Positions 1 through 64,000 are shown, numbered from the stretch's first letter. The stretch is DNA of 64,000 nucleotides from Gemella sp. zg-570 (GCF_018866345.1 NZ_CP076443.1:891501-955500); one strand, 5' to 3'. Notes: generated from the sequence alone by a model not told the origin. Numbers and translations: made by a program.

Positions 1-3000
1 TTGATGCTATCTTCTGCTTCTTTGGCTGCTTGTGTTATCTTGTCTTTTGCTACGTCTTTTTGATCAGGAGTTAGGCTAGTGTTCTTGTCTATGTCTTGGT
101 GAGCTTGGGCTTTTTCTGCTTCTACTTCACTTATTGCATCTGCTTTGGCTTTTTCTAGTTTGACTTTTTCTAAACCATTTTCTTTTGGTTGTGTTATTCC
201 GTCTTTGTCTGGCGCAGCGTTGATGTTGTCTTCTGCTTCTTTAGCAGCTTTTGTTATCTTGTCTTTTGCTGCGTCTTTTTGATCTCTGTCTAGGTTGTTG
301 TCAGCTTCTATTGCGTCGTTTGATGCTTGTTTTTCTACTTCTATTTTACCTATTGCGTCTGCTTTTTCTTTTTCTAGCTCAACTTTTGTTTTACCATTTT
401 CTTTTGGTTGTGTTATTGCATTTGTGTCTGGCGCAGCGTTGATGTTGTTTTCTGCTTCTGTTGCGGCTGCGTCTACTTTTGCTTTGGCGTCTGCTTTTTG
501 TTTGTCGCTTAAGCCTGGTGTGTTGTCTATGTCTTGGTGAGCTTGGGCTTTTTCTGCTTCTACTTCACTTATTGCATCTGCTTTGGCTTTTTCTAGTTTG
601 ACTTTTTCTAAACCATTTTCTTTTGGTTGTGTTATTCCGTCTTTGTCTGGCGCAGCGTTGATGTTGTCTTCTGCTTCTTTAGCAGCTTTTGTTATCTTGT
701 CTTTTGCTGCGTCTTTTTGATCTCTGTCTAGGTTGTTGTCAGCTTCTATTGCGTCGTTTGATGCTTGTTTTTCTACTTCTATTTTACCTATTGCGTCTGC
801 TTTTTCTTTTTCTAGCTCAACTTTTGTTTTACCATTTTCTTTTGGTTGTGTTATTGCATTTGTGTCTGGCGCAGCGTTGATGTTGGCTTCTGCTTCTTTA
901 GCGGCTGCGTCTACTTTTGCTTTGGCGTCTGCTTTTTGTTTGTCGCTTAAGCCTGGTGTGTTGTCTATGTCTTGGTGAGCTTGGGCTTTTTCTGCTTCTA
1001 CTTCACTTATTGCATCTGCTTTGGCTTTTTCTAGTTTGACTTTTTCTAAACCATTTTCTTTTGGTTGTGTTATTCCGTCTTTGTCTGGCGCAGCGTTGAT
1101 GTTGTCTTCTGCTTCTTTAGCAGCTTTTGTTATCTTGTCTTTTGCTGCGTCTTTTTGATCTCTGTCTAGGTTGTTGTCAGCTTCTATTGCGTCGTTTGAT
1201 GCTTGTTTTTCTACTTCTATTTTACCTATTGCGTCTGCTTTTTCTTTTTCTAGCTCAACTTTTGTTTTACCATTTTCTTTTGGTTGTGTTATTGCATTTG
1301 TGTCTGGCGCAGCGTTGATGTTGGCTTCTGCTTCTTTAGCGGCTGCGTCTACTTTTGCTTTGGCGTCTGCTTTTTGTTTGTCGCTTAAGCCTGGTGTGTT
1401 GTCTATGTCTTGGTGAGCTTGGGCTTTTTCTGCTTCTACTTCACTTATTGCATCTGCTTTGGCTTTTTCTAGTTTGACTTTTTCTAAACCATTTTCTTTT
1501 GGTTGTGTTATTCCGTCTTTGTCTGGCGCAGCGTTGATGTTGTCTTCTGCTTCTTTAGCAGCTTTTGTTATCTTGTCTTTTGCTGCGTCTTTTTGATCTC
1601 TGTCTAGGTTGTTGTCAGCTTCTATTGCGTCGTTTGATGCTTGTTTTTCTACTTCTATTTTACCTATTGCGTCTGCTTTTTCTTTTTCTAGCTCAACTTT
1701 TGTTTTACCATTTTCTTTTGGTTGTGTTATTGCATTTGTGTCTGGCGCAGCGTTGATGTTGGCTTCTGCTTCTTTAGCGGCTGCGTCTACTTTTGCTTTG
1801 GCGTCTGCTTTTTGTTTGTCGCTTAAGCCTGGTGTGTTGTCTATGTCTTGGTGAGCTTGGGCTTTTTCTGCTTCTACTTCACTTATTGCATCTGCTTTTG
1901 TTTGGGCTAGTTCTATTCCTGTTAAGCCGCTTGCTTTGGCTGTGTCTATTCCGTTGTTGTCTGTTGCTGCGTTGATGTCTCTTATTGCATCAGTTGCTGC
2001 TTGGTCTACTTCGTCTTTGGCTCTTTGCTGCTGTTCTGGGCTTAGGTGGTTATTTTGCTCAATTGCTGCTTTGGCGTCTGATCTGGCTAGTTCTACTTCT
2101 TCTATTGCGGCTGCTTTGGCTTTGGCCAGGTCTATTCCTGGTGTTGCTGTTTGTTTTGCTGCGTTTATGCCGTTTGTATCTGCTGCTGCGTTTACTGCTC
2201 CCATTGCATCTGCTGTTGCTGCTGCTATGGCTTGTTTAGCTAAGTCTTTGTCTGCAGGACCTACGTGTTGACTGCCGTCTATTGCTTTATTTGCTTGTCC
2301 TTGTTTGTCTGCTAGGTCTTTTAGGGCGTCTGCCTTGTTTTCTCCTAGGGTTTTAGCTGCGTTTATTTCGTTTGTGTTTGCTGCATTGTTTACTGCATCC
2401 ATTGCGGCTGCTGTTGCGGCTGCTACTTTTTCTTTTGCTGCTAATTTGTCTTCTGGTCTTAGGTCTGGGTTGTTGTTTATTGCTTCATTGACTTCGTTTT
2501 GTTTTTCTGCCAGGGCTTTTATTGCATTTACTTTGTCTGTTCCTGTTGTTTTTGCTGTGTTTAAGTCTGCATCTGTTGTTGCAGCCCCTGCTGCTAGTAT
2601 GGCTGCATTTGTTGCCGTAGCTACTGCGTCTTTAGCTTTTTGTTTGTCTTGGTCTTCTAGGCCAGCTTTGCCGTCTATTTCAGTGTCTGCATTTGTTTGG
2701 GCTTGTCCTAGCTCTTGTACTGCTGTGTCTTTTTTAGCTGAGTTTGTTGGAACGCCTTCTATAACTCTTGTTCCATTTGTTTTAGCAATTTCTACATCTC
2801 TGTCTGTAGTTGCAGCGTCGATATTGGCTTTTGCCTCTCTTGCCAGTCTTTCTACTTCTGCTTTTGTCGCTGCTTTTTCTTCAGCTGTTTGGTTGTTTCC
2901 TGGACCGTCTATATCTCTTAGTTTGTCAGCTTTACTTTGATCTATTGCATTTTTAGCATCTGTTTTTGCTCTTGAGTCTGTTGAGACGTTGTTTATGTTT

Positions 3001-6000
3001 GTTTCACCTAGTTTTCCTGCTTGTTTAGCTGCACCTTCAGTGTTTGTATGTGTATTATCTATTGCATCTATTGCATCTTGTTTAGCTTGTCTTACATCTC
3101 TTAATGCAGCTTGTTTTTCGCTGTCTGTCATTTTTGAGGTTCTTATTGCTTGTTCTTTGTTTTCTGCTGTTTTTTCTACACGTTTTTTAGCTAATTCTTT
3201 TGCTTTTTTCAGTACAATATCTTCTATTCCTGCATCTTTTACATCTGGTATATTATTTTTGTCTGTTTGAGCTTTTATGCTATTTACTACTCTTGCTGCT
3301 TCTGCTTTTACTGCATTTAGGACTTGTTCTTTTTCATCAGTATTTAAGAGATCATCACCGTCTATATCTGCTTGTGCTGCTTCTACTGCTGCCTCTACTG
3401 CATCTATTGCATCTGCTTTTGTTTGGGCTAGTTCTATTCCTGTTAAGCCGCTTGCTTTGGCTGTGTCTATTCCGTTGTTGTCTGTTGCTGCGTTGATGTC
3501 TCTTATTGCATCAGTTGCTGCTTGGTCTACTTCGTCTTTGGCTGCTTGCTGCTGTTCTGGGCTTAGGTGGTTATTTTGCTCAATTGCTGCTTTGGCGTCT
3601 GATCTGGCTAGTTCTACTTCTTCTATTGCGGCTGCTTTGGCTTTGGCCAGGTCTATTCCTGGTGTTGCTGTTTGTTTTGCTGCGTTTATGCCGTTTGTAT
3701 CTGCTGCTGCGTTTACTGCTCCCATTGCATCTGCTGTTGCTGCTGCTATGGCTTGTTTAGCTAAGTCTTTGTCTGCAGGACCTACGTGTTGACTGCCGTC
3801 TATTGCTTTATTTGCTTGTCCTTGTTTGTCTGCTAGGTCTTTTAGGGCGTCTGCCTTGTTTTCTCCTAGGGTTTTAGCTGCGTTTATTTCGTTTGTGTTT
3901 GCTGCATTGTTTACTGCATCCATTGCGGCTGCTGTTGCGGCTGCTACTTTTTCTTTTGCTGCTAATTTGTCTTCTGGTCTTAGGTCTGGGTTGTTGTTTA
4001 TTGCTTCATTGACTTCGTTTTGTTTTTCTGCCAGGGCTTTTATTGCATTTACTTTGTCTGTTCCTGTTGTTTTTGCTGTGTTTAAGTCTGCATCTGTTGT
4101 TGCAGCCCCTGCTGCTAGTATGGCTGCATTTGTTGCCGTAGCTACTGCGTCTTTAGCTTTTTGTTTGTCTTGGTCTTCTAGGCCAGCTTTGCCGTCTATT
4201 TCAGTGTCTGCATTTGTTTGGGCTTGTCCTAGCTCTTGTACTGCTGTGTCTTTTTTAGCTGAGTTTGTTGGAACGCCTTCTATAACTCTTGTTCCATTTG
4301 TTTTAGCAATTTCTACATCTCTGTCTGTAGTTGCAGCGTCGATATTGGCTTTTGCCTCTCTTGCCAGTCTTTCTACTTCTGCTTTTGTCGCTGCTTTTTC
4401 TTCAGCTGTTTGGTTGTTTCCTGGACCGTCTATATCTCTTAGTTTGTCAGCTTTACTTTGATCTATTGCATTTTTAGCATCTGTTTTTGCTCTTGAGTCT
4501 GTTGAGACGTTGTTTATGTTTGTTTCACCTAGTTTTCCTGCTTGTTTAGCTGCACCTTCAGTGTTTGTATGTGTATTATCTATTGCATCTATTGCATCTT
4601 GTTTAGCTTGTCTTACATCTCTTAATGCAGCTTGTTTTTCGCTGTCTGTCATTTTTGAGGTTCTTATTGCTTGTTCTTTGTTTTCTGCTGTTTTTTCTAC
4701 ACGTTTTTTAGCTAATTCTTTTGCTTTTTTCAGTACAATATCTTCTATTCCTGCATCTTTTACATCTGGTATATTATTTTTGTCTGTTTGAGCTTTTATG
4801 CTATTTACTACTCTTGCTGCTTCTGCTTTTACTGCATTTAGGACTTGTTCTTTTTCATCAGTATTTAAGAGATCATCACCGTCTATATCTGCTTGTGCTG
4901 CTTCTACTGCTGCCTCTACTGCATCTATTGCATCTGCTTTTGTTTGGGCTAGTTCTATTCCTGTTAAGCCGCTTGCTTTGGCTGTGTCTATTCCGTTGTT
5001 GTCTGTTGCTGCGTTGATGTCTCTTATTGCATCAGTTGCTGCTTGGTCTACTTCGTCTTTGGCTGCTTGCTGCTGTTCTGGGCTTAGGTGGTTATTTTGC
5101 TCAATTGCTGCTTTGGCGTCTGATCTGGCTAGTTCTACTTCTTCTATTGCGGCTGCTTTGGCTTTGGCCAGGTCTATTCCTGGTGTTGCTGTTTGTTTTG
5201 CTGCGTTTATGCCGTTTGTATCTGCTGCTGCGTTTACTGCTCCCATTGCATCTGCTGTTGCTGCTGCTATGGCTTGTTTAGCTAAGTCTTTGTCTGCAGG
5301 ACCTACGTGTTGACTGCCGTCTATTGCTTTATTTGCTTGTCCTTGTTTGTCTGCTAGGTCTTTTAGGGCGTCTGCCTTGTTTTCTCCTAGGGTTTTAGCT
5401 GCGTTTATTTCGTTTGTGTTTGCTGCATTGTTTACTGCATCCATTGCGGCTGCTGTTGCGGCTGCTACTTTTTCTTTTGCTGCTAATTTGTCTTCTGGTC
5501 TTAGGTCTGGGTTGTTGTTTATTGCTTCATTGACTTCGTTTTGTTTTTCTGCCAGGGCTTTTATTGCATTTACTTTGTCTGTTCCTGTTGTTTTTGCTGT
5601 GTTTAAGTCTGCATCTGTTGTTGCAGCCCCTGCTGCTAGTATGGCTGCATTTGTTGCCGTAGCTACTGCGTCTTTAGCTTTTTGTTTGTCTTGGTCTTCT
5701 AGGCCAGCTTTGCCGTCTATTTCAGTGTCTGCATTTGTTTGGGCTTGTCCTAGCTCTTGTACTGCTGTGTCTTTTTTAGCTGAGTTTGTTGGAACGCCTT
5801 CTATAACTCTTGTTCCATTTGTTTTAGCAATTTCTACATCTCTGTCTGTAGTTGCAGCGTCGATATTGGCTTTTGCCTCTCTTGCCAGTCTTTCTACTTC
5901 TGCTTTTGTCGCTGCTTTTTCTTCAGCTGTTTGGTTGTTTCCTGGACCGTCTATATCTCTTAGTTTGTCAGCTTTACTTTGATCTATTGCATTTTTAGCA

Positions 6001-7810
6001 TCTGTTTTTGCTCTTGAGTCTGTTGAGACGTTGTTTATGTTTGTTTCACCTAGTTTTCCTGCTTGTTTAGCTGCACCTTCAGTGTTTGTATGTGTATTAT
6101 CTATTGCATCTATTGCATCTTGTTTAGCTTGTCTTACATCTCTTAATGCAGCTTGTTTTTCGCTGTCTGTCATTTTTGAGGTTCTTATTGCTTGTTCTTT
6201 GTTTTCTGCTGTTTTTTCTACACGTTTTTTAGCTAATTCTTTTGCTTTTTTCAGTACAATATCTTCTATTCCTGCATCTTTTACATCTGGTATATTATTT
6301 TTGTCTGTTTGAGCTTTTATGCTATTTACTACTCTTGCTGCTTCTGCTTTTACTGCATTTAGGACTTGTTCTTTTTCATCAGTATTTAAGAGATCATCAC
6401 CGTCTATATCTGCTTGTGCTGCTTCTACTGCTGCCTCTACTGCATCTATTGCATCTGCTTTTGTTTGGGCTAGTTCTATTCCTGTTAAGCCGCTTGCTTT
6501 GGCTGTGTCTATTCCGTTGTTGTCTGTTGCTGCGTTGATGTCTCTTATTGCATCAGTTGCTGCTTGGTCTACTTCGTCTTTGGCTGCTTGCTGCTGTTCT
6601 GGGCTTAGGTGGTTATTTTGCTCAATTGCTGCTTTGGCGTCTGATCTGGCTAGTTCTACTTCTTCTATTGCGGCTGCTTTGGCTTTGGCCAGGTCTATTC
6701 CTGGTGTTGCTGTTTGTTTTGCTGCGTTTATGCCGTTTGTATCTGCTGCTGCGTTTACTGCTCCCATTGCATCTGCTGTTGCTGCTGCTATGGCTTGTTT
6801 AGCTAAGTCTTTGTCTGCAGGACCTACGTGTTGACTGCCGTCTATTGCTTTATTTGCTTGTCCTTGTTTGTCTGCTAGGTCTTTTAGGGCGTCTGCCTTG
6901 TTTTCTCCTAGGGTTTTAGCTGCGTTTATTTCGTTTGTGTTTGCTGCATTGTTTACTGCATCCATTGCGGCTGCTGTTGCGGCTGCTACTTTTTCTTTTG
7001 CTGCTAATTTGTCTTCTGGTCTTAGGTCTGGGTTGTTGTTTATTGTTCATTGCTTGTTTTGTTTTTTGCAGGGCTTTTATTGCATTTACTTTGTTGTTCC
7101 TGTTGTTTTTGCTGTGTTTAAGTCTGCATCTGTTGTTGCAGCCTGTTGCTAGTATGGCTGCATTTGTTGCCGTAGCTACTGCGTCTTTAGCTTTTGTTTG
7201 TCTTGGTCTTCTAGGCCAGCTTTGCCGTCTATTCAGTGTCTGATTTGTTTGGGCTTGTTAGCTTTGTACTGCTGTGTTTTTTAGCTGAGTTTGTTGGAAC
7301 GCCTTCTATAACTCTTGTTCCATTGTTTTAGCAATTTCTACATCTCTGTCTGTAGTTGCAGCGTCGATATTGGCTTTTGCCTCTCTTGCCAGTCTTTCTA
7401 CTTCTGCTTTTGTCGCTGCTTTTTCTTCAGCTGTTTTGGTTGTTTCCGGACCGTCTATATTCTTAGTTTGTGTTTACTTTGATCTATTGCATTTTTAGCA
7501 TCTGTTTTTGCTCTTGAGTTGTTGAGACGTTGTTTATGTTTGTTTCACCTAGTTTTCCTGCTTGTTTAGCTGCATCAGTGTTTGTATGTGTATTATCTAT
7601 TGCATCTATTGTCTTGTTTAGCTTGTCTTACATCTCTTAATGCAGCTTGTTTTCGCTGTCTGTCTTTTTGAGGTTTTTATGCTTGTTCTTTGTTTTTGCT
7701 GTTTTTTCTACACGTTTTTTAGCTCTTTTGCTTTTTTCAGTACAATATCTTCTATTCCTGCATCTTTTACATTGGTATTAATTTTTGTTGTTTGAGTTTT
7801 ATGCTATTTA
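1..7810 (-). pseudogene. Giant surface protein, distal repeat part (out of frame with its N-terminal part, runs off left edge)
   Basis: This is the continuation of the YSIRK surface protein that starts at 11440. From about 7040 down to 1 one minus-strand frame stays open. It encodes Ala/Lys/Glu/Asp-rich helical repeats of about 73 residues with recurring motifs such as LTPDQK, KAKADAI and INAAPD, typical of DUF1542-like wall-adhesin repeats. The frame differs from that of the N-terminal part because a 1521-bp copy between about 7043 and 7826 has lost a net 40 bases. No stop is seen before the window edge, so the C-terminal anchor lies outside. If the frame were restored, the protein would exceed 3,800 residues. 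It is called broken as sequenced, but the break may be an assembly fault. Confidence 0.7.
87..1885 (-). repeat. Tandem 438-bp coding repeat, four units plus a partial
   Basis: Near-identical units start at 87, 525, 963 and 1401, and a partial copy runs to about 1885. The period is exactly 438 bp (146 codons), so copy-number change preserves the reading frame. Each unit encodes two helical modules of about 73 residues. The first unit differs from the others by a few bases near 445-465. Sequence left of 87 is a diverged module of the same kind. Confidence 0.95.
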
Positions 7811-8160
7811 CTACTCTTGCTGCTTTGCTTTTACTGCATTTAGGACTTGTTCTTTTTCATCAGTATTTAAGAGATCATCACCGTCTATATCTGCTTGTGC
7901 TGCTTCTACTGCTGCCTCTACTGCATCTATTGCATCTGCTTTTGTTTGGGCTAGTTCTATTCCTGTTAAGCCGCTTGCTTTGGCTGTGTCTATTCCGTTG
8001 TTGTCTGTTGCTGCGTTGATGTCTCTTATTGCATCAGTTGCTGCTTGGTCTACTTCGTCTTTGGCTGCTTGCTGCTGTTCTGGGCTTAGGTGGTTATTTT
8101 GCTCAATTGCTGCTTTGGCGTTTGATCTGGCTAGTTCTACTTCTTCTATTGCGGCTGCTT
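1889..8160 (-). repeat. Tandem 1521-bp coding repeat, three full units, one damaged unit and a partial
   Basis: Units can be set at about 1889-3409, 3410-4930, 4931-6451 and 6452-7932, with a partial copy to about 8160. The spacing of the intact units is exactly 1521 bp (507 codons, seven modules of about 72 residues). Intact units are essentially identical; unit one has a small difference near 2024. The fourth unit is only 1481 bp. Such identity implies recent amplification or active homogenisation. Confidence 0.95.
7043..7826 (-). other. Deletion-riddled segment of the fourth 1521-bp repeat
   Basis: Compared with the intact copy 1521 bp to the left, this segment lacks a net 40 bases, spread over many one- to three-base losses (often a C or CT) with rare insertions such as an extra T near 7436. 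Sequence on both sides matches the other copies almost perfectly. The first break met in the reading direction, a loss of two bases near 7825, creates the stop at 7811. A loss-only error spectrum confined to one long repeat looks like uncorrected long-read consensus, though true decay cannot be excluded. Confidence 0.85.
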
Positions 8161-11100
8161 TTGATGGTGAGTTTGTGCTACTTACTCCAGCTATGTTGTT
8201 TTCTCCTGTTGTTTGGGCTGGTGGTATTTGGTTTACGTCAGTTATTCCATCTATTGCACTGCTTGCCTCAGTTTTTAGCCTTTCTGCCTCTGCTACTGCA
8301 ACTCGTTTTTCTGAAGTTGTTAGGTTTGAGTTTGGTCCGTTTATTTCAGCTGTTTTTTCAGCTAGTTTGTTGTCCAGGTGTTTTTTAGCTACTTCTTTTG
8401 CTTTTTTCAGTCCAACGTCTTCTAATCCTGCTGTTTTAAAGCTTGTTACATCTCCTACATAGTCACGTGTAGGATCAGCATCATTATATGTTACTCCGTT
8501 TACTGACGCTATTACTTTGTCTGCTTCTTTTTTTACTTCTTCTTTTGCTAATCGTTTTTGCTCGGGAGTTAGCCCTGCTTCATTGTCTATTAGAGCATTT
8601 TCTGCTTCTACTCTTGCTAAGATTCCATCTATTGCTTCTGCTTTTGCTTTGGCTAGCTCTACTTTTTTTGTTCCTTTTTGTATTGCATTGTCTACTTGGT
8701 TGTTTGTTGTTGCGTCATTTGCAGCTGCTATTGCATCAGCTACTGCTCGGTCTACTTCTTGTTTGGCCGCTCTTGTTTGCTCTGGGCTTAGGTGTCCGTA
8801 TCCACCTATTGCAGTGTATGCATCTGTTTTGGCTTGATTTAGGTCTGCTGATGCTTGCATCTTTTTAGGTGATCTTGTTGAGACAGCGTTTATGGCTTTA
8901 GTTCCTGTTTCTTTGGCAATTTCTACATCTTGATCTTCTCTTGCAGAGGTAATATTGGATTTTGCTTGACTTGCTAGATTGTCTACTTCTGCTAGTTTTT
9001 CTCTTCTTTCATCTTCTGTTAGGTTGTCGCCTGGGTCTTGCTTGTTTTCTATTGCTTCTTTTCTTTCTCTTGCGACTCTATCTATTTCATCTCTTGCAGC
9101 AATTTTTACTTCAGAATCCCCTACTATCGCTCTTATTGCTTTTTTTCCTGCTTGTTCAGCACCATCCACACCAGATACTGAAGATGCTCTATCTATATTC
9201 CTTTTTGCTTCTTGTAGTTTTGCATCCACCTCATTTTGTTTGGAAGTTTTCTCTTGAGATGTTAGGGTTATATTGTCTTGTATCTCCCTTTTTGTATCTT
9301 CTGCTATCTTATCTAATCTTGCCTTGGCTGCGTCTTTGGCTAATCTGTTTACTGTTACATCAATAACAGTTGTTGCCCCAGTAAGTGTTTTGACTTCTAA
9401 TTTTATTTTGAGCCCTCTTTCGTCTGGCAGGTCTTTAATCGAAGAAGGTGAAATATTTAATTTTCTACCATTTCTTATTACTTCTTCTATTCCGTTACCC
9501 AGAGCCTGAATTGGTATATCATCAGCTTCACTTCCATCTTCTTTGTATCCAGAGTAAGCTGGCACAAGAAGATCTTTTAAGACTTGTGATAAACCGAAAG
9601 GAGAATTTCCCTCATTATATTTAAATTTAATATCTTTATTTAGTTTTGCCGTTGCTACGGTAATAGTTTCTTCAGCATTTTCATTAGCATTTTGACCCTT
9701 ACCAGTTATCCTAAGTGTGAAATCTTTTTTTTGTACTGGACGGCCAGTATTAGTTTCTGATAGTGGGGCAACTAGCGAACCAGCTTTTAAAGTAAGTTTT
9801 TTTCTAGTCTTATCATATCCAAATTTTAGTCTAACTCCCGAAGTTCCACTTTGATTGACATCTTGTCCTGTAGCTGGATCAACAACTAATACTCGATCTA
9901 TATCCCCGTCAAAATTTGCTATATCTATATCTTCTTTTGTCGGTTCATTTTCCCAAAAGATTAACTTATTATTATTATTACTTAAATGGATAGCTAGGTT
10001 TTCTTTTTGGGCTGGGGGTGCTGGGGGTTTTTCTACCCCTTCTTTTAGGTAGGCTATACCGTATCTATCCTGGTCGCCTTCGTAAGTCTTATATCCTGCA
10101 AGAAAGTCCAACTCATCAAGGCTGTCTATGGGATTTTTTAGGTCAGCTGTATAAGTTAGTTGGTATTCATAATTGTTAGCTTCTGTTTCAAAGGATACTA
10201 TTGCCCTAGTCTTATTTTTTATCCTATCTGCTTTCTCTTGCACCGATTTATATCCACCACTTTGTAATAAACCATCTAGCACATCTACATATCTATCATT
10301 AAAGCGGCCTGTAAATCTACCTGCCCCGATTTGTCCTTTTTCCACGTAGGATTTACCCGTTGGATAGCCGTCTGTTCTTTCAGCATGCAATAGGTGGCTT
10401 TTATCCGTATCAGATACCCAGTCTTTTAAAGATGTATAGCCTCCCGTACCACCTGCAGTAGCGGCTAAAGATGAAGATCCTTGTCTATAACCGAAATAGC
10501 CCACGCTAATAACATTAGTTACTAGTTCTGGTGCTGTTAGGTAGTAGGTTGCACCATTACCCAGTCTGGTTCTTACATGACCAGAATTATAGGTTGCCGT
10601 AACAACTATTTTGCTTTTATTTAAACTACCATCTCTGTTTTTATGAAATTTATATTCTAGTTTTATGTCATTTCTCGCATCATTTTCATTGGCAAAATTA
10701 GACCAGATTCCGTCTTTGTTTATGTCTTTGCCGGGTACGGATATAAGTCCCGTTTGGTTGGCTTGTCTGTTGCTTGGAGCAGCCCTTCTACTTCTTCTTA
10801 GGGGCTTGCTTGCCTTTTTGTATTCCTGGTAGGCTTCAGATTCTTGCAGGGCTTTTTTTTGCTCGTCTGATAGGCTGTCTACCACTTCTTGACTAGGTTT
10901 TAGGTCTTCAAAGTCTTTAAATGTCAGCTTTTTTAAGTCTTCAGGCTCCATGTTTTTGAAGTCTTCAATGGTAATGTGCCTCTCTTTTTCTTCTGCTTTT
11001 TCCTCTGTTTTTTCTTCTGTCGCTTCTCTATCTTCAGCTTTTTTATTTTCAGCTTTTCCAGCCTCAGCTTTTTTATTTTCAGAGCCTAAATTGGCTGGGC

Positions 11101-11440
11101 TTTTTTCTGCAGTCGGCTCCAGACTTCCCCCTTTTTCTAAGGTCTGGTCTCCTGTCTTGGCTTCTGTCCCCCCACTTGGCAGGGTTCTTGCTTTTTCTCT
11201 GTCTTCTTGTTTGTCCTCTTTCTTATCCTCTTTAGTTGTTGCCTGACCTGCTTTTGGGGTTGTTGGTTTTTCTGATCCACTTGCTTCTTGGGCTGGTTGG
11301 ACACTTGTTAGAGTATCTGGATTTTCCTTTTCACTGGCAAAAACTTGTGGCGTAACTAAAAGGAAAGATCCAAGGAAAATTGAACCTACCCCTATCTTAA
11401 ATTTACGTATTGAAAACCTGTCTTTTTTCTTGTGATACAT
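7811..11440 (-). CDS. YSIRK-signal cell-wall surface protein, N-terminal part
   Basis: The 1209-residue open frame begins with a YSIRK-type signal peptide: a basic start, FSIRKFKIGVGSIFLGS, a hydrophobic stretch, and a likely cleavage after VFA near residue 35. Residues about 40-220 are Lys/Glu/Thr/Ala-rich and disordered-looking. Residues about 225-470 form a compact Gly/Tyr-rich region that may be the adhesive domain. About 480-690 look like beta-rich modules. From about 695 onward DUF1542-like helical repeats begin. The ATG has a good AAGGAG ribosome site. The frame stops inside the damaged repeat copy, so this is probably the front of a much longer protein. YSIRK proteins are usually sortase-anchored; the ligand is unknown. 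Confidence 0.85.
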   Translation of the reverse strand: MYHKKKDRFSIRKFKIGVGSIFLGSFLLVTPQVFASEKENPDTLTSVQPAQEASGSEKPTTPKAGQATTKEDKKEDKQEDREKARTLPSGGTEAKTGDQTLEKGGSLEPTAEKSPANLGSENKKAEAGKAENKKAEDREATEEKTEEKAEEKERHITIEDFKNMEPEDLKKLTFKDFEDLKPSQEVVDSLSDEQKKALQESEAYQEYKKASKPLRRSRRAAPSNRQANQTGLISVPGKDINKDGIWSNFANENDARNDIKLEYKFHKNRDGSLNKSKIVVTATYNSGHVRTRLGNGATYYLTAPELVTNVISVGYFGYRQGSSSLAATAGGTGGYTSLKDWVSDTDKSHLLHAERTDGYPTGKSYVEKGQIGAGRFTGRFNDRYVDVLDGLLQSGGYKSVQEKADRIKNKTRAIVSFETEANNYEYQLTYTADLKNPIDSLDELDFLAGYKTYEGDQDRYGIAYLKEGVEKPPAPPAQKENLAIHLSNNNNKLIFWENEPTKEDIDIANFDGDIDRVLVVDPATGQDVNQSGTSGVRLKFGYDKTRKKLTLKAGSLVAPLSETNTGRPVQKKDFTLRITGKGQNANENAEETITVATAKLNKDIKFKYNEGNSPFGLSQVLKDLLVPAYSGYKEDGSEADDIPIQALGNGIEEVIRNGRKLNISPSSIKDLPDERGLKIKLEVKTLTGATTVIDVTVNRLAKDAAKARLDKIAEDTKREIQDNITLTSQEKTSKQNEVDAKLQEAKRNIDRASSVSGVDGAEQAGKKAIRAIVGDSEVKIAARDEIDRVARERKEAIENKQDPGDNLTEDERREKLAEVDNLASQAKSNITSAREDQDVEIAKETGTKAINAVSTRSPKKMQASADLNQAKTDAYTAIGGYGHLSPEQTRAAKQEVDRAVADAIAAANDATTNNQVDNAIQKGTKKVELAKAKAEAIDGILARVEAENALIDNEAGLTPEQKRLAKEEVKKEADKVIASVNGVTYNDADPTRDYVGDVTSFKTAGLEDVGLKKAKEVAKKHLDNKLAEKTAEINGPNSNLTTSEKRVAVAEAERLKTEASSAIDGITDVNQIPPAQTTGENNIAGVSSTNSPSKAAAIEEVELARSNAKAAIEQNNHLSPEQQQAAKDEVDQAATDAIRDINAATDNNGIDTAKASGLTGIELAQTKADAIDAVEAAVEAAQADIDGDDLLNTDEKEQVLNAVKAKQQE

Positions 11441-11468
11441 ATTTTTTCTCCTTGTAATATTTTAATTT

Positions 11469-11494
11469 GTTCTAAAAACTAGGATTTTTAGAAC
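11469..11494. promoter_or_regulatory. 26-bp palindrome in the 5' leader of the surface-protein gene
   Basis: Perfect 10-bp arms GTTCTAAAAA and TTTTTAGAAC flank a 6-bp spacer. It sits just downstream of the predicted transcription start of the surface-protein gene, where a bound repressor could block transcription. The same 26 bp recur in inverse orientation at 11594-11619. The binding protein is not known. Confidence 0.6.
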
Positions 11495-11501
11495 GCTTAT
11501 G

Positions 11502-11530
11502 TTATTATCTATATATACTTTGTTTTCCAA
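11502..11530 (-). promoter_or_regulatory. Putative promoter of the surface-protein gene
   Basis: On the minus strand TTGGAA (11525-11530) and TAATAA (11502-11507) are separated by 17 bp, an approximate sigma-A match. The predicted start falls next to the palindrome at 11469-11494. Nearby AT-rich sequence offers weaker alternatives. Confidence 0.4.
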
Positions 11531-11593
11531 AATAAAGATAATAAAATAAGGTTTTTTACCTTTAATTCATACAAAATTAAATTATATATATCC

Positions 11594-11619
11594 GTTCTAA
11601 AAATCCTAGTTTTTAGAAC
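11594..11619. promoter_or_regulatory. Second copy of the 26-bp palindrome, inverse orientation
   Basis: It is the exact reverse complement of 11469-11494, with the same 10-bp arms and the spacer inverted. It lies between the pgi 3' end and the surface-protein promoter. Two identical sites 125 bp apart suggest paired operators, possibly looping. A terminator role is less likely because no T-run follows on the pgi strand. Confidence 0.6.
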
Positions 11620-11695
11620 CTTTTTTTGTTTTTTCGAAAAACTGCGATTTATATAATCTGGTATGAAAATTTATTTTAAGTCCTAGATTTTAATT

Positions 11696-13042
11696 TTATA
11701 ATCTGTCTTCTAAGTCTTTTTTCAATTCCTCAAAGCCTGGTTTGCCTAAGAGGGCAAACATGTTTTTCTTGTAGGCTTCGACTCCTGGCTGGTCGAAGGG
11801 GTTTAAGCCCTGCATGTAGCCAGAAATTGCAACTCCCACTTCAAAGAAGTAGACTAGATAGCCGAATGTAAATTCTGTCATGTCTGGTAATTCTATTACA
11901 AAATTCGGCACACCTCCGTCGGTGTGGGCTAGCAGGGTCGCCTCAAAGGCTTTTGTATTTACAAGGTCCACGGTCTTGCCTGCCAGGTAGTTAAGGCCGT
12001 CTAAGTCCTCTTTTTCAGCTTTTAGGGTGAAATCAAGTCTGGGAGCTTTTACCTTTAAAACCGTTTCTAGTAAAATACGTTTCCCCTCTTGGATGTACTG
12101 ACCCATGGAATGGAGGTCTGTTGAAAAACAAAGGCTTGCTGGATAGAGGGCCTTGCCGTCCTTGCCCTCCGACTCGCCGTAGAGTTGCTTCCACCATTCA
12201 TTAAAATAGACCATTGACGGCTCGTAGGTAACCAGGGATTCTATTAGTTTGCCCTTTTGCTGTAAAATATTTCTCATGACTGCATATTGATAGGCAATAT
12301 TTTTTGACAAGTCGGGATTTGCAAGTTCTTCTTGGGCGAGTTTGGCCCCAGCCATCATCCTGTCGATATCTAGTCCACTAACTGCTATTGGCAATAAGCC
12401 TACTGCTGTTAGGACGGTAAAACGTCCACCCACATCATCAGGCACGACAAAGGTTTCATAGCCCTCCTTGTCTGCCAAAGTTTTTAAGGCTCCTCGACTT
12501 TTGTCCGTGGTTGCATATATTCTACCCCTTGCTTCTTCTTTGCCGTATTTTTCTTCTAGTAGTTCTTTAAAGAGCCTAAAGGCTATTGCTGGTTCTGTTG
12601 TTGTACCAGATTTAGAAATGACATTAAGAGAAAAATCCTTCCCCGTTGTTTTTAGGTAGGTAAGTAATTCTTGGGTGTAGGTAGAAGAAATTGTGTGGCC
12701 TGCAAAAAATATTTGGGGATTTTTTCTTTCCTTGGCATAAAAATTATAAAAACTGTCATTTAGCATTTCTATTGCTGCTCTTGCTCCGAGATAAGAGCCA
12801 CCAATACCGATTACCACGAGGACGTCAGAATCCCTTATAATTTTTTGACTAGCCTTTTTTATTCTTGTAAATTCATCCTTGTCGTAATTTGTTGGTAGAT
12901 CAAGCCAGCCTAGGTAGTCATTTCCTGGACCGCTTTTATTGTGTAGTTGTGCGTGGGCTACTTTTACATAGTCCGTCATGTTTTTTACTTCTTCTTGGGT
13001 AAAAAAGTTGCGTGCTTTTGAATAATCAAATTTCAAATACAT
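11696..13042 (-). CDS. pgi: Glucose-6-phosphate isomerase
   Basis: This 448-residue cytosolic enzyme interconverts glucose-6-phosphate and fructose-6-phosphate in glycolysis. The length is normal for the Firmicutes form. Visible motifs are the phosphosugar-binding [12 protein letters not shown] near residue 81, SGTTTEPA near 145, and the C-terminal family region with [15 protein letters not shown]. The start follows a strong AGGAGG site. luxS lies just upstream on the same strand (about 65 bp) and may share its transcript. Confidence 0.97.
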
Positions 13043-13107
13043 ATAATCCTCCTAGCTTGTTATATTTATCGTCATTTTGTAAGTTATAAATCTAATTTTT
13101 AGTAATA

Positions 13108-13569
13108 TTATATTACTCTTTCGAAGGGGTCTAAACTAATTCCTTTTGCCAAAACTTCCCTGGCATAAATTTTAGCTCCGAATAATGAATGGTCCCTGAA
13201 ATTTCCACATTCTTTGGGCCTGGTTGCTGGAAGAGTTTCTGTTTTTTCTACAATTTCTAAAACCTTTACCAGGGCATCTCTTACTTCTTGGATAGTCGGC
13301 CTGCCCCATGTTATCATGTAAAAGCCCGTGCGACAGCCCATTGGAGATATGTCTATTACCCCCTCCAAATAATCACGCATATTTATTGCCAGTAGATGCT
13401 CTAGGCTGTGCAAGGCCGCTGTGGGCAGGCTGGCCATATTGGGTTGTAAAAATCTCAAATCAAATTTACTTATACTAACGCCCCTGGCGTGTTGTTCTAG
13501 GCCTGCACGCCTTACATAGGGAGCCTTTACTTTATTGTGGTCTAAGTCAAAACTTTCTACCTTTGCCAT
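13108..13569 (-). CDS. luxS: S-ribosylhomocysteine lyase LuxS
   Basis: LuxS cleaves S-ribosylhomocysteine to homocysteine and DPD, the precursor of autoinducer-2, as part of the activated methyl cycle (metK lies at 27842). The 153-residue length is typical. The metal site HSLEH is at residues 54-58 with the third ligand at Cys121 in ECGNF, and the catalytic Cys79 lies in PMGCRTGFY. The start has an AGGTG site. Confidence 0.98.
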   Translation of the reverse strand: MAKVESFDLDHNKVKAPYVRRAGLEQHARGVSISKFDLRFLQPNMASLPTAALHSLEHLLAINMRDYLEGVIDISPMGCRTGFYMITWGRPTIQEVRDALVKVLEIVEKTETLPATRPKECGNFRDHSLFGAKIYAREVLAKGISLDPFERVI

Positions 13570-13785
13570 TTTTCACCTGTAAAATTATATTTTTATAGTT
13601 TAATAATTTATTTTACAATAAATATTTATTATATACAAATAATTTATCTTATTAATAATTCTTAAATTTTTATGTGGTATAGTGGATAGATTTATTTTAA
13701 AAAGGGTATGGACTAAGTAGAGGTCTTAAATATTTTAGCAAAATCTTAATTTTATAAATTATTAGTTTCAAAGTAGTGAATAAAC

Positions 13786-14664
13786 TTATTTTTCTAGTTC
13801 TGCTAATTTTTCTCTTAGATAGAGGACTAAATCATCTTTTAATTCACTTTGCAGGGCAAAATCAATGGTAGTTTTTACAAAACCGTCAGTTTCGCCCACG
13901 TCATAACGTCTACCCTCGAAGTCGTAGGCGAAGACTTTTTCTTCTTTATTTAGCATTTGAATAGCGTCTGTGAGTTGAATTTCCCCTCCAGCTCCCACCT
14001 GTCTTTTTTCTAAGTGTTTGAAGATGCCGGGAGTTAGTAAGTATCTGCCCAGGATTGCTAGATTTGAGGGGGCAGTACCCGCTGCTGGTTTTTCTACGAA
14101 GCTATTAACTTCATAGAGTCTATCTCGCCCCCCTGCTGGGTCGATAATTCCGTAGCGGTGGGTTGCATCATCGGCTACTCTTTGCACGCCCACAATAGAA
14201 GTTCCCGTTTTTTCATGTTGTTTAATTAACTGTTTTGTTGCCGTAAGGCCGTCATTAACTACTATGTCATCACCTAAAAGAACAGCAAAGGCTTCATCGC
14301 CAATAAAACTTTTGGCAGTTAAAATTGCATCGCCTAGGCCTGCCATTTCTTTTTGGCGTACGTAATAAATATTAGCTAGATTAGAGGCCTGCCTAACTTT
14401 TTCTAGTAAGTCTAGCTTGCCTTTTTGTTCTAATTCTACCTCGAGTTCATAATTTTTATCAAAGTGGTCTTCTATGGCACGTTTGGGTTTGCCAGTTATT
14501 ATAATTATGTCTTCTATTCCAGCGGCCACGGCTTCTTCAACTATGTATTGAATGGTGGGCTTATTAATAATGGGTAACATTTCTTTGGGTAGGGCCTTGG
14601 TTGCTGGTAAAAATCTTGTTCCATAGCCTGCGGCTGGTATAATTGCTTTTTTTACTTTTTTCAT
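13786..14664 (-). CDS. galU: UTP-glucose-1-phosphate uridylyltransferase
   Basis: GalU makes UDP-glucose from UTP and glucose-1-phosphate for glycolipid, teichoic acid or capsule precursors. The 292-residue protein has the nucleotidyltransferase signature [19 protein letters not shown] at residues 11-29, the metal/nucleotide loop LLGDD near 127 and the conserved VEKPAAG near 191. An AAGGTGAT site precedes the ATG. It stands alone between luxS and htrA, with about 216 bp to luxS containing no further gene. Confidence 0.96.
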
Positions 14665-14830
14665 TTCATCACCTTTACATTTTAATATTAAACTTTTAGT
14701 TTCAGTAAAATTATAACATTTTTTTACTTATTTTAAAATAGATTTTCTTACTTTTTCTAATAAGTGAGGATTTTATTTGATTTTTTAAAAATTATTAGCC
14801 AGTAAAAATCTTAAAAATAAGAGGTTAAAA

Positions 14831-14858
14831 AAGACACCTCAAAAATTTGAGGTGTCTT
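14831..14858 (-). terminator. Intrinsic terminator of htrA
   Basis: A perfect 13-bp stem with a 2-base loop (AAGACACCTCAAA/TTTGAGGTGTCTT) begins two bases after the htrA stop and is followed on the minus strand by a T-rich stretch. Confidence 0.85.
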
Positions 14859-14860
14859 TC

Positions 14861-16318
14861 TTATTGATCTAGCCTGGCCAGGGTTAATTTAGTTTGATAT
14901 TCCTTACCCTGGCGGTAGTAGGTAATATTTATTGTTTCCCCTATTTTTGTTTTTTCGAATAAGTATTTTCTAAGGTCGGCTATGCTTTCTATATTGGTGT
15001 CATTAATTTTGGTAATTATGTCATAGTCTTTCAAGTTTGATTTTTCAGCCGCACTTCCAGCTTCGACACTTTTTATTACCACGCCTTTTTTGCTGGTGTC
15101 GTAATTTAATTTTTCTTCGGCTAAATTTTTATTTATTGTTGACAAGGATGCTAACTGTACTCCCAGGGCTGGTCTTGAAACCTTGCCATTTTTTTCTAGT
15201 TGTTCAGCTATTATTTTTACTTCATTTGCTGGAATTACAAAACCAATACCCTCGGCACTAATTCCCTCTCTTACATTAGAAATTTTAAGTTCATTTATTC
15301 CTATTAATTCTCCCGAACTATTGATTAGGGCTCCACCACTATTGCCTGGATTTATGGCGGCGTCAGTTTGAATAACCGTTTGATACCAGTCGTAAGAGCC
15401 GTCATTGTTTATGTCAATGGGTATTTGTCTTTCCTTGGATGAAACTATGCCCCGAGTAACCGAATTAGATAGGGACAGGCCCAGGGGAGAACCAATGGCA
15501 AGGGCTGTTTGCCCGACTGCCACCTCATCGCTATTTGAAAAGGCCATTATGACCTTAACATTTTCAGCACTAATTTTTAAAACTGTTAGGTCTGTCCAAA
15601 TATCGCTACCTAGTATTTCAGCACTGACGCTTGTACCATCACTTAGTACCACATCCACCTTTTCTGCTCCATTTATTACGTGATGATTAGTTACCACATA
15701 GGCATAAGAACCATCTTTTTTATAAATTACTCCACTACCATTGGCTATGGCCTGCAAGTCTCCTTTTTTGGCCTTGTCTCCAATAATATTAGACAGGCCG
15801 GAAAGATTTTTTGGGCTGGCATAACTAACTACTGACACAACGGCGTCCTTAGACTTGGAAACGGCATTAATATTTGTTGTTTCGCTAGCTTCTTCTTGGG
15901 CTGACGGCGCTACTTTGGAAATTTGGACTATTTTAGCCCCCTGCATAAAGCCTTGGACTCCAAAAACACTTAATCCTCCCAGGGCAAAAACTGTTGCAAA
16001 CATTAGGGCGTATTTTAAATTTACATTATTTTTATTTTTTACTTCTTCATTAAAATTAGCCTGATTATTTGCAGAGTCTTTAGAAATATTATTTTCTATA
16101 TTTTCTTTAGAAGAATAAGCTTCAAAATTTCCCTTGTTGCTTTCTTTGCCATGATTAGTAGCTCCAAAATTTTCCTTATTGCTTTCTTTGTTATGATTAG
16201 TAGTTTCAAAATTTCCCTTATTGCTTTCTTTGCTATGATTAGTAGCTTCAAAATTGTCAGCTGGTCTAGCAGAATTATTATTTAGTTCTTCATTTTCCGT
16301 ATTTTTATTATCGTTCAT
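14861..16318 (-). CDS. htrA: HtrA/DegP-family membrane-anchored serine protease
   Basis: This 485-residue surface quality-control protease has a long cytoplasmic N-terminus (1-100), one membrane segment (about 102-122), a trypsin-like domain and a C-terminal PDZ domain (about 385-480). The catalytic triad is visible as His213 (TNHHV), Asp243 (TDLTVLKI) and Ser327 (NPGNSGGAL). The N-terminal region holds 14-residue repeats (22-63) that are not a standard part of the family. The start has AGGAGGT. Upstream, TTTAAG (minus strand, 16371-16376) resembles half of a CiaR box, but the second half is imperfect, so CiaRH control is only a guess. Confidence 0.95.
   Translation of the reverse strand: MNDNKNTENEELNNNSARPADNFEATNHSKESNKGNFETTNHNKESNKENFGATNHGKESNKGNFEAYSSKENIENNISKDSANNQANFNEEVKNKNNVNLKYALMFATVFALGGLSVFGVQGFMQGAKIVQISKVAPSAQEEASETTNINAVSKSKDAVVSVVSYASPKNLSGLSNIIGDKAKKGDLQAIANGSGVIYKKDGSYAYVVTNHHVINGAEKVDVVLSDGTSVSAEILGSDIWTDLTVLKISAENVKVIMAFSNSDEVAVGQTALAIGSPLGLSLSNSVTRGIVSSKERQIPIDINNDGSYDWYQTVIQTDAAINPGNSGGALINSSGELIGINELKISNVREGISAEGIGFVIPANEVKIIAEQLEKNGKVSRPALGVQLASLSTINKNLAEEKLNYDTSKKGVVIKSVEAGSAAEKSNLKDYDIITKINDTNIESIADLRKYLFEKTKIGETINITYYRQGKEYQTKLTLARLDQ
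16128..16253 (-). repeat. Three 42-bp tandem repeats in the htrA 5' region
   Basis: The repeats encode three 14-residue units of the form NF(E/G)(A/T)TNH(S/N/G)KESNK(G/E), residues 22-63 of HtrA, and a degenerate fourth unit follows. The period preserves the frame and the units differ at several bases. Confidence 0.85.
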
Positions 16319-17183
16319 AAAAGTTACCTCCTGTATGTTTTTTATTCTAGCATGCTTAATTAAAAGAAAACTTAAATTTTAATTTATATTCTTTTTAAGT
16401 TTTCTAAATCTTATAATTAAAAAAATTATGGGCTGTTATGATTAAAGAATTATTTTATATTTTTACTGTCTACTAAACTTATTTTTATATACTTTGACGA
16501 GCAACTTAGGCCTTGATAAAAGATTAAATATTATCAACATGCCAGTATTATTTTTAGTATTTTTACTTTGGCTTTTGGCTTGCTAGCTATTTTTATAAAG
16601 GATATTTTAAAAGTAATCAAAATGAAAAAATGGAATTTCCCTAGTTCTAATATTAAGTGCATAGTTTTTTCTACTATAAGCCCTTTCCAAAACCTGATAA
16701 TTTTTATGTGGAGGTGTACAGACCTGTATTCTTTATACTTATCCTAATAATTTTTTATTTCATTTTTAATTTTTGCAAAAAATAAAGCTTTTTTGCAAGT
16801 GGAATTTTAATTCAAGTCCCCAGTAATAAATAGTTTTTTGCTTAATGTCTTAAGAAATGATGAATTTTTTATACAGTTTCCTTGCTTGACCCAGTCAGTA
16901 TTTTATTTTACTAATACTTTACCTATAAGCAAGTAAAAAATAAAAATCCAAAGCCTTAACTTTGGATTTTTTATTTTATAGTTCTAAAATCCTATTTAAA
17001 GAAGATGAGAACTATAGCAAGTTTAATTTCTTAGTTTGACGGACTATTTCTTATAGGAGTTGGCTTTAGGGCTTTTATGAAATTCTAATATCTTGGACAA
17101 ACTAAATCTTTTTGGCTTAGCCGTCAAGTCTTTTTTTTCAAGACTTAGTATATGTTTTACAGGTAAATTTGATATTTTAGTCC
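16319..17183. other. 865-bp non-coding stretch between htrA and lpd
   Basis: No intact gene is seen. On the plus strand around 16540-16760 short hydrophobic and Lys-rich stretches appear in shifting frames interrupted by stops, perhaps a decayed membrane-protein gene that I cannot name. The stretch also contains the strong hairpin at 16942-16971. Confidence 0.3.
16942..16971. terminator. Bidirectional intrinsic terminator
   Basis: A perfect 12-bp stem (AAAAATCCAAAG/CTTTGGATTTTT) with a 6-base loop is flanked by T-runs on both strands. It lies about 210 bp beyond the lpd stop and could end the pdh operon transcript. Confidence 0.8.
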
Positions 17184-18932
17184 TTATTTTTTCTTTTTAG
17201 GTGCGTGGATGCACATATCTATACAGTCAGCCATTGCTTCGTATAGTGCTTCTGAATATGTCGGATGTCCGTGTATGACGTCCATAACATCATCAATAGT
17301 CATTTCTGTTTGGATTAGTGTAGAACCTTCATTGATTAATTCAGCGGCAACTGGTCCTGCAATATGAATACCTAAAATTTCTCTGTATTTTGTATCCATA
17401 ATTACTTTAACAAATCCTTCACCTTGATTAGATGCTAAAGAACGACCATTTGCACCAAAGTTGAAGCGTCCAACCTTAATGTCGTATTTTTGACGAGCTT
17501 GGTCTTCTGTTAAACCTACCATGGCGATTTCTGGGTGGGTGTAGATTGCCGCCGGTGTAGATTTTAGGTCAATTTTTTTACGGTGTCCCATTGCATTTTC
17601 AGCTGCAACTTCTCCCATTTTGAAGGCTGAGTGAGCAAGCATCTTAGTTCCGTTAATATCACCTGGAGCATAGATACCCTCTACTGATGTTTCCATGTAT
17701 TCATTAACCTTAACTCTGCCACGTTCCATTTCAAATTTGTCAGCTAGTTGGCCTAAACATTCATTATCAGGAAGACGTCCTATTGAAAGTAATACTCTGT
17801 CAGCCACTATATCTGCCTTGCCTTCAAGCTTAACTGTTAAATCAGGGCCGTTATCTTTGATTTCTAATAATTTAGAAGATGTAAGGATTTCTATGCCTTG
17901 TTTTTTAAATTGTTTTTCTAATACTGCCGATGCATCTTTGTCCATGTTAGCAATTAGTCTGTCGGCCATTTCTACTATTGTAACTTTTGTTCCGAATGTA
18001 GCAAATGCTTGCCCTAATTCTGAACCGATAACACCACCACCGATTACTACCATTCTTGACGGTAATTCTGTAATGTCTAAAATTTCATCACTTGTTAAAA
18101 CTTTTTCATTGTCCATACCTGGAATATTAATACGAGAAACCTTAGAACCACCAGCTAGAATTACTTTATCGGCGTCTATAGTTTCTGTATCATTTACAAG
18201 AACTTTTTTATCGGCAGTTAAACGCCCCACTCCGTTGAAAACTTTAACTCCGTATGATTTAAGAAGACCTGCAACTCCGCCAGATAGTGTTTTAGAGACT
18301 TTGTTTTTAACTTCAACCGTTTTTTGCATATCAACAGAAAAAGCATCATTTACAAGTTTGATACCACGATCGCGGGCAGATTTAATATGATTTATAATTT
18401 CTGCATTGTGTAGGAATGTTTTTGTTGGGATACAACCACGGTTAAGGCATGTTCCACCTAGTTCTCTACTTTCTACTAAGGCTACTTTACCACCTAGCTG
18501 TGCCACCTTGATAGCCGCCACGTAACCAGCTGGTCCCCCACCGATAACACAAACGTCATAATCTCCTTGACGTTCTCTTTGTGGTAGAACTTCTTCCTTG
18601 GCTGTTGTTGGTACTTTTACATCGGCTGAAACTTCTGCAATAACTTCTTTAGCCGCTTCTGTTGATGAAGAGGCCATGCCAGGAATTTCTTCGCCAGCTT
18701 TCCCAATCCATGCAATAGTTTCTACTACGGGTACTATTTCTCCTGCCTTGTGTAAAATTTTAAGTAGGGTTCCACTTGCTTCTGCCTCTACTTCCATATT
18801 CACCTTGTCGGTTACGATTTCTAAAAGAACTTCTCCCTCTTTTACTTCATCTCCTTCTTGTTTAAACCATTGTACAATTTCGCCTTCTTCCATTTCGCTT
18901 CCGGCTTTTGGCATTATTACTTCTACTGCCAT
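17184..18932 (-). CDS. lpd: Dihydrolipoyl dehydrogenase (E3) with N-terminal lipoyl domain
   Basis: E3 reoxidises dihydrolipoamide with NAD in the 2-oxoacid dehydrogenase complex. Residues 1-80 are a lipoyl domain with acceptor Lys43 in TDKVNMEV. After a linker, the flavoprotein begins near 110 with GGGPAGYVAA, the redox pair GGTCLNRGCIPTK, a NAD-binding GGGVIGSELG, and the C-terminal His-Glu motif HGHPTYSEALYEA. An ATG 30 bp upstream (18962) is open, but the AAAGGAAGTG site lies inside that extension, so 18932 is chosen (582 aa). It is the last gene of a four-gene operon. The lipoyl domain here compensates for its absence from E2. A pyruvate or acetoin role is not resolved. Confidence 0.95.
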   Translation of the reverse strand: MAVEVIMPKAGSEMEEGEIVQWFKQEGDEVKEGEVLLEIVTDKVNMEVEAEASGTLLKILHKAGEIVPVVETIAWIGKAGEEIPGMASSSTEAAKEVIAEVSADVKVPTTAKEEVLPQRERQGDYDVCVIGGGPAGYVAAIKVAQLGGKVALVESRELGGTCLNRGCIPTKTFLHNAEIINHIKSARDRGIKLVNDAFSVDMQKTVEVKNKVSKTLSGGVAGLLKSYGVKVFNGVGRLTADKKVLVNDTETIDADKVILAGGSKVSRINIPGMDNEKVLTSDEILDITELPSRMVVIGGGVIGSELGQAFATFGTKVTIVEMADRLIANMDKDASAVLEKQFKKQGIEILTSSKLLEIKDNGPDLTVKLEGKADIVADRVLLSIGRLPDNECLGQLADKFEMERGRVKVNEYMETSVEGIYAPGDINGTKMLAHSAFKMGEVAAENAMGHRKKIDLKSTPAAIYTHPEIAMVGLTEDQARQKYDIKVGRFNFGANGRSLASNQGEGFVKVIMDTKYREILGIHIAGPVAAELINEGSTLIQTEMTIDDVMDVIHGHPTYSEALYEAMADCIDMCIHAPKKKK

Positions 18933-19000
18933 TTTTGACACTTCCTTTGTTTTTATTTTCAATTAAATATTCTTAAATTTATATAGAGTTTATCTTAATT

Positions 19001-20119
19001 TTAAATTAGTAATGATATTGGATTTTCGATAGCTTCTTTTAGAGTCTTCATGAATTTAGCCCCCTCTAATCCATCTACTACACGATGGTCAGCTGTCAAT
19101 GTCAACATCATTATAGGTCTAACTACTATTTCACCATTTCTTACAACTGGTTTTTCCTGAGTTGCTGAAACTCCTAAGATAGCTGTGTTAGGCTGGTTAA
19201 TTATGGGTACAAAGCTATGAACCCCATACATTCCTAAGTTAGAAATTGTAAATGTTGAATCCGCCATTTCATCTGGTTTTAATCTACCCTCAAGTGCCTT
19301 AGTTGTAATTTCTTTTGAAGCTACTACTAATTCTTTTAGGCTCATCTTATCTGCACCCTTGATTACTGGTACTACTAGACCACTATCCATACCAACAGCT
19401 ATTGATAGGTTTACATAGTGGTGTAGGTACATTTCTTTTTCATCTTTTGACAATGAGGCATTAACGTAAGGGTGTTTCATTAGTGATTTAATTACTGCTA
19501 GTGATACAAAGTCAGTAACTGTGGCTTTTTTACCTGTTTCTGCTAGGATTGTGTCCAGTACTTTTTTACGCAGAGCTAGTAATTCTGCCATGTCCACTTC
19601 TACATTTACTACAAATGTTGGTGCTGAGAAGTAAGATTCACTCATACGTTTAGATATAACCTTACGCATTGGAGACATAGGAACTGTTTCGACAAGACCC
19701 CATTTGTTTTCATTTGGTAATTTTTCTTCCTGCTTAGGTGCTGGTTTAGCTTCTGCTTTTGGAACTTCTTGCTTAAGTCCATTAATAAGGGCAAGAACGT
19801 CCTCTTTCATTATCTTCCCTTTAGGACCAGTTCCCACGATAGATTTAATATTAATTCCCTCTACTTCTGCTATTCTTTCTGCTAGGGGAGAAATTTTAAT
19901 CTTATCATGCAATTTATAATTAACTACATCTTCTTTGTGAATACGCCCTTTTGCTCCAGTACCTGCAACTCTTGTTAAATCTATTCCTTTTTCTCTTGCA
20001 TAGGCTCTTGCGGCGGGAGTAGCTCGAATACCAGAATAATATGTTTTTTCTACTTCTTTCAAATCATCTCTTTCTTCCATTTCTCTGCCAATGTTTGATA
20101 TTATTCCTTCTACTGCCAT
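19001..20119 (-). CDS. pdhC: Dihydrolipoamide acyltransferase (E2) lacking its lipoyl domain
   Basis: This 372-residue E2 has two peripheral-subunit-binding domains (about 33-66 and 77-109), an Ala/Pro/Lys/Glu linker, and the acyltransferase domain ending with the catalytic ADHRVVDG (His345, Asp349). No lipoyl domain or lipoylated DK motif is present. Residues 1-19 (MAVEGIISNIGREMEERDD) align with the start of the E3 lipoyl domain (MAVEVIMPKAGSEMEEGE), as if the domain core had been deleted. A GTG 12 bp upstream is open, but the ribosome site AAAGGAAG overlaps it, so the ATG at 20119 is preferred. Confidence 0.94.
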   Translation of the reverse strand: MAVEGIISNIGREMEERDDLKEVEKTYYSGIRATPAARAYAREKGIDLTRVAGTGAKGRIHKEDVVNYKLHDKIKISPLAERIAEVEGINIKSIVGTGPKGKIMKEDVLALINGLKQEVPKAEAKPAPKQEEKLPNENKWGLVETVPMSPMRKVISKRMSESYFSAPTFVVNVEVDMAELLALRKKVLDTILAETGKKATVTDFVSLAVIKSLMKHPYVNASLSKDEKEMYLHHYVNLSIAVGMDSGLVVPVIKGADKMSLKELVVASKEITTKALEGRLKPDEMADSTFTISNLGMYGVHSFVPIINQPNTAILGVSATQEKPVVRNGEIVVRPIMMLTLTADHRVVDGLEGAKFMKTLKEAIENPISLLI

Positions 20120-20150
20120 TTGTTTTTTCACTTCCTTTGGTTAGAGATTT

Positions 20151-21137
20151 TTATTGCTTATTTACTGCTTTTCTAATTTTTTCCTTAATATCTTCTACAT
20201 CAGGAACTACTAATTTTTCTAAATTTTTAGCTGATGGAATATTTGTATCAGCACCTGCAAGACGATATATTGGACTATCTAAGAAATCAAAGGCATCACT
20301 TTCTGAAATACGAGCTGATATTTCTCCTCCAAAACCTCCCGTCTTAAATGAATCATGACAAATAGCTAATCTACCAGTTTTCTTAACTGATTTAATAATT
20401 ATTTCTGTGTCAAGTGGTACCAAAGTTATGGGATCGACTACTTCTACTTCGATTCCTTCTTTAGCTAATTCTTGGGCGGCTTGTAATGAGCGTTCTAGCA
20501 TGCGCCCCCAAGATACCAGGGTTATATCCTTGCCTTCGTGTTTGATTTCCCCTTTACCAATTTGATAAACTTTATCTGTATCAACTTCACCCTTGCGTCC
20601 GAATAATGCTTTTGGTTCTATGTAGATAACTGGGTTGTTATCACGAACTGATGCACGCAAGACTGAATAAATATCTTGTGGTGTTCCTGGTGCTACTACT
20701 TTTAAGCCTGGAATATGGCAAAACCATGATTCTAAGGCTTTACAATGTTGAGCGGCGGCTCCCGTACCTGAACCAGATGCACAACGATAAACTACAGGAA
20801 CCTGGACTTCTCCACCTAGCATATATCTCATCGGTGCCGCTTGGTTTACAATAGCATCCATAGCTATTGTTATAAAATCCATAAATGTAATATCAATAAT
20901 TGGTCTCATGCCTGTGGCAGCCGCCCCAGCGGCTGAGCCGGCAATAGCGGCTTCTGAAATGGGTGTATCTAGTACTCTTTCAGGTCCAAATTCTTCTAAC
21001 ATACCTACGGTAGTTCCAAAGTCCCCACCAAAGATACCCACGTCTTCACCCATTAAAAATACAGTTTCATCAGCACGCATTTCAGCAGTCATTGCTTCTT
21101 TTATAGCTTCACGTACTGTCATAGTTTGTTTTGTCAT
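20151..21137 (-). CDS. pdhB: 2-oxoacid dehydrogenase E1 component, beta subunit
   Basis: This 328-residue subunit pairs with the E1 alpha product encoded upstream to form the thiamine-diphosphate decarboxylase. Visible features are the TPP-side stretch GEDVGIFGGDFGTT (residues 30-43), SEAAIAG, the mid-region AAQHCKALESWF and the C-terminal transketolase-like domain with GGFGGEI. It resembles PdhB and AcoB equally by eye. The start has AGGAG. It lies 50 bp after pdhA and 31 bp before pdhC. Confidence 0.94.
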   Translation of the reverse strand: MTKQTMTVREAIKEAMTAEMRADETVFLMGEDVGIFGGDFGTTVGMLEEFGPERVLDTPISEAAIAGSAAGAAATGMRPIIDITFMDFITIAMDAIVNQAAPMRYMLGGEVQVPVVYRCASGSGTGAAAQHCKALESWFCHIPGLKVVAPGTPQDIYSVLRASVRDNNPVIYIEPKALFGRKGEVDTDKVYQIGKGEIKHEGKDITLVSWGRMLERSLQAAQELAKEGIEVEVVDPITLVPLDTEIIIKSVKKTGRLAICHDSFKTGGFGGEISARISESDAFDFLDSPIYRLAGADTNIPSAKNLEKLVVPDVEDIKEKIRKAVNKQ

Positions 21138-21187
21138 ATCAATATTTCTCCTAAAATTATTTCTATAATAATTGTAACAATTTATAA

Positions 21188-22168
21188 TTAGTCTGCATAG
21201 TTGTCTTGAAATGCTATTTCTGGTTCTGCAAATGGTGATTCTTTTGCAAATTCCACAGCGTCGTCAATAATAGCTTTCGATGCTTCCTCAAGTTTAACTA
21301 ATTCATCTTCTGTTGCAATTGCATTTTCTAACAAGTATGATCTATATTTTGCATTTGGGTCTTTTAATTTCCACTCTGCAACTTCTTCACGACTACGATA
21401 TTTTCCTGCATCAGAAGCTGAATGTCCAAACCATCTATATGTTACAGCCTCTACTAAAACAGGTCCTTTTCCACTTCTTACATGTTCGATTGCTTCTTGT
21501 ATTCCGTCGTAGACTGCAAGAACATCATTTCCATCTCCAATGTATACTGATTTAATTCTGTATGATGCTGCACGTTCAGTTATTTTTTCTACACGCATAC
21601 ATCTTTCCTGTGCCATTGATATACCATATTTATTGTTGATAACATAGAAGATAAGTGGCAGGTCCCAGTTAGATGCCATATTTAAACATTCGTGGAAACT
21701 TCCTTCGTTGGTAGCCCCATCTCCCATACAGCAAATAACAATGTTACCAGTTTTTTTCATTTTTTGAGTAAGGGCCGCTCCAGTTGATAGACCGTGTCCT
21801 CCTCCTACGATACCGTTACAGCCCATATTGCCATTTTCTATATCATAAATATGCATAGAGCCTCCACGCCCCTTACATTGCCCAGTGGCCTTGCCTAATA
21901 TTTCTGCCATCATTCTGTCTATTTCTATACCCTTAGCAATAGTTTGGCCGTGGCCGCGGTGGTTAGAAAACATTAAGTCTTCTTTTCTAAGTGGATAAAT
22001 AGCCCCCACATTAGCTGCTTCTTCGCCTACAGAATAGTGAGTCATGCCGTGAACTAAGCCACGTGAGTAAAGCTTACTCAATTCCATATCAAAGTGTCGC
22101 ATAAGAAGCATCAGTTCATACATTTCTAAATGCTCTTTTTTTGTCAAATCTTTTGATGTTTTCACCAT
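21188..22168 (-). CDS. pdhA: 2-oxoacid dehydrogenase E1 component, alpha subunit
   Basis: This 326-residue TPP-binding subunit decarboxylates the 2-oxoacid and reduces the lipoyl group. The TPP motif is clear: GDGATNEGSFHECLNMAS ending with FYVINN. RGHGQTIAKG and RYRS-type phospholoop residues (KYRSREEVAEW) are also present. It is the first gene of the operon, preceded by GGAGGT and a perfect consensus promoter. The short N-terminus is closer to the acetoin-type enzymes, but streptococcal-type pyruvate dehydrogenases look the same, so the substrate remains open. Confidence 0.94.
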   Translation of the reverse strand: MVKTSKDLTKKEHLEMYELMLLMRHFDMELSKLYSRGLVHGMTHYSVGEEAANVGAIYPLRKEDLMFSNHRGHGQTIAKGIEIDRMMAEILGKATGQCKGRGGSMHIYDIENGNMGCNGIVGGGHGLSTGAALTQKMKKTGNIVICCMGDGATNEGSFHECLNMASNWDLPLIFYVINNKYGISMAQERCMRVEKITERAASYRIKSVYIGDGNDVLAVYDGIQEAIEHVRSGKGPVLVEAVTYRWFGHSASDAGKYRSREEVAEWKLKDPNAKYRSYLLENAIATEDELVKLEEASKAIIDDAVEFAKESPFAEPEIAFQDNYAD

Positions 22169-22215
22169 AAATTACCTCCATAACTATATGTATAAAATAC
22201 TTTACTTGATATCTT

Positions 22216-22244
22216 ATTATACATATAAAAATTATAAATGTCAA
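22216..22244 (-). promoter_or_regulatory. Promoter of the pdh operon
   Basis: Perfect sigma-A elements on the minus strand: TTGACA (22239-22244), 17 bp, TATAAT (22216-22221). It lies about 48 bp before the pdhA start and gives a short leader. Confidence 0.85.
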
Positions 22245-22254
22245 CAAAATAAAA

Positions 22255-22267
22255 TAAAGCGTTTTAA
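22255..22267 (-). promoter_or_regulatory. Possible cre (CcpA) site upstream of the pdh promoter
   Basis: The palindromic core AAAACGCTTTA lies about 11 bp upstream of the -35 element. It resembles the centre of CcpA cre sites but lacks the full outer TG/CA, so it is a weak candidate. Confidence 0.3.
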
Positions 22268-22268
22268 T

Positions 22269-22701
22269 TTTTTATTTTAAGCTATTATTTTAAATAAAAA
22301 TCCAATTTTAAATTATAGCCTTTAATCTTAAATTTATAAAATATTCCTAATCAACTTTAAGATGATCTATACTTATTTATTATCAAATTATTATTGCTAG
22401 TAAATCTTTTTTATGTGCCTATTTTCTGAGTTTTTTCAATGTTGAACAGAAAGAATCTTCAAGATTATATTTATGCAAGTCTACTAAGGTGTATTATTAA
22501 TCAATGTATTATTAATAATTTTTCTCTATTTCCTCTTTTATAACCTGGCCTAAAACTCTCTTATAAGTCTTTTCTTTAAATTAAGTTAGGTGAGTTCATT
22601 ATTAAACAAGTTCTTATTTATAGAGGTTGTTTAGGTGCAAATAATAGCTGAAACTTTAGAAAATTTTTCCAAATAAAATTTTTAATAGTCTATATAAATA
22701 T
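22269..22701. other. AT-rich stretch with no recognisable gene
   Basis: Stops are frequent in all frames read and no ribosome site with an open frame was found. No clear hairpin terminator stands out. Confidence 0.4.
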
Positions 22702-23096
22702 TTAAACCTTAGCCTCATTGTAGCTTATTAAAGTAAAAGAAAATCCTGCTATATAGGATAATATTTTTTCACACTCTGCCCTGCTAGCTCCAAGGAATTC
22801 TCCCCTAGCTTCCTCGATATGCAACAAGACATATTAATCACCTGTTTTATGCTCAAAAACCTTAAATTCAATGTGGCTATAAGGAATTTCTAGGCTATTA
22901 TTTTTAAGATTTTTTCAGTCTTTTGCTAGATGTATACTTTATTTTTTAGCATTTTCTTTCTAATATTTACAAAAAATTCTCCATTTAATATGGAAATATT
23001 TATTATATATTTTTTATCGCTATAAGTAAAGACATATTTTAAAAGTTTTTCTTTATTTATTAACTTATTTTTAAAAATACTTTTTAAATCTACCAT
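22702..23096 (-). pseudogene. Decayed small gene resembling the MmcQ/YjbR-associated domain
   Basis: An ATG at 23096 opens MVDLKSIFKNKLINKEK followed by about 40 more residues to a stop. In another frame a coherent C-terminal part follows (with one internal TAA), including IPYSHIEFKVFEHKTGD and, after the stop, IEEARGEFLGASRAECEK. The pattern Tyr-containing strands, then TGDxYVLxHxxxARGxFxGxxRxE, recalls the domain found in Firmicutes MmcQ/YjbR-like proteins, from memory only. At least one frameshift and two stops make it a remnant. Confidence 0.45.
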
Positions 23097-23153
23097 ATTA
23101 TTTCTTTCTATAAATAAAGTTATTGAAGCTTGAGGAAATATTTTTACAAAAAA

Positions 23154-24037
23154 TTATTCTTGTAGTTCTCTTTCTTCTAATTCTTTTAATGATATGCCCT
23201 CTTTGTTTTTCCAATCTGTTCTTCCGTTAGTATTAATACCTAAAAGAAAAGAGGCGGCATAAGAGGGACTATTGAAAAGATAATTTTTTGTAATTTTCCC
23301 ACCTACAATTTCGTTATTATTTTTACACTTTAATCTCAATTCTTTAATTGTTTCTGGAATTGATTTTGCATCTATATCTTCAATCATACTTCCTGCTAAA
23401 ACGACAAAACCTTCATTAGTTTTTATACACTGGGCTTCTATTGTTTGATTAGATTTTTTAATTTTTCTTGATAGGTAGAAAACCATCTCATTCTGTTCTT
23501 GTTCTTTTTCAGATTTAAGCAGGGGAACAAATATTTTATAACCTAAAACCCCGAGAACCATTTTTGAATATTCTACAAAATCTTCGAGTTCTGATTCTTT
23601 TTCTTCCGTTACGTTGCCAGGGTTGGGGTCTTAGAATTTCTAAGTTTATACCTGTCTGTTTCAATTGCCATATTTGTAAACTTATTTTCTAGGTAACTTA
23701 TTTCGGTAGGACCAAAAGAATTATTTTGCGTTGTAAGCATAACAGCCTCAGTAAAATATGTAGCATCTTTTAAATGTTCCAACACTCTGAAAAGTACACC
23801 CTCACCATTTTTTCTTATACCTGCTTGACCTATGTAAACTTCTACCTCATCGTTATCATTTTTACCGAATAGAAAATAAACTCCACTTTGTTTTAAATCT
23901 TGTCTTTCTTTACATTTTTCTAAATAGGCTCTCGGAATTTTATAGGCAAGACCTGTCCAATTAGACAAGGTACATTTTATTCTTCCAGTAACTTGGCCGT
24001 CCATAAGAAAAAGATTAAAATTTTTACTTTTATTCAT
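23154..24037 (-). pseudogene. GIY-YIG nuclease-domain protein with DUF4357-like C-terminus, frameshifted
   Basis: Two open frames (24037-23609 and 23561-23154) form one gene. The first holds a GIY-YIG domain with GVYFLFG and VYIGQAG. The second ends in the region typical of DUF4357 (SPSYAASFLLG, NGRTDWKN). Adding one base at the CC near 23617 (GG to GGG on the coding strand) joins them as PTLGNVTEEKESE and gives exactly 295 codons. Such proteins are putative small nucleases of unknown role. As sequenced it is broken by one missing base. Confidence 0.8.
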
Positions 24038-24103
24038 ATAATTTCTCCATTTAATTATTTCGTAGTAGTATTATAGCAAAAAATTTAAAATGTTTGCTGA
24101 AAA

Positions 24104-24131
24104 AGAAAAACGAGCCAGCATAACTGACTCG
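24104..24131 (-). terminator. Intrinsic terminator of tig
   Basis: Stem CGAG.CAG/CTG.CTCG with one mismatch and a 5-base loop lies just after the tig stop and is followed by a T-rich run on the minus strand. Confidence 0.65.
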
Positions 24132-24162
24132 CTATTTTATTTATTTTAAGCTAATTATAAAA

Positions 24163-25437
24163 TTACTTATTATTTTCATTTAAAAATTCAACAGTTTTTT
24201 TGATAATTAGTTCTGATTTGATATCAAAGTTTGTTCCTAGATTTTTCTTAACATCTTCTGGTGTCATTGAGTTTGCGTCTGCTAAAGTTTGAATTTCTTT
24301 AGTTACATCTTCTTCTGTTACTTGAATATTTTCTACTTTTGAAACTTCATCTAAAGCGAATGATGTTTTGATTTTTCTTTCGGCCTCTTCTTTCATTTCA
24401 TCTTTTACAGCTGTTGAAGTTTTTCCTGTAAATTGCTCATAAAGTTCTACTGATAAACCTTGACGTTCAAGATTAGACTTGAAATTAGAGTACATTCCTT
24501 CTACTTCTTGGTCGATAAGTTTAGCAGGCACTTTAATTGTAGCATTTTCTACAACTTTTGCTAAGACTGCATCGGCATATGCTTTTTCTGCTGAATCAGT
24601 TTTTTCTAAGGTAATTTCTTCTTTAAGTTTAACTTTGTAGTCTGCTACATTATCAGTTAAATCTTTTGTTAAGTCTTTTACAAATTCATCTGTTAGTTCT
24701 GGTAATTTTTTCCCTTTTACATCATGAATTTTAACTTCAAATCTAGCGTCCTTTCCTGCTAAGTCTGCTACTTGGTAATTTTCTGGGAATGTTACATTTA
24801 CATCTACATCAACTGGTGCAACTTTACCAACCAGTTGGTCTTCAAAGCCAGGAATAAATGAATTTGAACCTAATTCTAATTCGTATCCCTTAGCTTCTCC
24901 ACCTTCAAATGCTTCATCGCCAACAAATCCTTTGAAGTCTATAACTACTATATCCCCATTTTCTGAAGCTGTTTCTTTAATTTCCCATTCAGCTTGTCTT
25001 GATAAGATTTGTTCAATTCTAGCGTCCACATCAGCGTCAGTAACTTCTACTTTTTCTTTTTCTAGGCCTAGATTTTTGTACTCACCTAGTTCTACATTTG
25101 GTCTTACTGTTACAGTAGCTTCAAATGATACACCATTTTCTTTAGAAATTTCTTTAACATCTATTTCTGGCAATGCTAAAGGATTAACTTCTAAGTCTTC
25201 AATAGCTTTTTGGTATGCAGCTGGCAATAAATAATCTACTGCATCTTGGTATAAAGATTCTTCTCCGTACATTTTGTTAAATACATTTCTTGGTAATTTT
25301 CCTTTTCTAAAACCAGGTGCATTAACTCTTTTTACAACTTTTTTAAAAGCTACATCTAGTGCCTTGTTAAATTCTTCACTTGATGATGAAAATGCAACAA
25401 CTACTTGTCCATCTTCTTTTTTTAAAATTTCTGACAT
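24163..25437 (-). CDS. tig: Trigger factor
   Basis: This is the ribosome-bound chaperone and peptidyl-prolyl isomerase that meets nascent chains. At 424 residues it has normal length. The ribosome-binding loop appears as GFRKGKLPRNVFNKMYG (residues about 42-58), the FKBP-like domain is near 155-240 with DFKGFVGDEAFEGG, and the helical C-terminal arms follow. The start has GGAGG. The promoter is at 25504-25532, and the IS30 element sits only about 26 bp above its -35. Confidence 0.96.
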   Translation of the reverse strand: MSEILKKEDGQVVVAFSSSSEEFNKALDVAFKKVVKRVNAPGFRKGKLPRNVFNKMYGEESLYQDAVDYLLPAAYQKAIEDLEVNPLALPEIDVKEISKENGVSFEATVTVRPNVELGEYKNLGLEKEKVEVTDADVDARIEQILSRQAEWEIKETASENGDIVVIDFKGFVGDEAFEGGEAKGYELELGSNSFIPGFEDQLVGKVAPVDVDVNVTFPENYQVADLAGKDARFEVKIHDVKGKKLPELTDEFVKDLTKDLTDNVADYKVKLKEEITLEKTDSAEKAYADAVLAKVVENATIKVPAKLIDQEVEGMYSNFKSNLERQGLSVELYEQFTGKTSTAVKDEMKEEAERKIKTSFALDEVSKVENIQVTEEDVTKEIQTLADANSMTPEDVKKNLGTNFDIKSELIIKKTVEFLNENNK

Positions 25438-25503
25438 TTAATTTTTTCCTCCAAAAATACGTTATCAATAATATTTCGGAAAGTTCCCGAAAACTCTTGA
25501 ATT

Positions 25504-25532
25504 ATTATATATGATATGCTCTTAAAAGTCAA
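25504..25532 (-). promoter_or_regulatory. Promoter of tig
   Basis: TTGACT (25527-25532), 17 bp, TATAAT (25504-25509) on the minus strand, upstream of a leader that contains a short TTCGGG...CCGAA hairpin (about 25477-25495). Confidence 0.75.
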
Positions 25533-25543
25533 TTTTTTACAAT

Positions 25544-25558
25544 GATTTAATAAATTTA
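25544..25558. repeat. 15-bp direct repeat flanking the IS, left copy
   Basis: GATTTAATAAATTTA here recurs at 26614-26628 immediately outside the other end of the IS, which is the expected layout of a target-site duplication. Confidence 0.8.
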
Positions 25559-26613
25559 GTAAATTATATAATTAAGTTAGCCAGTGATACAAAAAAAAGC
25601 ATCTCATAGGATATACTTTTAGTAACTACAAAAAAAGGATACCAAGAGATGCAAGAACATTATAACACAAAAGGCAAACACATTACAGAAAAAGAGCGTT
25701 ATTTAATTGAAAAATGGAAAAAAGAAGGAAAAAGTAACCGAGAAATCGCTAGATTATTAGGCAAAAATCACCAAACTATTAATAACGAAATTAAACGCGG
25801 ACTGATTGATTTATCTTTTCATGGTGGCACTAAAGAATACTCTGCTCAAAAAGCACAGAATGATTATAATCATTTACGTTTAGCCGTAGGTAGAACGGAT
25901 ACGTGGACTGTAGAAAAAGAAAATGTAATCAGAGAAAAAATTATGGATAAATATTCCCCTGAAATGATTAGTCAATTACCAGATATGCCGTCTTTTACGA
26001 CAATTTACACATGGATATATAAAGGATGGATAGCAGGTATTTCACGTAAACATCTGATTTACCCTAGAAAAACTAAACCAATAAAATCAAATGAAAAACG
26101 ACCACCAAGAAAAACGAATGCCCTCTCTATTGAACAGCGACCACAAGAGATTAACGAACGAAAAGAAATTGGGCATTTTGAAATTGATTTAGTCATTTTA
26201 AACAAGAAACGTGGACAACAGTTATTGACATTAACAGACAGAAAAACACGCTATGAAATCATTCGTCTTATTCCTGATAAAACGGCCCAAAGTGTGAATA
26301 CCGCTTTGACGTCTATTCAACAAGACTATTTAATTCGCTCTTTAACAGCTGATAATGGTTCTGAATTTTTAAGACTAGACGAAGCCATCACTTGTCCTAT
26401 TTATTACGCACATCCGTTTTCTTCTTATGAACGAGGTAGTAACGAAAATGCAAATCGATTGATTAGACGATGGTTCCCAAAAGGCACAACAACCGTTACT
26501 CCTAACGAAGTAACGGCTGTTGAACAATGGATAAATCGTTATCCACGTAAATTATTTAATTATGTATGTCCTTATGACTTGCCTGAGGTGGCTAACTTAC
26601 TATTGTAATTTGC
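25559..26613 (+). mobile_element. IS30-family insertion sequence, complete
   Basis: The 1055-bp element is bounded by imperfect inverted repeats of about 25 bp: left end GTAAATTATATAATTAAGTT, right end (complement) GCAAATTACAATAGTAAGTT, both continuing into AGCC. It carries one intact transposase gene. A 15-bp direct repeat flanks it, longer than the 2-3 bp usual in IS30 but reminiscent of the long duplications reported for IS1630 of Mycoplasma fermentans. Confidence 0.85.
25649..26608 (+). CDS. IS30-family transposase
   Basis: This 319-residue DDE transposase looks intact. The N-terminal helix-turn-helix (residues about 12-52, with KSNREIARLLGKNHQTI) binds the ends, and the C-terminal catalytic core shows Asp in HFEIDLV, Asp in TADNGSEF and Glu in RGSNENANRLIRR, the IS30 signature. 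It starts at ATG after AAAGGATACC AAGAG. Its G+C and codon use look slightly higher than those of its neighbours, consistent with recent arrival. Confidence 0.95.
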   Translation: MQEHYNTKGKHITEKERYLIEKWKKEGKSNREIARLLGKNHQTINNEIKRGLIDLSFHGGTKEYSAQKAQNDYNHLRLAVGRTDTWTVEKENVIREKIMDKYSPEMISQLPDMPSFTTIYTWIYKGWIAGISRKHLIYPRKTKPIKSNEKRPPRKTNALSIEQRPQEINERKEIGHFEIDLVILNKKRGQQLLTLTDRKTRYEIIRLIPDKTAQSVNTALTSIQQDYLIRSLTADNGSEFLRLDEAITCPIYYAHPFSSYERGSNENANRLIRRWFPKGTTTVTPNEVTAVEQWINRYPRKLFNYVCPYDLPEVANLLL

Positions 26614-26628
26614 GATTTAATAAATTTA
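26614..26628. repeat. 15-bp direct repeat flanking the IS, right copy
   Basis: Identical to 25544-25558. The sequence is AT-rich and nearly palindromic, in line with IS30-type preference for symmetric targets. Confidence 0.8.
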
Positions 26629-26731
26629 TATACTTTTCATAAAAAATAAGTTATACTATATTTAATTATTTTCAAAAGAAAAATTATTTCTATGAAGATA
26701 GAAAAAATTATTAGCGTAGGAGAAATTATAT

Positions 26732-27061
26732 ATGGATCCAATTATTGAAAGAATATATAATGACACATCATTAAATTTTAGAATTATTACGGAAATAAAT
26801 GAATATCTTAATACAAAATACGATGAAGAAGCATCTTTTACATTCGCTTGTATGAAAAATGGATTAAACAGAGACCAAGCAGATGATTTATTTATGTTGT
26901 ATGCAGATATTACGGAAAAAATTTCATCTAAAGATATTCATTTAATAAATAAAGAATTATTAATAGAAAAAACTAAAGAAAAATTTCCAAATTTAAAAAA
27001 TGATTACAAAATAAAAAAAATAATAGAAAGTTTTATAAATTGTTATATTTTAGCTAAGTAA
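26732..27061 (+). CDS. Small protein of unknown function
   Basis: This 109-residue acidic/lysine-rich protein is predicted helical and soluble, without signal peptide or membrane segment. I do not recognise the family. Visible features are an N-terminal MDPIIERIYND, a segment FACMKNGLNRDQADDLFMLY and a Lys/Ile-rich C-terminus. A good TAGGAGAAA site precedes the ATG and a strong terminator follows, so it is likely a real single-gene unit. It lies just beyond the IS30 element and may have been separated from an earlier neighbour by it. Confidence 0.7.
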   Translation: MDPIIERIYNDTSLNFRIITEINEYLNTKYDEEASFTFACMKNGLNRDQADDLFMLYADITEKISSKDIHLINKELLIEKTKEKFPNLKNDYKIKKIIESFINCYILAK

Positions 27062-27068
27062 TATATTT

Positions 27069-27096
27069 AAGCTTATGTACTTATATACATAAGCTT
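27069..27096 (+). terminator. Intrinsic terminator after the 109-aa gene
   Basis: Perfect 11-bp stem AAGCTTATGTA/TACATAAGCTT with a 6-base loop followed by TTT, starting 8 bp after the stop. Confidence 0.85.
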
Positions 27097-27130
27097 TTTA
27101 ATTACAATTAAAATTTTGATGAAATACTGA

Positions 27131-27217
27131 AAATTAAAACACATCTCAATAAATGATGCTGATATTTTCTTGCGTGATTTAAGTTACAATGAAGCCCTTA
27201 TCTTTGCAAGTCAATAA
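27131..27217 (+). pseudogene. 3' remnant of an unknown gene
   Basis: A 28-codon open tail (KLKHISINDADIFLRDLSYN and so on) ends in TAA directly before a terminator hairpin, but no start or upstream coding region is present (TGA precedes it). It looks like the last codons of a gene whose body has been deleted. Confidence 0.35.
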
Positions 27218-27243
27218 AAAGAGAACCTGACGATTCTCTTTTT
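27216..27243 (+). terminator. Intrinsic terminator after the gene remnant
   Basis: Stem AAAAAGAGAA/TTCTCTTTTT with an 8-base loop and a T-run. Confidence 0.7.
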
Positions 27244-27398
27244 TTATATGGATAAACTTATCACACAAAATATTAATATCTAAATTTAAAATAATTATAT
27301 TTTTTCTAATATCTCAAAAATAAAATTATTATTTTTCTAAAATTTTATAATATAGATACAGTATTTATATTTATAAATATTGATTACCTTATTAAATC

Positions 27399-27761
27399 TT
27401 ATTTTACAGTATTTATCATTTGACTAGCTAGTGTGCGAATTTTTTGGGCTAAAAATTGTTTTAGCGTCTCATCTAATTCTAATTTTTCTAGTGCCTTTTC
27501 AAAATCTTCTGCCCAATAACGTGCTTCCTTTGCCGAGATAGGAAATATGTAATGCTTCTGTTTTAAGTTAGGCATGGAAAAAATATTTCCTGGTGCACCT
27601 AGGTACATTCTGAAAAATCTTTTTTGTTCCATTTTTACCTTCTCAAAACCGTTATGGAATAAAATATTTATTCTATCATCATTAGCAATTATTTCATCAT
27701 ATAGAATATCAATTAATAAATCAATTTTTTCATCGCCTATTTGGTCGTATAAATTCATCAT
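27399..27761 (-). CDS. Truncated haemoglobin (YjbI-like group II globin)
   Basis: This 120-residue small globin probably binds haem and oxygen or NO in the cytosol. It matches the YjbI pattern: MNLYDQIGDEKIDLLIDILYDE at the N-terminus, QKRFFRMYLGAPGN, the proximal His70 in LKQKHYIFPIS, and a C-terminal helix ending LASQMINTVK, parallel to the RHMVNQ ending of YjbI. GGGAGA precedes two adjacent ATGs; the second (27758) has better spacing. It stands alone upstream of no obvious partner. Confidence 0.85.
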   Translation of the reverse strand: MMNLYDQIGDEKIDLLIDILYDEIIANDDRINILFHNGFEKVKMEQKRFFRMYLGAPGNIFSMPNLKQKHYIFPISAKEARYWAEDFEKALEKLELDETLKQFLAQKIRTLASQMINTVK

Positions 27762-27841
27762 AATCTCCCGAGTATATTTATTTTTGCCTCTTATTATAAA
27801 ATTATGGCAAATTTATGTCAAGTTTTAGAACTTTTATAAAA

Positions 27842-29023
27842 TTATTTAGTGAGTAATTTTTTAAAGACTTGCACCTTGTCCAATTTTTCCCAAGTAAAGT
27901 CTTTATCATCACGCCCGAAATGTCCGTAAGCTGCCGTTTTACTAAAAATGGGACGACGTAAATTTAATGTTTCTATAATTCCGTTCGGTGTCAAAGTAAA
28001 GTTTTCTTTAATAACTTTTACAATATCCCCCTCGTCAACTTTAGAACTTCCAAATGAATCTATAAAAATAGAAACTGGATTTGCTACACCTATGGCATAA
28101 GCAAGCTGAACTTCTACCTTGTCGCAAACACCACTAGCCACAATATTTTTAGCAATATATCTTGCCATGTAAGCTGCTGAACGGTCTACCTTAGTTGCAT
28201 CTTTACCACTAAAAGCCCCACCACCATGGCGAGCGTAACCGCCATAAGTGTCTACAATAATTTTACGTCCTGTTAAGCCTGCGTCCCCTACTGGGCCACC
28301 AATTACAAATCGTCCAGTCGGATTAATAAAATATTTTGTATTCTCATCAAGTAAACTTTCATCAAGACAAGGTTTTATTACATACTCTTTTATATCTTTA
28401 TGAATTTGTTCTTGACTAACTTCTTCGGCGTGTTGAGTTGATACAACAACAGTGTCAATTCTCTGTGCCTTGTTATTCAAATCATATTCGACAGTTACTT
28501 GAACCTTGCCGTCTGGTTTTAAGTAAGATAAAGTTCCGTCTTTTCTAATTTCTGCAAGTTTTTTTGATAATTTATGACTTAGATGAATTGGTAGGGGCAT
28601 ATAAGACTCTGTTTCGTTGGTTGCAAAACCAAACATTAGACCCTGGTCGCCTGCACCAACTTCTTTAATAGAATTTTCTCTAGTTTCTATGGCGTCATCA
28701 ACACCCTGAGCTATATCTGGCGATTGTTTATCGAGTGCAACTAAAACTGATATTGCATCTCCTGAATAACCACTACTCGCATCCTTATAACCGATATTAT
28801 TTATCGTATCACGAACAACTTTTTGGAAGTCTACATTTGCTGTTGTTGAAATTTCTCCTATTAGGACTGCAAGCCCCGTATTAACTGCCGTTTCGCAAGC
28901 AACACGACCGTAAGGGTCTTGGGCTAAGACTGCATCTAAAACTGCATCAGACACTTGGTCTGCTATTTTGTCCGGATGTCCTTCTGTTACTGATTCTGAT
29001 GTAAATAAATATGTTTTTGCCAT
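27842..29023 (-). CDS. metK: S-adenosylmethionine synthetase
   Basis: MetK makes SAM from methionine and ATP. The 393-residue protein has the N-terminal [17 protein letters not shown], the hexapeptide GAGDQG near residue 116, and the P-loop-like [16 protein letters not shown] near 260. It is preceded by a SAM-I riboswitch with terminator (29093-29232), so high SAM should shut it down. Together with luxS it belongs to the methyl cycle. An A/T-rich TTTTTTA repeat lies between the riboswitch and the start. Confidence 0.97.
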
Positions 29024-29092
29024 TTTTCTTCCTCGCTATTAATATATTTTTTATTTTTTATTTTTTATTTTTTATTTTTTAACAAAATAAAA

Positions 29093-29232
29093 ACTCCTTT
29101 CTCGAACGTCCGAGAAAGGAGTAATTTTTTCTCATCGTTCAAAGTAAATACTTTGCTTAGGTTAGCACCTTTGTATTTTATACTAGGTTGCTGGAGTTCA
29201 TCGGGCCTTATCCCTCACTCACTCTTGATAAG
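29093..29232 (-). ncRNA. SAM-I (S-box) riboswitch with intrinsic terminator, upstream of metK
   Basis: On the minus strand the element opens with CTTATCAAGAG, followed by the S-box core with GATGAACTCCAGCAACC, AAGGTGCTAA.CC and GAACGATGAGAAAA. It ends with a 12-bp terminator stem ACTCCTTTCTCG/CGAGAAAGGAGT (29093-29122) and T-rich sequence. The arrangement is that of an OFF switch: SAM binding favours termination before metK. Confidence 0.93.
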
Positions 29233-29284
29233 TTTATTTTTATCTTTTATATTTTATTATATTAATTTTTTTTTGTCAATAAAA

Positions 29285-30274
29285 TTAATCTTGTAATGAT
29301 TGCACTGCTGTAATTAGGGCAAGTTTAATTACGTCTATTTCATCACAACCACGTGATAAATCATTTACAGGTGCATTAAGTCCTTGCAAGATTGGTCCAA
29401 TAGCTTCAAATTGTCCAAGACGTTGTGCAATTTTATAGCCGATATTTCCAGCTTCTAAACTTGGGAAAACATAAACATTTGCGTCCCCTTGAATTTCTGA
29501 ATCTGGGCATTTTAATTTTGCAACACCTGGTACAAAGGCAGCGTCAAATTGAATTTCTCCGACTACTGGTACTATTGGTGCTTTTTCTCTAAATAATTTT
29601 GTTGCTTCGGCTACTTTTTGGCTGTCTGGTGTTGACGCTGAACCTAGTGTAGAAAAACTTAGCATGGCTACTCTTGGTGTTACGTTAAAACTTTTTGCTG
29701 TTTTTGCACTTTCTACTGCAACTTCTGCTAGACCTTCTGCATCTAAAGTTGGGTTGATAGCACAGTCTGCAAATATAAATCTTGTTGCGTTACGGCTCAT
29801 AATAAAGGCTCCTGAAGTACGTTTAACTCCTGGTTTTGTTTTTATTATTTGAAGAGCTGGACGAACAGTATCTCCTGTTGAATGTGTTGCTCCCGATACA
29901 AGACCAGCAACTTTTTTCATGTATACTAGCATTGTACCGAAGTAGTTTACATCTTTTAATAATTCTCTTGCTTGTTCTTCTGTTACTTTTCCTGCTCTGC
30001 GTTCTACAAAAGCTGCAAGCATTTCATCTATTTCGTCATAGTTAAGGTGATCAATAATTTCTAAACCACTTGTTTGTAAGAATAATGAATTACCTAATTC
30101 TTTTAGTTCCTCTGGTTTACCAAGAACAACTGGTTGAAGGTGAGTAGTAAGACTTAATCTTACCGCCGCTGAAAGAATACGTTTATCATTCCCTTCTGGA
30201 AAAACTATACGAACTTTTTTGCCTTCAAGTTTTTCCTGTATTTCTTCGAACAAATCTTTTCTTGCTGTTACCAT
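29285..30274 (-). CDS. pta: Phosphate acetyltransferase
   Basis: Pta converts acetyl-CoA and phosphate to acetyl phosphate for acetate formation and ATP gain with acetate kinase, downstream of the pyruvate dehydrogenase reaction. The 329-residue short form shows KVRIVFPEGNDKRIL near residue 20, the central SGATHSTGDTVRPALQIIKT and the C-terminal GLNAPVNDLSRGC. AGGGAG precedes the ATG. It follows the epuA-like gene by 18 bp, so murA-epuA-pta could be one transcript. Confidence 0.96.
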   Translation of the reverse strand: MVTARKDLFEEIQEKLEGKKVRIVFPEGNDKRILSAAVRLSLTTHLQPVVLGKPEELKELGNSLFLQTSGLEIIDHLNYDEIDEMLAAFVERRAGKVTEEQARELLKDVNYFGTMLVYMKKVAGLVSGATHSTGDTVRPALQIIKTKPGVKRTSGAFIMSRNATRFIFADCAINPTLDAEGLAEVAVESAKTAKSFNVTPRVAMLSFSTLGSASTPDSQKVAEATKLFREKAPIVPVVGEIQFDAAFVPGVAKLKCPDSEIQGDANVYVFPSLEAGNIGYKIAQRLGQFEAIGPILQGLNAPVNDLSRGCDEIDVIKLALITAVQSLQD

Positions 30275-30292
30275 TTTAAATAACTCCCTTTT

Positions 30293-30493
30293 TTAATTTT
30301 TTATTATATCTATTATGTGTTTTACGGCTGTTAAATCTATTGCATCGATTATGCGTCCGTTTCCTATCACACTATATCCTATTATAACACCTATATAAAG
30401 TATTGCAAAGCAAATTATTAAAAATTTTATAACTTTTAATACCTTAATAAAAAATTTATTTATTTCTTGTGTTTTCTTATGTAGTTCAGCCAT
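30293..30493 (-). CDS. EpuA-like small membrane protein
   Basis: This 66-residue protein has a basic N-terminus, one membrane helix (residues about 20-42) and a short outer tail with the GYSVIGNG turn that recalls EpuA-family proteins. In streptococci epuA lies next to murA, exactly as here (11 bp after murA), which supports the assignment. The function of the family is poorly known; database names calling it an RNA polymerase subunit are doubtful. Confidence 0.65.
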   Translation of the reverse strand: MAELHKKTQEINKFFIKVLKVIKFLIICFAILYIGVIIGYSVIGNGRIIDAIDLTAVKHIIDIIKN

Positions 30494-30503
30494 TAAAACA
30501 CTC

Positions 30504-31772
30504 CTATTCTTCTATGCGAACAATATCTGCTCCTAATTTCCTTAATTTATTTTCTATATCTACATAGCCCCTATCTATATGCTCTATATGAGATATTGTA
30601 GTTTGACCGTGAGATATAAGACCAGCAATTATAAGTGCTGCACCTGCTCTTAAGTCGGTAGCCTTAACATTTGTACCCTCTAGTTTTGTTAAACCTTCGA
30701 TTAAGGCACTGCGTCCTTCTATACGAATTTTTGCATTCATTCTTCTTAGTTCTTCGACGTGCATAAATCTATTTTCAAAAATTGTTTCTGTGATTGTAGA
30801 AACTCCTTTGGCTAGTAAGCTTAATACCATGATAATAGATTGCATATCTGTTAAAAATCCTGGATGAGGTAGAGTTTTTACATCTATGGGTTTTAGATAT
30901 TCTTTAGTATTACGAACACGCATTGCATTTTCTAAAACTTCTATTTCAATACCCATTTCTCGCATTTTTGCTACTAGGGCTACATTATCTTCATATCTTG
31001 CTCCCCTGACTAAGACATTACCTTTTGTTGCGGCGGTAGCTATCATGTAGGTAGCGGCTTCTACCCTGTCAGGCATTATTGTATGTTCTGCACCATGTAA
31101 TTTTTCAACACCTTCTATTACTAAGCGTGGTGTATTTTCTCCACTAATTTTTGCTCCCATTTTTTTTAGAAAGGCTATCATATCCCCAATTTCTGGTTCT
31201 TGTGCGGCGTTTTCTAAAATTGTTGTTCCTTTTGCTAGGCAAGATGCCATGATAACATTTTGCGTTGCTCCGACACTGGGAAAGTCAAAGAAAATTGTTG
31301 TTCCATTAAGTCCATTTTCTGCTTTTAATTCTACATAACCAGCATCTTGGATAATTTCAGCACCAAGGCATTCAAAACCTTTTAAGTGTTGTTCTATGGG
31401 TCTACTCCCTATTGCACAACCACCAGGCATAGCAACTTTAGCAAATTTTTCTCTTGCTAATATGGGGGCTGCCACTAAAAATGAAGCTCGCATTTTACTG
31501 ACAAATTCAAAAGATGCTTCTTGTTTCAAATTATTTCTTGCGTCTATTTCTAAAATTTTTGCTTGTGGGTCGTAAATAACCTTAACTCCAATAGAAGCTA
31601 AGAGATTACTTATTATTTTTAAATCTGAAAGATTTGGTACATTATAAAATTTACTTGTTCCTTCGGTAGCTAGCAAAGCTGAAGTTACGATAGGCAAAAC
31701 TGCATTTTTTGCTCCTTCTATTTGTACCTCTCCCATTAAAGGTCTCCCACCTTTAACTACTATTTTATTCAA
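30504..31772 (-). CDS. murA: UDP-N-acetylglucosamine 1-carboxyvinyltransferase
   Basis: MurA performs the first committed step of peptidoglycan synthesis, adding enolpyruvate to UDP-GlcNAc. The protein shows Lys22 in EGAKNAVLP and the fosfomycin-target Cys119 in PGGCAIGSRP, both normal. An upstream extension to 31835 is open, but a GGAGG site 7 bp before TTG at 31772 gives the expected N-terminus (M)NKIVVKGG, so TTG is chosen (422 aa). It is followed by the epuA-like gene. Confidence 0.96.
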   Translation of the reverse strand: MNKIVVKGGRPLMGEVQIEGAKNAVLPIVTSALLATEGTSKFYNVPNLSDLKIISNLLASIGVKVIYDPQAKILEIDARNNLKQEASFEFVSKMRASFLVAAPILAREKFAKVAMPGGCAIGSRPIEQHLKGFECLGAEIIQDAGYVELKAENGLNGTTIFFDFPSVGATQNVIMASCLAKGTTILENAAQEPEIGDMIAFLKKMGAKISGENTPRLVIEGVEKLHGAEHTIMPDRVEAATYMIATAATKGNVLVRGARYEDNVALVAKMREMGIEIEVLENAMRVRNTKEYLKPIDVKTLPHPGFLTDMQSIIMVLSLLAKGVSTITETIFENRFMHVEELRRMNAKIRIEGRSALIEGLTKLEGTNVKATDLRAGAALIIAGLISHGQTTISHIEHIDRGYVDIENKLRKLGADIVRIEE

Positions 31773-31982
31773 AATATTTCCTCCATTAACACAATATATC
31801 GAAATAATAATAACACATTTACAATAATAATACAAAATATTATTTTAAAATAAAAATTTCTAATCTATCTTCAAGAAAAATTAAAAAATTCTTTTTAATA
31901 CTCTTAAAAATATTTTTATGCTAAAATTATTAATGCAAATAAAATTAACTATAATACTATAATATAGAAAGAGAGTGTTACT

Positions 31983-34238
31983 TTGAATTTTAAAGAAATA
32001 ATAAAAGAACAGGATTTATTCGCTTTATTTAACGAAGCAACAATCGGAATTGAAAAAGAGGGGCAAAGAGTTCTCAAAAATGCAGAAATAGCAAAAACTC
32101 CTCACCCTAAAAATATAGGAAATAGACAAAATCACCCTTACATTCAAACAGATTTTGCAGAATCGCAGGTTGAATTAATAACATCTCCAGAAGAAAATAG
32201 CAGGGAAGTATATAGATATCTTAGTGCCATCCACGAAGTTTTATTGAGAAAATTGCCACAAGATGAATTTATATGGCCGCTTAGTATTCCGGCAATTCTT
32301 CCTAAAGAAGAAGATATACAGGTTGCTCAATTTGATAAAAAAGAAGATGTTGAATACCGTGAATATTTGGTTAGTGTTTATGGCAAATATATTCAAATGA
32401 TTTCTGGTATTCATTATAATTTTGGTTTCTCCCAAGATTTTATAAATAGATTGGTAGAGATAACAAAATTAGAAGAAAATATTTTACGCAATAAGCTGTA
32501 TATGAAATTAGCTAGACAATTTATTCGTTATCAGTGGCTACTAGTTTATTTTTACGGGGCTAGTCCCCTAGCACCAGATGAATTTTTTACAAAACTGAAA
32601 AATCCTAAAAAAATAGTTCGAAGTCTTAGAACGAGTAAATATGGTTATGTCAATGATGAAAGTATCAAAGTTTCTTTTGCTTCCATAGAAGAGTATGCAA
32701 AAACTTTAACTGGGTTTGTAGCTGAGGGTAAACTTATTGCAGAAAAAGAATTTTATTCGAGCGTTCGTTTTAGAGGAGCGAGTAAAGTTTTTGACTTGCA
32801 AAAAAAAGGAATCCAGTATTTAGAATTTAGGTTGTTTGATATTAATCCATTTGCTCCTTATGGTATTAAGGAAGAAGATATTCGTTTTATTCAATTATTT
32901 GCCATGCTCTTATTATGGTTAGATGAAGAAGATGAAAAAACTTCTGTCGAGATAGGAAAAAATTATAGTGAACAAATTGCCCTAGATAATCCACTTAAAT
33001 CTCCTATATTTTTAAAAGAAGCTGAATATTTATTAAATAACTTGTTAGAAATAATAGAAAATGCAAACTTTAGTTTAGAAGATAAGAAATTAGTTGAAAA
33101 TAAAATAAAAGAAATCTACAATGCTAAACTAACTGTTGGTGGTAAACTATGGCTTGAATATGAAAAAGTTGGGAGCATGGCAGACCTAGGAAGTAAGTTA
33201 GCCATAGAATATAAAAATCAAGCACTAGAAAAATATTATTCACTAACTGCCTTTTCTAATATGGAACTATCAACACAAGCCTTGATGAGTGATGCCATTG
33301 CACAAGGTATTAGCATAAAAATTCTCGATGAACAAGACCAATTTTTAAAACTTTCATACGGCAAGCACACTGAATATGTAAAAAATGGCAATATGACAAA
33401 ATACGACACCTACATTTCTCCCTTAATTATGGAAAATAAGGTCGTTACAAAAAAAATATTGGCAGAAAATAATTTCAGAGTGCCAAAAAGTTATCAGTAC
33501 AATAGTATCGACAAGGCAAAAAGCGAATTTGAAAAAATTAGGGGCAAGGCCATAGTCATAAAACCAAAAAGTACAAACTTTGGTCTGGGTATTACAATTT
33601 TTAAAAATGGAATTAATAATTTAGACGACTACGAAAAGGCTCTGTCAATCGCCTTGAAAGAAGACAAGGAAATAATGGTAGAAGAATTTATCGAGGGAAC
33701 AGAATATAGATTTTTTGTTCTTGGCGATAAAACTCTAGCAGTCTTGCTAAGAGTACCTGCCAATGTTATTGGCAACGGCAAGTCGACAATAGCTGAATTA
33801 GTTGCTAAAAAAAATGAAAATTCTCTGCGTGGTGATGGGCTATCCTCTCCCCTGAAAAAAATTCAGTTGGGAGATATAGAATTATTACAGCTAAAAGAGC
33901 AAGGTTTAAATGCTACTAGTATCTTGGCTGAGGGGAAAATTGCCTATCTCCGTGCCAACTCTAATATTTCTACTGGTGGCGACTCTATCGATATGACAGA
34001 CCGAGTAGATGAAAGTTATAAAAAATTAGCGGTGGAAATAACGCAAGCTATGGGGGCAAAAATTTGCGGTGTCGACCTAATTATAGAAGATATAGAAGCT
34101 GTTGCCACAAATAAAAATTACGGTGTTATTGAAGCCAACTTCAACCCCATGATGATGATGCATATTTTCCCAGCAGAGGGTAAAAGTCATAGGCTAACAG
34201 AAGAGGTTTTGAAAATCTTATTTCCTGAAAAATATTAA
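31983..34238 (+). CDS. gshF: Bifunctional glutamate-cysteine ligase/glutathione synthetase
   Basis: GshF makes glutathione from Glu, Cys and Gly in one 751-residue cytosolic protein, as in streptococci, Listeria and relatives. Residues 1 to about 430 form the gamma-glutamylcysteine ligase, with GIEKEGQR at residues 22-29 and the GIHYNFGFS motif. Residues about 490-751 form an ATP-grasp domain with VIKPKSTNFGLGITIF and EEFIEGTEYRFFVLG. It begins at TTG, which fits a purine-rich AGAGAG upstream. A hairpin follows the stop. Glutathione production fits the glutaredoxin-like gene at 53527. Confidence 0.95.
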   Translation: MNFKEIIKEQDLFALFNEATIGIEKEGQRVLKNAEIAKTPHPKNIGNRQNHPYIQTDFAESQVELITSPEENSREVYRYLSAIHEVLLRKLPQDEFIWPLSIPAILPKEEDIQVAQFDKKEDVEYREYLVSVYGKYIQMISGIHYNFGFSQDFINRLVEITKLEENILRNKLYMKLARQFIRYQWLLVYFYGASPLAPDEFFTKLKNPKKIVRSLRTSKYGYVNDESIKVSFASIEEYAKTLTGFVAEGKLIAEKEFYSSVRFRGASKVFDLQKKGIQYLEFRLFDINPFAPYGIKEEDIRFIQLFAMLLLWLDEEDEKTSVEIGKNYSEQIALDNPLKSPIFLKEAEYLLNNLLEIIENANFSLEDKKLVENKIKEIYNAKLTVGGKLWLEYEKVGSMADLGSKLAIEYKNQALEKYYSLTAFSNMELSTQALMSDAIAQGISIKILDEQDQFLKLSYGKHTEYVKNGNMTKYDTYISPLIMENKVVTKKILAENNFRVPKSYQYNSIDKAKSEFEKIRGKAIVIKPKSTNFGLGITIFKNGINNLDDYEKALSIALKEDKEIMVEEFIEGTEYRFFVLGDKTLAVLLRVPANVIGNGKSTIAELVAKKNENSLRGDGLSSPLKKIQLGDIELLQLKEQGLNATSILAEGKIAYLRANSNISTGGDSIDMTDRVDESYKKLAVEITQAMGAKICGVDLIIEDIEAVATNKNYGVIEANFNPMMMMHIFPAEGKSHRLTEEVLKILFPEKY

Positions 34239-34266
34239 AAAACAAGATAGAAATTCTAGCTTGTTT
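34239..34266 (+). terminator. Intrinsic terminator of gshF
   Basis: Stem AAACAAG.TAGAA/TTCTA.CTTGTTT with one mismatch, immediately after the stop and followed by TTTTA. Confidence 0.6.
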
Positions 34267-34393
34267 TATTTTAAATTTTTAAATTTTTTTATTAAATTTA
34301 TTGCTATAAGTTTGTAGTAAAATAAAATTCTTTATTTCTTTATATTTTCATTATATAATTTTTAAAAATATAACATTTTTAAAGGAGATTATA

Positions 34394-34720
34394 ATGCATT
34401 ACTTATATTTATTTATAGCAATTTTAATAGAACTTTTTGGTTCAAGTATGTTGAAATTATCAGAAGGCTTTACAAAACTTTATCCTGGACTTGCTTCTAT
34501 AATTAGCTTTGCTATATGTTTTTACTTTTTAGCTCTATCTTTAAATAAAATAAATCTAGGAGTTGCCTATGCAACTTGGTAAGCTGTCGGCATAGTTTTC
34601 ACTTCTATTATTTCTGTTTTAATTTTTAAAGAAAGTATTAATGTTCCTACTATACTAGGTATTATTCTAATTGTTGTCGGTGTGATTATCGTAAATTTAT
34701 TTGGAAATGCTAGTCATTAA
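34394..34720 (+). pseudogene. SMR-family multidrug exporter with a premature stop
   Basis: The gene would encode a 108-residue four-helix small multidrug resistance protein. A TAA at 34580-34582 interrupts it inside the hallmark motif AYATW-[S]-AVGIV, where family members normally have Ser (TCA to TAA is one change). Codons on both sides remain in frame and coherent to VIIVNLFGNASH. The conserved membrane Glu (residue 13, ILIELFGSS) is present. The ribosome site is AAAGGAG. It is either a recent nonsense mutation or a sequence error. Confidence 0.85.
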
Positions 34721-34764
34721 TAAAAATATAATATTAAAAATTTTTACAAAAAAGGAGAATTATT

Positions 34765-36543
34765 ATGAATTTTAGAACAGAAGACCAAGTTAGAGATGAA
34801 GCAAAAATTATATTGAGGTTCAATGAAAAAGAAAAAGATATAAAACAAGGCACTGGACAGATAACTACTTTTAATCAGTTAGGATTTAAGGGAATTAACG
34901 ATAAGCCTGACGGTTGGTATTTGCCTAAAAATATAAATGAGGTAGCCATAATACTTGAAACAAAATCTGAAGATAAGGATATAGATAAAAAAGTTTTTAT
35001 TGATGAATTACTAAAAAATATAGATATTATCTCAGGTAAATATAAAAAAACTATTGGTATATTATACAACGGAAAAGAAGTTTCGGTATTCAAAAATAGA
35101 GAAAAAATTGATTGTGCAGTAACTTTACAAGAGAAGCAATACTACATAAATTTATTCAAAGATAACTTTATTGATAAAAATAAAATTTATTCACTTACCC
35201 AAAAAATTAACGACCTTTTACACTTTAAATTTGGTATTAAAAATTTATATCATAGAATGATTTTCACAGCCGCTGCTTTAGTTGTAGAAAGATTTGGTGG
35301 TAATTTAGAAGCTATCAAAAATAATGGTTATGAACCCTTTAGAAATAAAATTTATGATACCTTAGCAAAATCTCTACGAGAACATAGGCAACAAAATTTG
35401 AAAATTGATATTCTACTAGACGTATATAGCGAAATTAAAATGAATATAGTTGAAAATCAAGATGATATAAATTCTTTTATAGACGCTATTATTGAAATAT
35501 CTTCTTCCGTTAATTCTGATAATTGGAACGGCGAAGATGTTATGGGAATATTCTTCAATGAGTTTAATCGATATAAGAAAAAATCAGAAAGCGGACAAGT
35601 GTTTACTCCAGAACACATTACATCTTTTATGTACGATTTAATAGAAGTCAGTTACAATGACAGAGTTCTTGATGCAACTTGTGGTAGTGGTGCTTTTTTA
35701 GTAAAATCAATGGCTAATATGCTCCAAGAAGTCGGCGGTCTAAATACAAAAGAAGCAGAAGATATTAAACAAAATAAACTCTTCGGAATAGAATTTGATA
35801 GAGAAATATTTGCCCTAGCCTGTGCAAATATGCTAATACATAAAGATGGTAAAACTAATTTAGAACAATTAGATACAAGAGAAGAACAAGCTTGTAAATG
35901 GATAAAGTCAAAGAAGATAACAAAAGTTTTAATGAACCCTCCCTTTGAAAGAAAATATGGTTGTAAAAAAATAGTAGAAAATGTTTTAACCAATGTGCCA
36001 AGTGGCATTAAATGTGCATTTATTTTACCAGACAAAAAACTTGAAAAAGATAAAATGCAAGCTCTACTAAAAAAACATACACTAGATATGATTATTAAAT
36101 TGCCTGAAAAACTATTTGATGGCGGCGTAACAACGAGTATTTTTGTATTTGAAACAGGTAAACCACAAGGTAATAAAAAGATTTTTGCTTGTTACATAGA
36201 AGATGACGGTTTAGAAAGAGTTAAAAATCAAGGTAGACACGATATAAAAAATAAATGGAATGATATTGAAAGCTACTGGCTAGATGTTGTAAGAACAAAA
36301 GTTGATACTAAGTACAATACACATCAATGGCTTGATGCTAGCGAAAATTTATCATACCAAAAACCACAAAAAGAATTTGAGATATTTGAAGAAGACTTTA
36401 AAAAGACGATTATTGACTATATAATGTTTGAAGAAAAAATTGACGTTAAAGAATTTAACGAAAAATTATTAAAAGAAGTTCTATATAAATCGGAATTAGT
36501 AGAAAACAAATTAATTTTAAATTTAGGTGAGAAAGATGAATAA
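34765..36543 (+). CDS. BcgI-like type IIB restriction-modification A subunit (endonuclease plus N6-adenine methyltransferase)
   Basis: This 592-residue protein combines an N-terminal nuclease-like domain with an N6-adenine methyltransferase. Residues 48-67 show PD (48-49) and ExK (Glu65, Lys67) of a PD-(D/E)XK site. The methyltransferase shows motif I DATCGSGAFL (303-312) and motif IV NPPF (391-394), and is preceded by the HsdM-type helical region. The fused layout with a separate specificity protein directly downstream matches BcgI, whose complexes cut on both sides of the site. A plain HsdM is less likely because the nuclease domain is present and no hsdR is seen. The start has AAAGGAG. Confidence 0.85.
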   Translation: MNFRTEDQVRDEAKIILRFNEKEKDIKQGTGQITTFNQLGFKGINDKPDGWYLPKNINEVAIILETKSEDKDIDKKVFIDELLKNIDIISGKYKKTIGILYNGKEVSVFKNREKIDCAVTLQEKQYYINLFKDNFIDKNKIYSLTQKINDLLHFKFGIKNLYHRMIFTAAALVVERFGGNLEAIKNNGYEPFRNKIYDTLAKSLREHRQQNLKIDILLDVYSEIKMNIVENQDDINSFIDAIIEISSSVNSDNWNGEDVMGIFFNEFNRYKKKSESGQVFTPEHITSFMYDLIEVSYNDRVLDATCGSGAFLVKSMANMLQEVGGLNTKEAEDIKQNKLFGIEFDREIFALACANMLIHKDGKTNLEQLDTREEQACKWIKSKKITKVLMNPPFERKYGCKKIVENVLTNVPSGIKCAFILPDKKLEKDKMQALLKKHTLDMIIKLPEKLFDGGVTTSIFVFETGKPQGNKKIFACYIEDDGLERVKNQGRHDIKNKWNDIESYWLDVVRTKVDTKYNTHQWLDASENLSYQKPQKEFEIFEEDFKKTIIDYIMFEEKIDVKEFNEKLLKEVLYKSELVENKLILNLGEKDE

Positions 36544-37585
36544 ATTAGATATAATTAAGTGGAAAGTCTTTGAAATGAGTGAATTATTTGATATTAATCC
36601 AACAAAATATCATAAACTTACTAATAAAGATTTAATGCAAGAAGATGGTAAAAATCCAGTTATTGTTAATTCTAGCTATAATAACGGTATAGGCGGATAT
36701 ACTAATTATGACATAACAGAGAAAGGAAATGTAATTACTTTTAGTGATACAACAACTTCTGATAGCATTTTCTACCAACCTAATGATTTTGTAGGGTATC
36801 CCCACGTTCAAGTCTTAAAACCAATAAAATATAAAGAGAAATGGAACAAAGATAGTTTAATATTTTTTACAGTTATATTTAAGAAAAAAGCATCATTAAT
36901 GAATTACGATTATGTAAATAAATTTACAAGAACTGATGCACTAAAATTAAATATAAAACTACCTGTAAAATCTGACGGTAGCCCTGATTTTGAATATATG
37001 GAAAACTTTGTAAAAAGGCTTGAAACTAGAGAGAGAGAGAGTTCAAGCAATCTTTTACAGCATTTAGAAAATTCAAAAACAAATAGGGTTGATACAAGTA
37101 AGTGGAGGGAATTTATAATTGGAGATTTATTTGAAAAAATTGTAAAACCTAATGTACTTCATTCAAGAGAAGTTGTTGAAGATGAAGACGGTATACCTTA
37201 TGTTGTAAGAACAAAGTTTAATAATGGTATAAAATATAGGGTTAAGAAAAGTAGATATATGAAGCCCAGCCCAAAAGGAGTTATTTCATTTGGTGCAGAA
37301 AATGCTTCTTTTTTCTATCAAAAAGAAAGTTTTGTATCAGGAAGAGATATTTATTATATAGATACTCAACATTTGAATGAAAAAGTTTGTTTATTTTTAG
37401 TTTCTTGTTTACAAACACTATCTAAAAAATATTCATATAGCAACGGTCTATTTCCTAACTTACTAAAAAAAGAAAAAATAAAATTGCCAGTTAAAACAGA
37501 CAATACTCCTGATTGGGAGCAAATGGAAAATTACATTACAAAATTAAGTCTAAATATAATAAAAAAACTAGCATTTATAAAATAA
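36536..37585 (+). CDS. Restriction-modification specificity subunit (BcgI-B/HsdS-like)
   Basis: This 349-residue protein has two target-recognition halves. The first begins near WKVFEMSELFDINP and the second near WREFIIGDLFEKIV (about residue 189). Each ends in a similar helical region with KLPVK(S/T)DxxPDxExMENxxxxL. It would direct the A subunit to its DNA target. ATG 36536 has AGGTGAG upstream and overlaps the A-subunit stop by 8 bp (ATGAATAA), indicating translational coupling. A GTG at 36527 is open but overlaps that site. A strong terminator ends the operon. Confidence 0.88.
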   Translation: MNKLDIIKWKVFEMSELFDINPTKYHKLTNKDLMQEDGKNPVIVNSSYNNGIGGYTNYDITEKGNVITFSDTTTSDSIFYQPNDFVGYPHVQVLKPIKYKEKWNKDSLIFFTVIFKKKASLMNYDYVNKFTRTDALKLNIKLPVKSDGSPDFEYMENFVKRLETRERESSSNLLQHLENSKTNRVDTSKWREFIIGDLFEKIVKPNVLHSREVVEDEDGIPYVVRTKFNNGIKYRVKKSRYMKPSPKGVISFGAENASFFYQKESFVSGRDIYYIDTQHLNEKVCLFLVSCLQTLSKKYSYSNGLFPNLLKKEKIKLPVKTDNTPDWEQMENYITKLSLNIIKKLAFIK

Positions 37586-37616
37586 AAACTACTAAGAATA
37601 AAATCTTAGTAGTTTT
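37585..37616 (+). terminator. Intrinsic terminator of the restriction-modification operon
   Basis: Perfect 13-bp stem AAAACTACTAAGA/TCTTAGTAGTTTT, 6-base loop, then a T-run. Confidence 0.9.
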
Positions 37617-37757
37617 TTTATTTTAAAAAATAGTAATTATAGTAATATCAACACAAGTCAAATCAAAATAGAATAAAGTTTTATTTTTTGCTATAATAGA
37701 GAAAGTTACAACTAGGTTTAAATTCCTAAATACAATAACTATGGAGGGACAAGTAAA

Positions 37758-38633
37758 ATGATAAAATTAATAGCAACCGACATGGACGGAACATTTCTTA
37801 ATAGCGAACATAAGATTACAAAAGAAAATTTAGAAGCGGTAGAATATGCTAGAAAAAATGGCGTAGAATTTTTAGTAGTAACCGGTCGTGCCTATTACGA
37901 AGCCTTAGAAGTAATTACAGAAGCAAATTTTAAAACCGAAATATTAACCCTAAACGGAGCTGTAAATTATGACACTAGTGGTGAAATTACAAAAATTTTT
38001 CCCTTGGATACTAAGGATATTAAGTTTATTATTAATGAATTAAAAAATATTGGTATCACTTGTAAAATTTATACAAAAAACTGCCTATACACAGACAGTA
38101 TTCAAGAATATATTCAAGCCTTTATTGATTTGGTAAAAGGACAAGGTTTTGAACCAGATGTTGAAGGCCTTACTAAGGAAGTTTTAAGAAGAAAAGACAA
38201 GGGGCATATAGTCGAAGTTGCTAATGTCGAAGACTATATTAATCTTGCTGACAATCCAACAATAAAAATAATTGTTCTTCATCAAGATAGAAAAAAATTA
38301 GAAGAAGCTAAAAACTTACTAGAAAAAAATACTAATATCGAAATTACTTCTTCAGGTTACAACAATTTAGAAATTATTAGTAAAGAGGCGTCAAAGGGAA
38401 ATGCCCTGATAGATATTTGCAAGAAAAAGAATATAGACCTAGAAAATGTTATGAGCCTAGGAGATAATCTCAACGATATTTCCATGTTAGAAATTTCAAA
38501 ATATAGTGTTGCCATGAAAAATGCCACTCCTAAAGTTAAAGAAAAGTCAAAATACATTACAGAATTTGATAACAATAATTCTGGTGTCGGACGTATGATA
38601 AAAAAATTATTGAAAGAAGTAAATGGTATCTAA
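37758..38633 (+). CDS. Cof-type HAD-superfamily sugar phosphatase
   Basis: This 291-residue HAD-IIB hydrolase probably dephosphorylates sugar phosphates or related metabolites; the substrate is unknown. Motif I is DMDGTFLN (residues 8-15), motif II is VVTGR near 39, and the C-terminal GDNLNDISML motif is near 236. GGAGG precedes the ATG, and an extended -10 (TGCTATAAT, 37689-37697) may drive it. It overlaps cdd. A truncated second copy of its first 200 bp lies at about 42650-42840. Confidence 0.9.
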   Translation: MIKLIATDMDGTFLNSEHKITKENLEAVEYARKNGVEFLVVTGRAYYEALEVITEANFKTEILTLNGAVNYDTSGEITKIFPLDTKDIKFIINELKNIGITCKIYTKNCLYTDSIQEYIQAFIDLVKGQGFEPDVEGLTKEVLRRKDKGHIVEVANVEDYINLADNPTIKIIVLHQDRKKLEEAKNLLEKNTNIEITSSGYNNLEIISKEASKGNALIDICKKKNIDLENVMSLGDNLNDISMLEISKYSVAMKNATPKVKEKSKYITEFDNNNSGVGRMIKKLLKEVNGI

Positions 38634-39051
38634 AATGGAAATAAATAAAATTCTTATAAACAAGGCAATTGAAGCGACAAACTTTGCCTACGTTCCCTAC
38701 TCTAAATTTCGAGTTGGTGCTGCCCTACTTGCAAAAAATGGTAAGATATACACAGGTTGCAACATAGAAAATGCCAGCTACACACCCACCAACTGTGCAG
38801 AGCGTACAGCAATATTTAAGGCAGTAAGTGAGGGCGTTAGAGACTTTGAAAAAATAGCCGTAGTCGGAGGCCCAGACGGAAATTTATTAGAAACTTGTTC
38901 GCCGTGCGGTGTGTGTAGGCAAGTTATTGCAGAATTTGCCGATGAAAATTTTAAAATTATTCTAGGAAATTCGCATGATAATTTTAAGGTCTATAATTTT
39001 TTCGAGGAAGTTTTACCCCTTAGCTTTTCAAAAAAAGATTTGGAAAAATAA
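38623..39051 (+). CDS. cdd: Cytidine deaminase
   Basis: Cdd converts cytidine or deoxycytidine to uridine in pyrimidine salvage. The zinc site is complete: counting from the ATG at 38635, Cys54 and Glu56 in NCAERTA and Cys91/Cys94 in PCGVCRQ. The frame opens at 38623, overlapping the phosphatase stop by 11 bp. Starting at 38635 would give the more usual N-terminus MEINKIL, but neither start has a strong ribosome site. Its last 57 codons are repeated downstream in tandem. Confidence 0.93.
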   Translation: MVSKMEINKILINKAIEATNFAYVPYSKFRVGAALLAKNGKIYTGCNIENASYTPTNCAERTAIFKAVSEGVRDFEKIAVVGGPDGNLLETCSPCGVCRQVIAEFADENFKIILGNSHDNFKVYNFFEEVLPLSFSKKDLEK

Positions 39052-39430
39052 AATTTATTAGAATCTTGTTCACCGTGTGGTGTGTGTAGGCAAGTTATTG
39101 CAGAATTTGCCGATGAAAATTTTAAAATTATTCTAGGAAATTCGCATGATAATTTTAAGGTCTATAACTTTTTCGAGGAAGTTTTACCCCTTAGCTTTTC
39201 AAAAAAAGATTTGGAAAAATAAAATTTATTAGAATCTTGTTCACCGTGTGGTGTGTGTAGGCAAGTTATTGCAGAATTTGCCGATGAAAATTTTAAAATT
39301 ATTCTAGGAAATTCGCATGATAATTTTAAGGTCTATAACTTTTTCGAGGAAGTTTTACCCCTTAGCTTTTCAAAAAAGGATTTAGAAAAATAAAATTTGT
39401 TAGAAACTTGTTCACCATGTGGTGTGCGAA
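38881..39430 (+). repeat. Tandem 171-bp copies of the cdd 3' end
   Basis: The final 171 bp of cdd (57 codons including the PCGVCRQ zinc motif and the stop) recur twice in full and once partly, with matching positions at 38890, 39061, 39232 and 39403. The copies differ by only a few bases. The last one breaks off after the zinc-motif codons near 39425. They have no start codon, so they look like amplification debris, not genes. Confidence 0.93.
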
Positions 39431-39537
39431 AAATATTAAAAAAACAACAAAGTCATATTCTAAAATGAGAATTAATAGCTAGAGAATTGAAAATCATAAA
39501 AGAATAAATAAAAAATACAAAAACTTATTAAAAAATA

Positions 39538-39566
39538 TTGACAATTAGTTTTTTATAAAATATAAT
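39538..39566 (+). promoter_or_regulatory. Consensus promoter of the peptide cassette
   Basis: Perfect TTGACA (39538-39543), 17-bp spacer, TATAAT (39561-39566). It lies about 100 bp before the precursor peptide gene and implies strong constitutive or regulated expression of the cassette. Confidence 0.85.
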
Positions 39567-39587
39567 TTAAAAAATAAACAAGGTGAG

Positions 39588-39632
39588 GTGATTAAAACTA
39601 ATTTTAGCTATTATAAATATTTAAAGTATTAA
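39588..39632 (+). CDS. Possible 14-codon leader ORF
   Basis: GTG at 39588, preceded by AAGGTGA, opens a 14-residue aromatic/lysine-rich peptide (VIKTNFSYYKYLKY) in the cassette leader, 31 bp before the precursor gene. It may be a chance frame, a leader peptide or a second short product. Confidence 0.2.
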   Translation: MIKTNFSYYKYLKY

Positions 39633-39663
39633 TTATATATTAAATAATTAGGAGTAAATAAAA

Positions 39664-39777
39664 ATGGAAAATCAAGATACAGTGTTAAATTCTGAAAAAG
39701 AAGTTGTTTTTTCTGTAGATTCATCTGTTATTGAAATTGAATCATTACCAGAAGTAAAAGTTACAGTAAAATGGTAA
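39664..39777 (+). CDS. 37-residue putative precursor peptide ending in Trp
   Basis: A well-placed AGGAG site precedes an ATG encoding a 37-residue peptide. The N-terminal part is acidic and leader-like (MENQDTVLNSEKEVV), and the C-terminus EVKVTVKW is basic/hydrophobic with Trp as the last residue. It is the first gene after a consensus promoter and is followed by a hairpin and then by a protease, an exporter and an isoprenoid-synthase-like gene, the layout of a modified-peptide locus. By analogy with ComX, whose tryptophan is prenylated by ComQ, Trp37 is the proposed modification site. I do not recognise a known family. Confidence 0.6.
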   Translation: MENQDTVLNSEKEVVFSVDSSVIEIESLPEVKVTVKW

Positions 39778-39781
39778 AATC

Positions 39782-39806
39782 AGGACTTGGATTTATTCCG
39801 AGTCCT
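39782..39806 (+). terminator. Hairpin after the precursor gene, likely partial terminator
   Basis: A 9-bp stem with one G-T pair (AGGACTTGG/CCGAGTCCT) and a 7-base loop is followed by TTTATTATA. Placed between precursor and processing genes, it could raise the ratio of peptide to downstream transcripts. Confidence 0.6.
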
Positions 39807-39832
39807 TTATTATAATATAGGAAATTTTATAT

Positions 39833-40568
39833 ATGAGATTTATTCTTAAAAGAAATATGATAATTATAAAAATAAAAATAGATGAAATATATTATAAGTT
39901 TTTAGTTGATACAGGTTCTGAAAGAAGTTTTATAGTGAGAAATACAAACAAAATATTTTAGAAAAAATAAAAGTTAAAGGAATTGGAGAAGAAGAATTTT
40001 TAAAAAATAAATACATATTTCCAAAAATAAATATAGATAATACAATTATTCATAAGGTAGAGATTTTAGAGAAAAAAAGAAATAGTTTATTTTTATATTT
40101 AGGAATAGATGGAATATTAGGTTGGGACATATTAAAAAAACTAGATTTGCTTATTGACATGAAAATAAAATATTCAGCCTTGTAACAGAAACTACTCAAA
40201 ATAAGAAAATAGGAACGCCTATCATATCAGACAAGCAATTAGTAATAGAAATGAAATATAAGAATGATTTGCATAGTGCTTTGATAGATTTAGGAGCTAC
40301 TGAATCATTTGTAACTCAAGAAGTTTTCAACAACTATGATGTTATTTGGGAAAGAAATATTGTTCTAGGAATAAACGGTATTAAATTGATTAAAGTAGCA
40401 ACAATTAAAAATATTATTTTAAACATTGCTGGAATAGAATATAAATCTAGGAAACTTTTAATTAAATCAGAAAATTTTAACTGGAAATTTAAATTAGGGA
40501 TGGATTTTTTTGAAAATAGAAAAATTTTCCTGAGAAATTCAATGAAGGAGATGGTTATATTTGAATAA
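39833..40568 (+). pseudogene. Two-lobed retropepsin-like aspartic protease, two frameshifts
   Basis: Three frame segments make one protein of 245 residues if one A is added near 39955 (AAAA to AAAAA) and one G near 40160 (ATGG); the length then divides by three exactly. Lobe 1 has the active-site motif FLVDTGSERSFI (Asp26) and the matching C-terminal IDGILGWDIL. Lobe 2 has ALIDLGATESFV (Asp153, with Leu in place of the usual Thr) and KLGMDFFE. Such soluble retropepsin-like proteins could mature the adjacent peptide. AGGAAA precedes the ATG. It overlaps the exporter start. It is either a decayed gene or an intact one with sequence errors. Confidence 0.7.
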
Positions 40569-41784
40569 AAATTATTTAAAAGAGCTATTGTTGATTGGAA
40601 ATGGATTAGGTCAAATTGGAAGTAGTGTCTTATCTTTTGCATTAGGTTTATATATTTTTAAAGTACTTAATTCAGTATTTTTATATAGTTTATCACAAAT
40701 TATCGCTCCCTTAGTAGCCCTATTATTGCTTCCTATTCTTGGTAGTATTGTTGATAAATTTAATAGGAATAAAATTATAAAGTTTTCTCAATTTGCAAGT
40801 TGTATAGCATTAGTATTATTTTATTTACTGAATGGAGAAAATGAGGTAAATTTTGCTAATATAGTCGTGTTGCTGATTATTTTGAAGATTTCGGATCAGT
40901 TTCTATCAACTACACTTACTGCATCAACGAGTAGTCTAATAAATGAAAAAAATATACAATCATTTCGTTCCCATCTACAATTGATTCAAGCAGCAAGTAT
41001 GATTTTATCTCCAATTATAGCAGTTTTTATATATGATAAATTATCTATTGCTGGAGCAGTTATAATATCAGCTGTTATAGAATTTTTTGTTTTAATTATT
41101 TTTTGGAATATAGACTTTAAATATAATAAAATAAAAAATAGTACTAATAATTCACTATTATTCATGTTTAAAGAAGGAATGAAATTTATTTTTAGCTATA
41201 AAAAAATAATATTTGGAATGTTATTTGTTTTAGTAGTAAATTTTATAGTTGGTGTAATAAATATAGGTCTGCCATATTTGCAAATACAGGTATTAAAATT
41301 TTCAAATACTGCTTATGCAATAAATGATAGTATTTTTGCAATTGGTCTTATATTAGGAGCATTAATTACAACAACAATAAATACCAGCACAAAGTTAAGA
41401 TTTGCTAGATATTCTATTATTCTTATGGGGATAGTAACACTTATTTTAAGTGGTCTTTTAGGATTAGATTTTTCTAATAATACATGGTATTTTGTAATAG
41501 CTATTTATTCAATGTCTATAGCACTTTTTATGACTATAGGAAATATATTGTTATCAAGCTGGTCTATGATTAAAATTCCTAAAGAATTCCAAGGAAGAGT
41601 ATTTGCTATATTAAATACCGTTACCCAAATAACAATTCCTCTAAGTATACTAATATATGGATACATGTTTGCTAGGCTAGATGCAGGGATAATATTTTTT
41701 GTTTCAGCTGGCATGTTATTGATAGTGTCTATACCTATTCCCGGGATATTTAAAATAAATCTAGCCAATGATGAATTGGAGTGA
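40561..41784 (+). CDS. MFS transporter, putative peptide or drug exporter
   Basis: This 407-residue protein has about twelve hydrophobic helices and resembles the MFS_3/macrolide-efflux-like group, with GSIVDKFNRNKIIKFSQ as the loop 2-3 motif. It starts at TTG 40561 after GAAGGAG, overlapping the end of the protease frame by 8 bp. In its cassette it is the likely exporter or immunity protein for the small peptide product, which is inference from context. No ABC exporter with a peptidase domain is present here. Confidence 0.85.
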   Translation: MNKNYLKELLLIGNGLGQIGSSVLSFALGLYIFKVLNSVFLYSLSQIIAPLVALLLLPILGSIVDKFNRNKIIKFSQFASCIALVLFYLLNGENEVNFANIVVLLIILKISDQFLSTTLTASTSSLINEKNIQSFRSHLQLIQAASMILSPIIAVFIYDKLSIAGAVIISAVIEFFVLIIFWNIDFKYNKIKNSTNNSLLFMFKEGMKFIFSYKKIIFGMLFVLVVNFIVGVINIGLPYLQIQVLKFSNTAYAINDSIFAIGLILGALITTTINTSTKLRFARYSIILMGIVTLILSGLLGLDFSNNTWYFVIAIYSMSIALFMTIGNILLSSWSMIKIPKEFQGRVFAILNTVTQITIPLSILIYGYMFARLDAGIIFFVSAGMLLIVSIPIPGIFKINLANDELE

Positions 41785-41790
41785 TTATTT

Positions 41791-42642
41791 ATGAAAGTTA
41801 GTATGGTAAAAGAAATTTTAGAAATTACCAGTGAAGAATTAGAATATTTTTATAATATTATAAATGATAGTTTGAATTTTTCACTTGGGAGAAGTTTAGT
41901 ATTTTTGGAAGATACAAGAAAGTTACACTCCCTGTCGATTTATTCTTTATATCCATTAATGTTTAGGGAAAAATTTAATTTATCAAATAAACAGTTGGAA
42001 GAATTGATTGTATTTTCTCATAATCATTTTACATCATTATTTTTATTAGATAAAATTTATGATTCGCAGAAAATTGACGAACCTCTAGAATTATTACTTT
42101 TATTAGAACAATATTCAATAAATATGAAGTATTTGAGTAATTTTCCAGAAGATGTATATATTATAGAAAATGTTGCTAAAACATTGACAAGTTTGTTTAA
42201 TGAAAAATACTCTTATGAATATAATAAAATTCTAAATTTGCAAGAAGAAGAAAAATATGTGCATAGTAAATATTCATTTGCAAAAATTGCTTTGTACCTA
42301 TATCATAAAATATCAAAAGAATATATGAGTGAAGAAATAATCAATGAATTGTATGAATCACACGACAAGTTTGCATATGGAAGGCAGATTTTAGATGATC
42401 TTGAGGATTTCATAGATGATTATAAAGCTAAACAATTTAATATTTACGTAAATAGATATTATATTGAATATGGAGAAGAAACTATACCAAAATATGATAA
42501 AAAGTTATTTCTTAATTTGATTTTAGAAGCAAAAAAATACTTTATAGAAGCTAAAGAAATATTATCACAAGAATGTATATATTGGCAGAAATATATACAT
42601 TTTTATATAAAGAATTGTGATAGATACATATTAGACAAATAA
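41791..42642 (+). CDS. Class I isoprenoid-synthase-like protein (putative peptide prenyltransferase)
   Basis: This 283-residue all-helical protein has the two Asp-rich motifs of polyprenyl synthases: a degenerate first motif LLDKIYD (Asp87, Asp91; the second Asp is Lys) and a strong second motif QILDDLEDF (Asp202, Asp203, Asp206). Length and motif spacing fit the isoprenoid synthase fold. ComQ, which prenylates ComX tryptophan, belongs to the same superfamily, and the cassette encodes a peptide ending in Trp, so peptide prenylation is proposed. Making a free isoprenoid is the alternative. GGAG lies in the end of the exporter gene, 6 bp upstream. Confidence 0.6.
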   Translation: MKVSMVKEILEITSEELEYFYNIINDSLNFSLGRSLVFLEDTRKLHSLSIYSLYPLMFREKFNLSNKQLEELIVFSHNHFTSLFLLDKIYDSQKIDEPLELLLLLEQYSINMKYLSNFPEDVYIIENVAKTLTSLFNEKYSYEYNKILNLQEEEKYVHSKYSFAKIALYLYHKISKEYMSEEIINELYESHDKFAYGRQILDDLEDFIDDYKAKQFNIYVNRYYIEYGEETIPKYDKKLFLNLILEAKKYFIEAKEILSQECIYWQKYIHFYIKNCDRYILDK

Positions 42643-42649
42643 ATTAATT

Positions 42650-43000
42650 GGTAAAACTAATAACAAGCAACATGGACGGAAAATTTCTTAATAGTGAACA
42701 CAAGATTACAAAAGATAATTTAAAGGCGGTATAAGACTCTAGAAAAAAATTGCGTATAATTTTAGTAGCAAGTGGTCGTACCTATTACGAAGCCTTAGAA
42801 GTAATTACAGAAGCAAATTTCAAACCTAAAATTTCAAGCCTAACCAGAGATTAAAATTTTGAAATTATTTTAGGAAATTCACAAGATAATTTTAAGGTCT
42901 ATAATTTTTTCGAGGAAGTTTTACCTCTTAGCTTTTCAAAAAAAGATTTAGAAAAATAAAATTTATTAGGAACTTATTCGCCATGTGGTGTAAAAAAATA
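42650..43000 (+). pseudogene. Fused remnant of a second HAD phosphatase-cdd copy
   Basis: About 42656-42840 matches the first 200 bp of the HAD gene at 37758 (ACATGGACGGAA, CGTACCTATTACGAAGCCTT), with stops and indels. It is joined directly to about 42855-42995, which matches the cdd 3' end. The remnant breaks off after CCATGTGGTGT, the same place where the cdd debris left of the cassette ends. It shows that the HAD-cdd locus was duplicated and that the cassette lies between the copies. Confidence 0.88.
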
Positions 43001-43017
43001 TTTAAAAAATAAAAAAG

Positions 43018-43046
43018 GTCTTAAATTATAATATATAATTTAAGAC
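43018..43046 (+). terminator. Intrinsic terminator after the HAD-cdd remnant
   Basis: 13-bp stem GTCTTAAATTATA/TATAATTTAAGAC with a 3-base loop and a T-rich tail. It probably ends the cassette transcript. Confidence 0.8.
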
Positions 43047-43067
43047 TATTTTTATAGAAATTATTAC

Positions 43068-43096
43068 TTGACATATAAAAAATTTATTTATATACT
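43068..43096 (+). promoter_or_regulatory. Promoter of the second MFS gene
   Basis: TTGACA (43068-43073), 17 bp, TATACT (43091-43096). ATTTATTT and AAATAAAT arms flank the -10 and could be an operator, but the sequence is very AT-rich. Confidence 0.65.
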
Positions 43097-43126
43097 TATA
43101 AAAAATAAATATTAAAGGAGATAATT

Positions 43127-44272
43127 ATGTACAATAAATTATCAATAAAAATTGCTATTTTATCAATATCAATATTTGTATTTTCCCATGTTGCTATTGC
43201 CCCAGCCATACCAAAACTATATGATTTATATCATTCTAAAAATAATAGTATTGGTTTAGCATCAGTGGAAAATTTAGTTACCATTCCTGCCATGATGATT
43301 ACTATTTTTGTAATTCTAAGTAATTTTGTAATTGCTAAGCTTGGTAAAAAAAATACAGTTCTACTGGGTTTAATATTGATTCTAATATCTGGTCTTGTAT
43401 CTTTTATAACTACAAACTTTACACTTATATTTATTTGTAGGCTGCTTTTAGGTATAGGTATTGGGCTATATAATTCCTTATCAATTAGTATAATTAGTGA
43501 TTATTACGAGGGTGATGTTATGGCTAGTATGATTGGTCTAAGAACAGCAACCCTAAACCTAGGAAAAGCTCTAACAACTCTTATAGCAGGCTATGCACTA
43601 TTACTGGGAGCTAATTATACATTTTTAGTTTATCTATTAGTTATTCCTGTATTCTTTCTATTTTATAAATATGTACCCCCAGTTGAAAATAAAATAAAAA
43701 ATATTAAATCTATTGTTATCTTCAATAGTGATACTTTTGTGCTAATGTTAATAAGCTTTTTTGGAGGAATTAGCTACATAGGTGCAACAATAAAAATACC
43801 AACACTTTTAGTTACAAAATATCAATACTCAAGTGTTTTAGCAAGTAATTTGCTAACAGCTTTAGCCTTTAGTGGAACTATTATAGGTATCATATTTGGT
43901 AAATTAACAAAAAAACTAGGATTTAAAGTATTATTACTCATGAACGCCTTAATGGGTATAGGAAATTTACTCTTTACTCTAGCTAATAATAAAATATTAT
44001 TTTATGTTGGGGCTCTCCTAATAGGAGCTGGTTTCGTTGGTTTTGTATCATCTGCATTTTTCTATATTTCAAAAACATATAAGTCAAATCAAATTAATTT
44101 TGTAGTAAGTATGTTTCTAACTGCTGGAAATATTGGAGTTATAATAACACCTCTAGTTTTAACAAAATTATTAGAAAAATTAAATATAGATTTATTTATA
44201 ACTCCTTTTTACATTACAAGTTGTGTAATTCTTTTTAATTTAGCTCTATACTTCAGATTAAAAGGAAGATAA
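43127..44272 (+). CDS. MFS transporter
   Basis: This 381-residue inner-membrane protein has about twelve predicted helices and the loop motif AKLGKKNTVLLGLIL of the MFS drug/sugar group. RLLLGIGIGLYNSL and the following ISIISDYYEGD are typical. The substrate is not evident. It follows its own promoter and an AAGGAG site and converges with the TetR regulator at 44430, sharing a bidirectional terminator. Control by that regulator is possible, but no operator is proven. Confidence 0.85.
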   Translation: MYNKLSIKIAILSISIFVFSHVAIAPAIPKLYDLYHSKNNSIGLASVENLVTIPAMMITIFVILSNFVIAKLGKKNTVLLGLILILISGLVSFITTNFTLIFICRLLLGIGIGLYNSLSISIISDYYEGDVMASMIGLRTATLNLGKALTTLIAGYALLLGANYTFLVYLLVIPVFFLFYKYVPPVENKIKNIKSIVIFNSDTFVLMLISFFGGISYIGATIKIPTLLVTKYQYSSVLASNLLTALAFSGTIIGIIFGKLTKKLGFKVLLLMNALMGIGNLLFTLANNKILFYVGALLIGAGFVGFVSSAFFYISKTYKSNQINFVVSMFLTAGNIGVIITPLVLTKLLEKLNIDLFITPFYITSCVILFNLALYFRLKGR

Positions 44273-44400
44273 AAATTTTATAACTAATTTGTAGATTTTA
44301 AATTAAAAGTAAAAAGTCTCTGTCAATTATGTCGATAAAAAATAATAAAGAATATTTAGTTAGAATTTTTTTATATTCACTAAATATTATATATAGAGCA

Positions 44401-44429
44401 AAAAAGACTACTATTTTAGTAGTCTTTTT
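44401..44429. terminator. Bidirectional terminator between MFS and TetR genes
   Basis: 12-bp stem AAAAAGACTACT/AGTAGTCTTTTT with a short loop; A- and T-runs serve both converging genes. Confidence 0.9.
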
Positions 44430-45026
44430 TTATGAAAACATTTCTTTTAAAGCTTCTGCGTCCATATTTTGTACTAATTTTATAGATTGGTCTGCTACTT
44501 TCATAAATGCTGTGTCGTCTTGAATTACAGAGGCACAAATGGAACCTTGCACCGTAGTAAAGAACCATTCACTTATATTTTCACTAACTTCTGCATCAAT
44601 ACCTACATTTTCGATTGATTCAGCCAATAATTTTTTCCAACTTTTTAATATGTCAGAGCATTTTTCTGCAACTACTGGATCTTGCCCGATAGTTTCTAAG
44701 GCTAGTAGGGTCAGTCTAAAACTTGGGGTTCCGTATACTTTTTCCTTGTGTTTAAATAAATCTACTAAAGTAGTCAATGTACATGACAAATTTTCACACG
44801 AAGCTACAGCATTTTTAAATTTTTTTTGAAATTCTGCATCTATCTTATCAAGAGATGAACCTATCATATCATCTTTTCCTTTTGGAAAATAGTAGTACAT
44901 ACTCCCTTTAGGAGCTTTAGATTTTTTTATAATATCTTGGATACTTGTACCTGCATATCCATTTTTCTGAACTAATTTAACAGTTTCTCTGATAATATTT
45001 TCTCTTGACTTATTATTTAATGTCAT
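44430..45026 (-). CDS. TetR-family transcriptional regulator (LmrA/YxaF-like)
   Basis: This 198-residue regulator has an N-terminal helix-turn-helix (about residues 8-50: ENIIRETVKLVQKNGYAGTS, SIQDIIKKSKAPKGSMYYYFP) and a helical ligand domain of the LmrA/YxaF type. The frame opens at 45062, but AAGGAG lies directly before ATG 45026 (MTLNNKSREN), which is chosen. It lies about 125 bp downstream of a drug-type ABC exporter pair and converges with an MFS gene. Either could be its target. Confidence 0.88.
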   Translation of the reverse strand: MTLNNKSRENIIRETVKLVQKNGYAGTSIQDIIKKSKAPKGSMYYYFPKGKDDMIGSSLDKIDAEFQKKFKNAVASCENLSCTLTTLVDLFKHKEKVYGTPSFRLTLLALETIGQDPVVAEKCSDILKSWKKLLAESIENVGIDAEVSENISEWFFTTVQGSICASVIQDDTAFMKVADQSIKLVQNMDAEALKEMFS

Positions 45027-45151
45027 CCTTATTCTCCTTAAAGTATAATTCGCAATCAACATTATATTATAAAAATTATAACATTTTCATATATATTAAT
45101 CAATCTATTTATTGCATTTAAAAATTTTTTATCTTATTATTTATAAAACTT

Positions 45152-46921
45152 TTACATCATACCAGTTTGTAATTGATACATTTTGTAATAAGTTCCCTGC
45201 TTAGCTAGTAATTCTTCGTGGCAACCAGATTCTATTATTTTTCCCTTGTCTAAAACGTAAATACAATTTGCATCTTGAATAGTAGATAAACGGTGGGCAA
45301 TGGCGATAGTAGTTCTCCCCTTACGCATTTTTTTTAGGGATTTTTGAATTAATTCTTCTGTTTCAGAATCTATGTTGGCAGTTGCTTCGTCTAAAATTAA
45401 TATTTTTGGTGCTAGGGCTATGGTTCTAGCAAAGGCTATTAATTGTCTTTGCCCTGATGATAGGGTGCTTCCTCTTTCTGTAACCTTGTGCTTATAGCCA
45501 TCTTCAAATTCTGCTATGAAATTATGGGCATCAACAAATTTAGCTGCTTGGATAACTTCTTCTTTCGTTAGGTTCTCAGCAAAAAGTTTTATGTTTGATT
45601 CAATATCTCCGTGATATAAAAATGGGTCTTGCAAAACTAAACCAACTTTTTTTAGTAGTTCATCACGTTTGAAACTTTTAATATCGTGTCCGTCTATTAA
45701 TATTTGTCCCCTATCAAATTCGTAAAATCTCATAAATAAATTTATGATAGAAGATTTACCTGAACCTGTATGACCGACAAAGGCAATAGTTTCTCCCTTG
45801 TTAGCTTTGAAACTAATATTTTTTAAGATGTCGTGCTGACCGTCATAACTAAAACTTATATTTTTAAATTCTATGTTACCTTCTTCAATTTTTATATCTT
45901 TGTCAAATTGTTTTGGTTCGTAATTATTTTCATCAACTACATCAAAAACACGTTCTGCTGATACCACAGACATCTGTAATGATGAAAAACTTTGTGTTAG
46001 TTCTATTAGCGGGTCGAATAATCTATTCACATATTGAATAAGAGCATACATTATCCCTGCTGTAAAACCTAGATACTCTCCCCTAAAACCAAAGTACATA
46101 AGTAAAATTGCATAGGCGACAATTTTTAAAAGCGACAGAGCTGGTCTTAATAACAGACTATCTATTTTTAAATATTTTATGTAGTAGTCATTGTGTTCAG
46201 CATTTGTTTTTTCAAAATCTCTTATCAATCTTTCTTCTTGGCGAAAAGATTGGATAATTCTCATTCCGTCTACACTTTCTGCAAGTTTGGCATTAATGGT
46301 ACTTAGTTTACTTCTTGTTATTGCTACGGCACTAACTGCTAATTTTCGATAATAATACATACAGGCAAAAATTATTGGCATTAGGAGTAGCATTAAAAAT
46401 CCTAACTGCACATTAAGTGTGAAAATAGAATATAAACTCACAAAAATTAAAAAAGTTCCCCTAATAAAACTACTAAAAATTACACCGAATATATTACTTA
46501 TTGCTTCTGTATCATTAGTAATTCGAGATACGACAGAACCAGTAGCTACCTTATCAAAATATGATATTCCTAATTTTTGAATATTTGCAAAAGCATCGTT
46601 ACGTAAATCTCTTACTATACCGAATGAGACTCTGGCAAAAGTAGTTTTCCCAATATAATTAAATAGGGCTTGTAATAAATATAGCAGATAGTAGGCTACT
46701 AAAATCATTACTACCGTATTTTTAAAAGCAAAATTTTTCCCAATAAAATTATCAATAAAATATTTTGCAACTCTAGGTATAATTGCTTGTATTATGGTTG
46801 TTGTAAATAAGGCTAACAAGGCTACTACTAACAATAATTTATAATTTTTAGCGTAAGACATTAATCTTTTAAATACCTGCCATTGTCTAGTGGCTGATGG
46901 AATATTTTTTTCTTCTTTCAA
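45152..46921 (-). CDS. Heterodimeric ABC exporter subunit, catalytically competent half
   Basis: This 589-residue half-transporter has six N-terminal membrane helices and an ATPase domain with Walker A GHTGSGKSS, signature LSSGQRQL and a canonical Walker B/Glu ILILDEATANID. The TTG at 46921 (after GGGGAGG, 7 bp) is preferred over the open extension to 46984. It starts 2 bp after the partner's stop, so the pair is coupled. BmrCD/LmrCD-type pairs export drugs or lipids; the substrate here is unknown. Confidence 0.92.
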   Translation of the reverse strand: MKEEKNIPSATRQWQVFKRLMSYAKNYKLLLVVALLALFTTTIIQAIIPRVAKYFIDNFIGKNFAFKNTVVMILVAYYLLYLLQALFNYIGKTTFARVSFGIVRDLRNDAFANIQKLGISYFDKVATGSVVSRITNDTEAISNIFGVIFSSFIRGTFLIFVSLYSIFTLNVQLGFLMLLLMPIIFACMYYYRKLAVSAVAITRSKLSTINAKLAESVDGMRIIQSFRQEERLIRDFEKTNAEHNDYYIKYLKIDSLLLRPALSLLKIVAYAILLMYFGFRGEYLGFTAGIMYALIQYVNRLFDPLIELTQSFSSLQMSVVSAERVFDVVDENNYEPKQFDKDIKIEEGNIEFKNISFSYDGQHDILKNISFKANKGETIAFVGHTGSGKSSIINLFMRFYEFDRGQILIDGHDIKSFKRDELLKKVGLVLQDPFLYHGDIESNIKLFAENLTKEEVIQAAKFVDAHNFIAEFEDGYKHKVTERGSTLSSGQRQLIAFARTIALAPKILILDEATANIDSETEELIQKSLKKMRKGRTTIAIAHRLSTIQDANCIYVLDKGKIIESGCHEELLAKQGTYYKMYQLQTGMM

Positions 46922-46923
46922 TT

Positions 46924-48666
46924 CTATTCCTCCCCTTCCAATGTTTGTTCTATCTGTTGTTTGTGATAAGTTTTTGCATACCAACCATTATTTGCTAATA
47001 GTTGATTATGATTTCCTTTTTCTAAAATAGTTCCCTTATCCATAACAATAATTAAATCTGCATGCACAACTGCACTCAAACGGTGGGCTGTAATAATATT
47101 GGTTTTTCCCTCTCTAAGTGTCCGTAAATTATTTAAAATTAAATCTTCTGTTTTGGCATCAACTGCACTCAAGCTATCATCTAAAATTAAAATTTCTGGA
47201 TTTGTAATCAAGGCTCTACTAATTGCAATACGTTGTTTTTGTCCGCCAGATAAGACTACTCCACGTTCACCAACTATGGTATCAAAAGTAGCTGGCATAG
47301 AAATTATATCCCTATAAACTCCGCTCCATCTTGTTGCTTCTGCAACTTCTTCATCAGACAAATCAGGATTAGCAAATTTTACATTATCTCGAATTGATGC
47401 TGAAAATAATATTTGGTCTTGGGGAACATAACCTATTAAACTTCTTAAATCTGATAACTTATAATCATTTATATTATGATTATTTAATGAGATATTTCCC
47501 TTACTTACATCTCTTTCTCTAAGTAATAATTTTAATAGGCTTGTTTTTCCTGAACCAGTTGGACCTACTATACCCAGTGTTGCTCCTTTTTCTAAAGAAA
47601 AATTTATATTTGCAAGTGTCGTAACATCTTCATAAATAAATTCTTCTATATTATATTCTAATTTTCCATTTGCTATTGTTAGATTAGAATTTTCGTTGCT
47701 ATCAACATCACTTTCTTCATTCAATAATTTTTCAATTCTTCCATAAGAAGCATTACCTCTTTGTATGATATTGAATAAATATCCCATAGCAAGCAAGGGC
47801 CAAACTAACATATCAAGATAGGTAATAAAAGTTACCAAGTTTCCTATTGTTATTTTATCAACAGATACAAAATAACCTCCCATAGTTAAAGAAATTAAAT
47901 AACACAAACCTATAAATACCAAAATGGCTGGGTCGAATAAAACATCATATCGCATAGTTTTTAAATTTTTTGCATAAGTTTTATCATTAGTTTGCTTAAA
48001 TTTCTCTACTTCTTGCTTACCGTAGTTAAATGCTTTTGTAACTTTGATACCCGTAACACTTTCTTGAACATTATTATTAAGTTCAGAAAATGAATTTTGA
48101 GATTCTTTGAAACTTAAATGAATTTTTTTTCCTAAACGATTAGTTGCAAAAGATAAAAATGGTAGGGGGATTAAAACTAATAAAGTTAATTCCCAAGATA
48201 TACTTATAAACATTGTTAGCAGGGTTACAAAGGCAGTAATTGTTGCATCAACTGCTGACATAACTCCAGCTCCAGCAGTTTGCGTTACGGCATTTATGTC
48301 GTTAGTCGCATGAGCCATTAAATCTCCAGTCCTATATTTTTGATAAAATGACGGCGACATTTTTGTAAAATGAGAATAAAGTTTATAACGCAAAATTTTT
48401 CCCAGTCTACTAGACGAACCAAATAAATTTACACGCCAGATATAACGTAAAAAATACATGGCAAGAGCAGACAAGAGTAAAACAAAAACATCTATAAGCA
48501 ACTGAGAATCTGTTAAATTACCGTCTGTAATTCCGTCTATCACGATACCTATAATTTTTGGTGGTATTAAATTTAAAATACTAACTAATATCAGTGATGA
48601 TATAGCTATAATATATTGTTTCTTTTCAAGTTTTAAGAACCAACTCAATTTTTTTATGAGATTCAT
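46924..48666 (-). CDS. Heterodimeric ABC exporter subunit, degenerate-site half
   Basis: This 580-residue half-transporter has Walker A GPTGSGKTS, signature LSGGQKQR and Walker B LILDDSLSAVD. The catalytic Glu is replaced by Asp, the usual feature of one half of heterodimeric exporters. The open frame begins at a TTG (48696) without a ribosome site; ATG 48666 follows AAAGGAA and gives MNLIKKLSWF. It forms an operon with the following subunit. Confidence 0.92.
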   Translation of the reverse strand: MNLIKKLSWFLKLEKKQYIIAISSLILVSILNLIPPKIIGIVIDGITDGNLTDSQLLIDVFVLLLSALAMYFLRYIWRVNLFGSSSRLGKILRYKLYSHFTKMSPSFYQKYRTGDLMAHATNDINAVTQTAGAGVMSAVDATITAFVTLLTMFISISWELTLLVLIPLPFLSFATNRLGKKIHLSFKESQNSFSELNNNVQESVTGIKVTKAFNYGKQEVEKFKQTNDKTYAKNLKTMRYDVLFDPAILVFIGLCYLISLTMGGYFVSVDKITIGNLVTFITYLDMLVWPLLAMGYLFNIIQRGNASYGRIEKLLNEESDVDSNENSNLTIANGKLEYNIEEFIYEDVTTLANINFSLEKGATLGIVGPTGSGKTSLLKLLLRERDVSKGNISLNNHNINDYKLSDLRSLIGYVPQDQILFSASIRDNVKFANPDLSDEEVAEATRWSGVYRDIISMPATFDTIVGERGVVLSGGQKQRIAISRALITNPEILILDDSLSAVDAKTEDLILNNLRTLREGKTNIITAHRLSAVVHADLIIVMDKGTILEKGNHNQLLANNGWYAKTYHKQQIEQTLEGEE

Positions 48667-48891
48667 ATAAATTCCTTTCTTCAAATTATAATGCAATAAT
48701 TATTATAACAACTTTTACAAAAAAAAGTAAAGATTAATTAAATTTTTATTTAATAAGTTTTTATTTTTATAAAATTTTTTCCTAAATAATCTATTGCTAA
48801 TTTATTTTATAAATTTTTATTTAGAATTTTTTCTAAAATTTCTTTTATATTTTTTTAATTAGAAAAATTATTTTTCTTTATAAAAAATAAA

Positions 48892-48933
48892 AACTAACCT
48901 AAAGTTAGATTTAGTTCCAACTTTTCAGGTTAG
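48892..48933 (-). terminator. Intrinsic terminator of clpP
   Basis: Long hairpin with outer stem AACTAACCT/AGGTTAGTT and an inner partial stem, just after the clpP stop, with a T-rich tail on the minus strand. Confidence 0.7.
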
Positions 48934-48942
48934 TTCATAATT

Positions 48943-49581
48943 TTATTCTTCTGATTTTTTATTTGATTTTTTTACTTTTTCTTTTTTTTGTAATTTATTA
49001 TTTTCTGGATACATTACCTTGTCTACTAAACCGTAAGCCAATGCTTCTTCAGCAGTCATATAGTTATCACGTTCTGTATCTCTTTCTATTGCCTTGATAG
49101 TTTGACCCGTTCTGTCAGCTAATATTTTATTTAATTTAGCCTTTGTTCTTAGGATATGGCGGGCAGCTATTTCTATTTCTGTTGCTTGTCCTTGAGCCCC
49201 TCCTAGTGGTTGGTGAATCATTACTTCTGCATTTGGCAAGCAATATCTCTTACCTATTGTTCCAGCAGCAAGTAAAAATGCTCCCATACTAGCGGCCATA
49301 CCCATACATATAGTTACTACATCACATTTAATATGTTGCATAGTATCATAAATTGCAAACCCGGCTGTTACACTTCCTCCTGGTGAATTTATGTAGAAGT
49401 AGATTTCTTTTTCACTATCTTGTGCTTCTAAAAATAATAATTGACTAACTATTGAGTTAGCAACTTGGTCATTTACATCTGAACCAAGAATTACAATTCT
49501 ATCTTTTAACAATCTTGAGTAAATATCATAGGCTCTTTCACCTTGTGAAGTCTGCTCAATTACTGTTGGAATTAAATTCAT
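48943..49581 (-). CDS. clpP: ATP-dependent Clp protease proteolytic subunit
   Basis: ClpP forms the tetradecameric serine protease chamber served by ClpC/ClpX. The triad is exact: Ser98 (MAASMGAF), His123 (VMIHQPLGG) and Asp172 (ERDTERDNY). The open frame extends to 49710, but GGAGG before ATG 49581 gives the standard [11 protein letters not shown]. At 212 residues it has a slightly longer than usual Lys-rich tail. No clear CtsR operator was seen at the promoter (49613-49641). Confidence 0.97.
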
Positions 49582-49612
49582 CTCTCTTCCTCCGTAAAGT
49601 TTTCTTATCTTA

Positions 49613-49641
49613 ATTATACTTGAAATACTTGCTTTAGTAAA
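49613..49641 (-). promoter_or_regulatory. Promoter of clpP
   Basis: TTTACT (49636-49641), 17 bp, TATAAT (49613-49618) on the minus strand, about 32 bp before the chosen start. Confidence 0.65.
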
Positions 49642-49710
49642 GAAATTAAAATAATTGTAGGACTGAAACAAAAAATTTATAAAACTTTTAAAAAAATTTT
49701 TTTCAAACAA

Positions 49711-49747
49711 AAAAAATATTTAGCAGCCCAACCACTAAATATTTTTT
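49711..49747 (-). terminator. Intrinsic terminator of the YitT-family gene
   Basis: 13-bp stem AAAAAATATTTAG/CTAAATATTTTTT with an 11-base loop. A very similar stem ends the methyltransferase gene at 58050-58092. Confidence 0.85.
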
Positions 49748-49773
49748 ATAAAATTAATTAAAAGATTATTTAC

Positions 49774-50661
49774 TTACCACCTGTAAGAATGCTCTTTAAA
49801 GTTACCCATAATTGCATTAATACTATTGGTTGTGATGAAGGCATTTGGGCAATGTTTATTAACTATTTTTCTTAAAATGTGCATTTCATTTTGTTGAATA
49901 ACTAAAATTATCATACGGCGTTTTTGATGACTATAGCCACCCTCTACGTCTATGATAGTAGAACCCCTATTCATTTTAGTATTTATAACTTCTACAAGTT
50001 CTTCTGTATCGTCGCAAATAATTGTACACTGAACATAGGCTGATAAAAATTTTTGAATAGTTATCATAGTTTGATTTCTAACAAAACTCATAATAAAGGC
50101 ATACATAACGTAGCGAATATCAAAAGAAAACCAAATTATTAAATATATTATAAGATCCTGCACCAAAAATACCGTAGGAAGATTTAAATTAAATTTTTTA
50201 ACAATATATTTCCCTGTAATATCAGTACCCCCAGTTGAGCCACCAGCTATAATAATAAAACTCATAGAAATACCAGATAGAATTCCAGAAAATATGGTAG
50301 CAACTAACTTGTCTTGCAAGTCTACCGGATGAATTACCAGGGGTAAATAATTAATTAAAAAGGCTGAAGATAGGACAACTATTGTTGTTAAAATCATAAA
50401 ATTCTTTCCTACATAACGAAAACCTATATAAAATAAAGGGATATTTAACAGTAGCTGAGCTGTCCCTAAATTAATACCTGTAAACTTATTTAAAACAAAG
50501 GCAAGCCCCAAGGCTCCACCAGTTCCTAAATCATTAGCAGGTAGCAATATTCCTGCATAAACAGAAAATATAATTATTCCTACAAATAGAAATAAAAATT
50601 GTTTTGTAGTTTTCTTTTGTTCTACTTGGAAAAAAAAATCTTTAAACATAATTTTTCTCAT
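49774..50661 (-). CDS. YitT-family membrane protein with DUF2179 domain
   Basis: This 295-residue protein has five or six membrane helices (residues about 20-205), including the family motif GGSTGGTDITGKY, followed by a cytoplasmic DUF2179 domain (about 215-290) with GSTIIDVEGGYS and ending NAIMGNFKEHSYRW. The family occurs throughout Firmicutes and its transport role is unknown. The start is uncertain: an internal Met5 is also possible and neither has a strong ribosome site. Confidence 0.88.
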   Translation of the reverse strand: MRKIMFKDFFFQVEQKKTTKQFLFLFVGIIIFSVYAGILLPANDLGTGGALGLAFVLNKFTGINLGTAQLLLNIPLFYIGFRYVGKNFMILTTIVVLSSAFLINYLPLVIHPVDLQDKLVATIFSGILSGISMSFIIIAGGSTGGTDITGKYIVKKFNLNLPTVFLVQDLIIYLIIWFSFDIRYVMYAFIMSFVRNQTMITIQKFLSAYVQCTIICDDTEELVEVINTKMNRGSTIIDVEGGYSHQKRRMIILVIQQNEMHILRKIVNKHCPNAFITTNSINAIMGNFKEHSYRW

Positions 50662-50866
50662 TCTTTCATATATTTACCCTACTATTGTAATAAGTAATAT
50701 AGAAAAAAGCAAGATGAAAATTATAAATATTTTTAAAATAAAATTAAAAGTTAATTTGCTTAATTTCAATTGCTATATAAAATATATACTAAGCCTATAA
50801 TTAAATTCTTTATATTTAAAATTTTTAAATTATAATAAATATTACTATACAAAGGAATTAAAATAA

Positions 50867-51216
50867 ATGAAAAAGATGGCAAATATCAAATAGTTTATGA
50901 GGGAACAGATGAGCAATATAAAGATATAATAAAAGATGCTCTAGAAAATTCTTCTGCTAGAGAGGCAACTGATTTAGATGATGCAATAGAAAACATAGAA
51001 ATAAAATCTGCTAGCATGGAGTATCTAGTAAATAAAAATACTTTCCAAATTATATCAGCAACTACAAAAGCAGAATTTTATGTTCTTAATAAGGGACAAA
51101 GAAGTAGCGAGATTGTTACTATGATTTCAGAAACAGAATTTTCAAATATAAATAATGTTGCAGAAATAATTCTACCAGCAGAAGCACTTAATGCTCAAGT
51201 AGCATACAAGGCCTAA
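50867..51216 (+). pseudogene. Small unknown gene with a one-base frameshift near its start
   Basis: ATG 50867, with AAAGGA 7 bp upstream, reads MKKMANIK and stops. Adding one A to the AAAAA run just after it gives MKKDGKYQIVYEGTDEQYK and an uninterrupted 116-residue frame to 51216; the length then divides exactly by three. The protein is acidic and soluble-looking, with a central region rich in Ala/Glu/Asp and a strand-rich C-terminus. I do not recognise it. An internal ATG at 51016 would give only the last 66 residues. Confidence 0.55.
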
Positions 51217-51227
51217 TAAATGTAAAT

Positions 51228-51256
51228 TTGCAAAAAAAATATTATTATGTTATAAT
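51228..51256 (+). promoter_or_regulatory. Promoter of glmS
   Basis: TTGCAA (51228-51233), 17 bp, TATAAT (51251-51256). It overlaps the 5' edge of the terminator-like hairpin that ends the upstream gene. Confidence 0.6.
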
Positions 51257-51291
51257 ATCTCTGATTTGTTAAAAATCGGAGATATTTTTTT
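51254..51291 (+). terminator. Intrinsic terminator of the small upstream gene, overlapping the glmS start region
   Basis: 14-bp stem AATATCTCTGATTT/AAATCGGAGATATT (one T-G pair) followed by seven Ts. It begins within the -10 of the glmS promoter, so glmS RNA would contain only part of it. Confidence 0.7.
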
Positions 51292-51299
51292 ATAATTAT

Positions 51300-51450
51300 A
51301 GCTCCCGAACTAAGTTTTAAAGTTTAAAATAAATTTACTTGCCGAGGAAAAAAGTTATCGAAAATTCGGCGGATACTTTTTCGGAATTTAGAGTTTCGTT
51401 AGGTAACATACAAAAGAATTATTATTCCACAAAATTGTTACTATCTCTTA
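51300..51450 (+). ncRNA. glmS ribozyme
   Basis: The region shows the glmS ribozyme pattern: AGCTCCCGAACTA at the 5' end, GCCGAGGAAAAAAGTTATCG, then TTCGGCGGATAC and a pseudoknot-forming 3' part. Self-cleavage is predicted between A51300 and G51301, triggered by glucosamine-6-phosphate, the product of GlmS, which destabilises the mRNA. It lies about 130 bp before the glmS start. Another hairpin (AACTCTATT/AATAGAGTT) follows at about 51512-51540. Confidence 0.9.
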
Positions 51451-51579
51451 CAATATTCAAAATAAGGTTGCATAAACCTTTATTTTCTTATGTAAAGAGT
51501 AGTATATAATCAACTCTATTTTCATAAGTAAATAGAGTTTTATTATTACTTATTAAAAAATAAATTAGGAGAAAAATAT

Positions 51580-53379
51580 ATGTGCGGAATTGTAGGTTTT
51601 ATAGGAAATAATAACGGAGTAGATTTTTTAATTGACGGTCTTAGTAGTCTTGAATATCGTGGCTACGACTCTTGTGGGATAGCTGGAGTTGTGGATGGTA
51701 AAACAGAAATTATAAAAACTATTGGTCGTATTAAAAATTTAGAAGACTTAATTCCAAGTGATTTAGAATTAAATATAGGTATCGGTCATACACGTTGGGC
51801 TACACACGGAGGAGTGAATACAAAAAATTCACACCCTCATCAAAGTTTTAGCGGTAAATTTACCCTTGTTCACAATGGAGTAATAGAAAATTTTCAAGAA
51901 CTAAAGGATAGATTTTTCAAAAAAATTCAAATGAATTCAGAAACAGATACAGAAATTATAGTCCAACTAATTGAACTTTTTGCAAAAGATGGTTTAACAA
52001 CAAAAGAAGCATTTTTAAAAGCAATCTCAAAATTACATGGTTCTTACGCCCTATGTTTAATAGATAAAGAAAATGCTGATACTATCTATGTAGCAAAAAA
52101 TAAAAGTCCACTTCTTGTAGGTTTGGGGCAAGACTGTAACTATGTTGGTAGTGACGCTCTTGCCATGATTAAATACACTAACAAATTTTTAGAAATTAAT
52201 GACGGTGAAATAGTAACAGTAAAAAAAGATAGTGTTGTTATAGAAGATAGCACAGGTCAAAGTATCGATAGAAAATCTTTCACACCAAACATAAAATACG
52301 GGGAAATTGACAAGGGTGTTTACGCCCACTATATGATTAAAGAAATAAACGAGCAAGCATTTGCCATGCGTAATATAATTTCTGAATACTTTAAGGGTAA
52401 AGAAGTAAGTATTGATGAAGATATAATAAATTCAGTAAAAGAATCTGATAGATTATATATAATTGGTTGTGGTACAAGTTACAATGCTGGACTAGTAGGA
52501 AAAGAATATTTTGAAAAATGGGCAAAAATTCCAACAGAAGTTCACCTAGCATCAGAATTTGCTTATAATCTGCCCCTACTTTCAAAAAAACCAATGTTTA
52601 TATTCCTATCACAATCAGGAGAAACTGCTGACCTACGTGCCGTTCTAACAAAAGTACGTGATAAATATCCAGAATTAAAATTTTTGGTTCTAACAAATGT
52701 AGATGCTTCAACCCTAAGTCGCGAATGTGATTATAGCTTAATCTTACACGCTGGAGTGGAAATTGCAGTTGCTTCTACAAAAGCTTATACTTCTCAAATT
52801 GCAATCTTGAGTATTCTTGCTTATGAAGTTGCTAAAAGATTAGGTAACAAACTAAAAATTGATATTGAAAAAGAATTATCAGTAGTTACTAATGCCATCG
52901 AATCTATTTTAGATGATACAAAAAATATTAAAAACTTAGCTGCTAATCTCTTCACAGAAAGAAATGCTTTTTATATAGGACGTGGAGCTGACTACTATTC
53001 TGCTTGTGAAGCCGCCTTAAAATTAAAAGAAGTTTCTTATATTCAAACAGAAGGTTTTGCTGGTGGAGAATTAAAACATGGAACTATCGCCCTAATCGAG
53101 AAAAAAACTCCTGTTATTGCCCTAATAACAAGTACAAGATTAGACTTAAATACTCGTAGCAATATTAGTGAAGTTGCTAGTCGTGGAGCTAATACTTTAG
53201 TTATCACTCTTGAAAAACTTGCCCGCAAGGGAGATTATGCAATTCCTAATGTTCACGAAGAATTAGCACCTATAGTGAGTATTGTAGTAACTCAATTATT
53301 TGCTTACTATGCAGCTGTAAATCGTGGTTTAGATGTAGATAAACCAAGAAATCTTGCAAAATCAGTTACGGTAGAATAA
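51580..53379 (+). CDS. glmS: Glutamine-fructose-6-phosphate aminotransferase
   Basis: GlmS makes glucosamine-6-phosphate for cell-wall precursors. The 599-residue protein has the N-terminal glutaminase with nucleophile Cys2 (MCGIVGF), HTRWATHG and the two C-terminal SIS domains with CGTSYNAG, SQSGETAD and STKAYTSQ, ending in the conserved PRNLAKSVTVE. A TAGGAG site precedes it. Regulation by the upstream ribozyme is expected. Confidence 0.98.
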   Translation: MCGIVGFIGNNNGVDFLIDGLSSLEYRGYDSCGIAGVVDGKTEIIKTIGRIKNLEDLIPSDLELNIGIGHTRWATHGGVNTKNSHPHQSFSGKFTLVHNGVIENFQELKDRFFKKIQMNSETDTEIIVQLIELFAKDGLTTKEAFLKAISKLHGSYALCLIDKENADTIYVAKNKSPLLVGLGQDCNYVGSDALAMIKYTNKFLEINDGEIVTVKKDSVVIEDSTGQSIDRKSFTPNIKYGEIDKGVYAHYMIKEINEQAFAMRNIISEYFKGKEVSIDEDIINSVKESDRLYIIGCGTSYNAGLVGKEYFEKWAKIPTEVHLASEFAYNLPLLSKKPMFIFLSQSGETADLRAVLTKVRDKYPELKFLVLTNVDASTLSRECDYSLILHAGVEIAVASTKAYTSQIAILSILAYEVAKRLGNKLKIDIEKELSVVTNAIESILDDTKNIKNLAANLFTERNAFYIGRGADYYSACEAALKLKEVSYIQTEGFAGGELKHGTIALIEKKTPVIALITSTRLDLNTRSNISEVASRGANTLVITLEKLARKGDYAIPNVHEELAPIVSIVVTQLFAYYAAVNRGLDVDKPRNLAKSVTVE

Positions 53380-53526
53380 AAATAAAAAATTTTTAAATAA
53401 ATTTAACAAATAAAAAGTGAAAATAAATTATAAATTGCCGTGAAGTAATTAAATTTTAGAAATTATTTTTTATGAAACTTCAGAAGTTTTAGAAAGTATT
53501 TTTTAATATTTATTTCAAAATATTTT

Positions 53527-53808
53527 TTAATCTCTGCTTGTTAGATTACAAGACAAACCTTTTAAATCTGCTAGGTCAAAAATTAAATTGTCATTGGGTA
53601 GTTGTAAAACTGGCACGCCAACAAAGCCCCACAATTTTCTTTCTTCAAATTCTACTCTGCTATCTCGTAATTTTAAAAATTGTTTTAAGTTTGCCATAGA
53701 GTCTGTAATATTTACTTCTTGATACTGGATATTTTGGGCTTTAAGCTCAGCAACAAACGCTTGCGTATCTGGACACTTGTCGCTAAAAAATAAGATATAT
53801 CTTGTCAT
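53527..53808 (-). CDS. Glutaredoxin-related protein with CPDT motif
   Basis: This 93-residue thioredoxin-fold protein resembles the glutaredoxin-related family of streptococci and relatives (FFSDKCPDTQAF, NITDSMANLKQFLKLRDSR, GFVGVPVLQL with the cis-Pro). The active site is CPDT, so only one Cys (Cys12) remains where the family usually has two. A monothiol mechanism with glutathione, which gshF could supply, is possible. GGAGGG precedes the ATG. It follows a DUF1304 gene by 16 bp. Confidence 0.8.
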   Translation of the reverse strand: MTRYILFFSDKCPDTQAFVAELKAQNIQYQEVNITDSMANLKQFLKLRDSRVEFEERKLWGFVGVPVLQLPNDNLIFDLADLKGLSCNLTSRD

Positions 53809-53824
53809 ATTCCCTCCTTATATT

Positions 53825-54187
53825 TTAAATAATATTTATAGCTATTAGTATTAAGGCTAAGATTGCTAAACCACCTTGCTTTAATAAAATTTTAGGATTA
53901 GATGTTAAGGCTCCGTAAGCTGCTACTAAAACTACATAGACTAACAGTAAAATTTGCCATCTTAAATCTCCTAAAATTGTAGCTGTGATAATTAATAAAC
54001 CTAGCAAACCGTTATAAAGACCCTGATTTTTAAAAAGGATGTTTACTGATTTTCTTTCTAACTCTTCTTTAGACATCTCAAATACTCTTGATGTTGTTTT
54101 TGAAGTTGTTGCGATAGTTTCTAAATACATAATGTATAAAAATTCTAGTCCTGTTAAGATTGATAATATTGTGATTAATAAATTCAT
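53825..54187 (-). CDS. DUF1304-family small membrane protein
   Basis: This 120-residue protein has four predicted membrane helices. It matches the DUF1304 pattern, with an N-terminal helix ending FLYIMYLETIA and the motif NQGLYNGLLG near residue 54. Its function is unknown. GAGAGG precedes the ATG, and it lies between an ABC exporter pair and a glutaredoxin-like gene on the same strand, possibly cotranscribed. Confidence 0.85.
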   Translation of the reverse strand: MNLLITILSILTGLEFLYIMYLETIATTSKTTSRVFEMSKEELERKSVNILFKNQGLYNGLLGLLIITATILGDLRWQILLLVYVVLVAAYGALTSNPKILLKQGGLAILALILIAINII

Positions 54188-54222
54188 GTAATTCCTCTCT
54201 TTTATAAAATTATCTATTCACA

Positions 54223-55965
54223 TTATTCTCCCTTTGTTTGTGTTCTGTACATTTTACTGTAACGTCCACCTATCTCAAGCAAATCTTGATGATTTCCTGC
54301 TTCAACGAGTTCCCCGTAATGTAAGACAAAAATTTTGTCTGCATTTTTTATAGTTGATAGTCTGTGGGCAATTATTAGAGTTGTACGTCCTACTTTTAAT
54401 TCTTCTATGGCACGACTTACATATTGTTCTGTTTGGCTATCAACATTGGCAGTAGATTCGTCCAAAATTAAAATTTTTGGATTTTTTGCTAAGGCACGAG
54501 CCAGACAAATTAATTGTTTTTCACCAGTTGAAAAATTATTACCCCCATCTTCAACTTTTGATTGTAGAGTTCTTCCCTGCTCTAAAATAAAACTTCCTCC
54601 CACACGTTCTAGTGATTTTTTCGCTAAATTTTCATCACCAGTTGGAGTTATATTATCTAGTAAACTCCCTTCAAATAAAAATGAATCTTGTAAAACTATG
54701 GCTATCTGTTCACGCAAGTAATTGCGACTATAATTTTTTACATCTTCATCGCTTATACTTACCCTGCCCTTGTTAGCCTCGTAAAATTTAATTAATAAAT
54801 TCATAATTGTACTCTTACCACTACCGGTAGAACCGACAAAGGCAACAGTTTGATTTTTTTCTATTTCTAAATTGATATTTTTTAAGACATAGCTATCATA
54901 TTTGTAGGCAAAAGATACGTCTTCAAATTTTATATTTCCTTGAAAATTATCTTTAGCTGTAATTTTTCCAGTATCTTCTTCTACTTTTAATTCTAAAACT
55001 TCTCCAATATTTACTGCGGCACTAATCGCCCTTGTATAGACTGAAATTTCTGCTGTAAAGTCAGTCAAACGATAAATAATATCTTGGCTGTAATTAATAA
55101 ATAGATAAGCTATTCCGATTGTAATACCGAATTTATTGTCATGAAAATATGAGTAGCTGTAATAAAAAATTACTGCCGTAAAAATTAATATTTGTAAAAA
55201 ACCTGTCAAAGTATGCAATAAAGTTGCGTCAAAAAAATTAATTTTCAAGCCGTATTTATAACGTCTATCGTTGGCTTTTTTCCAATAATTTAAACTCTCT
55301 TCTTCTTTATTAAAAGATTTTATAATTTCTAAATTTTGATAACTTTCATTTATAATAGCACTACACTCTGAATAAGTTTTACGATATTTTATCATGGTAT
55401 TAACAGTAAATTTATTGTAAAGCACCATTATAAAATACATAAGTGGTATCAAAAGTAGCATAAAGAATGCAAAGTAAATATCTACGCTAAAGAGAACGAT
55501 ATAGATAAAAAATAATTTTAAAAATATTACTACTATATTGACAAAGGTATCGGTAAAAAATTTTCTTATTACATTAGCATCACTTGTTATTCTTGAAACC
55601 ACAGAACCTGCTGGCATATTATCAAAATAACTGATAGGTAAATTTTGAATATGGTCGTATATCCTTGTTTGAATTCTCACATAAACCTTGTTTGCACCAG
55701 CAACCAAAAAAATATTTCTGATGTAGGTAAGTAGACCTGAAGCTATTTGCATTATTCCGTAACCTGCAACAATAAGCAGGGAACGATAGATTATTTTTTG
55801 GGTGATAGTTCCCTCGACATTATCAAAAATTTTGGCAAGAAGATAAACTGCCACTACACTTCCTAAAGTTGATAGCAAGGCTGCACCCAACCCAAAAATA
55901 TATTCACGTTTAGCATTTTTCATATAAGGAATGAACTGAAATAAAGTTTTGTTATTCTTCTTCAT
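54223..55965 (-). CDS. Second heterodimeric ABC exporter, catalytic half
   Basis: This 580-residue half-transporter has Walker A GSTGSGKST, an unusual signature FSTGEKQL and a canonical Walker B with Glu (ILILDESTANVD). AAGGAGGT precedes the ATG, which overlaps the partner's end by 14 bp. The architecture parallels the pair at 45152-48666 although the sequences are clearly different. The substrate is unknown. Confidence 0.92.
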   Translation of the reverse strand: MKKNNKTLFQFIPYMKNAKREYIFGLGAALLSTLGSVVAVYLLAKIFDNVEGTITQKIIYRSLLIVAGYGIMQIASGLLTYIRNIFLVAGANKVYVRIQTRIYDHIQNLPISYFDNMPAGSVVSRITSDANVIRKFFTDTFVNIVVIFLKLFFIYIVLFSVDIYFAFFMLLLIPLMYFIMVLYNKFTVNTMIKYRKTYSECSAIINESYQNLEIIKSFNKEEESLNYWKKANDRRYKYGLKINFFDATLLHTLTGFLQILIFTAVIFYYSYSYFHDNKFGITIGIAYLFINYSQDIIYRLTDFTAEISVYTRAISAAVNIGEVLELKVEEDTGKITAKDNFQGNIKFEDVSFAYKYDSYVLKNINLEIEKNQTVAFVGSTGSGKSTIMNLLIKFYEANKGRVSISDEDVKNYSRNYLREQIAIVLQDSFLFEGSLLDNITPTGDENLAKKSLERVGGSFILEQGRTLQSKVEDGGNNFSTGEKQLICLARALAKNPKILILDESTANVDSQTEQYVSRAIEELKVGRTTLIIAHRLSTIKNADKIFVLHYGELVEAGNHQDLLEIGGRYSKMYRTQTKGE

Positions 55966-57685
55966 TTTTTTCTACCTCCTTATTTTGATATTCGTCTAAC
56001 TCTTTGTACCACAGACAAGTTTTTATCAAGTCTTCATGGTTACCTAGTCCAATAATTTCACCCTCACTAAGAACGACTATCTTATCAGCATGACGCACCG
56101 CAGAAATTCTGTGGGCAACAATAATATTTGTTTTGCCTTGACGACTATTTTTAATATTAGCTATAATATTTTTTTCTGTTGTTGCATCAACTGCACTAAG
56201 GCTATCATCTAAAATTAAAATTTCTGGATTGCCAATTACAGCTCGAGCAATTCCGATACGCTGCTTTTGACCTCCAGATAGGGACAGACCATTTTCTCCA
56301 ATTAAAGTTTCTACTCCATCTTCAAACCTATCAACATCTTTTTTCAAATCAGCAATAAGTAAAGCCTCTTCTAAATTTTCTTCGAGATTATTTCTATAAA
56401 ACAAAATATTTTCTTTTAAACTTTTAGAAAATAGTTGATACTCTTGTAGGGCTATGGCTACTTTAGACCTTATTGAATAGTCGTAATATTTTTCGATACT
56501 TTTACCGTCTAAAATTAATTGATTTTCTGCTACCGGGTACAAACGCAATAATTGTTTTACTAGGCTTGATTTACCTGAACCTGTTTTGCCAACTATTCCG
56601 ATAGTTTCTCCCTTGTTAATTTTTAGATTAATATTTTTTAAAACTTCTTCATTGTCATATTTAAAAGAAAAATTTTTAAATTCTATGGCACTATCAAAAT
56701 CGAAATTTTCTGTTGCTAAGTCATTGTTCACTAGAATTTTTTCATTTTCAATTTCTTCGATACGCTCCATTCCCTTTTTAGTTTCCACCCAAGAAATTAT
56801 AAATTGTGATAGGGCTATGTAGGGCCATTGTATCAAAACAAGGACAATAAAAATTGCCATAATTCCACCGATAGTCATTTGCGATGACTGAATTAAATAG
56901 AAACCATATACAACAGAAATAAAATAAGAAACTGCTGTTGAAACCATATTAATTGGCTGGAATAGTTTAACATTTTTCATGTATTCTAAATTATTATCAG
57001 CATAAAGATTTAATTTTTCTACAAAACTTTGTCTTACCTTATTTAATAAATTATAGGTACGAATAACTCTTACACCCTTAACATTTTCTAAAGTTTCATC
57101 TGTAATCTTATCCATAATTTTTAACATTTTGTCGTAATAAATTTCCTGCTTGCCCTTATGACGATACAGATAAATTGTTTGAATTATGTAGGGTAAAATT
57201 ATTAGTATCGTATAGGTAAGTGTTGACTTAGAAAAAATTAAAAAAGTGATATAGCCGTTATAAATAACTCCCTCTAAAAAACAAAAAAGACCAAAAGAAG
57301 CCATGGGACTTATATAGTCAATAACATCATTGGTAGACCTACTTATAACATCACCTATACTAATCTTATTAAATAAAATTGGCGTATGCTTATAAACTGC
57401 CTCTTGCACATCTTGGCTCAAATATTTTATAGAAGAAAAGTAACCTAGAAAAGTAATATAGTCATTTAAAGAACTAATTAAATATTTTAAGACACCGACA
57501 AGAAGTAAAAGCAAAGTTTCTCGAACAACGTCATTATAGGTTATAGTGTTTGTTGAAATACTATCCACAATATAAGACACCCTCGTTACAGGATAAAGGG
57601 TCAATAAATTTGAAATCATGGAAGTTATCGTTACTGCAAAAACACGCCACTTATCTCTTTTAAAAAATCTTAAAACACTATTCAC
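55952..57685 (-). CDS. Second heterodimeric ABC exporter, degenerate-site half
   Basis: This 577-residue half-transporter has Walker A GKTGSGKSS, signature LSGGQKQR and Walker B ILDDSLSAVD, with Asp replacing the catalytic Glu as in the degenerate site of heterodimers. It starts at GTG 57685 after a strong AAGGAGGGG. It is coupled to the following subunit by overlap. Confidence 0.92.
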   Translation of the reverse strand: MNSVLRFFKRDKWRVFAVTITSMISNLLTLYPVTRVSYIVDSISTNTITYNDVVRETLLLLLVGVLKYLISSLNDYITFLGYFSSIKYLSQDVQEAVYKHTPILFNKISIGDVISRSTNDVIDYISPMASFGLFCFLEGVIYNGYITFLIFSKSTLTYTILIILPYIIQTIYLYRHKGKQEIYYDKMLKIMDKITDETLENVKGVRVIRTYNLLNKVRQSFVEKLNLYADNNLEYMKNVKLFQPINMVSTAVSYFISVVYGFYLIQSSQMTIGGIMAIFIVLVLIQWPYIALSQFIISWVETKKGMERIEEIENEKILVNNDLATENFDFDSAIEFKNFSFKYDNEEVLKNINLKINKGETIGIVGKTGSGKSSLVKQLLRLYPVAENQLILDGKSIEKYYDYSIRSKVAIALQEYQLFSKSLKENILFYRNNLEENLEEALLIADLKKDVDRFEDGVETLIGENGLSLSGGQKQRIGIARAVIGNPEILILDDSLSAVDATTEKNIIANIKNSRQGKTNIIVAHRISAVRHADKIVVLSEGEIIGLGNHEDLIKTCLWYKELDEYQNKEVEKNEEE

Positions 57686-58095
57686 AAAATCCCCTCCTTA
57701 CTACATTTTAACATCATATAATACTAGCATAAATAAAAATTTTTTTCAATTTTAAAATTACAAAATAATTAAATAAATCCTTAAGAAAAATATCAAATAA
57801 AATTTCACTTGAAAATATTCCAAAATCAAACCATAAAAAAATTTCTAAATTATTTTGGAAAAAATTTTTTATTTTTATGTGGCAAAACAAAAAAAATTTA
57901 CTAATCTTCTCAGCAAAAGAATTTTTTAATGTACTGTACTTAGCAAAACTTTTTAAAATTTCAATAAGTATTTAAAAAAACATTATACTTATGCTAGTAA
58001 TAAATTCAAAATTTCTTTTTCCTAAATTAATTTTCTTTTAGAAAAAATAAAAAAATATTTAGCCTAGCCTTTTACTAAACTAAATATTTTTTTTA
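57686..58095. other. 410-bp AT-rich gap before the second ABC operon
   Basis: No gene is seen; stops crowd all frames. It should hold the ABC operon promoter on the minus strand, but the AT content prevents a clear choice. The methyltransferase terminator occupies 58050-58092. Confidence 0.5.
58050..58092 (-). terminator. Intrinsic terminator of the YtxK-like gene
   Basis: 13-bp stem AAAAAATATTTAG/CTAAATATTTTTT with a 17-base loop, adjacent to the stop; same stem sequence as at 49711-49747. Confidence 0.8.
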
Positions 58096-59004
58096 TTATT
58101 TACTTGCTAACCATTTTTTAAAGTTGGATATGAAATTCAAATAAGCATTCTTATTTTGATAGGCTGGCAATTCAGCTAAAAACACCTGCTTTGGTAAGAT
58201 AGTCTGCCCCTTTTTAGTTGCAAGGACTATTACTCTTTGTTGATTTTTATTTTTAAACATTTCTTCTGGCAAGACAATAAAGGCATTAAAATTAATATCT
58301 TTTTCAATAAACTTTTTAATTTTTTCATCAAAGTTCATTATTTCTTTTGGCATAAGCAAAACTGCAAGACCATCATCTTTTAAATAATTTGTTGCCTGCT
58401 CTAAAAATAATAGGGCATTTAGGCTATAACCTTCCTCGCTACATAATTTAAAATTAAGGCTGTTGTCTTCATCAGTATAATAACCATAGGGCGTATCACT
58501 AACAATAACATCTTGCTTGGGAATATTTATTTTTTTTAGTCCGTCTTGGTTGATAATATCTACTTTTTGTTCCAGCAAATTAAAAATATTTGCTTGTAGA
58601 CTAGCATAATCAAAATCTACATCAACAGATGTAAAGTTAGTTTCTAAATTTAATTTTTCCGCTAATGAAAGTAAGAGTGTTCCACTACCACTAGCCAAGT
58701 CTGTTACACTAATTTTTTTATCGTCATAAATTTCTTTAACTAGATTAGCTATATAAAAACCTATAATTTCTGGTGTAACATTATAGTTAATATTTTGCAA
58801 TTCCTTAAAAGATTTTAAAACTAAAAAGTGATAAACTTTTTTTATTTCTTCCTTTGAATAATTATCTACTATTTCAAAATATTCATTATCATCTTCTAAC
58901 TTTAAATATTTTACAAGTGCCTTTAAATAATTATCACCTGTTTTTGTTTTTATCTCTTCAGTTTTACTATCTATTTTATTAAATAATTTTTCTATATTAG
59001 ACAT
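58096..59004 (-). CDS. YtxK-like class I SAM-dependent methyltransferase
   Basis: This 302-residue protein has an N-terminal helical region (1-85) and a Rossmann methyltransferase with motif I DLASGSGTLLLSL near residue 102 and a motif IV-like SDTPYGYY near 170, in the place of NPPY. The layout matches YtxK, an N6-adenine-methylase-like protein of Firmicutes whose substrate is not established. It is not part of a restriction operon here. TAGGAG precedes the ATG. Confidence 0.8.
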   Translation of the reverse strand: MSNIEKLFNKIDSKTEEIKTKTGDNYLKALVKYLKLEDDNEYFEIVDNYSKEEIKKVYHFLVLKSFKELQNINYNVTPEIIGFYIANLVKEIYDDKKISVTDLASGSGTLLLSLAEKLNLETNFTSVDVDFDYASLQANIFNLLEQKVDIINQDGLKKINIPKQDVIVSDTPYGYYTDEDNSLNFKLCSEEGYSLNALLFLEQATNYLKDDGLAVLLMPKEIMNFDEKIKKFIEKDINFNAFIVLPEEMFKNKNQQRVIVLATKKGQTILPKQVFLAELPAYQNKNAYLNFISNFKKWLASK

Positions 59005-59100
59005 ATATACTCCTAAATAATTTTATAATTTATATTTTAAGATTAATATAAATCTATCTTATTAAAATATATAGCTAGTCATACTTAAAATTATAACTAG

Positions 59101-59781
59101 CTAATTTATAATCTTAACTTCCTTTTTCAAACTTTCATTTAATTTGGCTCTTAAATTAGAAAAATCTTCTTTGATAACTACCGTATCAGCTATATAGTCA
59201 TGTAAACCTTTTTTTCTATTTGTAAAAGCTACTGCTAAATAAGGTAGCAAGAATAATACTTGAGATAAAAATCTTCCTATTATTTCCCTGTAAAAAGTAT
59301 CTACTAAAGAAAGTTTTTCTCCATTATATTTTTCAACTTTTAATTTTAATAGCATCTTACCTAAAGTTTGAGATAAGAAATAAGTCATAGAAAGGAAATA
59401 AAGAAAATAAGTAATGGCAAATAAAATTGTATAATTAAATACTGGTATGCTGTAATCAAAATCTAAAAAACCAAAGGTCAAAGTATTAAGTAATCTTGTT
59501 AAATGAATTACAATTAATAAGTCTACTAAGTAGGCTACAAATCTAAGGAAAAATCCTCCATAAAAATTTTTAGAAATACTTAAATATTCATCTAGTGTAT
59601 TTTCTATTTTTATATCCTTAGCCTTTTTATTATGATTTTCTTCAGTATTTTCTTTTATTTGATTTTCAAAATCTGAAAAATTATTGTTTACTTGTTCAGT
59701 AGTTTTAGTAGTTAAATTATTTTCAGCAATATTTTCTTCTTCAATGTAATTAGTTTCTTTTGGGTTATTTTGTTCACTCAT
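59101..59781 (-). CDS. RDD-family membrane protein
   Basis: This 226-residue protein has an Asn/Glu-rich cytoplasmic N-terminus (1-70) and then an RDD domain with three or four membrane helices. FFLRFVAYLVDLLIV has Arg-Asp placement typical of RDD, and GLHDYIADTVVIKE is the usual ending. The function is unknown. It starts 10 bp after sppA and is probably cotranscribed, a pairing also known in bacilli. Confidence 0.85.
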   Translation of the reverse strand: MSEQNNPKETNYIEEENIAENNLTTKTTEQVNNNFSDFENQIKENTEENHNKKAKDIKIENTLDEYLSISKNFYGGFFLRFVAYLVDLLIVIHLTRLLNTLTFGFLDFDYSIPVFNYTILFAITYFLYFLSMTYFLSQTLGKMLLKLKVEKYNGEKLSLVDTFYREIIGRFLSQVLFLLPYLAVAFTNRKKGLHDYIADTVVIKEDFSNLRAKLNESLKKEVKIIN

Positions 59782-59791
59782 AAGTTTACTC

Positions 59792-60757
59792 CTAACCTAA
59801 ATAATTTCTTTGGATATTTGTTTCTGCTGATGCAGACTGAATTTCTTTTACTATTGATTTTGATAAACCATTAATAAATCTATTTAACAGTCCTGCATTA
59901 ACATCAATAGCCTTGTATTCTACCACTTGAGCATTAGATATTTTTTTATCAGCTTCTATATCACTTATTAACTCTTTTTGCGAAGCTATTTTGTCAATCA
60001 AACCATTTTTTAGGGCTTGCTCTGCACTATAAATTCTTCCATCTGCTAGAGATAATACTTTTTCCCTATCCATGTTACGACCTTTGGCTATAAGGTCTAC
60101 AAAACGATTATAAGATTCTAAATTCAGTTCTTTATAAGTTGCAATAGTTGCTTCATTCATATCTTCTGTTAAGCCACCAACTGCTTTTTGTTCTCCTGAA
60201 CGAATAATTTGATTTTTTATACCGTGTTCATTTAAAAATTGTTGGGCAGAAAGATTACTCATGATTACCCCTATGGAACCTGTAATAGTTTCTTGATGTG
60301 CATATATTTTTTTAGCAGCCATAGAAATATAATAACCGCCAGACGCAGCTAAACTTTCCATTGAAACATAAACATCTTTACCACTTTTTACCAAGGCGTT
60401 ATATAGTTCATTACTTTCATATACACCACCACCTGGACTATCTACTACAAGTAAAATTGCTTTTACATTAGGGTCGTTTTTTGCCATGTGAATTTGGTTG
60501 ATTACAGAATAAGCCGCTTCTTCATCTGCCATTGCATCATCAATAGTTCCCTTAACTTTTATACGTTGGATTACATTACTGCTATCTCCATCACGTAAAA
60601 CTATTTTACTACCAGTAATTTCTTTATTAAGTAAAGATTTTACAAATGAATTATCATCAGATTTTTTATTTACAGAAACAGAATTTCCAAAAGATATTGA
60701 CAATATTAATATTACTACTGATGATATTAATGCTATTAGTCTTTTCTTATTTTTCAT
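59792..60757 (-). CDS. sppA: Signal peptide peptidase SppA
   Basis: This 321-residue membrane-anchored S49 peptidase degrades remnant signal peptides. An N-terminal anchor (about 7-25) is followed by the protease domain with nucleophile Ser139 (ESLAASGGYY) and general base Lys191 (SGEQKAVGG), as in the Bacillus short form. It lies 3 bp after dnaB and upstream of the RDD gene, so dnaB-sppA-RDD may be one unit. Confidence 0.94.
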   Translation of the reverse strand: MKNKKRLIALISSVVILILSISFGNSVSVNKKSDDNSFVKSLLNKEITGSKIVLRDGDSSNVIQRIKVKGTIDDAMADEEAAYSVINQIHMAKNDPNVKAILLVVDSPGGGVYESNELYNALVKSGKDVYVSMESLAASGGYYISMAAKKIYAHQETITGSIGVIMSNLSAQQFLNEHGIKNQIIRSGEQKAVGGLTEDMNEATIATYKELNLESYNRFVDLIAKGRNMDREKVLSLADGRIYSAEQALKNGLIDKIASQKELISDIEADKKISNAQVVEYKAIDVNAGLLNRFINGLSKSIVKEIQSASAETNIQRNYLG

Positions 60758-60760
60758 TGA

Positions 60761-62116
60761 TTACGCTCCTTGTTTGACACTAAATTTATTGTATTTCTTT
60801 AAAAATAATAATTCTGCATTACCTGTAGAACCATTTCTATGTTTTGCGACAATTACTTCTACGGTTGCTACATCTTTATTTTCTGGCATGTCTTCATCCT
60901 TATCACGATTATAGTAGTCATCTCGATATAAGAATGCAACAATATCAGCATCTTGCTCTATACTTCCCGATTCACGCAAATCACTCATCATAGGTTTTTT
61001 ATCTTGACGACTTTCCACACTACGAGATAATTGAGAAAGGGCTATTACTGGACATTCTAATTCCCTTGCCATCTGTTTTAAACTTCTTGAAATTTCTGAA
61101 ACTTCCTGCTGCCTATTATCAGTTTTTCTTGACCCCTGTAATAGCTGTAAATAATCTATAATTATCAAATCTAAGCCAGACTCATTTTTTAAGGTCTTGC
61201 ATTTGGCTTTAACTTCATTAACCTTGATAAAGGGACTATCATCTATGTAAATATTTTTATTATTTAAAAAAGCCATACCTACCTCAAGAGCTTGCAGGTC
61301 CTCTTGCGACATATTTCCTGTACGAATTTTTTCCGAGTCAACCATACCTTCGCTACAAAGCATACGAGATACTAACTGTTCTGCCCCCATCTCTAGTGAA
61401 AATAAAGCTACTGTTTTTTTATTTTCAGGTTTTTCGTTTCGCCCTGCAACATTTAAGGCTATATTAAGTGCGAATGCTGTTTTGCCCATAGACGGACGAG
61501 CCGCTAATATAACCAAATCTCCCTTAGAAAAACCATGCAAAATATTATCTAAAGTTGTAAAACCAGTCGGCACTGCATTATTATTTCCATCACCGGTCAT
61601 CTTAGCGATAATTTCATTAAAAACGTCTTGAGTTACATTTTTTATATCCTTAAATTCAGAAGTTTTTGCTCTTTCTGTCGCTCTTTCTATTTGCTCCATT
61701 ACCGTTGCAACTATCGAATCAAGGTCAGTTTCTCCATCATTCATTTTTTTAATATTATTTGATAAGACACTCTTGACTTCCCGATAAATAGAATTACGTT
61801 TTACTATATTGGCATAATGGCTAACATTTCTTGATGTTGGTGTAATCTCATAAACTTCTACTATATAAATTGAGGCGTCAATATTTCTAAAGGCTCCCTT
61901 GCCATAGACTTCACTAAAAATAGTTGCATGGTCGGGTTCTATATTTTCATCATTTAATTTGATTATTGCCCTATAAATTTCTTTATTACGCTCATCTATA
62001 AAATCATCTTCTTCTAAAATACCACGAACTTCAACTAGCTTATCAGAATCTATCATCAAGGCTCCTAAAACAGATTGCTCTGCCTGGAGTATTGCCTCAT
62101 ATTCATTATTGTTCAT
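60761..62116 (-). CDS. dnaB: Replicative DNA helicase
   Basis: This 451-residue hexameric fork helicase (named DnaC in B. subtilis) has an N-terminal DnaB domain (about 8-110) and a RecA-like ATPase with Walker A ARPSMGKTAFALN near 207, Walker B LIIIDYLQLLQG and the C-terminal DLRESGSIEQDADIV motif. GGAGAG precedes the ATG. The gdpP-rplI-dnaB order is conserved in Firmicutes. Confidence 0.97.
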   Translation of the reverse strand: MNNNEYEAILQAEQSVLGALMIDSDKLVEVRGILEEDDFIDERNKEIYRAIIKLNDENIEPDHATIFSEVYGKGAFRNIDASIYIVEVYEITPTSRNVSHYANIVKRNSIYREVKSVLSNNIKKMNDGETDLDSIVATVMEQIERATERAKTSEFKDIKNVTQDVFNEIIAKMTGDGNNNAVPTGFTTLDNILHGFSKGDLVILAARPSMGKTAFALNIALNVAGRNEKPENKKTVALFSLEMGAEQLVSRMLCSEGMVDSEKIRTGNMSQEDLQALEVGMAFLNNKNIYIDDSPFIKVNEVKAKCKTLKNESGLDLIIIDYLQLLQGSRKTDNRQQEVSEISRSLKQMARELECPVIALSQLSRSVESRQDKKPMMSDLRESGSIEQDADIVAFLYRDDYYNRDKDEDMPENKDVATVEVIVAKHRNGSTGNAELLFLKKYNKFSVKQGA

Positions 62117-62205
62117 ACTTTCTCTCCTTTCTTATAGGATAATGAAATAATTTTTAATTTTAGTAAGAATTTATTTAACTTCTTATTGCAATTTAATTAT
62201 TAAAA

Positions 62206-62649
62206 TTATTTTTCTACTACATGAACTTTTATCACACCTTCTACTTGGTTGTGCAGTTTTATTTTTACATTTGTGTAGCCTAATGATTGAATACCGTAAG
62301 GTAATTCAATTTTTTTCTTGTCAACTTTTAGGTCATGTTGTTTTCTTAATTCTTCTGCTACTTGTTTTGACGAAACTGAACCGAATAGACGACCACCCTC
62401 ACCAGCTTTTACAAGTATTTTGATTTCTAATTTTGATAATTTTTCTGCGACTTCTTTAGCCTTAGCTAATTCTTCAGCCTTATCTTTTTCTTTACGTTGT
62501 TGTTGACCTCTTAATACTGCCATATTGGCATTATTAGCCTCTAAAACTTTTTTATTTGATAAAAGAAATTTTGCATAACCGTCAGCAATTTCTTTGACCT
62601 CTCCTTTTTTCCCTTTTCCTTTTACATCTTCAATAAAAATTACTTTCAT
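62206..62649 (-). CDS. rplI: Ribosomal protein L9
   Basis: L9 is a 50S subunit protein. The 147-residue sequence has the N-terminal domain [20 protein letters not shown] with the typical NMAVLRGQQ segment, a long central helix and a C-terminal domain ending [17 protein letters not shown] precedes the ATG. It lies 44 bp after gdpP and 89 bp before dnaB. Confidence 0.98.
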
Positions 62650-62693
62650 TTAATTTACCTCACTTTTTAATTTTTTCTTCTTAATTGAATAAT

Positions 62694-64000
62694 TTATTTT
62701 GAAATTAATATTTCTTCAATAGCCTTGATAAGTTCAACTTTTACATCTTCTAAATTATCTCCACTTATCTGCGTAGCAGCATTAGATAGATGTCCTCCAC
62801 CACCCAAACGCTCCATAACAACTTGAACATTTAAGTTGCCTAAAGATCGGGCTGATATTCCTATTTTGTCTTTTCCTAATTTACCCACTACAAAACTAGC
62901 ATCAATTCCTTTAATTGTTAAAAGTATATCAGCACTCTGAGCAAGCATAACATTAGTATATTCTTTATAGTCAGGAGCAAGAGATACTAAAATGTTATCA
63001 GCTATCTGAGTAGCCGAACTAATTATTTCTGCCCTATTAATAAAGTTTTCTAGTGGCTCTTTAAGAATTGCTTTTATTTTTATAGGGTCTGCCCCATTAC
63101 TTCTTAAATAGGCTGCCACATCGAATGTTCTTGATCCTGTTCTTATAGCAAAATTTTGTGAATCAACAACAATTCCACCCAACATAATGGTTGCAGATAA
63201 ATTATCTAATCTTTTACCCTTAGCTTGATATTCTATAAGTTCTGCTATAAGTTCAGAAGCTGATGAAGCATAGGGTTCTATATAGGTTAATAGAGGATTA
63301 GCAATTATATCTTCCCCTCTTCTGTGGTGGTCGATTATTACTTTTTTGTTAGCCTTATTTAATATGCCTACATCTATTACCCTGTCAGAATCTGACGTAT
63401 CTACTATTACCAAAGTTGTTAGAGGTGTCATCAAGTCCCAAGCCTTATCGCTATCAACAAAAATTTCAGCTAAATTCTCTTCTTTTTCAATTTCGGTCAT
63501 TATTTTTTTAATAGTTTCATCCTTATCACTATCATTTAAAACAATGTAACATTCCTTGTTATTAAGTTTTGCAAATTCGTAAATTCCTATACAAGCTCCT
63601 ATGGCATCAAAGTCTGGTTGAATATGCCCCATAACTATAAGCCTATCACTTTCTTTTACAATATCAGCTAGGGCATTAGAAATGACACGCGCCTTAATAC
63701 GAGTACGTCTTTCTTGAGGATTGGTTTTTCCTCCATAAAGTCTGATAGTACCGTCAACTTCTTTTATGGCAACTTGGTCGCCCCCTCTTCCTAAAGAAAG
63801 GTCTAAGGCTGTTTTGGAAAGTTCTCCCAATTCTGGTAAAAAGTCAGTTCCCAAACCAACACCAACACTAATTGTTACTTGGGTGTCAAATTCTTCTTTT
63901 AAATTTCTAATTTCATCTAGTATGGAAAATTTTTCTTTTTCTATAATTTTTAAGTCTTTAATATTAAGTAGACCTAAAAATCTATCTTCATCAGTACGCT
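62694..64000 (-). CDS. gdpP: Cyclic-di-AMP phosphodiesterase GdpP, C-terminal part (cut by window edge)
   Basis: GdpP is a membrane protein that hydrolyses c-di-AMP. The visible part starts inside a degenerate GGDEF domain (LSLGRGGDQVAIK) and continues through DHH/DHHA1 phosphodiesterase domains with GHIQPDFDAIGA, VDTSDSD, the DHH signature IIDHHRRGED and a C-terminal GGGGHLSNAATQI. The frame stays open to 64000. A TTG at 63854 lies inside the domain and is not the start. N-terminal membrane helices and PAS domain lie outside. Confidence 0.95.
   Translation of the reverse strand, partial: RTDEDRFLGLLNIKDLKIIEKEKFSILDEIRNLKEEFDTQVTISVGVGLGTDFLPELGELSKTALDLSLGRGGDQVAIKEVDGTIRLYGGKTNPQERRTRIKARVISNALADIVKESDRLIVMGHIQPDFDAIGACIGIYEFAKLNNKECYIVLNDSDKDETIKKIMTEIEKEENLAEIFVDSDKAWDLMTPLTTLVIVDTSDSDRVIDVGILNKANKKVIIDHHRRGEDIIANPLLTYIEPYASSASELIAELIEYQAKGKRLDNLSATIMLGGIVVDSQNFAIRTGSRTFDVAAYLRSNGADPIKIKAILKEPLENFINRAEIISSATQIADNILVSLAPDYKEYTNVMLAQSADILLTIKGIDASFVVGKLGKDKIGISARSLGNLNVQVVMERLGGGGHLSNAATQISGDNLEDVKVELIKAIEEILISK

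What the first reader, a model, noticed from the sequence alone, without database searches (positions are those of the whole stretch)
39538..42642. Compact peptide cassette: Trp-terminated precursor, retropepsin-like protease, MFS exporter, isoprenoid-synthase-like enzyme
Seen: a perfect TTGACA-17-TATAAT promoter, a 37-aa peptide ending EVKVTVKW, a hairpin, then three overlapping or closely spaced genes. The last has both Asp-rich motifs of isoprenoid synthases (DKIYD, DDLED). Known: ComQ, from the same superfamily, prenylates a Trp of the ComX pheromone. Inference: the cassette makes a prenylated Trp peptide that is cut by an aspartic protease and exported by MFS. No ComP/ComA-like pair is nearby, and I know of no described system with this gene set.
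Basis: partly seen in the sequence, partly recalled or inferred. Interest (0 to 1): 0.93.

Follow-up and report, generated by a model that had tools for sequence, protein, structure and literature searches.

The report
Prenylated-tryptophan peptide gene cassette
A four-gene cassette, found also in an oral streptococcus and a staphylococcal relative, very probably makes a tiny peptide whose last residue, a tryptophan, is decorated with an isoprenoid lipid, trimmed by a retrovirus-like protease and exported; in this genome the protease gene is broken.

Summary
Promoter, 37-aa Trp-terminated peptide, hairpin, MFS gene and 283-aa enzyme are all present. The protease gene is split by two frameshifts, so this copy may not be productive. 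The enzyme has no Pfam or NCBIfam family, but its model (pTM 0.81) matches only class I isoprenoid synthases among the top 50 PDB hits. Relatives are rare: one of the other 156 species of the order and one of 285 Streptococcus genomes carry an intact one. Both of these loci, Streptococcus mitis SK642 and Mammaliicoccus sciuri NCTC 12103, contain the same four genes, with an intact two-domain retropepsin and a homologous short peptide ending in Trp (3 of 3 loci). Gene order differs in M. sciuri and the flanks are unrelated. The closest described system is PalX-PalQ of Paenibacillus, where a trans-IDS-like enzyme prenylates a C-terminal Trp. Its key spacings (DxxxD; QxxDxxxD) are shared. Unlike PalX, this precursor has no NHLP leader, and a retropepsin and an MFS replace the sensor kinase. 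Best reading: a compact prenyl-Trp RiPP cassette with its own protease and exporter. Chemistry and biological role (antimicrobial or signal) are untested. New variant of a known kind.

The parts
39538..39566 (+). Perfect sigma-70-type promoter, TTGACA-17-TATAAT
   Evidence: S. mitis has an equally perfect one at the same place before its peptide gene (L006:5788-5816)
39650..39654 (+). Shine-Dalgarno AGGAG of the peptide gene
   Evidence: read from sequence; flagged
39664..39777 (+). Precursor peptide, 37 aa, MENQDTVLNSEKEVVFSVDSSVIEIESLPEVKVTVKW; C-terminal Trp; presumed short leader plus core of about 8 residues (EVKVTVKW)
   Evidence: homologues in L006:5847-5966 and L005:8890-8961; dN 0.41, dS 1.33 against S. 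mitis
39782..39806 (+). Hairpin between the peptide gene and the rest of the operon (attenuator or partial terminator, or RNA-stability element)
   Evidence: z -3.6; different hairpin sequences at the same place in S. mitis (z -4.8) and M. sciuri (z -4.6)
39833..39961 (+). Protease gene, piece 1: start and catalytic VDTGSE of domain 1; then a stop after a frameshift
39934..40183 (+). Protease gene, piece 2 (other frame): rest of domain 1 with IDGILGWDIL
40170..40568 (+). Protease gene, piece 3 (third frame): domain 2 with LIDLGATESF and KLGMDFF; an ATG-started ORF exists at 40251
40561..41784 (+). MFS transporter, 407 aa: putative exporter and/or self-protection
   Evidence: TIGR00900 E 9.8e-41, Mef-like; 56% and 33% identical to the cassette MFS of S. 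mitis and M. sciuri
41791..42642 (+). Trans-isoprenyl-diphosphate-synthase-like enzyme, 283 aa: putative C-terminal Trp prenyltransferase
42049..42063 (+). First Asp-rich motif, D87-K-I-Y-D91
   Evidence: invariant D87, K88, Y90, D91 in three homologues
42385..42408 (+). Q199-I-L-D202-D203-L-E-D206: second Asp-rich motif with upstream Gln, same spacing as PalQ Q197/D200/D204
   Evidence: note that canonical synthases of this genome carry YQIxDDxLD as well
38880..39426 (+). Flank: tandem copies (171-bp period) of the 3' end of the upstream cytidine deaminase gene; not part of the cassette
42640..43020 (+). Flank: decayed second copy of the upstream HAD-hydrolase and cdd region; the cassette sits between the duplicates
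   Evidence: 83% over 218 bp and 89% over 170 bp

Best explanation
The locus is a compact RiPP-like cassette. A constitutive-looking promoter makes a very short precursor whose last residue is Trp. The trans-IDS-like enzyme (donor prenyl diphosphate at D87/D91 with Mg, Trp indole at Q199/D202) transfers a prenyl group, probably C10-C15, to the indole C3 of the C-terminal Trp. A two-domain retropepsin-like protease removes the N-terminal part, leaving a core of about 7-8 residues with alternating Ile/Val before the Trp. The MFS protein exports the lipidated peptide and/or protects the producer. The hairpin after the peptide gene would keep precursor levels above those of the enzymes. Shown: the gene set, its conservation in three genera, homologous Trp-terminated peptides, isoprenoid-synthase fold, protease and MFS families, presence of canonical prenyl-diphosphate synthases. 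Inferred: Trp prenylation, cleavage, export, order of steps, chain length. In this genome the protease is frameshifted, so this copy probably makes modified but uncut peptide, or relies on another protease, or is decaying. I think an antimicrobial or competition peptide somewhat more likely than a signal, because no receptor gene travels with the cassette and a decayed streptococcal copy keeps only the MFS intact.
For: Same four families together in S. mitis (same order) and M. sciuri (peptide-enzyme-protease-MFS) with unrelated flanks. Peptides end in Trp in 3 of 3 loci, share VxExES, and have Ile/Val at -2 and -4. Enzyme fold: the top 50 PDB hits are isoprenoid-synthase-fold enzymes, including MoeN5 and the Trp prenyltransferase Ord1. 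Profile-profile match to PalQ-like enzymes of Paenibacillaceae, E 2.8e-4 over 160 columns, against 0.26-0.8 for shuffled or reversed profiles. FARM and SARM spacing identical to PalQ. In 29 of 29 Paenibacillaceae NHLP loci read, the peptide has Trp within its last three residues, and 28 of 29 show a PalQ-like enzyme next door. Protease in both relatives has two DTG/DLG domains and passes Pfam cut-offs. Donor supply: two canonical synthases in the genome. Perfect promoters in two loci and hairpins at equivalent places in three. Decayed Streptococcus copy: MFS intact at 99% aa identity, dN 0.004 against dS 0.049.
Against: No chemistry was tested. The Gln before SARM is not diagnostic, since canonical synthases carry it too. 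Only three intact enzyme genes are known, so covariation cannot be tested. The profile match to PalQ is weak, and canonical synthases also match weakly (E 1.8e-3, 47 columns; two sequences only). The window's protease is broken. The protease fold model failed (pLDDT 31). The MFS retention in one streptococcus may simply reflect recent decay.
Confidence: 0.66

Rival explanations
1. Same chemistry, but the product is a pheromone, ComX-like, read by a receptor encoded elsewhere in the genome.
For: The known Trp-prenylated linear peptides of Bacillota are or are suspected to be signals: ComX, and PalX next to the histidine kinase PalP (PMC10853753). The genome has one HisKA_3 kinase, at 106 kb, far from the cassette.
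Against: No kinase or regulator gene travels with the cassette in any of three genera. The perfect constitutive-type promoter argues against autoinduction. Sporadic presence with no receptor is unusual for a signal.
Confidence: 0.3
2. The 283-aa protein is a small terpene synthase or prenyl-diphosphate synthase that makes a free isoprenoid exported by the MFS; the short peptide is a regulator or chance ORF.
For: The fold is shared with terpene and prenyl-diphosphate synthases.
Against: The peptide is conserved with purifying selection and homology across genera, always carries the terminal Trp, and is the promoter-proximal gene. A protease has no role in this reading.
Confidence: 0.12
3. The cassette is a decaying, non-functional relic in this genome; the intact system exists only in relatives. 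(Compatible with the best explanation for the family as a whole.)
For: Two frameshifts in the protease. A relic of a second protease copy at G000:C1:171709-171885. The flanks are broken duplicates of HAD and cdd.
Against: Peptide, MFS and enzyme are intact. Enzyme dN 0.34 against dS 1.43 and MFS 0.34 against 1.81 versus S. mitis.
Confidence: 0.45

Closest known systems
PalX-PalQ of Paenibacillus alvei and relatives (C-terminal Trp prenyltransferase; PMC10853753)
   Same: Trans-IDS-like enzyme of about 300 aa paired with a short peptide ending in Trp; FARM D..D spacing 4 (D89/D93 versus D87/D91); Q..D...D spacing at SARM (Q197/D200/D204 versus Q199/D202/D206); weak profile-profile similarity
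   Different: PalX has an NHLP leader of about 70 aa and the cluster a histidine kinase PalP, with no dedicated protease or MFS; here the precursor is 23-39 aa with no NHLP, plus retropepsin and MFS; enzyme identity too low for plain BLAST to be convincing
ComQ-ComX of Bacillus (ComQXPA)
   Same: Isoprenoid-synthase-superfamily enzyme next to a short Trp peptide
   Different: ComX Trp is internal, ComQ lacks SARM (PMC10853753), and ComP/ComA are linked; here Trp is terminal, SARM is present, no kinase is linked, and there is no ComX or polyprenyl_synt Pfam match
MoeN5 and Ord1 (prenyltransferases with isoprenoid-synthase fold, PDB 6j8w/5b00, 9v4j)
   Same: Fold; transfer of prenyl to a non-IPP acceptor (Ord1: free Trp, per PMC13290415; MoeN5: from my own knowledge)
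   Different: About 11-16% identity in Foldseek alignments; acceptors are not peptides
Bacterial retropepsin-like proteases (APRc of Rickettsia PMC4140852; P. aeruginosa enzymes PMC12239564)
   Same: Retropepsin-like aspartic proteases in bacteria (titles and abstracts)
   Different: Here two domains in one chain and linked to a peptide-modification cassette

Membership tests
PalX-PalQ type C-terminal Trp prenylation | Precursor ends in Trp (PalQ tolerates no C-terminal extension) | tested here: met
   3 of 3 loci end in W
PalX-PalQ type C-terminal Trp prenylation | Enzyme with isoprenoid-synthase fold, FARM and SARM | tested here: met
PalX-PalQ type C-terminal Trp prenylation | Sequence membership in the PalQ family | tested here: inconclusive
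   hhalign probability 41%, E 2.8e-4, against 14.8% and 1.8e-3 for two canonical synthases
PalX-PalQ type C-terminal Trp prenylation | NHLP leader (TIGR03793) | tested here: not met
   no match in NCBIfam scan of the peptide; no TIGR03793 match in the whole genome
PalX-PalQ type C-terminal Trp prenylation | Measured prenyl transfer to Trp | not testable with these tools
   needs enzyme assay
ComQXPA quorum sensing | ComX-family precursor with internal Trp | tested here: not met
   no Pfam match for the peptide; Trp is the last residue
ComQXPA quorum sensing | Linked ComP/ComA two-component pair | tested here: not met
   none in the three cassettes; single HisKA_3 kinase 0.7-0.8 Mb away
ComQXPA quorum sensing | ComQ lacks SARM | tested here: not met
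   DDLED present and invariant DD..D in three homologues
Canonical trans-isoprenyl diphosphate synthase (PF00348) | Match to PF00348 | tested here: not met
   no Pfam family at E<=1; the genome has two other true members
Retropepsin-like aspartic protease (A2) | DTG and hydrophobic-Gly motifs, Pfam over cut-off | tested here: met
   in S. mitis and M. sciuri; the window gene has both domains but is frameshifted
RiPP pathway | Ribosomal precursor plus linked modifying enzyme, protease and exporter | tested here: met
   gene set conserved in three genera
RiPP pathway | Modified mature product | not testable with these tools
   needs mass spectrometry

The most novel reading that the evidence does not exclude
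A previously undescribed class of lipidated RiPP, made by a four-gene mobile cassette in human- and animal-associated cocci, in which a dedicated two-domain retropepsin matures a minimal (23-39 aa) precursor with a prenylated C-terminal Trp, and the MFS is both exporter and immunity protein of an antimicrobial.
Probability: 0.42. Interest if true: 0.82.

Novelty: new variant of a known kind. Interest (0 to 1): 0.68.

Why it matters
Few bacterial peptides are known to be prenylated on Trp, and the known linear ones (ComX, PalX) come from Bacillus and Paenibacillus. This cassette would extend the chemistry to Streptococcus, Mammaliicoccus and the small-genome coccus of this window. Its precursor is much smaller and lacks a leader of known type. 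It would also assign a role in peptide maturation to a bacterial retropepsin. Everything needed for a laboratory test fits in about 3 kb.

Tried and rejected
Enzyme searched by single sequence in genome contigs (none) and in plasmids and phages: only a weak Hymenobacter plasmid hit, kept as a side note. Viral contigs with the three-sequence alignment: none. Sampling of 399 Bacilli genomes with the two-sequence alignment and 376 Lactobacillales genomes with the three-sequence alignment found no further intact copy; weak hits G695 and G896 were discarded (E about 1e-3, short). Pfam, NCBIfam and PDB sequence searches with the enzyme gave nothing. Protease structure prediction failed and is not used. 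Programmed frameshifting of the protease was considered: I saw no canonical slippery heptamer, and the first junction also lacks several residues against S. mitis, so I treat it as disruption. The Gln upstream of SARM was considered as a diagnostic for Trp prenyltransferases and dropped as diagnostic, because canonical synthases share it. Literature searches found no paper on this gene set in the held library.

Full report
What is in the window. The operon starts with a perfect TTGACA-17-TATAAT promoter (39538-39566), then a 37-codon gene with a good Shine-Dalgarno that ends EVKVTVKW (39664-39777). A strong hairpin follows, then protease sequence, an MFS gene (40561-41784) and a 283-codon gene (41791-42642). 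The protease is not one gene here: tblastn of the intact S. mitis protein gives three consecutive matches in three frames. So two frameshifts split it, the first with a small length difference against S. mitis.

Rarity and relatives. The enzyme has no Pfam or NCBIfam match. Among 157 genomes of the order only the window's genome and one other carry it. Two homologous loci with names were found: Streptococcus mitis SK642 (54% identity) and Mammaliicoccus sciuri NCTC 12103 (34%; the same locus as G066). Among 285 Streptococcus genomes only S. mitis SK642 has it intact, and one other (G687) has a decayed copy. Samples of 399 Bacilli and 376 Lactobacillales genomes gave no more. The window's own organism shares an order but not a family with M. 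sciuri and has a 1.56-Mb genome. I suspect Gemellaceae, which is inference.

The four genes travel together. S. mitis: peptide, protease, MFS, enzyme, in the same order as the window. M. sciuri: peptide, enzyme, protease, MFS. The flanking genes differ completely. The cassettes are poorer in G+C than their surroundings: 0.236 versus 0.323 for the whole window, 0.285 versus 0.416 for S. mitis flanks, 0.228 versus 0.33 for M. sciuri flanks. This fits a horizontally moving unit of exactly four genes. Both relatives have an intact protease with two aspartic-protease domains, over the Pfam cut-offs.

The peptide is real and its Trp is kept. The three peptides are MENQDTVLNSEKEVVFSVDSSVIEIESLPEVKVTVKW, MKSNKEDLMGKAELLTDFSVDSSVVEIESLGEITIKIKW and MENKEVVETVIETESNPRITISW. 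Window and S. mitis score above all 20,000 shuffles, and window and M. sciuri are reached by 10 of 20,000. dN is 0.41 and dS 1.33 between the first two. All end in Trp with Ile/Val at -2 and -4. A perfect promoter precedes the S. mitis gene, and a hairpin of different sequence follows the peptide gene in each locus.

The enzyme. AlphaFold2 on three sequences gives pTM 0.81 and an all-alpha fold. The Foldseek hits listed (top 50, probability 0.98-1.00, though E-values are only 0.01-0.1) are class I isoprenoid-synthase-fold proteins: MoeN5, polyprenyl synthases, terpene synthases, and the Trp prenyltransferase Ord1. D87..D91 and Q199..D202D203..D206 are invariant in the three homologues. PalQ uses D89/D93 and Q197/D200/D204, with the same spacings. 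As a control, canonical synthases of this genome also have YQIxDDxLD, so the Gln fits a Trp prenyltransferase but does not prove one.

Comparison with PalQ. Of 29 peptides read, all have Trp in the last three positions (10 end exactly in Trp), and 28 show a PalQ-like enzyme in the fetched stretch; the remaining stretch is short. Profile-profile comparison of our three enzymes with these gives E 2.8e-4 over 160 columns, aligning both Asp-rich motifs. Five column-shuffled profiles and one reversed profile give 0.26-0.8, and two canonical synthases give 1.8e-3 over 47 columns. So the enzyme works most plausibly like PalQ. Membership in the same family is likely but not settled by sequence.

Mechanism. 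Precursor made in excess; prenylation of the terminal Trp; leader removal by the retropepsin; export by the MFS. The first modification step rests on fold, motifs and the PalQ analogy; cleavage and export rest on gene linkage and family function. Donor supply is plausible, since the genome has two canonical prenyl-diphosphate synthases. For the role, no receptor gene is linked in any locus. The decayed streptococcal copy (G687) has lost the peptide, most of the protease and most of the enzyme but keeps an intact MFS with 4 aa changes (dN 0.004, dS 0.049). That hints at self-protection, hence an antimicrobial, but one case is weak evidence and the divergence may predate the decay.

State of this copy. 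The frameshifted protease, a relic of another copy of the same protease elsewhere in the genome (G000:C1:171709-171885), and broken duplicates of the HAD and cdd genes on both sides suggest repeated gain and loss. Peptide, MFS and enzyme are intact here, so decay of the protease is recent or another protease serves.

Novelty. No paper in the held library describes this gene set. Trp prenylation of peptides by trans-IDS-like enzymes is known (PMC10853753, PMC13290415). The minimal leader, the two-domain retropepsin and the MFS are the new features. I rate it a new variant of a known kind.

Noticed in passing
window 38880-39426 and 42640-43020: The 3' end of the cytidine deaminase gene is tandemly repeated (171-bp period, 3.2 copies, 97% match), and a decayed copy of the HAD-hydrolase/cdd region lies on the other side of the cassette.
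   Followed up: partly
L053:8725-8880 (G000:C1:171709-171885, minus strand): Relic of a second copy of the same protease (44-47% identical to the S. mitis one) in intergenic DNA of the same genome.
   Followed up: partly
L053:9007-9440: Three TPP riboswitch aptamers with equal scores in tandem (165-bp period) in front of thi-type genes; like the cdd copies, a short segment repeated in tandem in this genome.
   Followed up: partly
L016:5878-8205 (Hymenobacter sp. DG01 plasmid NZ_CP040937.1): Isoprenoid-synthase-like protein of 309 aa (DKLVD, FDDVED) next to an M50-protease-like protein and a 49-aa peptide with one internal Trp; profile match to PalQ-like enzymes E 5.7e-6. Possible further prenyl-Trp RiPP in Bacteroidota.
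   Followed up: partly
L018-L047 (probably Paenibacillaceae): PalX-like peptides fall into types by ending: ...W, ...W plus one residue (WG, WF, WP), and ...CGPWR[STD]. PalQ is reported to tolerate no C-terminal extension, so the enzymes of the latter types may act differently.
   Followed up: no
window 1-1978: 438-bp tandem repeat, 4.1 copies at 99% identity, looks like the minus-strand coding region of a repetitive protein running off the window.
   Followed up: no
L012:7900-9830 (Streptococcus genome G687): Decayed copy of the cassette: only the MFS gene intact, promoter region partly kept, insertion of a streptococcal repeat-like element.
   Followed up: yes
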